DNA from: Bacteroidales bacterium
Lineage (GTDB): Bacteria; Bacteroidota; Bacteroidia; Bacteroidales; UBA932
DNA length: 43,381 bases
NCBI GenBank assembly: GCA_017546585.1
Contig: JAFYWC010000010.1
Location: forward strand, 1-43,381
Direction: 5' to 3'
A program made the translations under genes and the position numbers. The notes beneath the pieces are model-generated. The model searched no databases and had not been told where the DNA came from. It worked only from the letters and a program-made list of their open reading frames with translations. Below, piece after piece: positions 1-43,381 of the stretch; the stretch's first letter is position 1, and every line of letters starts with the position of its first letter.

Positions 1-8
1 AAACATAC

Positions 9-119
<111 letters not shown>

Positions 120-130
120 TTTCTTATACA

Positions 131-166
131 AAGTCCTTGAAGTCTGACGACTTCGAGGACTTTTTT
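131..166 (+). terminator. rho-independent terminator of the rRNA operon
   Basis: A 14-bp stem (131-144 with 149-162, one G-T wobble) closes a TGAC tetraloop and runs into a T6 tract. It begins 11 bases after the 5S gene, as expected for the end of the rrn transcript. Confidence 0.92.
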
Positions 167-195
167 GTTGTAGTAAGCGGCAGCGTCTCAACCCC

Positions 196-316
196 TGTCA
201 CTTCGTGACATCCCCTTTCAGGGGAACACCGGTCTCACTTCGTTCCGACCGGGTGCCGTCACTGCTTCGATATCTTAGATATCTCGCTGACGTGCGCGGC
301 ACGGCGCTGAGGCGCC
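196..316. repeat. cluster of adjacent short inverted repeats (spacer downstream of 5S)
   Basis: Between the rRNA terminator and the next gene at least six perfect short hairpins sit almost head to tail: TGTCA/TGACA (196-210), CCCCT/AGGGG (212-224), CGGTC/GACCG (230-251), GATATC/GATATC (269-283), CGTGC/GCACG (291-303) and GGCGC/GCGCC (303-316). GTGCCG (253-258) and CGGCAC (297-302) can also close a larger stem around the GATATC hairpin. I see no ORF and no tRNA. It may be a REP-like palindromic repeat unit or a structured rrn trailer. The function is unknown. Confidence 0.6.
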
Positions 317-322
317 TGGTTA

Positions 323-356
323 TTTGGGATTTTCTTTAAGGTTTTTACTATATTTG
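323..356 (+). promoter_or_regulatory. Bacteroidota promoter for the FAD/Fe-S dehydrogenase
   Basis: The -7 box TATATTTG is at 349-356, with a TTTG at 323-326 acting as a possible -33 element (22-bp spacer, slightly long). The start codon follows 33 bases later. Confidence 0.7.
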
Positions 357-389
357 CAGGCTGAAATACCACACTATACCACAGTATAA

Positions 390-3218
390 ATGACTCAGAA
401 ATATAAGAATTTCCTCTCTGCCGCGAGAAAAGCTGTAAGCAAAGACCGAATATATACTGATGATCTCAGGTTGTTTGCCTGGGGTACCGATGCCGGTTTC
501 TATAGATTGGTGCCTAAGATCATCATTAGAGCCAAAAATGAAAACGAAGTTTCAACTCTTTTGAAGCTAGCTTCTCAATATTCAGTACCTGTTACCTTCA
601 GAGCAGCGGGTACAAGCCTCTCTGGACAGTCTATATCTGACTCGGTCCTCATCGTAGCCGGCAAAAATTGGGAGTCTTATAGGATTAATGGAGAAGGGGA
701 GACGATCACTCTTCAGCCTGGTGTCATAGGTGCTGATGTCAATAAATATCTCAAGCCATATTCTAGAAAGTTTGGCCCGGATCCGGCTTCGATCAAAAGC
801 TGTATGGTAGGCGGAATCGTTATGAACAACGCTTCCGGTATGAGTTGTGGCACAGTTGCAAACAGTGACAAGACTCTCAAGTCTGCACGAATCGTTTTTG
901 CAGATGGTTATGTGCTAGATACAGCAGATGCTGCAAGTCGTGAGCATTTTCTTCAGACACATCCAAGTCTTGTTGCAGGCATTTTAGCATTGAGAGATAA
1001 GGTAATATCTGCCCCGAATCTCGTAGAGCGTATTAGACATAAATATTCTATAAAGAATGTAACTGGCCTTAACATTCTTCCTCTCATTACCTATACGGAT
1101 CCGATAGATATTATTCTGCATACTCTTGTGGGTTCAGAGGGCACCTTGGCCTTCATTAGTGAGGTTACTATGCGCACCCTCCCTGTTGCTCCAATGCAGG
1201 CCAACGCGATGGTGTATTTCAAGGATATGTCTGAAGCTGCGAGAGCGGTCATCGCTATGAAATCAGCCTCCGTATCTGCAGCAGAGATGCTTGACAAACG
1301 TTCTCTCAAGTCAGTTAATGCAGGTGAAGTCGATGGTCTTACTGCGGTTTTGACCAAGGTAGAAGCTCAGACAGAGGACGAACTGGTATCAAGGATCGAA
1401 GAAATAACTTCAATACTTAGTGCATTCGAGACGTACGGCGACTTCTCTTTCACATCCGATCCCGAGATCTATGACAAGTATTGGGCAATCCGTTCCGGCA
1501 TTTTTCCGACTGTGGGTGGAATGCGCAGACCAGGTACAACCTGTCTTATTGAAGATGTCGCGTTCCACGTCGAAGACCTTGCAGAGGCTGTGACTGATCT
1601 TTCAGATCTTCTCGACAGACACGGTTACGATGATTCGTGTATCTATGGACACGCGCTTGAGGGTAATTTCCATTTTATTATAAATCAGTCGTTTGCAACT
1701 CCAGAGGACGTAGATCGCTACAAGGCGATGATGAACGATGTGGCTGATCTTGTGGTCAGAAAATACGATGGCTCTCTCAAGGCTGAACACGGCACCGGAC
1801 GTAATATGGCACCTTTCGTAGAGTACGAATGGGGAGCGGATGCCTATGGTGTTATGAAGGAGATCAAGGCGTTATTTGATCCTGATAACATCCTGAATCC
1901 TGGTGTTATCTTCAATGATGATCCGGAGTGCAGCTTCAAGAACTTCAAGGCGTTACCCCTCCTTGAACCAGGAGAAGGAGCTCCTGCTGAAGCCGTAGAT
2001 GCATACGAACGACTTAACAAGTGCATAGAGTGCGGCTTCTGTGAAGTCAACTGTGTGTCTTGCGGCTTCACGCTTTCATCAAGGACAAGAATAGCCCTTC
2101 AGAGAGAAATTGCATATCTGGAAGCGAGTGGGAACGATCCGAAAAGGCTTAAAACTCTCAAACGACATTATAAGTATTCCGGTGAACAGACCTGCGCAGG
2201 TGACGGCCTATGCTCGAGGTCTTGCCCTATGGGCATCAACGTTGCTGACCTTACTCACGAGGTCCGTCGACGCAATATGCCAGCGGCGGGAAGGACTGTC
2301 GGTTCATTTGCAGCAAATCATTTTGCCGGTGTCAAATCATCTTTGAGATCTGTTCTCAAGGTTGCGGATAGTGCGCATAAGGTGCTGAAGACCAAATCGA
2401 TGACTTCTGTTGCGAAGGCATTGCATTCAGTAGGTTTTCCTCTCTGGACACCTTCAATGCCGGATGCTTACAATCCTGATGGACTTGAAACTTCTGTGGC
2501 TTCGGAGAGTCTCAAGGTGGTATATTTCCCAAGCTGCATCAACCAGACGATGGGTGTGGAATCTGACCAGAAGAATCTTAGGCCTCTTGCTGAAGAAATG
2601 ACTATACTCTTGAACAAGGCTGGTTATGAGGTGATGTTCCCTGATAATATGCCTTCGCTTTGTTGTGGTACAATCTGGGAAAGCAAAGGACTGCCAGAAA
2701 TAGCGGACAGGAAGACAGCCGAGCTGGAAGAAGCTCTGTTCAGAGCGTCTGACGGAGGCAGATATCCGGTCATATGTGACCAGAGCCCCTGTCTGCACAG
2801 GATGAAGCAGAGGATGACAAAAGTGGAACTTTACGAGTCAGCTGAATTTGTGTGGAAGTTCTTGAAAGACAGACTGATATTCACGCAGTCAGATATACCT
2901 GTAGCCCTTCATCTTACCTGCTCTTCAAAGCTTATGAAGATAGATGAGATTCTGTATGGCCTTGCTTCTCTTTGCTCGTCAGATGTCCTCGTTCCGGAGG
3001 GAGTTGGGTGCTGCGGATTCGCAGGTGACAAGGGTATGACACACCCTGAACTGAATGCGTATGCACTTCGTAAACTTGCAGAGCAGATAAAGGAAAAAGG
3101 CATCGAAGTCGGATATTCCAACAGCCGTACTTGTGAAATGGGACTCCGAACAAACTCCGGAATCCCATATCGCTCAATCATTTATCTTGTGAATGCTTCG
3201 ACTGAAGCAAAGAAATAG
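390..3218 (+). CDS. FAD-binding and 4Fe-4S oxidoreductase (D-lactate/glycolate dehydrogenase type)
   Basis: This 942-aa protein joins a PCMH-type FAD-binding domain (VTFRAAGTSLSGQS near residue 70; GGIVMNNASGMSCGT near 150), a GlcD-like FAD-oxidase C-terminal domain (to about 515), a bacterial ferredoxin pair (CIECGFCEVNC from about 545 and CAGDGLCSRSCPMG from about 602) and a C-terminal CCG heterodisulfide-reductase-like domain (CCGTIW at 758, CCGFAG at 874). The architecture is that of the large fused 2-hydroxyacid dehydrogenases such as Dld-II/YdiJ, which oxidise D-lactate, glycolate or D-2-hydroxyglutarate and pass electrons through Fe-S centres to quinone. The exact substrate cannot be read from sequence. 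No signal peptide is visible, so it is probably cytoplasmic or peripheral to the membrane. It has its own promoter and is convergent, with a one-base gap, with the glycosyltransferase gene on the other strand. Confidence 0.9.
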   Translation: MTQKYKNFLSAARKAVSKDRIYTDDLRLFAWGTDAGFYRLVPKIIIRAKNENEVSTLLKLASQYSVPVTFRAAGTSLSGQSISDSVLIVAGKNWESYRINGEGETITLQPGVIGADVNKYLKPYSRKFGPDPASIKSCMVGGIVMNNASGMSCGTVANSDKTLKSARIVFADGYVLDTADAASREHFLQTHPSLVAGILALRDKVISAPNLVERIRHKYSIKNVTGLNILPLITYTDPIDIILHTLVGSEGTLAFISEVTMRTLPVAPMQANAMVYFKDMSEAARAVIAMKSASVSAAEMLDKRSLKSVNAGEVDGLTAVLTKVEAQTEDELVSRIEEITSILSAFETYGDFSFTSDPEIYDKYWAIRSGIFPTVGGMRRPGTTCLIEDVAFHVEDLAEAVTDLSDLLDRHGYDDSCIYGHALEGNFHFIINQSFATPEDVDRYKAMMNDVADLVVRKYDGSLKAEHGTGRNMAPFVEYEWGADAYGVMKEIKALFDPDNILNPGVIFNDDPECSFKNFKALPLLEPGEGAPAEAVDAYERLNKCIECGFCEVNCVSCGFTLSSRTRIALQREIAYLEASGNDPKRLKTLKRHYKYSGEQTCAGDGLCSRSCPMGINVADLTHEVRRRNMPAAGRTVGSFAANHFAGVKSSLRSVLKVADSAHKVLKTKSMTSVAKALHSVGFPLWTPSMPDAYNPDGLETSVASESLKVVYFPSCINQTMGVESDQKNLRPLAEEMTILLNKAGYEVMFPDNMPSLCCGTIWESKGLPEIADRKTAELEEALFRASDGGRYPVICDQSPCLHRMKQRMTKVELYESAEFVWKFLKDRLIFTQSDIPVALHLTCSSKLMKIDEILYGLASLCSSDVLVPEGVGCCGFAGDKGMTHPELNAYALRKLAEQIKEKGIEVGYSNSRTCEMGLRTNSGIPYRSIIYLVNASTEAKK

Positions 3219-3219
3219 T

Positions 3220-4182
3220 CTAGAACTCTTCTCTGACGTTATACTTGTTTCGGTCCTGGCTGTTTCGTGAAACCATTTCGCAGATGAAGCCTGCAAGGAA
3301 GAGCTGGAATCCGAGGAGCACAGCCACGAGTGCAAGGTAGAAGAGAGGCTGCTCTGTCACAGGACGGAATGCAAGGCCGTTACTCTGCTGGATGAGTTTC
3401 TCTGCAATCACCCAGATTGCGAGAACCGCACCTGTGATGAACATAAGGATGCCTGTGAATCCGAAGAAATGCATAGGCTTCTTGCCGAATGTGCTGAGGA
3501 ACCAGAGTGAGATGAGGTCAAGGAAACCGTTTACGAAACGCTCAAGACCGAACTTGCTCTGTCCGTATTTCCTCTTCTGGTGCTGTACCGGCTTTTCAGT
3601 GATTCTGCCGAAACCGGCGTTCTTTGCAAGATATGGAATGTATCTGTGCATCTCTCCGTACACCTCGATATTCTTTACGACCTCATTGCGGTATGCCTTG
3701 AGTCCGCAGTTCATATCGTGAAGTCTGATGCCTGTGATCTTGCGTGCTGTCCAGTTGTAAAGCTTTGAAGGAAGGTTCTTTGTGAGCTTGTTGTCGAACC
3801 TCTGCTTCTTCCATCCCGATACGATGTCCCAACCTTCTTCAGTGATCATTCTATAAAGCTCCGGAATCTCTTCAGGCGAATCCTGGAGGTCTGCATCCAT
3901 AGTAATCACTACGCGTCCCTCTGCTGCCTTGAAGCCGTGGAAAAGTGCTGCAGACTTTCCGTAATTCCTTCTGAATGAAATGCCTCGGATGGAAGGATTC
4001 TTCTCCGAAAGTTCCTTCACGATCTTCCAGGAACCGTCGCAGCTGCCGTCGTCTACCATTATGACTTCATAATTGTAGCCTTCTTTTGCCGCTACCTTCT
4101 CGATCCAACTTACCAGTTCAGGGAGCGATTCCTCCTCATTGAAGAGTGAAATGACTATCGACAGATCTTTTGTGTATTCCAT
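3220..4182 (-). CDS. GT2 glycosyltransferase, DPM1/GtrB-like polyprenyl-phosphate sugar transferase
   Basis: A 320-aa membrane-anchored GT2 enzyme. The N-terminal GT-A domain opens with LSIVISLFNEEESLPEL, carries VDDGSCDGSW and the metal-binding MDADLQDSPEEIPEL, and has the NCGLKAYR and KRKYGQSKFG motifs typical of dolichyl/undecaprenyl-phosphate mannosyl- or glucosyltransferases. Two C-terminal transmembrane helices follow (about 235-262 and 280-305). The family transfers a sugar from a nucleotide donor to undecaprenyl phosphate at the inner face of the membrane. It lies 5 bp downstream of the DUF4199 gene and surely shares its transcript; this gene pair is common in Bacteroidota. The donor sugar is not predictable. 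Confidence 0.9.
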   Translation of the reverse strand: MEYTKDLSIVISLFNEEESLPELVSWIEKVAAKEGYNYEVIMVDDGSCDGSWKIVKELSEKNPSIRGISFRRNYGKSAALFHGFKAAEGRVVITMDADLQDSPEEIPELYRMITEEGWDIVSGWKKQRFDNKLTKNLPSKLYNWTARKITGIRLHDMNCGLKAYRNEVVKNIEVYGEMHRYIPYLAKNAGFGRITEKPVQHQKRKYGQSKFGLERFVNGFLDLISLWFLSTFGKKPMHFFGFTGILMFITGAVLAIWVIAEKLIQQSNGLAFRPVTEQPLFYLALVAVLLGFQLFLAGFICEMVSRNSQDRNKYNVREEF

Positions 4183-4187
4183 AACTA

Positions 4188-4745
4188 TTACTGCTGGTCT
4201 GGTTTATAATCTGCAAACGGATCTCTGCCGGGGATGTTTCTTGAAAGGATGGCAGAAAGAACGATGCCGTATGCTGTACAATAGAAGAGGTTTGAGAAGA
4301 AGGTGATCTGTGGCATTCTGCCGATCCATTTCTCCACTACCGCCAATGTGTTGGAGTCCATCAGCTGAGCATAGCTCTGGATGGCTGCTTCCATCTGAGC
4401 CGCATACATATCGGCTGAAATGAAGGCCACATTTGCAAATGACGCCGCTGAAAAAATCAGCGCCGAAAGGAGGCCTGTGCACATTCCGAATCTGAAGGTG
4501 TCGGAATTGGTGGCTCCCGGATGATCCTTTGCAAACTTCTTCATCGCAACCATCATAAGCCAGATGCATCCTCCGAATTTCAAGCCCCAAAGAGCGAATG
4601 TGATGATGTTTGCAATGATGGCGTTCATCCCTGACGAACCTACGGCCTGAACAAGGAACATATAGGCTGTCGAAATGAGACCGAAAGCGATGCCGGCCTT
4701 TCCGGCTTCGTTCCAGCAGTTGCGTCTGATGGTTTTCCTTTCCAT
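4188..4745 (-). CDS. DUF4199 integral membrane protein
   Basis: A 185-aa protein with four hydrophobic segments (about 14-32, 41-68, 90-110 and 145-170), the polytopic pattern of DUF4199. Its biochemical role is not known. It is the first gene of a two-gene unit with the GT2 transferase (5-bp gap) and starts about 20 bp after a TATATTTG box on the minus strand (4766-4773). The conserved pairing with a lipid-linked glycosyltransferase suggests a role in the same membrane glycan pathway, but that is inference. Confidence 0.85.
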   Translation of the reverse strand: MERKTIRRNCWNEAGKAGIAFGLISTAYMFLVQAVGSSGMNAIIANIITFALWGLKFGGCIWLMMVAMKKFAKDHPGATNSDTFRFGMCTGLLSALIFSAASFANVAFISADMYAAQMEAAIQSYAQLMDSNTLAVVEKWIGRMPQITFFSNLFYCTAYGIVLSAILSRNIPGRDPFADYKPDQQ

Positions 4746-4765
4746 TTTAAATCAGTTAATTATTG

Positions 4766-4794
4766 CAAATATAGGTAAATTTTGTCTATCTTTG
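4766..4794. promoter_or_regulatory. divergent promoters for DUF4199-GT2 (minus) and thrS (plus)
   Basis: The 77-bp intergenic region holds TATATTTG on the minus strand (4766-4773) and TATCTTTG on the plus strand (4787-4794). Both match the Bacteroidota -7 consensus and sit 20-30 bp from their respective start codons, so the two units are transcribed outward from nearly the same spot. Confidence 0.8.
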
Positions 4795-4822
4795 CAATCT
4801 TGGATTTTTAAGTATTAAAGAT

Positions 4823-6781
4823 ATGATAAACATTACATTTCCTGACGGTAGCGTGAGACAGTATGAGAGTGGTGTCTCAGCTTTTGACATTGCACAGAGT
4901 ATCAGTCCTAAACTTGCAGCAGAAGTGCTTGCAGCAACGGTTGTTACGTCTGCAGACACGACAGGAAAAGGATCAGTATATGATGTTACCCGTCCTATCA
5001 CAGAGGATGCGGCTATCCGTCTCCACAAGTGGGAGGATGCAGAGGCTAAGCACGTCTTCTGGCATTCTTCATCACACCTTCTTGCAGCAGCTCTCGAGGC
5101 TCTCTACCCAGGTGTGAAGTTCGGTATCGGACCAGCTATCGAGACTGGTTTCTACTATGACGTAGACTTCGGTGAGAAGACTCTCGTAGAGGCTGACCTC
5201 AAGGCTATCGAGGACAAGATGATCGAGCTCGCACGCCAGAAGAATCCGTTCGTAAGAACAGAGGTTTCGAAGGCTGAGGCGCTCAAGACATTCACTGAGA
5301 AGGGAGACGAGTACAAGTGCGAGCTCATCAGCGAGCTCGAGGACGGTACAATCACTTTCTATACAAACGGTGATTTTACCGATCTCTGCCGTGGACCACA
5401 CCTCAAGGACACTTCAGTGATCAAGGCTGTAAAGCTTACTGCAATCGCAGGTGCATACTGGAGAGGTAACCAGGAGCGTCAGATGCTTACTCGCGTATAC
5501 GGTGTGACATTCCCTAAGAAGTCACTCCTCGACGAGTATCTCCAGATGATGGAGGAGGCTAAGAAGCGTGACCACAGAAAGATTGGTAAGGATATGGAAC
5601 TCTTCACATTCTCTCAGAGAGTAGGTCAGGGTCTTCCATTGTGGTTGCCTAAGGGTGCCGCTCTCCGTGAGCGTCTCGAGAACTTCCTCAAGAAGCTCCA
5701 GAAGTCATACGGCTACCTTCCTGTTGTAACTCCACACATCGGAAACAAGGATCTTTATGTGACTTCAGGTCACTATGCGAAATACGGTAAGGACTCATTC
5801 CAGCCTATCCACACTCCACAGGAGGGCGAGGAGTACCTCCTCAAGCCTATGAACTGCCCTCACCACTGTGAGATCTATAGAGCAAAGCCACGTTCATACA
5901 AGGATCTTCCGCTCAGACTTGCTGAGTTCGGTACAGTATACCGTTACGAGCAGAGCGGTGAGCTTCACGGACTTACACGTGTACGTAGCTTCACTCAGGA
6001 CGATGCTCACCTCTTCGTACGTCCTGACCAGATCAAGGAGGAGTTCTGCAAGGTTATCGACATCATCCTCTATGTGTTCAAGACACTCGACTTCAAGGAT
6101 TATGTAGCGCAGGTGTCTCTTCGCGATCCTGAGAACAAGTCAAAGTACATCGGATCTGACGAGAACTGGGCTAAGGCTGAGGCGGCTATCATCGAGGCTG
6201 CCGAGGAGAAGGGCCTTAACACTGTAGTCGAGTACGGTGAGGCTGCATTCTACGGTCCTAAGCTCGACTTTATGGTCAAGGACGCTATCGGAAGAAAGTG
6301 GCAGCTCGGTACTATCCAGGTTGACTACAACCTCCCTGAGCGTTTCGAACTCGAGTACATCGGAAGCGACAACCAGAAGCACCGTCCGATTATGATCCAC
6401 CGTGCTCCATTCGGCTCGCTTGAGCGCTTCGTAGCGGTTCTCCTCGAGCATACTGGCGGCAAACTTCCTCTCTGGCTCACACCTGATCAGGTTAACATCG
6501 TGCCAGTCAGCGAAAAATACGAGGAATATGCAAAAAAAGTTTGTAATTTGCTGAATAATTGCGATATTCGCGCCGCCGTAGATGATCGTAACGAGACATT
6601 GGGCAAGCGAATCCGTGAGAGTGAACTCAAGAGGATTCCTTTCCTTGTGATTGTAGGTGAGAAAGAGATGACCGAAGGCACAGTTTCTGTCAGAAGACAG
6701 GGCGGTATTGACGCAGGCTCTATGCCAGTTGAAGAGTTCGCTGCTCTCGTAAGCGGCGAGATTAAGGCTCAGCTGTCATAA
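4823..6781 (+). CDS. thrS: threonyl-tRNA synthetase
   Basis: Full-length ThrRS of 652 aa that charges tRNA-Thr in the cytoplasm. The order is TGS domain (1-60, [14 protein letters not shown]), the N2 editing domain ([11 protein letters not shown] near 77, with its conserved Cys in DLCRGPH), the class II catalytic core with the zinc ligand in [10 protein letters not shown] (Cys345), motif 2 [13 protein letters not shown], and a C-terminal anticodon-binding domain beginning near [10 protein letters not shown]. Length and domains are normal. It is the first gene of the classic thrS-infC-rpmI-rplT cluster and has its own -7 box at 4787. Confidence 0.98.
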
Positions 6782-6810
6782 CCAAATAATATTGAATAAC
6801 TTAACTTATA

Positions 6811-6826
6811 GGAGGATTTATTTATC
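6811..6826 (+). promoter_or_regulatory. Shine-Dalgarno site and ATC start codon of infC
   Basis: A strong GGAGGA at 6811-6816 lies 7 bases upstream of an in-frame ATC at 6824-6826. An in-frame TAG at 6809-6811 rules out any start further upstream, and the only codons between it and ATC are GAG, GAT, TTA and TTT. The first ATG (6857) has no Shine-Dalgarno sequence near it. Confidence 0.8.
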
Positions 6827-7426
6827 GCAGCACCATTTAAACCAGGTCCACGCCCAATGGGTCCAAGACCTAGCGCTCGTCCAGGCCAAAGGCCTAACAA
6901 CGTAAAGAAGGACGAGGACGGATTGAGAATCAATGAGGAAATCACAGCCTCGCAGGTACGTCTCGTAGGAGACAACATTCCTGAGCAGGGAGTGTACTCG
7001 CTTAGGGACGCTCTTAGAATGGCTGATGAGCAGGAACTCGATCTGGTTGAAATTAGCGCAAAAGCCGATCCTCCTGTATGTAGGATAATGGACTATCAGA
7101 AGTATCTCTATCAGCAGAAAAAGAAAGCTAAGGAGATGAAGGCAAACGCCGCTAAGATAGTCATCAAGGAGATCAGATTCGGTCCTAACACTGACGAGCA
7201 CGATTTCCAGTTCAAGCTGAAGCACGCTCAGGAGTTCCTCCAGGAGGGCTCGAAGGTAAAGGCTTCAGTGTTCTTCAAGGGACGTTCGATCATCTACGCT
7301 GATCAGGGTGAGAAGCTCCTTCTCAGATTTGCGGTAGAGCTCGAGGAGTTCGGAAGAGCGGAGCAGATGCCAAAGCTTGAAGGTAAGAGGATGATTATGA
7401 TGATCGCCCCTATCAAGAAAAAGTAA
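6824..7426 (+). CDS. infC: translation initiation factor IF-3
   Basis: IF-3 binds the 30S subunit, blocks premature 50S joining and proofreads the initiator tRNA and start codon. The N-domain ([17 protein letters not shown], then [20 protein letters not shown]), the lysine-rich linker and the C-domain ([20 protein letters not shown], ending [15 protein letters not shown]) are complete. I start it at ATC 6824, giving 200 aa, because a canonical Shine-Dalgarno precedes that codon and a rare start is the known autoregulatory device of infC in other bacteria (AUU in E. coli). Starting at ATG 6857 would give 189 aa and drop [10 protein letters not shown]. The N-terminal tail is Pro/Arg-rich. It is downstream of thrS and upstream of rpmI-rplT. 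Confidence 0.95.
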
Positions 7427-7472
7427 TCCAAGATTGGATGACAAATAATTATTAACTAAATCAAATTTAACT

Positions 7473-7667
7473 ATGCCAAAGATGAAGACCAACTCCGGTT
7501 CAAAAAAGCGTTTTACGCTTACCGGAACGGGAAAAGTTAAGAGAAAGCACGCTTACAAGAGCCACATTCTCACAAAGAAGACCAAGAAGCAGAAGAGAAA
7601 TTTGACTCACATTGCACTCGTTGCTAACGTTGACGAGAAGAGAGTCAAAGCTTTGTTGGGTATGTAA
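7473..7667 (+). CDS. rpmI: 50S ribosomal protein L35
   Basis: A 64-aa very basic protein, [14 protein letters not shown] onward, with the L35 signature [20 protein letters not shown] and [12 protein letters not shown]. It is a structural component of the large subunit. It sits between infC and rplT, the conserved order. The 46-bp gap after infC contains a small hairpin (ATCCAA/TTGGAT) right at the infC stop, with no T tract, so readthrough is expected. Confidence 0.98.
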
Positions 7668-7762
7668 TTTTAACAATTACACAGTTATTTTAAGTTAAAC
7701 TTGGAACGCAGTCGAAAAGCTCCTGAAAGAAAGGACACTGCCTCCATAAAACAGTTAAATTT

Positions 7763-8107
7763 ATGCCAAGATCGGTAAATTCAGTTGCCTCAAGGGCACG
7801 CCGCAAGAAGATTCTTAAGAAGACCCGCGGTTATTTTCTTTCAAGAAAGAACGTTTGGACGGTAGCAAAGAACACTTATGAGAAGGGTCTCACTTATGCT
7901 TACCGTGACCGTAAGAACAAGAAGCGCTCATTCCGCGCACTTTGGATCCAGAGAATCAACGCAGCCGCACGTCAGTACGGTATGACTTATTCTCAGTTTA
8001 TGGGTCGCATCGCAAAGCAGAACATCGGTTTGAACCGTAAGGTGCTTGCAGACCTTGCTATGAACAATCCTCAGGCATTTGAGGCTATCATCAATTCTGT
8101 AAAATAG
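7763..8107 (+). CDS. rplT: 50S ribosomal protein L20
   Basis: A 114-aa protein beginning [20 protein letters not shown], the usual L20 N-terminus, with RFRALW-type and [13 protein letters not shown] motifs. L20 is an early 50S assembly protein, and in E. coli and Bacillus it represses its own operon. The 95-bp rpmI-rplT gap could hold a leader structure, but I cannot identify a mimic of the 23S site there. The next gene, lepB, begins 9 bp after the stop and is probably cotranscribed. Confidence 0.98.
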
Positions 8108-8116
8108 TTTAAGCTG

Positions 8117-9460
8117 ATGAGCTTGAAGGAGTTATACCACAATAAGTGGGCTAGGTTCAGCTTTTGGGCAGTCCTTTATATATTGTGGGTGATATGGCTC
8201 GGAAACTATTGGTGGCTCTTCGGACTGATTCCAATCTTTGACGGACACATTACCAAGAAGGTGAAGTGGCTGTTCTGGAAGAAGGAATACAAGAAGGGAG
8301 AGAAGAGAAACGCACTGCTCGACTGGCTTGATGCCGTCATCTTTGCAGTGGTCGTGGTGACTTTCATCAATACGTTCTTTTTCCAGGCATTCAAGATTCC
8401 TTCATCCTCTATGGAGAGCTCGCTCTACACAGGTGACCACTTGTTCGTAAGCAAGCTCGCATATGGACCGAAGCTGCCTCAGACACCTCTAACAGTCCCT
8501 TTCACTCATAACGTAATCGCTGGAAAGGAGTCGTATTCGAAACTGATCCAGAATGACTACAGGAGACTCAAAGGTTTCGGTGAAGTGGAGACTGGAGATT
8601 ATGTGGTGTTCGGATTCCCGCACGGAGACACAGTCCTCACAAAGGCGCCTGCAGATGACTACTATATGGCAGTCAGAACTATAGGACGCGAACAGGTTAT
8701 CCGTCAGTATGGACCTGTGAAGGTCAGACCTGCTGACAAGAAAGACCACTATGTGAAGAGATGTGTTGCAGTGGCAGGAGATACGCTTGAGATCAGAGAT
8801 GGAAACGTTTTCATCAATGGAATTGCTCAGGAGATCTGGCCAGGAGTGCAGAATTCATACACAGTCGTAACAAACGGTCAGAGGATCAATCCAGTAGTTC
8901 TGGATGACCTTGGAATCAATATCGGCGAACTTGGTTATTCACCGAACCTTCCAGGTTATAGACAGATGCCGCTTACAGCGGAGATGCTGGAGTCTGTAAA
9001 GAAGCTTTCGAACGTCGTGTCTGTGACACAGAACATAGATGTCTATCCGCCGGATTATCCGGATTCGTATCTGACAATCTTCCCGTTCACGTCGTCATAC
9101 AGATGGACAAGAGATAACTTCGGACCGCTTTGGATACCGGCTAAGGGAGCAGAAGTCGAGTTGACAGTAGAGAATCTCCCACTTTATGAAAGGATCATAA
9201 CTTCGTATGAAGGCAACGAACTGGAAGTAAAGGACGGAATCATCTACATCAACGGAGAGGAGGCTCAGAGCTATACTTTCTCGCAGGATTATTACTTTAT
9301 GATGGGAGACAACAGGCACAATTCGCTTGACTCAAGATATTGGGGATTTGTACCTGAAGATCATATAGTTGGAAAACCCGCATTGATCTGGCTCTCAATC
9401 GATGGGAACAAAAGCTTCCCTAAAAATGTAAGATGGCGCAGGTTCTTCAAATTCCTATAG
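8117..9460 (+). CDS. lepB: signal peptidase I (S26 family)
   Basis: A 447-aa membrane-bound serine peptidase that removes signal peptides from exported proteins. Two N-terminal hydrophobic stretches (about 13-38 and 72-90) precede the catalytic box IPSSSMESSLYTGDHLF (nucleophile Ser98) and the general-base box VKRCVAVAGD (Lys214). The C-terminal box MMGDNRHNSLDSRYWGFVPE is intact. The protein is much longer than the E. coli (about 320 aa) or Bacillus enzymes because of an insertion of roughly 130 residues between the lysine box and the last box, as is usual in Bacteroidota. It lies 9 bp after rplT. Confidence 0.95.
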   Translation: MSLKELYHNKWARFSFWAVLYILWVIWLGNYWWLFGLIPIFDGHITKKVKWLFWKKEYKKGEKRNALLDWLDAVIFAVVVVTFINTFFFQAFKIPSSSMESSLYTGDHLFVSKLAYGPKLPQTPLTVPFTHNVIAGKESYSKLIQNDYRRLKGFGEVETGDYVVFGFPHGDTVLTKAPADDYYMAVRTIGREQVIRQYGPVKVRPADKKDHYVKRCVAVAGDTLEIRDGNVFINGIAQEIWPGVQNSYTVVTNGQRINPVVLDDLGINIGELGYSPNLPGYRQMPLTAEMLESVKKLSNVVSVTQNIDVYPPDYPDSYLTIFPFTSSYRWTRDNFGPLWIPAKGAEVELTVENLPLYERIITSYEGNELEVKDGIIYINGEEAQSYTFSQDYYFMMGDNRHNSLDSRYWGFVPEDHIVGKPALIWLSIDGNKSFPKNVRWRRFFKFL

Positions 9461-9488
9461 AAATTTTGCAAATGCAATTTTTTTATAC

Positions 9489-9496
9489 GATATTTG
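9489..9496 (+). promoter_or_regulatory. probable promoter of rpmB-rpmG-DUF4295
   Basis: GATATTTG at 9489-9496 is one base off TAnnTTTG, with a TTTG at 9465-9468 (20-bp spacer). It lies in the 76-bp gap between lepB and rpmB. Confidence 0.55.
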
Positions 9497-9536
9497 CAGC
9501 CCGCTAATTATGAATTAATTAAAAAAGTTATATACA

Positions 9537-9779
9537 ATGGCAAAGGTTTGTCAAGTTACAGGAAGAAAGAGAATGGTCGGAAACAACGTTTCGCATTCTA
9601 AGAGACGCACAAAGCGCGTCTTCGCCCTGAACCTCAAGACTAAGAAGTTCTGGTCTGAGGAGGAGCAGAGATTCATCACTCTTAAGGTGTCTTGCAAGGG
9701 TATGAGAACAATCGAGAAGAACGGTCTCGACGCTACTATCAAGGACGCTCAGAAGAAAGGATTTATTAACCTTGTTTAA
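9537..9779 (+). CDS. rpmB: 50S ribosomal protein L28
   Basis: An 80-aa L28, beginning [20 protein letters not shown] and containing [19 protein letters not shown] and the C-terminal [15 protein letters not shown]. The N-terminal zinc-binding cysteines of some L28 proteins are reduced to a single Cys here. It is followed 11 bp later by rpmG, the conserved rpmB-rpmG pair. Confidence 0.97.
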
Positions 9780-9790
9780 TTTTACGAATT

Positions 9791-9979
9791 ATGGCAAAGA
9801 AAGCAAAAGGTAACAGGGTGCAGGTCATCCTTGAGTGCACTGAGCAGAGAGAGAGCGGTGTACCAGGTATCTCAAGATACATCACTACTAAGAACAAGAA
9901 GAACACAACTCAGCGTTTGGAGCGTAAGAAGTACAATCCGTTCCTCAAGAAGGTTACCCTTCACCGCGAGATTAAATAA
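9791..9979 (+). CDS. rpmG: 50S ribosomal protein L33
   Basis: A 62-aa L33: [19 protein letters not shown], then [17 protein letters not shown] and the [17 protein letters not shown] end. Only one Cys is present, so this is the zinc-free type. It lies between rpmB and the DUF4295 gene in one short operon. Confidence 0.97.
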
Positions 9980-9996
9980 TTAAGGAGGATTAGATA

Positions 9997-10152
9997 ATGG
10001 CAAAGAAAGCAGTCGCAACCTTCAAGGCAGGTACACTCAAGAAGATGGTAAAGTGTATCCGTATGGACAAGTCTCCTAAGACTGGCGCTTATGTATTCAC
10101 TGAGCAGCTCGTTGAGGAGTCAGAGGCTAAGGATTTCTTCGCAAAGAAATAA
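9997..10152 (+). CDS. DUF4295 small basic protein
   Basis: A 51-aa protein (MAKKAVATFKAGTLKKMVKC ... ESEAKDFFAKK), the Bacteroidota-specific DUF4295 family. It is always found directly after rpmB-rpmG, which suggests a ribosome-associated role, but no function is established. The start is secure: an AAGGAGGA ribosome-binding site lies 9 bases upstream of the ATG. It is the last gene of the unit and a strong terminator follows. Confidence 0.93.
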   Translation: MAKKAVATFKAGTLKKMVKCIRMDKSPKTGAYVFTEQLVEESEAKDFFAKK

Positions 10153-10167
10153 TTCCTCTCTTTGATT

Positions 10168-10206
10168 GAAAGAGGCATAGTTGAATTTCAGCTATGCCTC
10201 TTTTTT
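10168..10206 (+). terminator. rho-independent terminator after DUF4295
   Basis: A 10-bp stem AGAGGCATAG (10171-10180) pairs with CTATGCCTCT (10192-10201) and is followed by a T tract. It separates the ribosomal-protein unit from ftsY. Confidence 0.92.
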
Positions 10207-10223
10207 ATTAGCCCGAAAAAGCG

Positions 10224-10231
10224 TACATTTG
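10224..10231 (+). promoter_or_regulatory. ftsY promoter -7 box
   Basis: TACATTTG at 10224-10231 is a consensus -7 element, 18 bases before the ftsY ATG and just after the upstream terminator. Confidence 0.75.
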
Positions 10232-10249
10232 TAAGTTAAACATAATGTT

Positions 10250-11191
10250 ATGGGTATTTTTGATAAAGGCGTAAAGAAGACCAACAGGAGTTTCTTTGAG
10301 AGACTCTCGAGGGCCATTGTGGGCAAGACTGAGGTGGATGATGATCTTCTTGATGCAATTGAGGAGGCGCTCCTCGCGACCGATATGGGCGTGGACACCA
10401 CTATGAAGATTATTGAGAACCTTGAGGAACGAGTTCGTAGAGACAAATATGTGTCTCTTGACGAGCTTGTGGACATTCTCAGGGATGAGATAGCAATGCT
10501 TCTCAATGTACGAGAAGACGAGACATCTGATGACAAGGTAGTGCCGTTCGACTTTTCGAAGAAGCCTTATGTGATGATGGTTGTAGGCGTGAACGGTGTT
10601 GGCAAGACCACTACGATCGGTAAGCTTGCAAGCGGGCTCAAGGCTCAGGGCAAGAAGGTCGTTCTCGGAGCTGCAGATACATTCCGTGCCGCTGCAGTCG
10701 ATCAGCTTACAATCTGGTCCGAGCGTGCAGGTGTAGACATCGTAAAGCAGGCTATGGGTTCTGACCCTGCATCTGTGGCATTCGATACGGTGAAGTCTGC
10801 AGTAGCAAAGGATGCTGACGTTGTGATCATCGATACAGCAGGAAGACTTCACAATAGAGTCGACCTGATGAACGAGCTTACAAAGATCAGGAACGTTATG
10901 CGCAAGGTTGTTCCAGATGCTCCGCACGAAGTTCTCCTCGTCCTTGACGGTTCTACAGGCCAGAACGCCTTCCAGCAGGCCAAGGAGTTTATGAGAGCGA
11001 CAGACATCACTTCGCTCGCGATCACGAAATTGGACGGAACAGCAAAGGGAGGAGTAGTCGTAGGCGTGGTTGACCAGTTCCGCATTCCGATCAAGTTTGT
11101 AGGTATCGGTGAAGGAATCGACGATCTCAAGGTGTTCGACAAGAGAGAATATGTAGGCTCTCTTTTCTCAAAGGAAGATATAGAAAAATAA
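10250..11191 (+). CDS. ftsY: signal recognition particle receptor FtsY
   Basis: A 313-aa SRP GTPase that docks ribosome-SRP complexes at the inner membrane. After an N domain (1-100) the NG core has the P-loop GVNGVGKTT (113-121), DTFRAAAVDQL, DTAGRLHNRVDLM, the TKLDGTAKGG guanine-specificity motif and the closing GIGEGIDDL. The long acidic A domain of E. coli FtsY is missing, as usual in this phylum. It has its own promoter and runs into pheT 12 bp downstream. Confidence 0.97.
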   Translation: MGIFDKGVKKTNRSFFERLSRAIVGKTEVDDDLLDAIEEALLATDMGVDTTMKIIENLEERVRRDKYVSLDELVDILRDEIAMLLNVREDETSDDKVVPFDFSKKPYVMMVVGVNGVGKTTTIGKLASGLKAQGKKVVLGAADTFRAAAVDQLTIWSERAGVDIVKQAMGSDPASVAFDTVKSAVAKDADVVIIDTAGRLHNRVDLMNELTKIRNVMRKVVPDAPHEVLLVLDGSTGQNAFQQAKEFMRATDITSLAITKLDGTAKGGVVVGVVDQFRIPIKFVGIGEGIDDLKVFDKREYVGSLFSKEDIEK

Positions 11192-11203
11192 AAATTAAGA
11201 TAT

Positions 11204-13648
11204 ATGAAGATTTCATACAATTGGCTCAAAGATTATCTTGAGTGCGACCTCGCTCCAGAGGCCGTGGCAGAGGCGTTGACTTCAATCGGACTTGAGGTTG
11301 ACTCCCTTGAACAGATCGAGGAGATCCCTGGCGGTCTCGCAGGCGTTATCGTGGCTGAAGTTGTAGATTGCGTAGAGCACCCTGATTCAGATCACCTCCA
11401 CATCACAAAGCTCAATACAGGCGAGCCTGAACTTCTTCAGGTTGTCTGCGGTGCTCCTAACGTTGCTGCTGGTCAGAAGGTTCTTCTCGCTACAGTGGGT
11501 ACAGTTCTCGGAGAGGATTTCAAGATCAAGAAGTCAAAGATCCGTGGCGTTGAGTCATTCGGTATGATCTGCGCAGAGGATGAACTCGGAATCGGAGAGT
11601 CTCACGACGGCATTATGGTCCTTGATCCTGATGCAGTGGTCGGAACTCCTGCAAAGGATTACCTCGGACTTGCTACAGACGCTCTCATCGAGATCGGACT
11701 TACTGCAAACCGTGTGGATGCTGCTTCGCACATCGGTGTGGCAAGAGACCTCTATGCATATCTCAAGCATAACGGTGTACCTTGCGAGTTCAAGCTCCCT
11801 GATGTATCTGCTTGGGCAGACAGCGCAGAGGGTGAGGCTATCCCGGTAGAGGTGCTCGCAGCTGACGGCGCTCCAAGATATACAGGTACGACAATCAAGG
11901 GTGTAAAGGTAGCCGCATCTCCTGAGTGGCTCCAGAAGAAACTCCTTGCAATCGGCCTCAGACCGATCAACAACATCGTCGACATCACCAACTTCGTGCT
12001 TCACGAGATCGGACAGCCGCTCCACGCATTCGATGCGGCTAAGATCGCAGGTGGCAAGGTGGTAGTCCGCAGAGCAGAGGAAGGCGAGAAGTTCGTTACA
12101 CTTGACGGTGTAGAGAGAACTCTTTCTGCTGCTGACCTTATGATCGCTAATGCAGAGAAGCCTATGTGTCTTGCCGGAGTATTCGGAGGCGAGGAGTCAG
12201 GCGTGACAGAGGAGACTGTAGACGTGTTCCTCGAGAGTGCATACTTCAACCCTGTATCGATCAGAAAGAGCTCAAAGAGACATACACTCAAGACTGACGC
12301 TTCGTTCCGTTACGAGCGTGGTGCTGACCCTCTCGTAGTAGAGTATGCTGCAAAGCGTGCAGCTCTCCTTATCCAGGAGCTCGCAGGCGGTCAGATCGTA
12401 GGCAGAATGCAGGAGTGCTATGCTGAGAAGATCGAGAAGAAGGTCGTTGACCTCGACTACGACCGCATTGAGGCATTCGTAGGCAAGAAGCTTGGCCACG
12501 ATGTGATCGAAGGTATCCTTGAGGGGCTCGCATATGAGTTCCTCGAGAAGACCGAGACTGGTGCAAAGGTTGCAGTCCCTTCATATATGATCGACGTATA
12601 CCGTGAGTGTGACGTGGTAGAGGAGATCCTCCGCGTCTATGGCTACAACAATATCGAGCTCCCACAGGCTATGAGAATGTCTGTAAACGCACCTCAGAAG
12701 CCAGAGCCTGAGCAGGTTCGCAAGTCTATCGCAGACTTCCTCGCTGCAAACGGCTTCGTGGAGACTATGAACAACTCGCTCACAAAGTCAGAATATTATT
12801 CAAAGCTCAAGACTTTCCCAGAGGAGAAGTGCGTAAGGATTATGAATCCGCTTAGTTCTGACCTCAATGTTATGAGACAGACTCTCCTTCTCAACGGTCT
12901 TGAGGTGATCGCATACAATATCAACCGTCAGATTACCAACATCAAGACATTCGAGTACGGTTCGGTATATTCATTCAAGCCGGAGACAGACGGCAAGACT
13001 CTCGCTTCGTACGAGGAGCACACTGCATATGCGCTCTTCATCAGCGGTCAGCCGGACAAGTCTTGGAGAGTTGATCCAGGCAAGGGCAACTATTTCCAGC
13101 TCAAGGGTTACCTTGAACTTCTCCTCAAGCGTTTCGGTTGCGACATCTATTCGCTCGAGACTGAGGCGGCTCCTGCAGACCTCTTCTCAGAGGGACTTGC
13201 ATACAGCCTCCCTGGTTCACGCCAGCCGCTTGCTGTAATGGGAACAATCGCTCCTGCAAGACTCAAGCAGTTCGGCATCAAGCAGCCTGTATTCGCAGCT
13301 GAGATCAACTGGCCTGCTCTCTTCGAGCTTGTGAAGAGAAACAAGATCAAGTATAAGGAACTTCCTAAGTTCCCTGAGGTAAGACGTGACCTCGCACTCC
13401 TTCTTGACGAGTCTGTAAGCTATGCGGATCTTCGCAGGAGCGCTCTCCGCGTCGGCAAGAAGCTTATCAAGCAGGTTGGACTCTTCGACGTGTACAGAGG
13501 TGACAAGATTGCAGAGGGTAAGAAGCAGTATGCAATGAGCTTTGTACTTCAGGATCTTGAGAAGACCTTGACTGACAATGATGTAGAGAGAGTAATGAGC
13601 AAGCTCCTTTCTACATTCCAGAACGAATTCGGTGCTACACTCAGATAG
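11204..13648 (+). CDS. pheT: phenylalanyl-tRNA synthetase beta subunit
   Basis: 814 aa. The N-terminal tRNA-binding (EMAP-like) fold at about 40-150 (VVDCVEHPDSDHLHITKLN) is followed by the B3/B4 editing region (GLRPINNIVDITNFVLHEIG), B5, the inactive class II core, and a C-terminal ferredoxin-fold anticodon-binding domain starting near YKELPKFPEVRRDLALLL. With PheS it forms the alpha2-beta2 synthetase. pheS is not in the window. It is cotranscribed with ftsY, and the next lipoprotein gene starts one base after its stop. Confidence 0.97.
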   Translation: MKISYNWLKDYLECDLAPEAVAEALTSIGLEVDSLEQIEEIPGGLAGVIVAEVVDCVEHPDSDHLHITKLNTGEPELLQVVCGAPNVAAGQKVLLATVGTVLGEDFKIKKSKIRGVESFGMICAEDELGIGESHDGIMVLDPDAVVGTPAKDYLGLATDALIEIGLTANRVDAASHIGVARDLYAYLKHNGVPCEFKLPDVSAWADSAEGEAIPVEVLAADGAPRYTGTTIKGVKVAASPEWLQKKLLAIGLRPINNIVDITNFVLHEIGQPLHAFDAAKIAGGKVVVRRAEEGEKFVTLDGVERTLSAADLMIANAEKPMCLAGVFGGEESGVTEETVDVFLESAYFNPVSIRKSSKRHTLKTDASFRYERGADPLVVEYAAKRAALLIQELAGGQIVGRMQECYAEKIEKKVVDLDYDRIEAFVGKKLGHDVIEGILEGLAYEFLEKTETGAKVAVPSYMIDVYRECDVVEEILRVYGYNNIELPQAMRMSVNAPQKPEPEQVRKSIADFLAANGFVETMNNSLTKSEYYSKLKTFPEEKCVRIMNPLSSDLNVMRQTLLLNGLEVIAYNINRQITNIKTFEYGSVYSFKPETDGKTLASYEEHTAYALFISGQPDKSWRVDPGKGNYFQLKGYLELLLKRFGCDIYSLETEAAPADLFSEGLAYSLPGSRQPLAVMGTIAPARLKQFGIKQPVFAAEINWPALFELVKRNKIKYKELPKFPEVRRDLALLLDESVSYADLRRSALRVGKKLIKQVGLFDVYRGDKIAEGKKQYAMSFVLQDLEKTLTDNDVERVMSKLLSTFQNEFGATLR

Positions 13649-13649
13649 T

Positions 13650-14417
13650 ATGAAGAAATCTCTGTCATATATTCTTGTGATGCTTACGATAGCTCTTGCT
13701 GTGTCCTGCAACGGGAACAGAGCAAGAGTTATCCCGCGTTCAAAGCTGTCCAAGATCTATGCGGAGATGTTTGTTACAGACCAGTGGATCCAGAACACTC
13801 CTAGCGTCAGGACTATAGCCGACACATCGTTGGTATACGAGCCGATACTTCAGAAGTACGGGTTCACTTCAGAGGATTATCAGCATAGTGTTCAGCACTA
13901 TATGAATGATCCGGAACGTTTCTCCAGGATTCTGAGAACGACGTCAGACATCCTGGACAAGAGGATGAAGGAACTGCGCAGGTTGGCTAAACTTCAGGCA
14001 GAGGCCAAGGAGAAGGCCAAGAAATTCAACTATGGAATCGACCTGACAAAGCTCTATTTCGCTCCTCTTCCCGACGGAAGACCGAAGACCTGGTCAGACA
14101 CTCTCAAGTTCGAGTGGGATACCCTTGACCGCTGCTACAGGACAAGGAAAGTGCCGAGAATGGACACAGTATACGACGGTGTCCGTATGTATGTGCAAAC
14201 AGATACACTCGTCAAGGATTCCTTGGCGTTGGATTCTCTTAGTGTGGATTCTCTGGCGATAAAGCCAGGTCAGGATCTGAAAAAGACAGATGAACAGCTT
14301 AAGAAGGTTTTGGAAAACATTTCCATCAAGCCTCTTGAGACACCGGCAAAAAAGCCGACACAACCTTTGAATAAAAGATCTTTTGAGCATCCTAAACGTT
14401 TGAAGGAAACTCTTTAG
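13650..14417 (+). CDS. DUF4296 lipoprotein
   Basis: A 255-aa protein. I start it at ATG 13650, which gives a clean SPII signal, MKKSLSYILVMLTIALAVSC, with the lipidated Cys at residue 20. An in-frame ATG at 13632 would overlap pheT by 17 bp and add MLHSDS in front of the signal, so it is less likely. The body matches DUF4296 (IPRSKLSKIYAEMFVTDQWI, then a helical DxRMKELRRLAKLQ stretch). The C-terminal tail is rich in Lys, Pro and Ser/Leu/Asp and looks disordered. The function is unknown; it is probably anchored in a periplasm-facing membrane leaflet. Confidence 0.88.
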   Translation: MKKSLSYILVMLTIALAVSCNGNRARVIPRSKLSKIYAEMFVTDQWIQNTPSVRTIADTSLVYEPILQKYGFTSEDYQHSVQHYMNDPERFSRILRTTSDILDKRMKELRRLAKLQAEAKEKAKKFNYGIDLTKLYFAPLPDGRPKTWSDTLKFEWDTLDRCYRTRKVPRMDTVYDGVRMYVQTDTLVKDSLALDSLSVDSLAIKPGQDLKKTDEQLKKVLENISIKPLETPAKKPTQPLNKRSFEHPKRLKETL

Positions 14418-14433
14418 ACAGAGACAGACAATT

Positions 14434-15621
14434 ATGGCAACAGTAAGAACAACAGCAGAATTTGTATATACACTCGATTCGGCGGAGCCGATCAGGAACG
14501 GATTCGTAGAGTATGACGAAACAGACGGACGCATACTCTCTGTCGGTCAGTGCAGTGAAGGTGAGGACGTGCTCAAGGGTGCTCTCGCGCCGGGCTTTGT
14601 CAACGCACACTGCCACGTCGAGCTTTCTCATCTGCATAAGAAATTCCGTAAAGGTACAGGAATGGCCGGATTCATCGACCAGATCAATGAATTGCGCGAC
14701 TGGGCCGGAAAAGAGGCTAAAACAGCCCTTGTGAAGGAGTGGATGGACAAGATGTGGGCTGACGGAGTGTCTGCTATGGCTGACATCAGCAACGACGATT
14801 CTTCATTCGATGTGAAGAAGTCTCACAATATGTATACAAGGACTTTCCTTGAAGTATTCGGCAGCGAGCCCGAGATGTGTGAGGGAGTGATGGCAGATGT
14901 GACAGCCTTGAATAAGGTGGCTGATGAAGCCGGAATCGATGCGGCTCCTACACCTCATTCCTGCTATACGATGAGCCCGCAGCTTCTTTCGGCGTCGGCA
15001 GGCGCAGGTCTGGAGAAGGGATTCATATCATACCACTCTCAGGAGAGTCAGGAGGAGGAAGATCTTCTTCGTTCAGGCTCCGGTGCTATGTATGAGAACA
15101 GAAAGAGGTCAGGTATGAGCACGCCGCCTGTGACAGGTGAGTCTTCGTTGAAGTATTTCATCGACAGATTGGCTGATGCCGCTCCTGCTCCATACGAACA
15201 GCATATCCTCCTTGTTCACAATGTGTGCCTTGCACAGGATGATATCGATGCTGCAAAGAAGTTGATGAAGAACGTATATTGGGCTATATGTCCTTTGTCT
15301 AACATATTTATACATAATGCATTGCCTCCAATTGACCTTATGAGGAAGAATGGTCTTGCAGTCGCTCTGGGAACGGATTCGCTTTCAAGCAATGACGACC
15401 TCGATATGGTGAAGGAAATGTATTGCCTGCATAAGAATTTCCCTGAGGTGCCGATGTCGGAGATCCTCACTTGGGCATCGCTCAATGGAGCAAGATTCCT
15501 TGCAATGGATGATGTGCTTGGAAGTTTCGAGGCAGGAAAGAAGCCCGGAATCGTAAGAATTCACAATGTGGATGATGCTGGATTTGTAACAGCTGAAAGC
15601 TCATCTGAAAGAATAATTTAA
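14434..15621 (+). CDS. metal-dependent amidohydrolase (ATZ/TRZ, nucleoside-deaminase-like)
   Basis: A 395-aa TIM-barrel hydrolase. Metal ligands are visible in VNAHCHVELSH (His59 and His61), in SYHSQES and in LGTDSLSSND, with the composite beta domain at both ends. The family includes SAH/guanine deaminases and aminofutalosine deaminase. The HVELS variant after the HxH motif recalls the aminofutalosine-type deaminases, but no menaquinone futalosine genes are nearby, so I leave the substrate open. It overlaps the radical SAM gene by one base (TAATG), so the two are translationally coupled. Confidence 0.85.
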   Translation: MATVRTTAEFVYTLDSAEPIRNGFVEYDETDGRILSVGQCSEGEDVLKGALAPGFVNAHCHVELSHLHKKFRKGTGMAGFIDQINELRDWAGKEAKTALVKEWMDKMWADGVSAMADISNDDSSFDVKKSHNMYTRTFLEVFGSEPEMCEGVMADVTALNKVADEAGIDAAPTPHSCYTMSPQLLSASAGAGLEKGFISYHSQESQEEEDLLRSGSGAMYENRKRSGMSTPPVTGESSLKYFIDRLADAAPAPYEQHILLVHNVCLAQDDIDAAKKLMKNVYWAICPLSNIFIHNALPPIDLMRKNGLAVALGTDSLSSNDDLDMVKEMYCLHKNFPEVPMSEILTWASLNGARFLAMDDVLGSFEAGKKPGIVRIHNVDDAGFVTAESSSERII

Positions 15622-16379
15622 TGCTGCACTTTGACGACATAGTCTTCGGGCCGATCTTCAGCCGCAGGCTTGGCTCTTCACTCGGAGTGAACGTACTTCC
15701 TTCGAAGGGAAAGCTGTGCAACTTCGACTGTGTCTACTGCGAGTGCGGATGGAATCGTGACGGTATCGCGGAAAGAGTGTTTCCACGTTTGGCTGAAGTC
15801 GAAGCGGCGCTTGAGGAGAAGATGTCCCGTGCAGCTGCTGACGGTGTCCCTGTTGACTCGATCACGTTTTCTGGAAACGGAGAACCGACAATGAATCCGG
15901 ATTTTCCGGAGATCATTGAGGCGACGCTGCGTTTGAGGGATATGTATTTCCCGGCAGCGAAGGTCTCTGTGCTGTCGAATGCGACATTGATAGGCCGTCC
16001 TGCAGTAGCGGAGGCGCTTATGAAGGTGGATAATCCCATCTTGAAGATAGACGCATCTGATGACGCCTTGGTAGCCAGGATGAACAAGCCGGTCGGAACT
16101 TACCGACTCTCGGAGGTTTTGGACAATCTTAGGAGATTTGATGGAAAGTTCATACTTCAGACTATGTTCCTGAAGTCTCCTGATTTTGATACTGCGGCGC
16201 CTGAAGCCCTCCGTAAGTGGCAGGATATAGTAAGAGACCTCAAACCGAGGCAGGTAATGGTGTATACTATCGATAGAGAGACTCCTGACAAGTCGCTTGG
16301 CAAGTATACGGTAGAAGAGATGGCTGCTTTTGTCCAGCCTCTTGTAGATGAGGGATTTGATGTGAAGATAAGCGGATAA
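15621..16379 (+). CDS. radical SAM protein (COG0731-like)
   Basis: A 252-aa radical SAM enzyme with the 4Fe-4S motif CNFDCVYC (Cys33, Cys37, Cys40) and the glycine-rich SAM-binding SGNGEPTMNP. The N-terminus (FGPIFSRRLGSSLGVNVLPS) is that of the small Fe-S oxidoreductases grouped in COG0731, of uncharacterised role. There is no SPASM or B12 domain. It is translationally coupled to the amidohydrolase and 3 bp from dtd, hinting at nucleoside or RNA-related metabolism. Confidence 0.88.
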   Translation: MLHFDDIVFGPIFSRRLGSSLGVNVLPSKGKLCNFDCVYCECGWNRDGIAERVFPRLAEVEAALEEKMSRAAADGVPVDSITFSGNGEPTMNPDFPEIIEATLRLRDMYFPAAKVSVLSNATLIGRPAVAEALMKVDNPILKIDASDDALVARMNKPVGTYRLSEVLDNLRRFDGKFILQTMFLKSPDFDTAAPEALRKWQDIVRDLKPRQVMVYTIDRETPDKSLGKYTVEEMAAFVQPLVDEGFDVKISG

Positions 16380-16382
16380 GGT

Positions 16383-16838
16383 ATGAGACTGGTTATACAG
16401 AGAGTATCCGAGGCGAGCGTTGCAGTGCCTGCAGAGAACTATGTGTCGTCCATCGGAAAGGGATTGATGGTTCTGGCTGCATTCATTGATGAGGATACGG
16501 AAGAAGATATTGAGTGGTGCACGAGAAAGCTGCTGGCTATGCGAATTTTCGATGATGAGGCTGGAGTGATGAATCTCTCAGTGCAGGATGTGGGAGGAGA
16601 ACTGCTGATAGTGAGCCAGTTTACACTTTACGCATCGACAGTGAAAGGTAACCGCCCGTCGTACATAAAGGCAGCGAAGCCTGACGTGGCAGTGCCTCTT
16701 TATGAGAAATTCCTTGCCAAGGTAGAGGAACAGAAAGGCGGAAAAGTAGGTCGCGGCATATTTGGTGCGGATATGAAAGTGTCTTTGATCAATGACGGAC
16801 CTGTAACTATAATATTGGATTCAAAATTAAAATTCTAA
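16383..16838 (+). CDS. dtd: D-aminoacyl-tRNA deacylase
   Basis: A 151-aa DTD, which hydrolyses D-amino acids from mischarged tRNA. The signature motifs are SQFTLYAS (near 78) and NDGPVTIILDS (near 138), which carries the invariant Gly-Pro that excludes L-amino acids. The length is typical. The start codon lies 3 bases after the radical SAM stop, and deoC follows 11 bp later. Confidence 0.96.
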   Translation: MRLVIQRVSEASVAVPAENYVSSIGKGLMVLAAFIDEDTEEDIEWCTRKLLAMRIFDDEAGVMNLSVQDVGGELLIVSQFTLYASTVKGNRPSYIKAAKPDVAVPLYEKFLAKVEEQKGGKVGRGIFGADMKVSLINDGPVTIILDSKLKF

Positions 16839-16849
16839 ATATAACTTTT

Positions 16850-17740
16850 ATGGCAGAATATCTGACAAAGTATGGCTATGCTCCTGATCAGGAATCGATG
16901 GGCAGAGCATTGGAAATGATTGCGGCAAACCTTGAAAGCGTTGCTTCAGAGCAGGTGTACAAGGAGTGCTTCTCAATGATGGACCTCACTACTTTGAAGA
17001 CAGATGACACACCGGAGTCTGTATTGAAGCTTGTGAACAAGGTGAATTCATTCAACCAGTCTTATCCTGAGTGGCCTCTTCCGGCTTCGATCTGTGTGTA
17101 CTCAAACTTCGCAGCAACTGTGAAGGAGGCAAGAACCTGCGATTTCAACATCACAGTGGTTTCAGCTTGCTTCCCATCATCACAGAGCTTCCTCGAGGTA
17201 AAGCTCAGAGAGTGTGAGCTCGCAGTGGAGCAGGGTGCTGACGAGGTGGATATCGTTCTTGCGCTTAACGCATTCCTCGCAGGCAACTATGAGGCTGCTG
17301 CAGAGGAGATCCGCCAGGTTCGCAAGGTGATTGACGAAGTTGCAGAGCGCCAGGGCAGAAAGGTACACCTTAAGGTGATCCTCGAGACTGGTCTCCTCCG
17401 TACTCCAGAGAAGATCGCTGAGGCTTCGTTCCTCGCAATGGAGGCAGGCGCAGACTTCATCAAGACTTCTACAGGTAAGGTGGACGTGAACGCTACTCCA
17501 GCAGCTGCATACGTTATGTGCGAGTGCATCGCAAAGTATTACGAGATGACAGGCAAGAAGATCGGTTTCAAGCCAGCAGGTGGAATCTCATCTGCAGCAG
17601 ACGCTCTCTGCTATTACTCTATCGTTTCCGGCATCCTCGGAAAGGAGTGGCTCAACAAGGACCTCTTCCGCTTCGGTGTAAGCCGTGTGGCTAACAGCCT
17701 TCTTGCTGCTGTTGAGCAGAAGACAGTGTCTTTCTTCTAG
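16850..17740 (+). CDS. deoC: deoxyribose-phosphate aldolase
   Basis: A 296-aa class I aldolase that splits 2-deoxyribose-5-phosphate into acetaldehyde and glyceraldehyde-3-phosphate. The Schiff-base lysine is Lys205 in DFIKTSTGK, the second lysine is Lys241 in GFKPAGG, and EVDIVLALN and KVILETGLL complete the barrel. It is about 40 aa longer than E. coli DeoC because of an N-terminal helical extension. It is the last gene of the ftsY-to-deoC run. Confidence 0.96.
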   Translation: MAEYLTKYGYAPDQESMGRALEMIAANLESVASEQVYKECFSMMDLTTLKTDDTPESVLKLVNKVNSFNQSYPEWPLPASICVYSNFAATVKEARTCDFNITVVSACFPSSQSFLEVKLRECELAVEQGADEVDIVLALNAFLAGNYEAAAEEIRQVRKVIDEVAERQGRKVHLKVILETGLLRTPEKIAEASFLAMEAGADFIKTSTGKVDVNATPAAAYVMCECIAKYYEMTGKKIGFKPAGGISSAADALCYYSIVSGILGKEWLNKDLFRFGVSRVANSLLAAVEQKTVSFF

Positions 17741-17750
17741 AAATAGCCTG

Positions 17751-17832
17751 AAATTTTGTTTGTTTTTTTATAAAAATCAAACAAAATTTTGATAAAAAAT
17801 CGCCTTCAGAATCGCTTCTGAGGGCGATTTTT
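17751..17832 (+). terminator. two tandem terminator hairpins after deoC
   Basis: The first is a 12-bp perfect stem, AAATTTTGTTTG (17751-17762) with CAAACAAAATTT (17778-17789). The second is ATCGCC-TCAGA (from 17799) pairing with TCTGA-GGCGAT (to about 17828), ending in TTTTT. Together they clearly close the upstream operon. Confidence 0.88.
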
Positions 17833-17836
17833 GTGT

Positions 17837-17867
17837 TTATCCGCGTACTTTTTTGTTACGCGGATAA
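17837..17867. repeat. 11-bp perfect inverted repeat upstream of the fimbrial locus
   Basis: TTATCCGCGTA (17837-17847) and TACGCGGATAA (17857-17867) are exact complements around a 9-base T-rich loop. There is no T tract after it, so it is a weak terminator candidate. Because it sits 7 bases before a possible -7 box (GAACTTTG, 17875-17882) and 34 bp before the fimbrial lipoprotein start, it could be an operator or a 5' structure. Confidence 0.55.
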
Positions 17868-17900
17868 TACTCAAGAACTTTGCCTCCGTAATTAAATGAT

Positions 17901-19487
17901 ATGATTATGAGAGGTAGATTGACAATGATGCTGGCGATATTGGTACTGATGTCGTGCAGCAAGGAAGACGCCTATAAAGGGCGTGGCATCGATTTTAATT
18001 ATGGCCGTGAACTCGAACACGAAATGATTGTCCTCGGCGACCGTCTTGAGAATCCTTACAAGACGGAGAATATTTCAAAGGCCATCAGATCCCTATATCC
18101 TACCAAGGCCGATAGAGTGGATGTGAAGACTACCAATCTTTATGTCCGTTTCCTTCCGGCAGATGACAGACAATATGACCAGCTTATCGAGATGGGACTG
18201 GAACTTGTTGATCATCCTTTGGACTACGACATCGTCGTTGACGGCGACTGGTATCACGATCCTGACGTTCCGGAAGAGGATGTGACCTGGCAGTATGCAG
18301 TCGTATCGCCGGACTTTCAGTTTCCGGATATAAGATATGAGATTATAGATGAATGTCATATCTCAGAGAACAATCCAGGAACAAGAGCAGATGACGGTAT
18401 TGATTGGGCTGCCGTGGAAAGAGAGGCCTATATGCTTACAGGTAATTCTGACAGGCTCCTGGAGGCAGGTTTTACAAAGGCTTCAGGAAAGGCCTGCCCT
18501 TCCGGAAGAATTACCATTGTGGATGAACATTCGAACGGAGGCAAGCCCTTCGGCGTGGCCGGAGTGAGAGTGTCCTGCAATTCCTTTGTAAAATTCGCTG
18601 AAGCATACACCGACAGGGACGGATATTATGAGATGGACAAGAGCTTCTCTTCGGAACTGCGATATAGGCTCGTGTTCAAGAACCAGTCTGGATTTTCGAT
18701 AGGCTTCAACCTTGTGATGGTTCCGGCATCAGTCTCTACTCTGGGAAAATCAGGACCGGAAGGTGTGAATATGACCGTTACCAAAGAGTCTGAGACAAAG
18801 CTGTATAATCGCTGCGTTGTCAACAATGCCGCATATGACTATATTTCCAGATGCAGAGCGGAAGACCTCTCTTTGACGACCCCTCCGAATGATATCCGCA
18901 TTTGGATATTCAATAAACTAGGCGCCAGCAGCGCTGTGATGCTTCACCACGGTGCCATACTGGAGAGTGACCTGATAAAATCATATCTCGGAAAGTTCGC
19001 CCCTCTTGTAGAGTTCTTTTTGCCTGACCTCACTTTGGGTCTTGACGAGAGGAACGATTACAGAAGCATATACTCGGTCACTTGTCACGAACTGGCTCAT
19101 ACCAGTCATTTCGCAAAAGCGGGGACTGAATATTGGGACAAGTATATACGATATATCATCGAGTCTTTTGTCCTTCAAGGCGGCGAAGCTTACGGCGATG
19201 GAACAAGGACAGGAGCCGGTTATTGTGAGGTAGGTGAGATGTGGGCTTATTACCTTGAGTCAAAGATGTATAAGGAACGTTATGGCGGCTCTTTCCCGTC
19301 TTTCGGCACATCCTACTGGTTCTATCCCCAGATCTTCCGTTATCTCGATGAAAGAGGTCTGTCTGCGTCACAGATATTGGCAGTACTGGATAGTTCCGTG
19401 ACTTCAAAGGCAGAACTCAAATCCCGTCTTCTTCTCGCATATCCACATAAAAGAACCATCATAGAACAGGTTTTCAGCAGGTATTAA
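17901..19487 (+). CDS. zincin-like lipoprotein of the fimbrial locus
   Basis: A 528-aa lipoprotein with SPII signal RLTMMLAILVLMSC. The start may be ATG 17901 or the third codon, ATG 17907. The middle (about 195-250) looks like a carboxypeptidase-regulatory Ig-like repeat (GRITIVDEHSNGGKPFGVAG, then TDRDGYYEMDKSF). The C-terminal half has HELAHTSHF (His396, Glu397, His400) and a downstream Glu (443 or 446 in EVGEMW) that could be the third zinc ligand, so a gluzincin-type metallopeptidase is plausible. It lies one base upstream of DUF3575 and begins the pilus gene run. A role in processing pilins or the surface is inference. Confidence 0.75.
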   Translation: MIMRGRLTMMLAILVLMSCSKEDAYKGRGIDFNYGRELEHEMIVLGDRLENPYKTENISKAIRSLYPTKADRVDVKTTNLYVRFLPADDRQYDQLIEMGLELVDHPLDYDIVVDGDWYHDPDVPEEDVTWQYAVVSPDFQFPDIRYEIIDECHISENNPGTRADDGIDWAAVEREAYMLTGNSDRLLEAGFTKASGKACPSGRITIVDEHSNGGKPFGVAGVRVSCNSFVKFAEAYTDRDGYYEMDKSFSSELRYRLVFKNQSGFSIGFNLVMVPASVSTLGKSGPEGVNMTVTKESETKLYNRCVVNNAAYDYISRCRAEDLSLTTPPNDIRIWIFNKLGASSAVMLHHGAILESDLIKSYLGKFAPLVEFFLPDLTLGLDERNDYRSIYSVTCHELAHTSHFAKAGTEYWDKYIRYIIESFVLQGGEAYGDGTRTGAGYCEVGEMWAYYLESKMYKERYGGSFPSFGTSYWFYPQIFRYLDERGLSASQILAVLDSSVTSKAELKSRLLLAYPHKRTIIEQVFSRY

Positions 19488-19488
19488 A

Positions 19489-20049
19489 ATGAAAAGGATC
19501 TTATCTGTATTTGCGGCATTGTTTCTAATGTCGTCCCTACCTGCTGTTGCCCAGAAGTTCAGCGTATCTACAAATGTATTGGATTATGCCTGCCTGGGAA
19601 CATTGAATATGGATGCTTCATATTCGTTGTCAAGAAGGTGGAGCCTTACCCTCGGAATGAAATACAACCCGTTTACATACAATTCCGGTGAGCCGGACAG
19701 GCAGTTCCAATACCGTCAGCAGTCTTATTCGGTCGGAGCCAGATTATGGCCCTGGCATACGCTCTCCGGCTGCTGGTTCGCGTCACGATTAAGGTATCAG
19801 GAATACAATATCGGAGGAATTTGGTCGCGTGAAACTGAAGAGGGAGACAGGGTGGGAGTCGGACTATACTCCGGATATACGCATATGCTGTCTAAACATT
19901 TCAATATAGAGTTCGGACTGGGATTCTGGAGCGGAATCACATTCTATAACCGCTATTCCTGCCCGTTGTGTGGCCTCACTGTCCAGTCGGGAAGAAAGTA
20001 CTTTCTCCTTCCGGATGAACTTATGATATCGATTGCCTATGTCTTCTGA
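19489..20049 (+). CDS. DUF3575 protein of the fimbrial locus
   Basis: A 186-aa exported protein with a signal peptide (MKRILSVFAALFLMSSLPAVAQ) and a small beta-barrel-like body: VSTNVLDYACLGTLNMDASY, alternating aromatic strands, and an IAYVF end. This is the DUF3575 family, commonly found in Bacteroidales fimbrial loci. The function is unproven; an outer-membrane location is likely. It overlaps the next gene by 11 bp. Confidence 0.85.
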   Translation: MKRILSVFAALFLMSSLPAVAQKFSVSTNVLDYACLGTLNMDASYSLSRRWSLTLGMKYNPFTYNSGEPDRQFQYRQQSYSVGARLWPWHTLSGCWFASRLRYQEYNIGGIWSRETEEGDRVGVGLYSGYTHMLSKHFNIEFGLGFWSGITFYNRYSCPLCGLTVQSGRKYFLLPDELMISIAYVF

Positions 20050-21928
20050 AACCCGCTTGCTTGTACTGCTGATACTGGTTGCGATGGTTTCCTGTGCGCC
20101 ACATCGTAAGATACAGCGTATCCGTGACAGGCAGGTGCAGATGGGGCTGTCTGTTTCAGATGAGAAACCTGTGGATCCGGAAGAGGATAGAGGTGTAGAA
20201 ATCGATAGCATCAGAGGGACCTTGTCTGACGGGCCTTTGATAATGAACGCGATACGTGATTCCGAAACCGGTGAGATGGTGGCTACTGACGTTATCAGCG
20301 CCTCCAAGGTTACCGCTCGCTTCAGGAATGTTGCCGAGAGGGCTGGATACGTGTCAATTTCCTTTGATGTGACCGTCCCGGCAGAGATGGCTGACTCCAA
20401 GTGGCAGCTGAAGATCAGGCCTTTTATGGCCATACAGGAGGATACTCTTGCTCTTGATCCGCTATACATAACCGGAGCCAACTACCGAGCTGCCCAGTTG
20501 CGCGGATATCAGCGTTACAGAGCCTTCCTGAACTCGATCATCACGGATACGACCGACTTCATACGCATAGGCCAATTGGAGATATTCCTTGAACGTCATT
20601 ATCCGGAGACTTATGCTATGAAAAGAGATTCCTCGCTCATATCCGAGCCTGAGGCTGAAAACCTTTTCGGAGTGACTCAAAGGGATGCCCTGATGCATTA
20701 CAGCAGGAGCCTGAAATGGCACAGGAACGAAAGGAAGAAAAGCAGGATAGACTTGATGTACAGGAAATATGTAAAGGATCCTATAATAAGGGAAGGGATC
20801 CGGCTTGACACGGTTCTGATAGGCACGGAAGGGGATTTCATATACAGATATGAACATACTTTCAGGAGCCGTCCGAAGCTGAAGAAAGTGATGATTTCTC
20901 TGAAAGGAAGTCTGTATGAGCGGGGAGAGCAGATATTGGAACTTCCTTTTCCTGACGACCTTACGTTCTATATCAGTTCTTTGTCGACTCTTGCTGATGA
21001 CAGACCGAAATACAGGATGATAGTACTGGAAAGAGCGGTGTTCGACAATACGAAGGCACTGATTGACTTTAGACAAGGAAGTTCGGAAGTCGATACTACT
21101 ATGGGTGACAATGCGTCGGAGATGGCCAGGGTGCGCCGGTGTATAGATGACGTGTTCGCGAGGGATGAGTTCGTTCTGGATTCACTGGTAATCGTGGCCT
21201 CCTGCTCTCCGGAAGGCGCATACTCGCTCAACAGGAGACTGTCCAAGGAGAGATCAGAGTCTGTGATGAGATTCATCGGAGAATATGTTCCGGAAGAGTG
21301 GCGTGACAGCCTGAAGGCATCGCAACTTCCGGAGAATTGGGAGCAGCTTTCGCGACTGGTAGAGAATGATACTGTGATCGCTGAAGCCCATAGAAAAAAG
21401 ATCGTAAAGATGATTGAAGAGATGAAGAATCCGGACGATACGGAACGTAAACTATCGGGTATGAAGGAGTACAGATATATGCGCGAAAAGCTTTATCCAA
21501 AGTTGAGGAGCGTGCGTTTCGACTTCTATCTGCATAGAGCAGGAATGGTCAAGGATACTATTCATACCACCGAGTTGGATACTGTATATATGGCTGGAAT
21601 ACAGGCTCTTAAAGAACTTGATTACAAGAGGGCCGTGACGCTTCTTCGTCCTTATGACGACTATAACTCTGCGTTGGCATTTATGTCGGCTGACTATAAC
21701 CATTCTGCACTTGATGTGCTGGACAGACTGGATGATGCAGATCCTAAGGTGTGCTACCTGAAGGCGATGGTACTCTCCAGACTTGGGCAGCATCAGGAGG
21801 CGGTGAAATATTTTGAGTTGTGCCTGGCTTATGACCCGTATATGGAGCATAGGGCAAACCTCGACCCTGAAATGTATATGATTGTAAAACAAAGACAAAA
21901 CAACCTTAACACACACAATTATGATTAA
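20039..21928 (+). CDS. DUF3868-type lipoprotein with C-terminal OmpA-like region
   Basis: A 629-aa protein. I start it at ATG 20039 (MSSETRLLVLLILVAMVSC, lipid Cys19). A TTG at 20033 would also be in frame but is weaker. The N-terminal beta-rich half fits DUF3868, seen beside DUF3575 in pilus loci. Around residues 385-410 the SPEGAYSLNRRLSKERSESV segment resembles an OmpA C-terminal peptidoglycan-binding repeat. The C-terminus (about 510-600) is helical and TPR-like (ALKELDYKRAVTLLRPY, LGQHQEAVKYFELCLAYDP). It may link the pilus machinery to the cell wall. It overlaps fimA by 8 bp. Confidence 0.82.
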   Translation: MSSETRLLVLLILVAMVSCAPHRKIQRIRDRQVQMGLSVSDEKPVDPEEDRGVEIDSIRGTLSDGPLIMNAIRDSETGEMVATDVISASKVTARFRNVAERAGYVSISFDVTVPAEMADSKWQLKIRPFMAIQEDTLALDPLYITGANYRAAQLRGYQRYRAFLNSIITDTTDFIRIGQLEIFLERHYPETYAMKRDSSLISEPEAENLFGVTQRDALMHYSRSLKWHRNERKKSRIDLMYRKYVKDPIIREGIRLDTVLIGTEGDFIYRYEHTFRSRPKLKKVMISLKGSLYERGEQILELPFPDDLTFYISSLSTLADDRPKYRMIVLERAVFDNTKALIDFRQGSSEVDTTMGDNASEMARVRRCIDDVFARDEFVLDSLVIVASCSPEGAYSLNRRLSKERSESVMRFIGEYVPEEWRDSLKASQLPENWEQLSRLVENDTVIAEAHRKKIVKMIEEMKNPDDTERKLSGMKEYRYMREKLYPKLRSVRFDFYLHRAGMVKDTIHTTELDTVYMAGIQALKELDYKRAVTLLRPYDDYNSALAFMSADYNHSALDVLDRLDDADPKVCYLKAMVLSRLGQHQEAVKYFELCLAYDPYMEHRANLDPEMYMIVKQRQNNLNTHNYD

Positions 21929-22865
21929 AAAGATTTATTTTGCGGCTTGCGCAGCCGCTGCCCTGGTGGGCTGTAATGAAAAGATGGCAGAGATGCCCGA
22001 GAATGCATCCGAATCGGTTCAGTTGACGGTAAGTGTTCCGATAGTCAGTACGAAGGTAATGAGTACACCTCCGGAAGACGGTGTGGAGACGCTTCAGATC
22101 CTTGTATTCAATGAATACGGTCTGATGGAACATACCGAGTATAAGACAGGAAGCAGCATCACGATGACTTGTACTACAGGAGACAAGACCATTGCTGCAA
22201 TCGTTAATGCGCCAAAGGAAACTGATGTACTGACCCTTGATGAACTGAAAGAGAGAACCTTCGATCTCAATGTCCTGACATCTGAAACACTTGTTATGTT
22301 CGGAACAAAGGATGTTACGCTTTCGGCAAATACTGAAGTCGAGGTGCCGGTGACGAGAATTCCTGCCAGAGTCGTGCTGAGCAGCGTGACATTTGATCTG
22401 CAGCTTGCGCAGCCAGAGAAAGTTTCCTTCTACATCAATGCGGTGTATCTTGTCAATGTAGCTGCAAATGCTTCTTTTGGTGGCGGCTGGACTCCGAAGG
22501 ATTGGTATCATCTGGGCAGATATAATGAAAGCCGAACCTTGGATTTCCTTTATGATTCTGTTGCAAGCGCAGCTGCTCCTACTGCATTGTCGGACACCTA
22601 TGAAACCCCTCATTATTTCTATTGTCTTCCTAACAATACTGAGACAAAGACACGTCTTGTCATTGAGACGATGATCGCTGGCGAGATTTATTATTACCCG
22701 ATTACATTGGATAAGGTGGAATCCAACAAGTCTTATTCGTACAATGTGACGCTCAACCACCTGGGAACAGATTCTCCGGACAAGCCGCTTGAGTTCGGCA
22801 GAGCAACCTTTACAGTAGATGTTAAACCTTGGGAAGTTCTTGATACTGAGGATATTGTTTTATAA
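21921..22865 (+). CDS. FimA/Mfa1-like fimbrillin (type V pilus subunit)
   Basis: A 314-aa lipoprotein precursor with signal MIKKIYFAACAAAALVGC (Cys18). The body matches the FimA/Mfa1-like fold: an N-terminal beta domain (ESVQLTVSVPI, then VETLQILVFNEYGLMEH), the TTGDKTIAAIVNAPKE segment, and a C-terminal beta strand (VDVKPWEVLD) that in known type V pilins is the donor-strand end. In Porphyromonas such proteins are lipidated, exported and cut by an Arg-gingipain before assembly; no clear cleavage site is assigned here. Neighbours on both sides are fimbrial. The FimA-like anchor follows at a 14-bp gap. Confidence 0.85.
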   Translation: MIKKIYFAACAAAALVGCNEKMAEMPENASESVQLTVSVPIVSTKVMSTPPEDGVETLQILVFNEYGLMEHTEYKTGSSITMTCTTGDKTIAAIVNAPKETDVLTLDELKERTFDLNVLTSETLVMFGTKDVTLSANTEVEVPVTRIPARVVLSSVTFDLQLAQPEKVSFYINAVYLVNVAANASFGGGWTPKDWYHLGRYNESRTLDFLYDSVASAAAPTALSDTYETPHYFYCLPNNTETKTRLVIETMIAGEIYYYPITLDKVESNKSYSYNVTLNHLGTDSPDKPLEFGRATFTVDVKPWEVLDTEDIVL

Positions 22866-22879
22866 TAGGAGATAATGAT

Positions 22880-23656
22880 ATGAAGCTTTCAGGAGCATTT
22901 GCTGCAATCTGTGGAATAATTCTTTTTCTAAGCTGTTCAATAAAAGAGGACAGAAGCGGCTGCCCGTGCAGGCTGGTGTTTGATTTCAGCAAGGTGGATA
23001 CTTCTGTCGTGACATCTGTGGATATGCTGGTAACTGCTTCTGACGGCTTTGTGTTCCGTAAGACAATCCAGGTTGAAGAGTTCGAGTCGCCGTACACAGT
23101 GTCAGTCCCTAGGGGAGAGGTGAATGTGTCTGGGTTCTCAGGAGCGGAAGGCTATGTGGATGCAGACGGAACGTTGCGCATTCCTGAAGGTGATCTCTGC
23201 CCGAGAGTGAATATGTACAATTCGACAGTGATGGCTGACGCAGAAATGGTAAGAGATACCGTGTTCCTACACAAGAATCACAGTGTGATGACCATCTTCA
23301 TCGAGTCCGAAGAAGAGTTCCCGTTCCGTATATCGGTGACAGGAAGCATAGACGGATACGATCGGTATGGCTGTCCGTCAGAGGGAGCATTCAGATATTC
23401 GCCTCGGAAAGGGGATGACGGATCTTTCGCTGTGTCGGTCCCACGACAAGTAGACAACTCGTTGAGGCTGGAGGTGAATGACGGTATGGATGTGCTCAAG
23501 GTCTTCGCGTTGGGAGAGTATCTGCATATGTCGGGCTTTGATTGGGAAGCCGGTGATCTTGAGGATGTTACCGTGAGTATTGACTATTCGTTGACGCGCT
23601 TGTCGCTTATTGTGGAGGGCTGGGATGAAGAGTATTTCTTTGATGTGGTCATCTAA
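22880..23656 (+). CDS. FimB/Mfa2-like fimbrial anchor lipoprotein
   Basis: A 258-aa lipoprotein; MKLSGAFAAICGIILFLSC places the lipid Cys at residue 19. The mature N-terminus, SIKEDRSGCPCRLVFDFS, is the hallmark of FimB/Mfa2 anchors (acidic/polar, paired Cys, then the first beta strand). Members anchor the pilus base in the outer membrane and limit fibre length. An AGGAGA site precedes the ATG. It is the last gene of the locus. Confidence 0.86.
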   Translation: MKLSGAFAAICGIILFLSCSIKEDRSGCPCRLVFDFSKVDTSVVTSVDMLVTASDGFVFRKTIQVEEFESPYTVSVPRGEVNVSGFSGAEGYVDADGTLRIPEGDLCPRVNMYNSTVMADAEMVRDTVFLHKNHSVMTIFIESEEEFPFRISVTGSIDGYDRYGCPSEGAFRYSPRKGDDGSFAVSVPRQVDNSLRLEVNDGMDVLKVFALGEYLHMSGFDWEAGDLEDVTVSIDYSLTRLSLIVEGWDEEYFFDVVI

Positions 23657-23696
23657 GGAAAATGAAAAATATAGTTCGTTATTCAAAAACATTTTA

Positions 23697-23704
23697 TATC
23701 TTTG
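23697..23704 (+). promoter_or_regulatory. tRNA-Leu promoter -7 box
   Basis: TATCTTTG at 23697-23704, 15 bp before the tRNA 5' end. A near-consensus TTCG lies about 19 bp upstream. Confidence 0.75.
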
Positions 23705-23719
23705 TCCCCGCTTTTGCAA

Positions 23720-23800
23720 GCCCGAGTGGTGAAATGGTAGACACGCTCGTTTCAGGTGCGAGTGCTTCACGGCGTGTAGGTTCGACTCCTATCTCGGGCA
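23720..23800 (+). tRNA. tRNA-Leu (anticodon CAG)
   Basis: The acceptor stem GCCCGAG pairs with CTCGGGC (23793-23799). The anticodon arm CTCGT/GCGAG closes a TTCAGGT loop with anticodon CAG. A long variable arm marks a class II tRNA, and the T loop reads TTCGACT. CCA is not encoded. Confidence 0.95.
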
Positions 23801-23804
23801 CATT

Positions 23805-23836
23805 TTAAAAAATCCGGTCATATGGCCGGATTTTCT
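23805..23836 (+). terminator. terminator after tRNA-Leu
   Basis: A near-perfect palindrome (AAAATCCGG ... CCGGATTTT) with one G-T wobble, ending in TTTTCTTGTTTTT. Confidence 0.85.
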
Positions 23837-23876
23837 TGTTTTTATGACTATCTTTACGAAACACAACTTGTATTGT

Positions 23877-24803
23877 ATGAAGATAGTTTTTCTAGATGCG
23901 GCTACGATGGGCAATGTGTCCTTCGAACCGTTCGAAGCATTGGGCGATTTCGTCAGATATGAACATTCCACTCCTGAAGAGGCTCGTGAAAGAGTTAAGG
24001 ATATCGATGTCCTTCTCATCAACAAAGTTCTTGTGAATAAGGAACTTATTGACTCGGCCCCAAATCTCAAGCTTATATGTATCGCAGCAACAGGTGTGAA
24101 CAACATCGATGTGGAGTATGCTGCGTCCAAGGGTATCCCTGTACGCAATGCGGTAGGATATTCGACTGATTCTGTGGTCCAGTCCACATATATGCACATC
24201 CTTTCCCTTGTCGGAGGCGGCCAGTATTTCGACAACAGCGTGAAGTCCGGCTCGTATTCCCGCAGCGGAATGTTCACCGATCCTAACTGGAACTGGTGGG
24301 AACTTTCCGGCAAGACAATCGGTATCATCGGCCTTGGAAACATCGGAAAGAAGGTAGCCCAGATTGCAGAAGCCTTCGGTATGAAGGTGTGCTACTTCTC
24401 GACTTCCGGCACAAGCCACTGCAAGGATTATCCTTCTCTTCCTCTCGAAGAGCTTCTTGCGGTATCTGATATAGTATCCATCCACGCACCTCTAAACGAA
24501 AGGACTTTGAATCTTATCGGCGCAGAGCAGCTGTCAATGATGAAGCCGTCTGCCTATCTTGTGAATATGGGACGCGGTGCCATCGTGGTCGAGCAGGATC
24601 TTGCTGATGCCGTGGACAATGGGGTAATTGCCGGTGCAGGAATGGATGTCTTTGTTACAGAACCTATTCCGGAAGATCATCCTTATCTCAAGATGGCCCA
24701 TCCGGAGCGTATGAGACTTGCTCCGCACGTGGCTTGGGCAAGCGTTGAGGCACGTCAGCGCCTCGTAGGCATTATGGCGGAGAACATAAAGAAAGGCTGG
24801 TAG
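23877..24803 (+). CDS. D-2-hydroxyacid dehydrogenase
   Basis: A 308-aa NAD-dependent dehydrogenase of the D-isomer-specific family. The Rossmann glycine motif is IGIIGLGNIGKKVA, and the Arg-Glu-His catalytic set is placed by NERTLNL, LVNMGRGAIV and the C-terminal LAPHVAWAS. It could act as a glycerate, hydroxypyruvate or D-lactate-type enzyme; the substrate is not determinable. I start it at ATG 23877 (MKIVFLDAATMGN). An upstream ATG at 23844 lies inside the promoter region (TATCTTTA at 23849). It is monocistronic. Confidence 0.9.
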   Translation: MKIVFLDAATMGNVSFEPFEALGDFVRYEHSTPEEARERVKDIDVLLINKVLVNKELIDSAPNLKLICIAATGVNNIDVEYAASKGIPVRNAVGYSTDSVVQSTYMHILSLVGGGQYFDNSVKSGSYSRSGMFTDPNWNWWELSGKTIGIIGLGNIGKKVAQIAEAFGMKVCYFSTSGTSHCKDYPSLPLEELLAVSDIVSIHAPLNERTLNLIGAEQLSMMKPSAYLVNMGRGAIVVEQDLADAVDNGVIAGAGMDVFVTEPIPEDHPYLKMAHPERMRLAPHVAWASVEARQRLVGIMAENIKKGW

Positions 24804-24826
24804 TCTTCCTTGAACGTGATATAACG

Positions 24827-24857
24827 AAAAAAGCACTGAATTTCTTCAGTGCTTTTT
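24827..24857. terminator. bidirectional terminator between the dehydrogenase and tRNA-Asn genes
   Basis: AAAAAAGCACTGAA (24827-24840), loop TTTC, and TTCAGTGCTTTTT (24845-24857) form a 12-bp-plus stem. It has a T tract on both strands, so it can stop the dehydrogenase transcript and the converging tRNA transcript. Confidence 0.9.
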
Positions 24858-24861
24858 CTTG

Positions 24862-24935
24862 CTCCCGAACTTGGACTTGAACCAAGGACCCTCTGATTAA
24901 CAGTCAGATGCTCTAACCAACTGAGCTATTCGGGA
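24862..24935 (-). tRNA. tRNA-Asn (anticodon GTT), copy 2 of the tandem
   Basis: A 74-nt cloverleaf on the minus strand: acceptor TCCCGAA/TTCGGGA, D arm TAGCTCAGTTGGTTAGAGC, anticodon loop CTGTTAA giving GTT, and T arm GGTTCAAGTCC. CCA is not encoded. It is identical to the copy 93 bp upstream. Confidence 0.96.
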
Positions 24936-24954
24936 ATTTGTATTTATGTTTTTG

Positions 24955-25028
24955 CTCCCGAACTTGGACTTGAACCAAGGACCCTCTGATTAACAGTCAG
25001 ATGCTCTAACCAACTGAGCTATTCGGGA
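24955..25028 (-). tRNA. tRNA-Asn (anticodon GTT), copy 1 of the tandem
   Basis: A 74-nt sequence identical to the following gene, with anticodon GTT. It is the promoter-proximal copy on the minus strand. Confidence 0.96.
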
Positions 25029-25067
25029 ATGTCATTTCGCAAACGTTATTTTTGTCGTTTGGGACGG

Positions 25068-25098
25068 CAAATGTACGAACAAATTTTTAACTGACAAA
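25068..25098 (-). promoter_or_regulatory. promoter of the tandem tRNA-Asn genes
   Basis: On the minus strand TTTG (25095-25098) and TACATTTG (25068-25075) are separated by 19 bp, a textbook Bacteroidota promoter, about 40 bp before the first tRNA. Confidence 0.85.
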
Positions 25099-25127
25099 CT
25101 TTTTCGCGATTTTTTTTGATTTTTTTG

Positions 25128-25135
25128 TACCTTTG
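25128..25135 (+). promoter_or_regulatory. promoter -7 box for the HU-CCDC81-type gene
   Basis: TACCTTTG at 25128-25135, in an A/T-rich region 48 bp before the ATG. A -33 element is not clear. Confidence 0.6.
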
Positions 25136-25182
25136 TGTCGATTTAAGTCAAAAACACGTTTCCGGACGTTAAACATCATCAT

Positions 25183-26073
25183 ATGGATATCGATCTTTTA
25201 TCAAAAATGGTCAAGGAACTTATCCTTGACAATGACAGGGTAGTACTTCCGGGTTTGGGCTGCTTTGTGGCAGAAATTGTCCCATCTACCTTTTCAGATA
25301 AGGGCTATACCATAAATCCGCCTTATCGTAGACTCTATTTCAGGGCAAAGCCGGATCAGGATGATGCTCTCATTCGTTTTTATGCAGCTTCCAACAATGT
25401 GGAGATGGAACTGGCTGACAAGATCATCAACGATTTCATCGCAGAAATGAAGCCGGTCCTTTATTCAAAGAAGAATATCGTCTTCCCCGGTCTCGGCAGA
25501 TTGAGGGCGACCAAGGAGAATGCGGTGTTCTTTGTAGCTGATGAAGATCTGGATATCTATCCTGACGGATTCGGACTGGAACCGGTTTCTCTCAAGACTC
25601 ATCAGGAGTCGCCGGAAGAGGTTACGGCAGCGGTTGAAGGCTTGAAGTCAATGCTTGAAGTAGCTGTGCCGGCAGAACCGGTGGCAGAACCAGTGGCTGA
25701 ACCGGTAGCAGAATCAGAACCGGTTGTAGAACCTGAGCCAGTTGCTGAACCTGAACCAGTTGCTGAACCGGAGCTTGTTGCAGAACCGGAGCCGCTGGCA
25801 GAACCGGTGGTTGTGGAGCCGGTTGCAGAGATTAATCCGGAAAGAGTTCGTGAGCCGCTTGGACTGATGCCATACGATGATGAGGAGGAGATGGAGGAAG
25901 TGCCGGCAGGACCGAGCCCGCTCAGACCGGTCCTCATCGCGGTTCTTGTGATTCTTGCAATTGCTGCTCTGGCTCTAGTTGCATTCACGGTGGTATCCCG
26001 CGTGTGTCCAGAATGGATCGACAGCCTTCTCTATTCGCAGGAAGAGTTGGAGATCATAAAGAACTATCTGTAA
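25183..26073 (+). CDS. HU-CCDC81-type domain protein with Pro/Glu repeat and one TM segment
   Basis: 296 aa. The first 140 residues carry two tandem HU-like units of the bacterial CCDC81 type: VLPGLGCFVAEIV and the repeat IVFPGLGRLRATKE, each followed by conserved aromatic strands. Then comes a Pro-Val-Ala-Glu repeat (about residues 164-220, PVAEPVAEP type, DNA 25670-25830), and a single transmembrane helix near 247-270 (VLIAVLVILAIAALALVAF). In many Bacteroidota relatives the C-terminus is a periplasmic SPOR domain; here only about 25 residues follow the helix. The topology suggests a cytoplasmic HU region tethered to the inner membrane. DNA or division-site binding is inference. Confidence 0.78.
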   Translation: MDIDLLSKMVKELILDNDRVVLPGLGCFVAEIVPSTFSDKGYTINPPYRRLYFRAKPDQDDALIRFYAASNNVEMELADKIINDFIAEMKPVLYSKKNIVFPGLGRLRATKENAVFFVADEDLDIYPDGFGLEPVSLKTHQESPEEVTAAVEGLKSMLEVAVPAEPVAEPVAEPVAESEPVVEPEPVAEPEPVAEPELVAEPEPLAEPVVVEPVAEINPERVREPLGLMPYDDEEEMEEVPAGPSPLRPVLIAVLVILAIAALALVAFTVVSRVCPEWIDSLLYSQEELEIIKNYL

Positions 26074-26086
26074 ACGAAAAGATTCT

Positions 26087-26821
26087 ATGATAAAGTACGT
26101 ACAGAACTTGACTATACCTTGCTATTATACAGATGCTTCTTCGCGTCTGAAGCCTACTTCATTTATGGACCTTGCCCAGGAGGCGGCAGGCCAGCACGCA
26201 GTGCATCTCGGTTTCGGATACGATGATCTGATAGCTACAAACACTGCCTGGATCCTTTCGAGAGTGAACGTGAAGTTCATCGATGCTCCGAAGTGGAGAG
26301 AGGATATCACTCTTACTACCTGGCACAAGGGACTGAACAGACTGTTCTTCCTCAGGGATTTCATCCTTACGGACAAGGATGGTCGTGAGCGTGTAAAGGC
26401 TACGACATCCTGGCTCGTTCTCAACCTCGAGACACGCAGACTTGTGCGCGACCCTAAACTGATGGAGGACGGAACCGTATGTACAGAGAATGTACTTGAA
26501 ACCCCTGCAGACAAGGTTCAGATGCCTAAGGGGGTAGAGCCAGTGTTTGTAATGGACCATAGGGTTGTGTATTCAGACATCGATATGAACAATCACACCA
26601 ACAACGCTATGTATATGCAGTGGGCAATGGATGCCATAGATTACGAGACTGCATCTGCAAAACCGTTGAAGGAGTTTACAATCAATTTCAACCGCGAGAC
26701 CAAGATCGGTGACACGGTTTCGATCTACAGGGTTGAGGAGGCTAGGGAAGATGGCCTGCATATCTTTGTCGAGGGGCTCGTAGAGGGCGCCTCATCATTC
26801 TGCGTAGAGCTTGTTTTCTGA
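26087..26821 (+). CDS. acyl-ACP thioesterase
   Basis: A 244-aa double-hotdog enzyme. The start (VQNLTIPCYYTDASSRLKPT), the AWILSRVNVKF strand and the second hotdog with SDIDMNNHTNNAMYMQW are hallmarks of FatA/FatB-like acyl-[acyl carrier protein] thioesterases. The Asn and His of DMNNHTNN are in the position of the family's catalytic residues. It would release free fatty acids from acyl-ACP. It shares one base with the Nudix gene (TGATG) and is 13 bp from the HU-like gene, so all three may be cotranscribed. Confidence 0.9.
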   Translation: MIKYVQNLTIPCYYTDASSRLKPTSFMDLAQEAAGQHAVHLGFGYDDLIATNTAWILSRVNVKFIDAPKWREDITLTTWHKGLNRLFFLRDFILTDKDGRERVKATTSWLVLNLETRRLVRDPKLMEDGTVCTENVLETPADKVQMPKGVEPVFVMDHRVVYSDIDMNNHTNNAMYMQWAMDAIDYETASAKPLKEFTINFNRETKIGDTVSIYRVEEAREDGLHIFVEGLVEGASSFCVELVF

Positions 26822-27408
26822 TGATGGAACTTGTATATCCATACGACCTCGCGCCGCTTGTCCCTGCGCCTACCGCTGAAGTCCCGACATTGCGTCTGGA
26901 CGGAGAGGAGATATTTCCGGTAGTGCAGCCAAACGGTATGGTGATAGGCAGGTCCACAAGGACATACTGCCACAGCGGAGCAAAGCCGCTTCACCCTGTC
27001 GTGCATATACACGTAATCGACCGCTTCAGCCGCATTTACCTTCAGAAACGCCCTATGCACAAGTTCATCCAGCCTGGCAAGTGGGATACTGCCGTGGGGG
27101 GCCACGTGTCATACGGAGAAAGCATACTGGAGGCTGTTTTCAGAGAGGCATCAGAAGAACTGGGCCTTGTAGAGTTCAATCCTATATATCTTGAAACATA
27201 CGAATTCGAATCCTCGGTAGAGAGGGAGGTGGTCAGCATCTTCGCCGCTGTAGGCTCATATGACCTTCGCCCGGATCCTGAAGAAGTGGAGGAAGGACGC
27301 TGGTGGGACGTGGCGGATATCGATGCTTCCATCGGTAAGGGAGTCTTCACTCCAAACTTCGAAAGCGAGTATCAGATGATACGTAAATCCCTTTTGGCTT
27401 TGCTTTAA
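26821..27408 (+). CDS. Nudix hydrolase, Idi-like
   Basis: A 195-aa protein with a complete Nudix box from Gly94 to Leu116: GHVSYGE, then REASEELGL (metal-binding Glu109, Glu112 and Glu113). The layout, with the box after a short N-terminal beta domain and the WDTAVGGHV lead-in, resembles isopentenyl-diphosphate isomerase-like and other Nudix phosphohydrolases. The substrate is unknown. Its translation is coupled to the thioesterase. Confidence 0.9.
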   Translation: MMELVYPYDLAPLVPAPTAEVPTLRLDGEEIFPVVQPNGMVIGRSTRTYCHSGAKPLHPVVHIHVIDRFSRIYLQKRPMHKFIQPGKWDTAVGGHVSYGESILEAVFREASEELGLVEFNPIYLETYEFESSVEREVVSIFAAVGSYDLRPDPEEVEEGRWWDVADIDASIGKGVFTPNFESEYQMIRKSLLALL

Positions 27409-27422
27409 TTTGACTATATTTG
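27393..27422 (+). promoter_or_regulatory. promoter of the peptidoglycan-salvage run
   Basis: TTTG at 27393-27396 and TATATTTG at 27415-27422 (18-bp spacer), overlapping the end of the Nudix gene and 26 bp before the GT2 ATG. I see no other consensus promoter before 34847 in this run. Confidence 0.72.
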
Positions 27423-27448
27423 TCTTTGATATATAAAGCAATATAGTT

Positions 27449-28870
27449 ATGTCAAGCATCGAGTGTTTTGTGCCATCTATGTCCGGAGAGGACATATCTG
27501 TCACAGTCGAATCATTCAGCCGCAGCAGTTCGTTTGTCGGTGTAACCATTCTTTCAGGCGTGTCGCTCCGTTCTACCGAAACTCTCAGGAGCATCGCCGA
27601 AGCCTCATCGGAAAAATATGTACTGATCTACACAAAGAGCACTCCGCTTGAAGCGGGAATGTTTGCTCTGGACCGCATCGTGTCGATAGCGGAAGATACC
27701 GGTGCGGATATGCTCTATGCTGACCACCATACAGTAAAGACAGATGCCGAGGGCAATCCGGTAAAGACAAGACATCCTCTCATCGATTGCCAGCCTGGCG
27801 CCCTCAGGGACGACTTCGACTTCGGAAGCGTTCTTGTGTTCAAGCGAGCGTCTCTCAGAAGAGCAGTGCGCGCAATGGATAAGGACTACGAATATGGAGC
27901 CCTTTATGATCTTCGCCTGAGGATGAAGAAGATCGTTCACGTCAATGAATTCCTTTATACTGAGATAGAGACAGACGACCGCAAGTCGGGAGAGAAACTC
28001 TTCGACTATGTGGATCCTAAGAACCGTGCCGTACAGATCGAGATGGAGGAGATCTGCACGGCATATCTCAAGAGGATCGGTGCATACCTTGAGCCTGTCT
28101 TCAAGGATCCGGATCCGTCGGACTTCGAGCCTTGCGCATATCCTGTCACAGCATCTGTTGTGATACCTGTGTTCAACAGGATCAGGACAGTGAAGGACGC
28201 TGTAGTCAGTGCTCTCGGGCAGGTATGTGACTTTGAATACAATGTGATTGTGGTGGACAACCACTCGACAGACGGCACTACAGAACTGCTTCAGGAGATG
28301 GCTGCAGAGAATCCTAGGCTTGTGCACATTGTTCCTGCAAGAGAGGATCTTGCCATCGGAGGCTGCTGGAACCTTGCTGTCCACAGCGAGCATTGCGGAG
28401 AATATGCGGTCCAGCTTGACAGCGACGACGTATATAGCGGCCCTGATACCCTTCAAAAGGTTGTGGATGCATTCCGTGAGCAGAAGTGCGCAATGCTTGT
28501 GGGTACATATCAGATGACTGATTTTCAGATGAATCCGATTCCTCCGGGAATCATTGACCATAAGGAGTGGACTCCTGAGAACGGACATAACAATGCGCTT
28601 AGGGTCAATGGATTAGGCGCTCCGCGTGCTTTCTGGACTCCGCTTCTGCGTACAATCAATCTGCCTAATACAAGTTACGGAGAAGACTACGCGTTGGGTC
28701 TCCGCATCTGCAGGGAGTATCGTATCGGCCGCATCTATGATGTCCTTTATTTCTGCCGCCGTTGGGATGGAAACTCCGATGCCGCGCTTGACATCGTGAA
28801 AGTGAATGCAAACAATCTTTACAAGGACAGCATCCGTACTTGGGAACTTGAGGCGAGAAGACGCAGATGA
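27449..28870 (+). CDS. GT2 glycosyltransferase with an extra N-terminal domain
   Basis: A 473-aa cytoplasmic protein. A canonical GT2 GT-A domain starts near residue 231 ([18 protein letters not shown]), with [10 protein letters not shown] and the metal-binding VQLDSDDVY, and runs to the C-terminus. The first 225 residues look like a second, degenerate GT-A-like half ([28 protein letters not shown]) lacking a clear DxD, so only the C-terminal half is confidently catalytic. No transmembrane segment is seen. The stop overlaps the next ATG by 4 bp (ATGA), so the two are coupled. Acceptor and donor are unknown. Confidence 0.85.
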
Positions 28871-31119
28871 AAAAAGACAGAATACACAAATTTGTAGGCG
28901 ACCAGCTTTCGAGATGGCCATTGGCCTGTGAGAACTTCAGACTTCTCAAGAATGTGCAGACCAGGGAGGTGGAGGTAGGGGGACTGACCGTGAGGCTTCA
29001 GTTCAATCCTGCCAGAATGGTCTCGTCTGCTGCAAAACTCTCAAAGGAGGATATAGCCAAAAGGAGGTGCTTCCTTTGCCGTGAAAACAGGCCTGCGGAG
29101 CAGATAATGATGAAGTTCGAGGGACGCAAGGGCAAGAAATACCATATCCTTGTGAATCCTTATCCGATATTTCCTGACCATCTTGTAATCGCCAAGAACA
29201 AGCACACCGACCAGTCGATCTGGCACCGTTATGTGGATATGCTCGATCTGGCTGCCAAATATCAGGGATATACATTCTTCTATAATGGTCCTTGCTGCGG
29301 AGCCTCCGCACCGGACCACCATCATTTCCAGGGCGCACCGAAAGGACTGATGCCTTTGGAAAACGATATCAACTCGGTTATTGCATCAGAAGAGGCTTCT
29401 CTTTCGTATGTAACATCTGTACAGGATGCGAAACTTTACCATTACGGGAAATTCACTACAGGAATATTTGTGATCCGTGCAGAGACATCCAAGTCTGCCG
29501 CAAAGATGTTCTATCGCCTGCTTGACAGTGCAGATATGCCGGAGGGAGACAATGAACCGAGGATAAATCTTGTATCATACTACGCCGACGGAGAATTCCG
29601 TTCGATTGTGATATTCCGTCGCTGCCATCGTTCTCATCACTATTTCAGTGACGGCCCGGACCATCTTACGATGAGCCCTGGCTGCGCAGATATGGCCGGA
29701 GTCTTCATTGTTCCGGTTGAAGAGGAGTACCATAAGATCGACTCGCAGCTCTTGTCGGATATGCTTGGCGAGGTCTGTATCTCCAAGGAGGAGGAACGCT
29801 TGCTCATATGGCGCTTGAAGCGCACACAACAGACTGTGGATGTGGGAATTATGTCGGCTCCGGAGATTGAGTTCGAGATTCTCGCTGACGGTGCCGGCCC
29901 GAGAAAGGCTGTCTTCCGTGAGGGCAAGATCGTCTATGACGGCGCATTGTATGACGAACTCTACTTTGATGCCCAGACTCTCTCCACGCAGTTTGCGGAA
30001 CCGTCTTTCATACTCTATGGAGTCACCATCGGAAAGAACTTCCATTGGGAGAGAAAGGAAGACCAAAAATTTGCAGGTTCCCTCAAGATCATAGTCGAGA
30101 AGGGAATGCTGACCGCCATAAACGTCATCGGAATAGAGGATTATCTTCTGAGCGTGATTTCTTCCGAGATGAGTGCATCTGCTTCGGAGGAGTTCCTCAA
30201 GGCACACGCAGTCATCTCCCGTTCCTGGCTGATGGCCCAGATGCATCGCTCTGATGAACATAAGGCAAACACGCCTGAGGGTATAAATTCAGTTCCTGAA
30301 CTCGTTTCTCATCTTGATACTATGTTCCATAAGGAGCAGCCTGAGGAGAGTTCGGAAGTTGTGGAGTACGAAAAATGGTACGACAAGGAAGATCATTCCC
30401 ATTTCGATGTCTGCGCAGATGATCATTGCCAGAGATATCAAGGACTTACCCGCGCTACCGGAACAACTGTCAGAAAGGTGATCGACGCGACCTGGGGACA
30501 GGTTCTCCATTATGATAGACGTCTTTGTGATGCACGCTTCTCAAAATGCTGTGGAGGACGAATGGAATGCTTCTCGACCTGTTGGGAAGATACAGACCTT
30601 CCGTATCTTCAGCCGCTGCCGGATACCGCCGGCTATGAGGAAGGAGGAAGGTGTTTCTGTGACACTCAGGATAAGGTAATCCTAGGCCAGGTACTCAACA
30701 ACTACGACCAGGAGACAGTCGACTTCTATCGTTGGACTGCCGTTTATCACAGGGATGAACTTTCTGAACTGATCACTCGTAGAAGCGGCATCGATATCGG
30801 AGCCCTTCAGAACATCGAGCCTCTTGAGAGGGGAGAGTCCGGCAGGATATACAAACTTCGCATAACCGGTTCCAATCGCACTATGGTTGTGGGCAAGGAA
30901 TTGGAAATCAGAAGGATATTATCGGAGAACCACTTGAAAAGCTCCGCCTTTGATGTGACTTTCGAAGGTGATAAGGTCATCCTTGACGGTGCCGGTTGGG
31001 GACACGGAGTCGGCCTCTGCCAGATCGGAGCAGCTGTTATGGCAGCGGAAGGATACACTTACCGTGAGATCCTCAGCCACTATTATCCAGGAACAGAATT
31101 GAAAGACATTTATGAATAG
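28867..31119 (+). CDS. HIT-type phosphorylase (DUF4922) fused to SpoIID/LytB domain
   Basis: A 750-aa fusion. The N-terminal half (about 1-310) is a DUF4922/HIT-superfamily domain: a Cys68-x2-Cys71 pair (RRCFLCREN), the [12 protein letters not shown] strand and the histidine triad HHHFQ (151-155), an HxHxQ as in GDP-galactose phosphorylase, GalT and Ap4A phosphorylase. The C-terminal part (about 360-745) is SpoIID/LytB: SVISSEMS with the predicted catalytic Glu434, [13 protein letters not shown], and the glycine/histidine motif [10 protein letters not shown] (710-719). SpoIID is a lytic transglycosylase acting on denuded glycan. No signal peptide is visible, so the SpoIID part would be cytoplasmic. 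It overlaps the AmpG-like gene by 8 bp. Confidence 0.85.
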
Positions 31120-32416
31120 AACGCACAGATCACCCTGGTTCTGGGTGCCTACGCTATATTTTGCCGAAGGAATCCCGTATTTCATCGTGAACAACATCTC
31201 TGTGGTGATGTTCAAGAATATGGGTATGCCTAACGGTATGCTCGCACTATATACGAGCCTTCTTTATCTCCCTTGGGTCATCAAGCCGCTTTGGAGTCCG
31301 TTTGTCGACATCATCAAGACAAAACGCTGGTGGATCGTCACAATGCAGCTCCTTATGTCTGCGGCAATGATCCTCCTTCCGTTTATGCTGCCGCAGGCTA
31401 CCGGCGAGGCGATCGCATCTACACCTCTTTTCTTTGCGACCCTCGCTCTGTTCTGGATAACAGCCTTTGCATCTGCCACCCACGACATCGCTGCAGACGG
31501 ATTCTATATGCTCGGCCTCGATTCCGGAACTCAGGCTGAATATGTCGGCATCAGAAGCACATTCTACAGACTTTCATCCATCTTCGGTCAGGGAGTCCTG
31601 GTTGCGCTTGCCGGATTCATCGAGACAAGCACATCGGATGTTTACTTCTCTTGGAAAATCACTCTGATCCTCTCCGCTGCAATCTTTGCTGCGGTATCCC
31701 TGTATCACACCTGGGTCCTGCCCCGCCCGGCTTCGGACAGAATGTCCACAGCCACCACTCCTGCAGAGATCTTCAGAGATTTCGAACGCACGTTCGTGAC
31801 CTTCTTCAAGAAGAAGCATATCCTGATGGCTATGCTTTTTATGCTCCTGTACAGACTGCCTGAGGCTTTCCTTGTCAAGATGATGAATCCTTTCCTGCTC
31901 GATTCCGTCGATCAGGGCGGACTCGGCCTTTCTACAGAAGCGGTCGGCATCGTTTACGGAACTGTCGGAGTCGCCGCGCTCACTGTCGGCGGCATTCTCG
32001 GAGGCATAGCCGCCTCTCGCTGGGGTCTCAAGAAGGCCTTGTGGCCGATGGCGCTCAGCCTTACGCTCCCTTGCCTGTCATTTGTCTTTCTTGCGGCTTT
32101 TCAGCCTCAAAATATCTGGATTACAGGGTCTTGCGTGGCGCTTGACCAGTTCGGATACGGCTTTGGATTCACTGCATATATGCTCTATCTGATATATTTC
32201 TCGGAGGGAGAGTTCAAGACGGCACACTATTCGCTATGTACTGCGTTTATGGCCTTGAGTATGATGATTCCTGGTATGGTTGCCGGATACATCCAGGAGT
32301 GGCTCGGCTACACTACGTTCTTTATTTTCGTAATGTTCTGCTGCCTTGTCACTGTAGCTGTGGTAAGCACTGTCAAGGTGAATCCGGAATTTGGTAAGAA
32401 AACAATCAGTAAATAA
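31112..32416 (+). CDS. ampG: AmpG-like MFS muropeptide permease
   Basis: A 434-aa major facilitator with about 12 hydrophobic helices. Its N-terminus (FWVPTLYFAEGIPYFIVNN) and the LPWVIKPLWSPFVD and FASATHDIAADG segments are diagnostic of AmpG-type permeases, which bring GlcNAc-anhydroMurNAc peptides across the inner membrane in peptidoglycan recycling. The signature is shared with acetyl-CoA transporter-like MFS members, but the neighbours (SpoIID fusion, NamZ) favour AmpG. It is 6 bp from the serpin. Confidence 0.8.
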   Translation: MNRTHRSPWFWVPTLYFAEGIPYFIVNNISVVMFKNMGMPNGMLALYTSLLYLPWVIKPLWSPFVDIIKTKRWWIVTMQLLMSAAMILLPFMLPQATGEAIASTPLFFATLALFWITAFASATHDIAADGFYMLGLDSGTQAEYVGIRSTFYRLSSIFGQGVLVALAGFIETSTSDVYFSWKITLILSAAIFAAVSLYHTWVLPRPASDRMSTATTPAEIFRDFERTFVTFFKKKHILMAMLFMLLYRLPEAFLVKMMNPFLLDSVDQGGLGLSTEAVGIVYGTVGVAALTVGGILGGIAASRWGLKKALWPMALSLTLPCLSFVFLAAFQPQNIWITGSCVALDQFGYGFGFTAYMLYLIYFSEGEFKTAHYSLCTAFMALSMMIPGMVAGYIQEWLGYTTFFIFVMFCCLVTVAVVSTVKVNPEFGKKTISK

Positions 32417-32422
32417 ATCGAT

Positions 32423-33562
32423 ATGAAAAAGTTGATGTTCATCGCTGCATTAGTTTCAATCGCAGCCTGCGGCCCTAAATATCCTAAGCCGGAGAAAGGT
32501 TCGGATGTGGGTTTCGCATTGTCTTTTTTCCAGAGAGTAAATGAGACTGTAGATTATGATCAGAATATCGTTGTGTCGCCATACAGCGCAGGCGTAGCAT
32601 TGTCAATGCTTGCAGAGGGTGCTGAGGGACAGACAAGGGCCGAGTTTGACGACGCTCTCAACGGATGTCTTTTCGGAAGCGAGGACCTCGGAGCCAATGA
32701 CAGCATTCAGGTCAAGTCTGCAAACTCTGTATGGGTTTCTGACAACTTCAGCATCAGAAACAGATATGTAGATCTTCTTGAGAAGGATTTCGATGCATTC
32801 ATCACTACACAGAACTTCTCTGATCCTGCTACAGTAAAGGCCATCAACAACTGGTGCTATGAAAACACAGAAGGCAAGATCGGAAACATCATCGACCGTC
32901 TCGGCCCTAACGCTGTTATGGTTCTGATGAACGCACTTTATTTCAACGCACCTTGGGAGTATGCTTTCGATGCAGCACAGACCAGGAACGGAATCTTCCA
33001 CGGAATCGTTGAGGATAGGGAAGTGCCTATGATGACACGCAAGGCCAGATATATGTATGCCGAGTACCAGGGCTGCCAGATGGTGAGACTGCCTTATTCA
33101 GGCGACAGATACGCTATGTACATCGTCTTGCCTCCAGAGAACTGGGATGCAAATTCGATCATTCCGTACATCAGCGAGAGTGCATACAAAGCTGCTATGA
33201 ATATGCTTTCTGCCCAGCAGGTTGTGGTGAAGATGCCTAAATTCAAACTCGAGGCTGCATTCGTGCTCAACGAGGCATTGCAGAAGATGGGTATCGAGAG
33301 CGCGTTCACTGCAGGTGCAGATTTCAGCGGCATCTCGGCAATGGGCCCTCTCTGCCTTGATTCAGTGAAGCAGAAATGCTATATTGATGTGTCGGAGAAA
33401 GGAACAGAGGCCGCTGCAGTGACAATCGCACAGGTGCGCCTTACTTCAGCGTCTCCAACACCGGTAAGAACAATGAATGTCGACAGACCATTCCTGTTCT
33501 TCATCGCCGACAGTGAGACAGATAACATCCTTTTTGCAGGAAAGATCGTAGATCTTAAATAA
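32423..33562 (+). CDS. serpin lipoprotein
   Basis: A 379-aa serine-protease-inhibitor fold with an SPII signal (MKKLMFIAALVSIAAC, Cys16). Serpin landmarks are VVSPYSAGVALSMLAEGAEG, MNALYFNAPWEYAFD, the hinge of the reactive loop EKGTEAAAVT (Glu325 to Thr334) and the closing VDRPFLFFIADSETDNILFAG. The hinge is small and Ala-rich, so the protein should be inhibitory. Counting from the hinge puts the P1-P1' bond at about Thr341-Ser342. It would protect the cell surface or periplasm from a host or self protease; the target is unknown. It lies between the permease and NamZ, with 6-bp gaps on both sides. Confidence 0.92.
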   Translation: MKKLMFIAALVSIAACGPKYPKPEKGSDVGFALSFFQRVNETVDYDQNIVVSPYSAGVALSMLAEGAEGQTRAEFDDALNGCLFGSEDLGANDSIQVKSANSVWVSDNFSIRNRYVDLLEKDFDAFITTQNFSDPATVKAINNWCYENTEGKIGNIIDRLGPNAVMVLMNALYFNAPWEYAFDAAQTRNGIFHGIVEDREVPMMTRKARYMYAEYQGCQMVRLPYSGDRYAMYIVLPPENWDANSIIPYISESAYKAAMNMLSAQQVVVKMPKFKLEAAFVLNEALQKMGIESAFTAGADFSGISAMGPLCLDSVKQKCYIDVSEKGTEAAAVTIAQVRLTSASPTPVRTMNVDRPFLFFIADSETDNILFAGKIVDLK

Positions 33563-33568
33563 TCGTAT

Positions 33569-34828
33569 ATGAGGTCTGGAAAAACTATTCTCGCACTATT
33601 CATCATTGCAATATTCGGTATCGTGGCGGAGGCGAAGGAGCCTGTTGTCAAGACCGGAATCGAGGTCCTCAGAGACAGAGGATTCGAGGGACTTGTAGGC
33701 AAACGAGTAGGACTGGTAACCAACCCTAGCGGTGTGGACAGCCAGCTTCGCTCCACCATCGATATTCTTTATAACGCCCCAGGCGTTGAACTTGTCGCCC
33801 TTTATGGACCCGAGCACGGAGTCAGGGGCGACCTTTATGCCGGAGACCACGTTACGGATTTCAAGGATCCTGCAACTGGCCTTCCGGTATATTCCATCTA
33901 TGGCGCTACGCGCAAGCCTACTCCAGATATGCTCAAGGGTATCGATGTGGTGGTCTATGATATCCAGGATGTCGGAGTTCGTTCATATACTTTCATCAGC
34001 TCATTGGGTCTGGTTATGGAAGCCTGCTCGGCCGAAGGCATTGAGGTGATGGTTCTTGATCGTCCTAACCCTTTGGGTGGTAACAAGATAGAGGGATGTT
34101 TGGTCGAACAGCCATTCAATTCGTTCGTAAGTCAGTACAGAATACCATATGTTTATGGACTGACTGTCGGAGAATTGGCTGTGATGATCAACGAAGAAGG
34201 TATGAACAGAGGACAGAAGGGAAATCAGGAGCCTGTGAAATGTACTCTATCTGTAGTTCCTATGGAAGGATGGACAAGAGATATGCTATATGAAGATACC
34301 GGACTTCCGTGGGTGCTTCCTTCGCCTAATATTCCATACAAGGATACTCCGATGTATTATGCATCTTCCGGAGTCTGCGGTGAACTCTATGGCTTTATGA
34401 ATATAGGTATCGGATATACACTTCCTTTTCAGTTGTTCGGAGCGACCTGGCTTGATCCTGAGAAGCTCAAGGCCCGCCTTGAAGAATACGCTCTTCCGGG
34501 AGTATCATTCCGTACCATATGGTTCAAGCCTTTCTCGGGAAGCCAGAAAGGGCAGCTGGTCGGAGGACTCCAGTTCTTCTTTACAGACTATGAAAATGCA
34601 CGTATTACGGAGACGCAATTCTATGTGATGCAGGCAGTTGCTGAACTCTATCCGAACAAGAAGGCGTTCGAGATCATTACAGGTTACGGTCTTTTCGATA
34701 AAGTCTGTGGCACGGATTATGTAAGAACAGAGTTTAGCAAAAGGTACAAAGTCAGCGACATCGTTGATTACTGGCGGAAAGACGAGGAGCCCTTCCGCGC
34801 ATTATCGCAGAGGTACCACATCTATTAA
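33569..34828 (+). CDS. namZ: NamZ-type exo-beta-N-acetylmuramidase (DUF1343)
   Basis: A 419-aa exported protein with signal MRSGKTILALFIIAIFGIVAEA. The DUF1343/GH171 motifs are present: GKRVGLVTNPSGVD, the LYGPEHGVRGD loop (Glu and His at the proposed active site), DVVVYDIQDVGVRSYTF and RPNPLGG. NamZ releases MurNAc from the non-reducing ends of peptidoglycan fragments. Position in the chain after AmpG and the serpin fits a salvage operon. No MurQ or MurK is visible in the window. Confidence 0.88.
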   Translation: MRSGKTILALFIIAIFGIVAEAKEPVVKTGIEVLRDRGFEGLVGKRVGLVTNPSGVDSQLRSTIDILYNAPGVELVALYGPEHGVRGDLYAGDHVTDFKDPATGLPVYSIYGATRKPTPDMLKGIDVVVYDIQDVGVRSYTFISSLGLVMEACSAEGIEVMVLDRPNPLGGNKIEGCLVEQPFNSFVSQYRIPYVYGLTVGELAVMINEEGMNRGQKGNQEPVKCTLSVVPMEGWTRDMLYEDTGLPWVLPSPNIPYKDTPMYYASSGVCGELYGFMNIGIGYTLPFQLFGATWLDPEKLKARLEEYALPGVSFRTIWFKPFSGSQKGQLVGGLQFFFTDYENARITETQFYVMQAVAELYPNKKAFEIITGYGLFDKVCGTDYVRTEFSKRYKVSDIVDYWRKDEEPFRALSQRYHIY

Positions 34829-34846
34829 ACTTAAAACTTCTTAGTT

Positions 34847-36181
34847 ATGAGATCGCTCGGAACAAAAATGGCCGCTATGCTTATGGGATTGGCAGTGGTG
34901 GCATTTCAGTTTGATGCACAGGCGCAGGAGAGAAGAAGTGGAAGTGTAAGCAGATCTACACCGTCTTCAGCTGCAAAGCCGACAACACAGGTTACAAGAC
35001 CTGCATCTCAGGTCAGCAAGCCAAATACTTCAGCCTCTAAGCCTTCTACTCAGGTTACCAAACCTGCAGTTACCAAGCCTTCAACTTCTGTATCGAAACC
35101 ATCAACCCAGGTTACCAAGCCTTCGACTTCAGTGACTAAACCTTCTACACAGGTTACAAGGCCGTCAACTACAGTGAGACCTTCTGCGGGTGTCGCTACA
35201 GACAAGAAGCCAGGTACTGCAGTGACAAGGCCACAGCAGCCTTCGACTTCTGTGACACGTCCGGCTACACGTCCTTCGGCTGGCACAGCAGTAAAGCCTG
35301 CGGACAGACCTCAGACAAAACCTGCTGACAAGCCGCAGACAAAGCCTGCTGATCAGAACAGACCGATCACAGTTACACGTCCGGGACATCGTCCAGGTGA
35401 CAGACAGCCAGGAGGCTCAGCAATGAGACCGGATATGAAGCCAAGCAAACCGGTGCAGATTCGTCCAGACCACAAGCCTGAGAAGAGGGTCCATCCACGT
35501 GACCGTGACTTTATGCACTACAGCGCTCCTTCATATTATTGGACCGGATACAACCACTATTACGGACACAGGGTAAGAGTGCTTCCGACACACGCTCACA
35601 GACACGTATATCACGGAGTTACATATTATTGCTACAATGATATATGGTATCGTTCTTACGGCGGATATTATGTGGTGTGCAGACCTCCTTTCGGAACTTC
35701 ACTTGCAGCAAGCGTTATCGCGGATATGACTTGGGCGGCGGTGACAATGTCCTACTACCAGACAGTTGCCAACACTTACAGCCAGATAACTGAGAACAAC
35801 AGATATATAGCTGAGCAGAACGAGATCATCGCACAGAACAACGCTATAATCGCATCTCAGAATCTGATGATCGAGCAGACTCAGGCACAGGCCCAGGCAG
35901 CTTACACTCTCGCAGCCCAGCTCGGACTTGTACAGAGCTATGCAGATGCAGGACAGGAGTACTACTATCAGGACGGAGTGTTCTACGCCAAGGATTCAAA
36001 AGGTGATTACTATGTGATAGTTCCACCAGCAGGTGCTTTGGTAGAGACTCTCCCTGAAGACTACGATATCGTGGTTCTTGCAGACGGAAACGAGTATTAC
36101 AAAGTGGATTACACAATCTACAGAGTGACAATAATCGAAGGCAAACCTTATTTCGAGGTTCTTGGACAGCTTTACAGCTAA
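34847..36181 (+). CDS. exported repeat protein, DUF6515-like
   Basis: A 444-aa secreted protein with signal MAAMLMGLAVVAFQFDAQA. Residues 40-150 are a low-complexity tract of KPSTxVT units (DNA about 34970-35290), then a basic Pro/Gln/Thr region (PADKPQTKPAD). A Tyr/His-rich domain follows (residues about 220-300: YYCYNDIWYRSYGGYY, VVCRPPFGT), then a Gln/Asn-rich helix (about 308-350, IIAQNNAIIASQNLM) and a beta-rich tail. The aromatic domain fits DUF6515 (unknown function). It may be surface exposed. It begins 18 bp after namZ, possibly in the same transcript. Confidence 0.8.
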   Translation: MRSLGTKMAAMLMGLAVVAFQFDAQAQERRSGSVSRSTPSSAAKPTTQVTRPASQVSKPNTSASKPSTQVTKPAVTKPSTSVSKPSTQVTKPSTSVTKPSTQVTRPSTTVRPSAGVATDKKPGTAVTRPQQPSTSVTRPATRPSAGTAVKPADRPQTKPADKPQTKPADQNRPITVTRPGHRPGDRQPGGSAMRPDMKPSKPVQIRPDHKPEKRVHPRDRDFMHYSAPSYYWTGYNHYYGHRVRVLPTHAHRHVYHGVTYYCYNDIWYRSYGGYYVVCRPPFGTSLAASVIADMTWAAVTMSYYQTVANTYSQITENNRYIAEQNEIIAQNNAIIASQNLMIEQTQAQAQAAYTLAAQLGLVQSYADAGQEYYYQDGVFYAKDSKGDYYVIVPPAGALVETLPEDYDIVVLADGNEYYKVDYTIYRVTIIEGKPYFEVLGQLYS

Positions 36182-36200
36182 GCCTTCATATCATAAGCAG

Positions 36201-36224
36201 ACAGGCCGGGAATTCCCGGCCTGT
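36201..36224. terminator. bidirectional terminator between the DUF6515-like gene and murI
   Basis: A perfect 24-base palindrome: ACAGGCCGGG, AATT, CCCGGCCTGT. It sits in the 49-bp gap between convergent genes with short T tracts on the flanks, so it can stop transcription from either side. Confidence 0.82.
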
Positions 36225-36230
36225 ACTGTT

Positions 36231-36992
36231 TTATAGCAGTGTGTCGAATGTTCTTTGAAGATTGTCCGGTGTGCCGGATGCCAGCAGTTCTATCTGGTAT
36301 CCTTCCTTTGAGGCCGGCTCGATGCCTTCTTCTGCCATAACTTCCACAAGGTGGCGTGCTACTGCAGGGGCTGGGTCAATGACTGTGACAGATCTGCTCG
36401 GATAGGTCTCGGAAGCGACTTTCTTGATTGTGTCGATGAGGAAAGGGTAGTGTGTACATCCGAGGACGATGGTGTCGGCGCCGGCATCAAGCAGCGGCTT
36501 GAGGCTGGCCGACACTGTAGTCTCGGCTGCGGGACCGCTGACTGATCCGTTCTCGACAAGTTCCACGAATCCCTGGCCTATGTGCTCCACAATCTGTACA
36601 TTCTGGGCCCACTTGGCTCTTGTGTCGATGTACTTTGTGGCCTTCAGTGTGCCGGCTGTTGCCAGGACTCCTACGACTCCCGTCTTCGTCGCCTGCGCCG
36701 CCGGCTTGATCGCCGGCTCCATACCGATGAACTTTATCGGGAATTCCTCTCTGAGAGTGCTGATAGCTGCAGCTGTTGCTGTGTTGCAGGCGACTACGAT
36801 GATCTCGCAGCCTTTCTCTATGAGCATCTGAGTGATTGCTCTTGTCCTGTCGATGATGTATTCCCGGCTCTTTTCTCCGTATGGGCAGTGGGCGTTGTCA
36901 GAGTAATATATATAGCTCTGCTCAGGAAGAACCTTGCGGATCTCCCTGAAGACGGACAGCCCGCCTACACCCGAGTCGAAAATACCTATCAT
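36231..36992 (-). CDS. murI: glutamate racemase
   Basis: A 253-aa cofactor-independent racemase that makes D-glutamate for peptidoglycan. It opens IGIFDSGVGGLSVFREI and has the two catalytic cysteines in VVACNTATA and VLGCTHYP. The length is typical. It is read after the aldo/keto reductase with a 4-bp overlap, and both share the promoter at 38012. Confidence 0.97.
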   Translation of the reverse strand: MIGIFDSGVGGLSVFREIRKVLPEQSYIYYSDNAHCPYGEKSREYIIDRTRAITQMLIEKGCEIIVVACNTATAAAISTLREEFPIKFIGMEPAIKPAAQATKTGVVGVLATAGTLKATKYIDTRAKWAQNVQIVEHIGQGFVELVENGSVSGPAAETTVSASLKPLLDAGADTIVLGCTHYPFLIDTIKKVASETYPSRSVTVIDPAPAVARHLVEVMAEEGIEPASKEGYQIELLASGTPDNLQRTFDTLL

Positions 36993-37990
36993 TTTGTCAA
37001 TGAATCAATTATATTAAGTTCTTCTGCTGTGAACTTAGTGTTGTTTATTGCTGCTAAATTGTCGTCTATCTGCGCCACGCTACTTGCTCCTATGATGACT
37101 GATGTGACGAGGTCGTCCTTCAGAGTCCAAGACAGTGCCATCTGTGCAAGCGTCTGTCCTCTTTTTGCTGCAAGTGCGTTCAGCTTGTTCAACTTCTCCA
37201 CAAGTTCCGGAGTGATTGTGCTTGCCTTGAGTGAATAGTCACGTGCCGCTCTCGAGTCGGACGGGATGCCGTTGAGGTACCTATCTGTAAGTATTCCCTG
37301 AGCGAGAGGCGAATATGCGATAAAGCCTGATCCGGCGTCCTTTGCCTGCTCAAGTAAACCGGTAGTCTCAGGAATACGATGCATCATATTGTATTTCACC
37401 TGATGAAGGAGACAAGGTACGTCGCGTTCTGCAAGATACTTATAAGCAAATTCAGCTGCCTCGTGCGGATAATTCGAGATGCCGGCGTAAAGAGCCTTTC
37501 CACTTCTGACTATATCAACAAGAGCCTGCATTGTCTCCTGAAGCGGAGTGTTCGGGTCGAATCTGTGGGAATAGAAGATGTCCACATATTCGAGACCCAT
37601 TCTTTTGAGGCTCTGATCAAGACTGCTCATCAGGTACTTGCGTGAACCCAAGTCTCCGTATGGCCCCGGCCACATATCCCAACCTGCCTTGGTAGATATG
37701 AAAAGCTCGTCTCTGTATGGACGAAGGTCGCTCTTCATTATCTGTCCGAATGTGGATTCTGCACTTCCGTATGACGGACCGTAGTTGTTTGCAAGGTCGA
37801 AGTGGCATACTCCTTTGTCAAAGGCGTGAAGGAGCATATCGCGACTGCGAGCCAGTGGCGCGGTGTCACCGAAATTCTGCCAGAGTCCAAGAGAAATTTC
37901 CGGAATGCTGATGCCGCTTTTTCCGCATCTGCGGTATTTCATACCGCTTTCGTAGCGGTCTTCGGCAGCTGTGTAGACTGGGTTGATCAT
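36989..37990 (-). CDS. aldo/keto reductase (YghZ/AKR14-like)
   Basis: A 333-aa NADPH-dependent reductase with the (beta/alpha)8 markers HFDLANNYGPSYGSAE, FISTKAGWDMW, DIFYSHRFDP and the C-terminal VTSVIIGASSVAQI. YghZ-type enzymes reduce L-glyceraldehyde-3-phosphate and methylglyoxal, which would be a detoxification role; the actual substrate is unproven. It is the first gene of the murI unit. Confidence 0.9.
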   Translation of the reverse strand: MINPVYTAAEDRYESGMKYRRCGKSGISIPEISLGLWQNFGDTAPLARSRDMLLHAFDKGVCHFDLANNYGPSYGSAESTFGQIMKSDLRPYRDELFISTKAGWDMWPGPYGDLGSRKYLMSSLDQSLKRMGLEYVDIFYSHRFDPNTPLQETMQALVDIVRSGKALYAGISNYPHEAAEFAYKYLAERDVPCLLHQVKYNMMHRIPETTGLLEQAKDAGSGFIAYSPLAQGILTDRYLNGIPSDSRAARDYSLKASTITPELVEKLNKLNALAAKRGQTLAQMALSWTLKDDLVTSVIIGASSVAQIDDNLAAINNTKFTAEELNIIDSLTK

Positions 37991-38011
37991 AGTTCACTTT
38001 TTTAGCAATCA

Positions 38012-38061
38012 CAAATATACGGATTTCTCTTTTGCTTTAGATGTAAAATTCACTAATTTTG
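38012..38061. promoter_or_regulatory. divergent promoters for aldo/keto reductase-murI and prfB
   Basis: On the minus strand TATATTTG (38012-38019) precedes the reductase start by 21 bp. On the plus strand TTTG (38031-38034) and TAATTTTG (38054-38061) are 19 bp apart, 44 bp before the prfB ATG. Confidence 0.82.
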
Positions 38062-38105
38062 CACGATTTATTTGCCGGTTGAGGCCGGTTGCGAAGAACG
38101 ACAAG

Positions 38106-39173
38106 ATGATAAGTATAGAACAGATAAAGGAACTTCAGCAGCGTGTTGACACGCTCGGACGATGCATTGCTGTGGAAGCAAAGCGCGAGGAGGTCGCAAA
38201 GATGCAGGAGAAGACTCTTGCTGCTGACTTCTGGGACGATCCGAAGGCTGCCGAGAAGTTCTTGAAGGAACTTTCAGGCGTCAAGTTCTGGGTGACTGGA
38301 TTTGATAAGGTGGCCGCAGATGTCGAGGACCTCAATGTGTTGCTGGAACTCGAAGACGATGATATCGACAACGCATATGCTGCTGCTCTTGAAGGTCTTG
38401 AGGCGCTTGAACTTCGCAATATGCTCGGCGAAGAGGGTGACAACCTCGGCGCTGTGTTGACCATCAATTCAGGAGCCGGTGGAACAGAGGCGAACGACTG
38501 GTCTGCTATGCTTATGCGTATGTATGTAAGATGGGCGGAGAGAAACGGATACAAGGTTACCATCACCGATGAACTCGAAGGTGAAGATGCGGGCATCAAG
38601 TCTGTGACTATGCAGGTAGAGGGTGATTATGCGTTCGGTTATCTCAAGGCCGAGAGTGGCGTACACCGTCTTGTACGCATTTCTCCGTTCAACGCACAGG
38701 GAAAGCGTCAGACAACGTTCTCGTCTGTCTTTGTGTATCCTTTGGTGGATGATTCCATTGAAATCGAGATCAATCCGGGAGATCTGGAGTGGGATACATA
38801 CCGTTCGAGCGGTGCCGGTGGACAGAATGTCAACAAGGTGGAGACGGGAGTCCGAGTGAAGCATATCCCTTCCGGAATCGTGGTGGAGAACACAGAGACT
38901 CGTTCTCAGCTGGACAACAGACAGAACGCTCTCAGAATCCTCAAGTCACGCCTCTATGATATCGAACTGAAGAAGCGTCAAGAGAAGCAGGCGGAGCTTG
39001 AAGGACAGAAAAAGAAGATTGAATGGGGCTCGCAGATACGAAGCTATGTCCTCCATCCGTACAAGATGGTGAAGGATCTTCGTACCGGTCACGAGACTTC
39101 AGATACTCAGGGAGTCCTTGACGGCGACCTGAACGATTTTATGAAGGTTTTCCTGATGGAGAACAACGGTTAG
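38106..39173 (+). CDS. prfB: peptide chain release factor 2
   Basis: A 355-aa RF2, recognising UGA and UAA stops. The SPF anticodon-like tripeptide is at 193-195 and the catalytic GGQ at 238-240. I start it at ATG 38106 (MISIEQIKELQQRVDTLGRC). The reading frame is open upstream to 37983, but that stretch crosses the promoter. The N-terminus aligns with the region where many RF2 genes carry the programmed +1 frameshift at an in-frame UGA. Here the frame is continuous (CTC GGA CGA TGC), so there is no frameshift site. Confidence 0.96.
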   Translation: MISIEQIKELQQRVDTLGRCIAVEAKREEVAKMQEKTLAADFWDDPKAAEKFLKELSGVKFWVTGFDKVAADVEDLNVLLELEDDDIDNAYAAALEGLEALELRNMLGEEGDNLGAVLTINSGAGGTEANDWSAMLMRMYVRWAERNGYKVTITDELEGEDAGIKSVTMQVEGDYAFGYLKAESGVHRLVRISPFNAQGKRQTTFSSVFVYPLVDDSIEIEINPGDLEWDTYRSSGAGGQNVNKVETGVRVKHIPSGIVVENTETRSQLDNRQNALRILKSRLYDIELKKRQEKQAELEGQKKKIEWGSQIRSYVLHPYKMVKDLRTGHETSDTQGVLDGDLNDFMKVFLMENNG

Positions 39174-39264
39174 TTAGTGAGGGTGAGAATATTTTCATCA
39201 GGGTTTGCAACGTTTGTGGGCCCCGATGCATCTTGAAGCCCGGAGAAGTTAAATAGTTAGTGTA

Positions 39265-40674
39265 ATGAAACGTATTTTTATGTTTGTACTGGCACTTGCA
39301 GTGTCAGTAAGTTCTGTTTTGGCTCAGGACGTACCTGCTGAAAATTCAGATAACGGAAAGTTCCCTTTTGCCATCAAGGCATATCCGTTCAGAGGTGCTT
39401 ATCTTGATAGTGGAACACATTGGGATAAGTTTGGAGGAGCACATCCGGCCGGAGTCCACTTAGGCTTTGAGCTTCCTTCACAGCAACAACGCCCTTGGCA
39501 GCAGTATCTGAACAATGCGACCTTCGGTGTCGGCCTTTCGTGGCTCGATCTAGGTCACAAGATGCTTGGCCATTCCATTGCTGCATATCCTTATGTTCTC
39601 TTGAATGCAATTGATGCCGACTATTTCCAGATGAGGGTCAAGGTGGCAGGAGGTCTTGCATATGTCACTGAGCATTGGTACACTCAGGAGGATCAGAATC
39701 CTGACCATTACTATGAACCTACTGTAAATACAGTATTCGGCTGCTATTTGAATGTATATCTTAATGCAGGTGTACAGTTGAATGTGCCTATCACAAAGTA
39801 TCTTGCTCTTGGAACGGAGTTCGGCTATTTCCATATGAGCAACGGTCGTACAAGTATGCCTAACATCGGTGCGAATGCTGTCTATGGTTCAGTGGGTGTG
39901 ACAGCGACCTTCAATTCCGAGGCAAAGAAGAAGCCTGTACAGTTCCCTGACCTTCCTTATGGATGGGCCCTTAACATTACAGGAGCTGCCGGCGCACAGA
40001 AACCGGCTATCGAGGATACTCACAGATATCTGATTTCTTCATTGCATATTGCTCCAGTATATCACGTAAGCAACTGGTATGCAGTCGGTTTGGGATTGGA
40101 TGTGTTCTTTAATGATGCGGTTTCAAAGAATACGGAGCGTAATCTCTATTGCCACGGTGATTTCAGTGTAGGTAGCTTGAGGGGCGATTTCCCGGAACTG
40201 AATATTCCAGGCAAGGACAGTGATATCATCGACTGTACAACCTGTGGAGCTGAAAAGGCTGTGGATTATGGATTCTCACAGAAGGTCCGCGCCGGTATCG
40301 CGCTCAATAACGAGTTCAAGTTCGGAGCTGTGACTGCAATCGTAGACTGGGGAGTTTATTTCTACAATCCGTCACGTAATATCTACTATGATTATCATTA
40401 TGATAACTTCGGCAAGGTGGCTCCTAAACGTCCGTTGCTTTATACAACCGCGAATGGTGCCGGCGGAGAAGAGGCCAGCCACTACATCCGTTTCGGTTTG
40501 AAGTATCGTGTATGGGATAACCTCTATCTCCATACAAGCGCGAAGACTCACCTCCATATCTGTGAGTTCATCGAGTTCGGCCTTGGCTATCAGATACCTT
40601 TCCTCAAGAAGGAGAACAGAACGGAAGGAAAGAGCATCATCTTCCATCACCGCAAGAACTGGTGGAAGGAGTAA
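39265..40674 (+). CDS. PagL-like lipid A deacylase / acyloxyacyl hydrolase, outer membrane
   Basis: A 469-aa exported protein with signal MKRIFMFVLALAVSVSSVLAQ. An outer-membrane barrel follows. The HMSNGR motif (His190, Ser192) followed by PNIGAN is the PagL catalytic box (HxSN, with Pro-Asn), the family that removes the 3-O acyl chain of lipid A. The protein is over twice the size of classical PagL (about 170 aa): a second beta-strand-rich half (about 230-450) follows the motif, ending near LEFIEFGLGYQIPF. The second half could be additional barrel strands or another domain. It has no close operon partner. Confidence 0.72.
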   Translation: MKRIFMFVLALAVSVSSVLAQDVPAENSDNGKFPFAIKAYPFRGAYLDSGTHWDKFGGAHPAGVHLGFELPSQQQRPWQQYLNNATFGVGLSWLDLGHKMLGHSIAAYPYVLLNAIDADYFQMRVKVAGGLAYVTEHWYTQEDQNPDHYYEPTVNTVFGCYLNVYLNAGVQLNVPITKYLALGTEFGYFHMSNGRTSMPNIGANAVYGSVGVTATFNSEAKKKPVQFPDLPYGWALNITGAAGAQKPAIEDTHRYLISSLHIAPVYHVSNWYAVGLGLDVFFNDAVSKNTERNLYCHGDFSVGSLRGDFPELNIPGKDSDIIDCTTCGAEKAVDYGFSQKVRAGIALNNEFKFGAVTAIVDWGVYFYNPSRNIYYDYHYDNFGKVAPKRPLLYTTANGAGGEEASHYIRFGLKYRVWDNLYLHTSAKTHLHICEFIEFGLGYQIPFLKKENRTEGKSIIFHHRKNWWKE

Positions 40675-40693
40675 TCTCCTTTTGACTTATATG

Positions 40694-40721
40694 ATCCATC
40701 GCTTCGGCGGTGGATTTTTTT
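40694..40721 (+). terminator. terminator of the PagL-like gene
   Basis: ATCCATCGC and GCGGTGGAT form a 9-bp stem (one wobble) around a TTCG tetraloop (40694-40715), followed by a T tract. The T tract runs directly into the next -7 box. Confidence 0.86.
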
Positions 40722-40728
40722 ATATTTG
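40721..40728 (+). promoter_or_regulatory. promoter -7 box of the DUF4886 gene
   Basis: TATATTTG at 40721-40728, abutting the terminator, 18 bp before the ATG. Confidence 0.75.
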
Positions 40729-40746
40729 CAGTATAAATGACGGATT

Positions 40747-42036
40747 ATGAAGAAGCTTATAATATTCATATTGTTGGGTGTTGGCCTGTTCGTGTCGTGT
40801 AATGCAGAACTGGAGGAGCGTGTTGAGGTACTGGAGAAGACAACTGTGATATTCCTCAAGTCTTCCATATCGGATCTGTATTCGGAGTGTCAGGAACTCA
40901 AGGCGGCTATCGTGGCCTTGGAAAAGACAGCAAGCCAGGATGATGTCAATGACCTGAAAAAGGCTTTGTCGAAACTGGAGGCAGAGATTACTAAACTGAA
41001 CTCGCTTCTGGAGACTATGATGGACGGGTATTACACCAGTGATGAGATAGATGCTCTCCTCAAGCAGATGCAGACAGAGATTTCACGATTGAAGGAGAGT
41101 GTGGCCGAACTTGAAAGCAGGATAGAGAACGCTTCAGGTACGGTTCCTCAGATGTATAACCCTCCTGTGAATTTCCAGAAGGCTGACTTGAAGGTACTGG
41201 ATATCGGAAACAGTTACACACAGGACGCGCAGACATATCTACCTCAGATAATTCAGGCGTCAGGTATAGGTACGGACTTCTCTCTCTACAGGGCCTTCCG
41301 ACCTAACGGTTCTTTCAAGACTTGGGTGGACTGCTGGAATGATGCTGATAATGACGCATATAATGTTGCTTTCTGCGCGGGAACTCAGATCAATGGCATT
41401 TCCGGCAATGGTTATAACAATGACGGAACCCTATTCAGAAAAGCCCTGCAGACTGTCAAGTGGGATATAATCCTGATACATCAGGTGAGTACCTATTCCA
41501 ACGATTATTCACTCTGGGAAGGACACGGCGCAGGAGGATATCTCCAGGAACTCATACGCCTGATAAGGATTACAAATCCTCAGGCCACTATCGGTTATCT
41601 GATGACTCATAGTTACAGAGGGTCATATTGGGCAAATTCTGAAGGCAGTTCGCTATTGAGATGGAAGAACATTGCAGAGGCGACAAAACAGTTGAAACTT
41701 GAGTATGACATCGATTTCATAATCCCATACGGAACAGCAGTCCAGAACCTTCGTGCAAGTTCGTTGAATGACAGTTATGAGTTCTCGGAGGACGGAACGC
41801 ATATGGGCGCCGGTTTGGGAGACTATGTGGCAGGGTGCTGCTATTTCGAGTCCTTGCTTGCGCCTCGATATGGCGTAAGTGTCTTGGGTAACGCGTTCAG
41901 AATCACCAATCTCAGTGAAAGTGTCGGTGGCAGGAGAAATGTAACTGACGAGACAGCCCTCGTCGCTCAGAAGGCAGCAATCCTTGCTACATTGGATATG
42001 TGGACCGTCTCCAATCCAGACAACTACGATATGTAG
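40747..42036 (+). CDS. DUF4886 SGNH-like lipoprotein with N-terminal coiled coil
   Basis: 429 aa. The SPII signal MKKLIIFILLGVGLFVSC puts the lipid Cys at residue 18. Residues about 20-130 are a long charged helix with heptads (LEERVEVLEKTT, VNDLKKALSKLEAEITKL), a predicted coiled coil. Then a DUF4886 domain begins at KVLDIGNSYTQDA (the block I Gly-x-Ser) and ends with DGTHMGAGLGDYVAGC (the Asp-x-x-His block V), which fits an SGNH-hydrolase fold acting on an ester. The gene ends 13 bp inside the convergent RmlD-like gene. The substrate is unknown. Confidence 0.85.
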   Translation: MKKLIIFILLGVGLFVSCNAELEERVEVLEKTTVIFLKSSISDLYSECQELKAAIVALEKTASQDDVNDLKKALSKLEAEITKLNSLLETMMDGYYTSDEIDALLKQMQTEISRLKESVAELESRIENASGTVPQMYNPPVNFQKADLKVLDIGNSYTQDAQTYLPQIIQASGIGTDFSLYRAFRPNGSFKTWVDCWNDADNDAYNVAFCAGTQINGISGNGYNNDGTLFRKALQTVKWDIILIHQVSTYSNDYSLWEGHGAGGYLQELIRLIRITNPQATIGYLMTHSYRGSYWANSEGSSLLRWKNIAEATKQLKLEYDIDFIIPYGTAVQNLRASSLNDSYEFSEDGTHMGAGLGDYVAGCCYFESLLAPRYGVSVLGNAFRITNLSESVGGRRNVTDETALVAQKAAILATLDMWTVSNPDNYDM

Positions 42037-42884
42037 GCTGCAAGGCCCTCTAGGGTAGTAGGGAAGTGGATTTTGCCCTTTGAGGCTTTGTAGGCCTTGT
42101 CCATTGAGATGCTGATATTGCGGATGTGTTCAGGGAAACGATCCGTGTCAGGTTTTACAATTGTATCAGGGTCAAGACCTTGTAGTCTGGCATATTCCAC
42201 TGCAGTCTCATAGGTGTTGAGAGTGTTCTCTGCACCGAAGTTGTATACTCCACCGGGAAGATCGAATGTGAAAGGAAGGTTCCTTACCACATCCTCGATC
42301 CAGGTTATGCCACGGAATTCTCTTGTTGCAAAACGCAAAGGAGTTCCGTTTTCTATTGCATTTCTGAAATTGATGACAAAGTTTCTGTGAGTCTTCATCC
42401 CTGGCTTTTCGGCATCGTACATCCAGGTGGCGCGCAATGCTACGCTGTCCGGACAAATCTCAGACGCACGCTGTTCTGCAAGGAGTTTGTGTCTGCCGTA
42501 ATGGTTTTCAGGTGAGACTGTTACGTTTTCTGAAAGAAGTCCCAGTTCAAGGTTCCCATTGTATACCTGGTCGGATGAGAACCAGACTAGTCTGATCCCG
42601 TACCTGGAAGCTGCAGCGGCTAGATTCTCGACACTTACGACATTGGCCAGATAACTTTCATCAGGATGTTCTTCGCAGTAGCCTGTGTCGGAGATTGCAG
42701 CCAGATGCAGTATGACATCCGGTCTTGCTGCTGCGATATAGTGCTCGACATCTGCTGAAGATGTGACGTCAAGCTCCCTATGGCTTGGGGTGATGAACTC
42801 GTAGTCTTTCTTCAAAGCTTCTGCCACTCGGCCTCCTACGAAACCGCTGGCTCCTGTGATCAGTATCTTTCTGATGGTATCCAT
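42024..42884 (-). CDS. RmlD-like sugar-nucleotide reductase / NAD-dependent epimerase
   Basis: A 286-aa extended short-chain dehydrogenase. The N-terminal Rossmann motif is ILITGASGFVGGRV, the LHLAAISDTGYCEEHP and FSSDQVYNG segments match dTDP-4-dehydrorhamnose reductase-like proteins, and the catalytic Tyr-x3-Lys is HYGRHKLLAEQ. It probably reduces a nucleotide keto-sugar for surface polysaccharide. No rml genes are adjacent, so dTDP-rhamnose is not proven. The -7 box TACATTTG (42889-42896) is only 4 bases before the ATG, so the mRNA is probably leaderless. Confidence 0.85.
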   Translation of the reverse strand: MDTIRKILITGASGFVGGRVAEALKKDYEFITPSHRELDVTSSADVEHYIAAARPDVILHLAAISDTGYCEEHPDESYLANVVSVENLAAAASRYGIRLVWFSSDQVYNGNLELGLLSENVTVSPENHYGRHKLLAEQRASEICPDSVALRATWMYDAEKPGMKTHRNFVINFRNAIENGTPLRFATREFRGITWIEDVVRNLPFTFDLPGGVYNFGAENTLNTYETAVEYARLQGLDPDTIVKPDTDRFPEHIRNISISMDKAYKASKGKIHFPTTLEGLAAYIS

Positions 42885-42888
42885 ACTG

Positions 42889-42896
42889 CAAATGTA
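42889..42896 (-). promoter_or_regulatory. promoter -7 box of the RmlD-like gene
   Basis: TACATTTG on the minus strand at 42889-42896, 4 bases from the start codon. Confidence 0.72.
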
Positions 42897-42916
42897 TCAG
42901 TTTTATCCGGATATTG

Positions 42917-42950
42917 TTTGATGTGCATTTGTTTTTATTTACTATATTTG
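42917..42950 (+). promoter_or_regulatory. putative promoter in the intergenic region
   Basis: A TTTG at 42917-42920 and TATATTTG at 42943-42950 (22-bp spacer). It reads toward a short ORF and the ncRNA candidate. I see no longer gene behind it. Confidence 0.6.
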
Positions 42951-43011
42951 CGTGATGTCTCGACTATGCCGACAAGACAATGAAAGAAAATATAAACCAA
43001 CATAATACAAA

Positions 43012-43086
43012 ATGGCTGAATTTAAAGATGGAATACCCATTTTGATACACCTTTTTGAAGTTGATAAGTACAGGTTTTGCAAATAG
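43012..43086 (+). CDS. short ORF, 24 aa (uncertain)
   Basis: ATG at 43012 reads MAEFKDGIPILIHLFEVDKY and ends at TAG 43084-43086. It begins about 60 bp after a good -7 box and overlaps the -33 element of the next promoter. I see no clear ribosome-binding site, and 24 residues is too short to assign. It may be noise, a gene remnant or a leader peptide. Confidence 0.2.
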   Translation: MAEFKDGIPILIHLFEVDKYRFCK

Positions 43087-43106
43087 AGAAAAACTGCATA
43101 TCTTTG
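43076..43106 (+). promoter_or_regulatory. promoter of the structured RNA candidate
   Basis: TTTG at 43076-43079 and TATCTTTG at 43099-43106 with an exact 19-bp spacer, the phylum's consensus. The predicted start is near 43112. No ORF begins behind it before the terminator. Confidence 0.8.
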
Positions 43107-43111
43107 CAGCA

Positions 43112-43256
43112 TAAACAGTAAGTCGTGGTAGGACGATGTAATGGGTAGCGCGAAGTCCCCGCCCGCATCGCATCACACCTCAAGGTGTAAACCTCCGCCA
43201 CGCATAAGGGGCAAAAGTTAAGAAGGTGACTAATAAGTGATTTAGTCACCTTCTTT
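43112..43256 (+). ncRNA. uncharacterised structured small RNA (about 145 nt)
   Basis: The transcript from the promoter at 43099 contains a stem CGTGG (43124-43128) with CCACG (43198-43202) that extends by AGG/CCT. It encloses CGATG (43134-43138) with CATCG (43166-43170) plus GGG/CCC, and the hairpin ACACC-TCAA-GGTGT (43175-43188). A 14-bp terminator hairpin follows. The promoter plus a multi-branch fold plus a terminator, without coding potential, indicate a non-coding RNA. I do not recognise it as tmRNA, RNase P, 4.5S or a tRNA. Confidence 0.6.
43220..43256 (+). terminator. 14-bp terminator hairpin, site of intron insertion
   Basis: AAGAAGGTGACTAA (43220-43233) and TTAGTCACCTTCTT (43242-43255) are perfect complements. 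The T tract is cut short (TTCTTTCGG) because the intron begins three bases after the stem, at 43259. Confidence 0.85.
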
Positions 43257-43258
43257 CG

Positions 43259-43381
43259 GTACGCCCAGCATGGGCATGTTCTAACGGGTGAAAGTCCCCA
43301 ATGCGCCCTAATGACGGGAAGCATATAGCCAAAGGCAAGGGTGTCCATCGTGAGATGGAATCTGAAGGAAGCCGGCGGCAA
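43259..43381 (+). mobile_element. 5' end of a class C group II intron (truncated by the window end)
   Basis: The sequence follows the class IIC intron 5' region closely: GTACGCCCAGCATGGGC (the GTGYG-like end), GGTGAAAGTCCC, CAAGGGTGTCC (43336-43346), the CCATCGTGAGATGG hairpin and GGAATCTGAAGGAAGC (43357-43372), then GGCGGCAA. These are domain I elements of the Oceanobacillus-type IIC ribozyme. IIC introns insert just after terminator hairpins, exactly as here. The reverse transcriptase/maturase ORF and the 3' end should lie right of the window. Confidence 0.88.

Follow-up and report, generated by a model that had tools for sequence, protein, structure and literature searches.

A signal-less SpoIID domain fused to a HIT-type enzyme in a putative peptidoglycan-fragment salvage cluster of Bacteroidales

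A published parallel to the locus presented here is a co-transcribed cluster of Tannerella forsythia with the gene order xanthan lyase, gtf, gtf, lytB, ampG, ybbC, murT, murK, murQ (PMC5388701; the papers cited here and below are drawn on in excerpt). The AmpG transporter of this bacterium imports mainly the disaccharides GlcNAc-MurNAc and GlcNAc-anhMurNAc, and growth is supported by the supernatant of an E. coli ampG mutant containing GlcNAc-anhMurNAc (PMC7670621). No AnmK ortholog was predicted in the same paper, which says of the fate of anhMurNAc beyond this point that it 'remains to be explored', and anhMurNAc is not accepted by T. forsythia MurK (PMC5790795). SpoIID enzymes make anhydro rings, and none of those described in the excerpted parts of PMC6635528 opens one. 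Most products formed from denuded glycan by the Waddlia enzyme are non-anhydro; unlike it, B. subtilis SpoIID shows no build-up of such products (PMC6635528). The zinc residues of C. difficile SpoIID are H134, C140, H145 and C146 (PMC6221140). DUF4922, the domain joined to SpoIID in this study, is carried by one group of plant GGP-like proteins (PMC9871823).

The stretch analysed, referred to as the window, comprises the 43,381 nucleotides at positions 1-43,381 (forward strand) of contig JAFYWC010000010.1 from the Bacteroidales bacterium assembly GCA_017546585.1. Its relevant features are as follows.

27449..28870, +, GT2 glycosyltransferase, 473 aa; a recurrent partner that other genomes have joined to DUF4922
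28867..31119, +, fusion of DUF4922 (HIT-superfamily) with SpoIID, 750 aa, without signal peptide
28894..29334, +, DUF4922/Ap4A-phosphorylase-like N-terminal HIT-type domain, residues 10-156 (Pfam DUF4922, E 8e-57)
29317..29331, +, HHHFQ active-site motif, residues 151-155 (conservation alignment)
29335..29826, +, residues 157-320, completing the HIT-type half; weak likeness to ATP_transf (PF09830), under the cut-off
29827..31116, +, signal-less SpoIID/LytB half, residues 321-750 (Pfam, NCBIfam, clade grouping)
30166..30168, +, catalytic Glu434, at the aligned position of the SpoIID Glu in 4rwr/5i1t
30394..30429, +, H510-x5-C516-x3-H520-C521 motif, resembling the C. difficile SpoIID zinc site
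30994..31023, +, G710-WGHGVGLCQ signature, residues 710-719, fitting the family pattern GxGHGxG(L/M)xQ and nearly invariant in the alignment
31112..32416, +, AmpG-like MFS importer (TIGR00901 profile), co-inherited with SpoIID
32423..33562, +, serpin with a lipobox-like N-terminus by our reading, between AmpG and NamZ
33569..34828, +, NamZ exo-N-acetylmuramidase (profile match) with a hydrophobic N-terminus, probably exported (hydropathy)

The N-terminal half had been described in the initial annotation as a HIT-type phosphorylase. Its identity as DUF4922 stands by sequence (191.7 bits against a Pfam cut-off of 23.6), and the likeness to Ap4A phosphorylases turned out to be weak: Ap4A_phos_N matched residues 90-165 over part of the model only (E 4.9e-5, 23.3 bits, cut-off 23.1), a profile comparison matched PDB entry 4i5t (yeast Apa2) with E 3.7e-5, and ATP_transf stayed below its cut-off of 23.5 bits within residues 157-320 (13.5 bits, E 0.096). 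The C-terminal half proved to be SpoIID-like, as proposed, with residues 412-549 matching Pfam SpoIID (E 6e-22, 78.5 bits, cut-off 23) and a score of 179.9 bits for the NCBIfam model SpoIID_LytB (TIGR02669, cut-off 83.3); the cut-off of the stage II sporulation protein D equivalog TIGR02870 was missed (144.3 vs 234.75 bits). The residues singled out beforehand, namely C68, C71, HHHFQ, Glu434 and the 710-719 signature, were found in place and are nearly invariant. H151, H153 and C68 are present in all 57 DUF4922 proteins compared (38 SpoIID-fused and 19 others), C71 and Q155 each in 38/38 of the fused and 18/19 of the other proteins, and Glu434 in 93/93 SpoIIDs (38 fused, 35 separate signal-less, 20 exported). 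The Hx5Cx3-4HCQ motif occurs in 37/37 fused and 35/35 separate signal-less proteins (72/72) as opposed to 0/20 exported SpoIIDs. The conservation counts omit L012, L129, L130 and L131, whose C-termini are cut or short, and L001, a copy of the window protein, is counted once; the stop-broken SpoIID of genome G188 (L056) is absent from the alignment, but one fragment of this protein is included in the 36 separate proteins of the hydropathy scan below. The full-length AlphaFold model was of low confidence (pLDDT 47.6, pTM 0.38); it was built on 12 sequences from relatives 68-95% identical.

Extracytoplasmic targeting is typical of characterised SpoIID/LytB members and was not found for the window protein by sequence scan. 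In keeping with the earlier observation, neither a signal peptide nor a TM segment was detected in the 750 residues by sequence and hydropathy, the best 19-residue value being 1.44, compared with 2.69 for AmpG and 2.01 for NamZ. Nor is there an alternative start upstream that could supply an export signal, a possibility the initial annotation had raised: the codons before the ATG read TGA GGC GAG AAG ACG CAG, and this in-frame stop 5 codons before the start excludes a longer protein, so a missed upstream start was rejected. The N-terminal hydropathy maximum does not exceed 1.88 in 35/36 separate SpoIIDs or 1.89 in 42/42 fused ones, against values of 1.96 or more in 18/20 paralogues, and the signal-less SpoIIDs (73 with the window protein) form a group apart from the 20 exported SpoIIDs. 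A cytosolic location, as predicted for the window protein, is also favoured by the fusions with a HIT-type enzyme and with GT2.

An assembly or frameshift artefact was rejected as the origin of the fusion. The frame is intact in its own genome (single copy, no internal stop), the same fusion recurs in 12 other Bacteroidales MAG loci at 68-95% identity (7/12 titled ruminant gut; one, L012, ends at the contig end), and 42 open frames, the window's included, hold both domains. The reading frame overlaps the GT2 gene by 4 bp and the AmpG gene by 8 bp. DUF4922 and SpoIID are mostly separate genes in other Bacteroidota, with GT2-DUF4922 fusions in G230, G465 and G469, DUF4922-SpoIID fusions in the window's own genus, G355 and G441, and a triple GT2-DUF4922-SpoIID fusion in G330 and, as far as the contig end, in G456. 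In a phylum sample of 296 genomes, the two occur together in 40 of the 41 genomes having either, the exception having DUF4922 alone. The order sample (198 genomes) includes 43 with SpoIID, all with an AmpG relative, and 42 with DUF4922, all within those 43. Judged by this co-occurrence and the recurrent fusions, the pairing of DUF4922 with SpoIID is no oddity.

The order GT2-fusion-AmpG is found in L002-L013 wherever the contig extends, the serpin lies between AmpG and NamZ in 11/11 fused loci extending that far, and the cluster order in Bacteroidota is GT2-DUF4922-SpoIID-AmpG-NamZ. Outside the fused genus, GT2 is fused to DUF4922 or at most one gene away in 15/18 mapped loci, and a GT4-type gene comes after SpoIID in many genomes (family checked in one). 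The first 230 residues of the window's GT2 matched no Pfam family, and the importer, at 162.7 bits against a TIGR00901 cut-off of 350, is AmpG-like only. The cluster also includes MurK and MurQ in L276, L277, L280, L288 and G238 (L043 with L272), and MurQ adjoins SpoIID in G340 and G458. The best PDB match of the G238 MurK is 1zxo, a hypothetical protein (9.2e-121), and another is 8ow9, whose deposited title is 'Putative novel MurNAc kinase' (8.6e-114); matches to BcrAD_BadFG were too mixed for MurK to be counted. The window's own genome, 95.6% complete, encodes an AmgK-like/RapZ_C protein next to a MurU-like enzyme and a kinase of the MurK/GlcNAc-kinase family; no AnmK and no MurQ were found in it. 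The intact motifs, the signal-less clade, co-inheritance, the fusions, the clusters with AmpG, NamZ and, in some genomes, MurK and MurQ, the near-exclusion with AnmK described below, and the AmgK-, MurU- and MurK-like genes make the predicted placement in a muropeptide-salvage pathway well supported. The initial annotation could name no pathway for the pairing, a view corrected here by the MurNAc/muropeptide-salvage context with GT2 as a third frequent partner; its suggestion that SpoIID may act inside the cell on AmpG-imported fragments fits the neighbourhood, the co-inheritance and the published Tannerella physiology.

Within the order, SpoIID and AnmK seldom occur together. Of 198 genomes, 5 have both, 38 SpoIID only, 130 AnmK only and 25 neither, so that AnmK is present in 5/43 SpoIID-positive and 130/155 SpoIID-negative genomes (Fisher p 1.3e-18). 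Shared ancestry as the sole cause was rejected by simulations on a midpoint-rooted single-gene (ThrRS) tree with 110 of the 198 genomes as tips: the correlated-evolution test gave an LR of 32.6, matched by none of the 192 simulations completed of 200 planned (maximum 12.8). The 88 genomes outside the tree comprise 73 AnmK-only, 14 with neither and 1 SpoIID-only; G386 was outside the tree with its ThrRS match in two pieces. All six order genomes whose only SpoIID match is weak and falls outside the clade (G335, G339, G344, G347, G348 and G354) have AnmK, and the exclusion is thus no general SpoIID property. Nor is it absolute, as AnmK is present in 17/47 SpoIID-positive genomes of a hand-chosen phylum-wide set, where the contrast is weaker (80 of 92 intended genomes covered). 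Since AmpG and DUF4922 are distributed like SpoIID, the exclusion is attributable to SpoIID only via the single case of G223, in which NamZ-AmpG-GT2-DUF4922 is kept, SpoIID is missing and AnmK is present. Genome G188, with a stop-broken SpoIID gene and no AnmK, counts against AnmK replacement. Furthermore, just 6/35 of the order's AnmK-only genomes have a strong MurQ match, and their AnmK-like proteins score below most elsewhere in the phylum, indicating that the whole pathway, rather than AnmK, may be displaced. The near-exclusion points to 1,6-anhydro ring opening, and the glycan cleavage suggested originally may not be what the SpoIID half chiefly does.

The reading we prefer, and put forward tentatively, is that the fusion could be a cytosolic processing enzyme of a Bacteroidota peptidoglycan-fragment salvage operon, the SpoIID half opening the 1,6-anhydro ring and the HIT half acting with GT2 on a nucleotide sugar. 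For the SpoIID substrate and reaction direction, and for all HIT and GT2 reactions, we infer the following scheme. NamZ and other exported hydrolases would trim peptidoglycan outside the cell, and GlcNAc-(anhydro)MurNAc would enter the cytosol through the AmpG-like carrier. Once inside, it would meet the lytic-transglycosylase site with Glu434, which, working in the hydrolytic direction, would open the 1,6-anhydro ring whether or not GlcNAc is still attached, and the opened sugar would be usable by ordinary MurNAc kinases (MurK, AmgK); in place of AnmK, which combines ring opening and phosphorylation in one enzyme, SpoIID would act together with a kinase. The HIT half with the neighbouring GT2 may perform nucleotidyl transfer or phosphorolysis of a nucleotide sugar via His153, presumably serving the released GlcNAc or MurNAc. 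Two findings on T. forsythia count against ring opening: growth on free anhMurNAc is restricted, and cell-extract digestion products include GlcNAc-anhMurNAc and anhMurNAc (PMC7670621). A more ambitious scheme, which we consider improbable, would have SpoIID, GT2 and the HIT half form one cytosolic machine salvaging GlcNAc-anhMurNAc with the bond energy kept. With water, phosphate or some other acceptor, SpoIID would open the 1,6-anhydro bond, which is strained; GT2 in reverse would put GlcNAc on a nucleotide, and the HIT half would phosphorolyse the NDP-sugar to sugar-1-phosphate. If true, such a machine would stand in for both AnmK and the glucosaminidase step, and its SpoIID would be, to our knowledge, the first to work in reverse and intracellularly.

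The SpoIID half might instead be a cytosolic lytic transglycosylase or muramidase acting on MurNAc-GlcNAc bonds of imported oligomers, in which case the AnmK exclusion would reflect two lineage salvage strategies and no swap of one reaction. In favour of this, the SpoIID half retains every catalytic and zinc-type residue, denuded glycan is cleaved by known SpoIIDs (PMC6635528, PMC6221140), the equal distribution of AmpG, DUF4922 and SpoIID means that the whole pathway may vary, and AnmK-only genomes differ in MurQ too. We nevertheless regard this as somewhat unlikely, given that the disaccharides mainly imported by T. forsythia AmpG are without a MurNAc-GlcNAc bond (PMC7670621), and that G223 has AnmK where SpoIID alone is missing from the cluster. 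The proximity of GT2 to DUF4922, the GT4-type gene after SpoIID and the fusion of the three proteins in several combinations would suit the making or editing of a cytosolic glycan, e.g. a MurNAc-containing or lipid-linked saccharide, with only regulation in common with the salvage genes; judged by the neighbouring genes identified, this is unlikely in view of the several genomes whose clusters run on to AmpG, NamZ, MurK and MurQ, and of the two in which MurQ adjoins SpoIID.

Two further readings concern where the SpoIID half works and whether it is an enzyme at all. The SpoIIDs described in PMC6635528 and PMC6221140 work outside the cytosol, and the fusion protein might leave the cytosol by a non-classical route to act in the periplasm like them, but with a whole clade devoid of a signal by N-terminal hydropathy, and a HIT-type enzyme and a GT2 as partners, this is hardly credible. 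Domain fusions can also be regulatory, and a catalytically idle SpoIID half could serve as a muropeptide sensor or binding module controlling the HIT half; such a role is very improbable considering that Glu434 and the zinc-type motif are invariant in the signal-less proteins, also where SpoIID is free-standing.

The signal-less SpoIID clade may perhaps do the job of AnmK, judging from a complementary distribution that is found in the order and is far more blurred in the phylum set. In the gut, Bacteroidota are among the major bacteria and are surrounded by peptidoglycan fragments. The use of the anhydro sugar by an AnmK-less member is unexplored according to the Tannerella work (PMC7670621), and the prime candidate for it would be one gene family, annotated merely as 'amidase enhancer' or SpoIID. 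If the ring-opening reading is true, a domain of sporulation and division would move into intracellular metabolism, and bacterial DUF4922 would gain a pathway.

With the SpoIID/LytB lytic transglycosylases of B. subtilis, C. difficile and Waddlia, the window protein has in common the domain, the catalytic Glu and a GWGHGVGxCQ-type signature, and with C. difficile SpoIID also the zinc-site-like residues. It differs from them in having no export signal, in belonging to a separate clade, in the extra conserved FHW392-394, RSW and CDxRxSKCCGG, in the tie to a HIT-type enzyme by fusion or co-inheritance, and in its salvage cluster. Ap4A phosphorylase (Apa1/2) and the GDP-L-galactose/GDP-glucose phosphorylases (GGP) resemble the window's DUF4922 domain with its HxHFQ motif, the likeness to Apa2 being partial and weak and that to the GGP motif presumed by us; in contrast to these enzymes, the HIT half of ~300 aa is bacterial and tied to GT2 and SpoIID. 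Ring opening on anhMurNAc is the role that would be common to the SpoIID half and AnmK, but no relation between the two was detected, AnmK phosphorylates while opening the ring, and it is absent from 38/43 order genomes with a signal-less SpoIID. The T. forsythia ampG-murTKQ operon (Tanf_08345-08385) has a like order, GT-(GT)-lytB-ampG-ybbC-murT-murK-murQ, in which we take ybbC to be NamZ. The equivalence with its lytB (Tanf_08360), an annotated gene only, is one of gene order, and the window differs in that murK and murQ lie outside its cluster and its lytB-like gene is fused to DUF4922.

28867-31119, + strand: fused DUF4922-SpoIID open reading frame, 750 residues

The initial annotation had described a HIT-type enzyme and a SpoIID/LytB domain on one polypeptide, and profile matches in Pfam, NCBIfam and the PDB bear this out. 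Residues 10-156 match DUF4922 (Pfam, E 8e-57), residues 90-165 just reach the Pfam cut-off of the Ap4A-phosphorylase N-domain, and a DUF4922 profile built from 13 proteins retrieved yeast Ap4A phosphorylase 2 from the PDB (3.7e-5), in an alignment that pairs the His-x-His-x-Gln motifs. The C-terminal half is indeed SpoIID-like, residues 412-549 matching the Pfam domain (E 6e-22) and the protein scoring 179.9 bits against the NCBIfam SpoIID_LytB model (cut-off 83.3). This half also matched three solved SpoIID sequences in the PDB (7e-28 and weaker), whose conserved Glu aligns with Glu434. The reported lack of a signal peptide or transmembrane segment holds as well: hydropathy over the whole protein revealed no segment hydrophobic enough for a membrane helix, and a stop codon lies five codons 5' of the ATG with no start codon in between, so that a longer start adding an export signal is excluded.

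The missing signal is a property of a clade. In a tree that includes 20 SpoIID paralogues of the same phylum, 73 signal-less proteins group together with no paralogue among them (support 0.89, branch 0.87). The N-terminal hydropathy maximum, taken in 11-residue windows across the 45 residues that follow a mechanically assigned start, is a crude measure whose ranges touch between the two groups. It was at least 1.96 in 18 of the 20 paralogues (loci L092 and L100 fall below because their starts are mechanical) and at most 1.89 in all 42 fused proteins; of the 36 separate signal-less SpoIIDs, 35 stay at or below 1.88 and one reaches 2.08. Most of these separate genes start right at the domain's first strand. 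An H-x5-C-x3-4-H-C-Q motif is present in 37/37 fused and 35/35 separate signal-less proteins and in 0/20 paralogues; FHW392-394, RSW and CDxRxSKCCGG also characterise the group.

The same fusion occurs in 12 loci from other Bacteroidales MAGs (L012 is cut by a contig end); adding the window genome's copy and 29 further loci of the genus brings the open frames with both domains to 42. Two of these, in L130 (genome G301, 470 aa) and L131 (G300, 522 aa), are clearly short at the C-terminus and have lost part of SpoIID, possibly through decay or an assembly fault. Outside the genus, the two domains are mostly separate genes in the Bacteroidota sampled, and they still travel together. Signal-less SpoIID (at least 230 bits) was found in 40 genomes of an even 296-genome phylum sample, all 40 with a DUF4922 match (four stretches in this count, in G009, G014, G093 and G240, were reported with an internal stop); only G223 has DUF4922 without SpoIID. 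Within the order, SpoIID is present in 43/198 genomes (E up to 1e-30) and DUF4922 (E up to 1e-15) in 42, all inside these 43, G426 being the one without. AmpG relatives (E up to 1e-40) accompany SpoIID in 43/43 genomes, and occur in two others, G417 and G472, at 36-39% identity only.

Fusions recur in several combinations: DUF4922-SpoIID in the genus, G355 (669 aa) and G441 (687); GT2-DUF4922 in G230 (826), G465 (794) and G469 (765); and all three in G330 (1101, same genus) and, as far as its contig end, in G456 of the same family. Among 18 DUF4922 loci mapped outside the genus, GT2 is fused to DUF4922 or at most one gene away in 15, and neither in L052, L061 and L062. This link suggests that the HIT half and GT2 would share a nucleotide sugar. 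From its HxHFQ motif and relatives, we presume that the HIT half forms a nucleotidyl-His intermediate; any specific reaction assigned to it would be improbable. The N-terminal 230 residues of the GT2 protein (27449-28870) match no Pfam family and include positions conserved across 43 aligned phylum sequences.

Loci L002-L013 share the order GT2, fusion, AmpG-like MFS, serpin and NamZ wherever the contig reaches. The cluster of G238 (L043 with L272) begins with a golvesin-domain protein ('xanthan lyase' type), a 617-aa protein, GT2, DUF4922 and SpoIID, and continues with AmpG, NamZ, an FAD oxidase, an HGSNAT_cat membrane protein, MurK (8.6e-114 to PDB 8ow9, 'Putative novel MurNAc kinase') and MurQ. 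Clusters in L276, L277, L280 and L288 are similar, and MurQ lies directly 5' of SpoIID in G340 and G458. SpoIID and AmpG are not neighbours in other families, where a GT4-type gene often lies 3' of SpoIID; many of these genomes carry a gene of ~370 codons 3' of the signal-less SpoIID (e.g. L059:9398-10507), one of which was checked as a GT4-type glycosyltransferase while a second reads alike. The serpin (32423-33562, lipobox-like N-terminus) separates the AmpG-like and NamZ genes in 11/11 fused loci reaching it and in no split cluster mapped; L059 and L066 have serpin-like genes a few genes off SpoIID or AmpG. An FAD/4Fe-4S oxidase at 390-3218, judged to be of D-lactate/glycolate type, has a relative 3' of NamZ in L272 and fits D-lactate release by MurQ, though the window's own genome shows no MurQ.

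That genome (95.6% complete) yielded neither AnmK nor MurQ. One of its kinases matches PDB 1zbs (hypothetical, 4e-53), 8oqk (7e-47) and 8ow7 (1e-46), both named GlcNAc kinase, and 8ow9 (8e-43). Another contig encodes an AmgK-like kinase:

L300:1375-3651 (G000:C120, own genome): APH-type protein fused to a RapZ C-terminal domain

Its RapZ portion hints that the protein senses an amino-sugar phosphate. A MurU-like nucleotidyltransferase follows 3', its best PDB match being 4y7t (1.2e-16, residues 1-122), which we take to be P. putida MurU; 8hhd, named MurNAc-1-phosphate uridylyltransferase, matches at 2.9e-13. With these genes free MurNAc could thus be used, and an anhydro-opening step would be needed beforehand.

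In Tannerella forsythia, GlcNAc-anhMurNAc enters through AmpG, E. coli ampG-mutant supernatant containing it supports growth, no AnmK ortholog is predicted and later use of anhMurNAc 'remains to be explored' (PMC7670621), and MurK does not phosphorylate anhMurNAc (PMC5790795). AnmK (PF03702) was therefore surveyed here. Across the 198 order genomes, 5 have both SpoIID and AnmK, 38 SpoIID only, 130 AnmK only and 25 neither (Fisher p 1.3e-18). On a ThrRS tree covering 110 of them, where SpoIID-bearing genomes fall, by tip order, into a single large group and several islands apart from it, dependent versus independent evolution gave an LR of 32.6 (chi-square p 1.4e-6), against a largest value of 12.8 in 192 parametric simulations. 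The contrast is weaker in a hand-chosen phylum set (AnmK in 17/47 SpoIID-positive versus 30/33 SpoIID-negative genomes). G223, with NamZ-AmpG-GT2-DUF4922 and no SpoIID match in the 296-genome survey, has AnmK; G188, with a broken SpoIID, has none; and AnmK is present in all six order genomes whose sole SpoIID match is weak and lies outside the clade. Strong MurQ matches (280 bits or more) were found in 18/35 SpoIID-only, 5/5 both, 6/35 AnmK-only and 0/5 neither genomes of the order. Its scarcity among AnmK-only genomes is problematic: the AnmK-like proteins there may belong to a different route.

SpoIID enzymes form 1,6-anhydroMurNAc. When Waddlia SpoIID acts on denuded glycan, its products are mainly non-anhydro (PMC6635528), so an active site of this type can use water as the acceptor. 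A cytosolic SpoIID might then meet AmpG-imported GlcNAc-anhMurNAc and open the anhydro ring, which with a MurNAc kinase would equal the AnmK reaction. That the fusion belongs in such a salvage pathway is very probable; the AnmK-like role of the SpoIID half is a tentative assignment, slightly short of an even chance.

Among the open-access papers searched, a set that lacks most subscription papers, none was seen to describe a cytosolic SpoIID or a DUF4922-SpoIID fusion, as judged from titles and retrieved excerpts. The clade motif resembles the C. difficile SpoIID zinc site (H134, C140, H145 and C146 in PMC6221140). In T. forsythia, PMC5388701 places a 'lytB, amidase enhancer precursor' before ampG, with co-transcription through murTKQ. 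This operon order is that of G238, lytB putatively corresponding to SpoIID by gene order and the HGSNAT_cat membrane protein occupying the position of murT.
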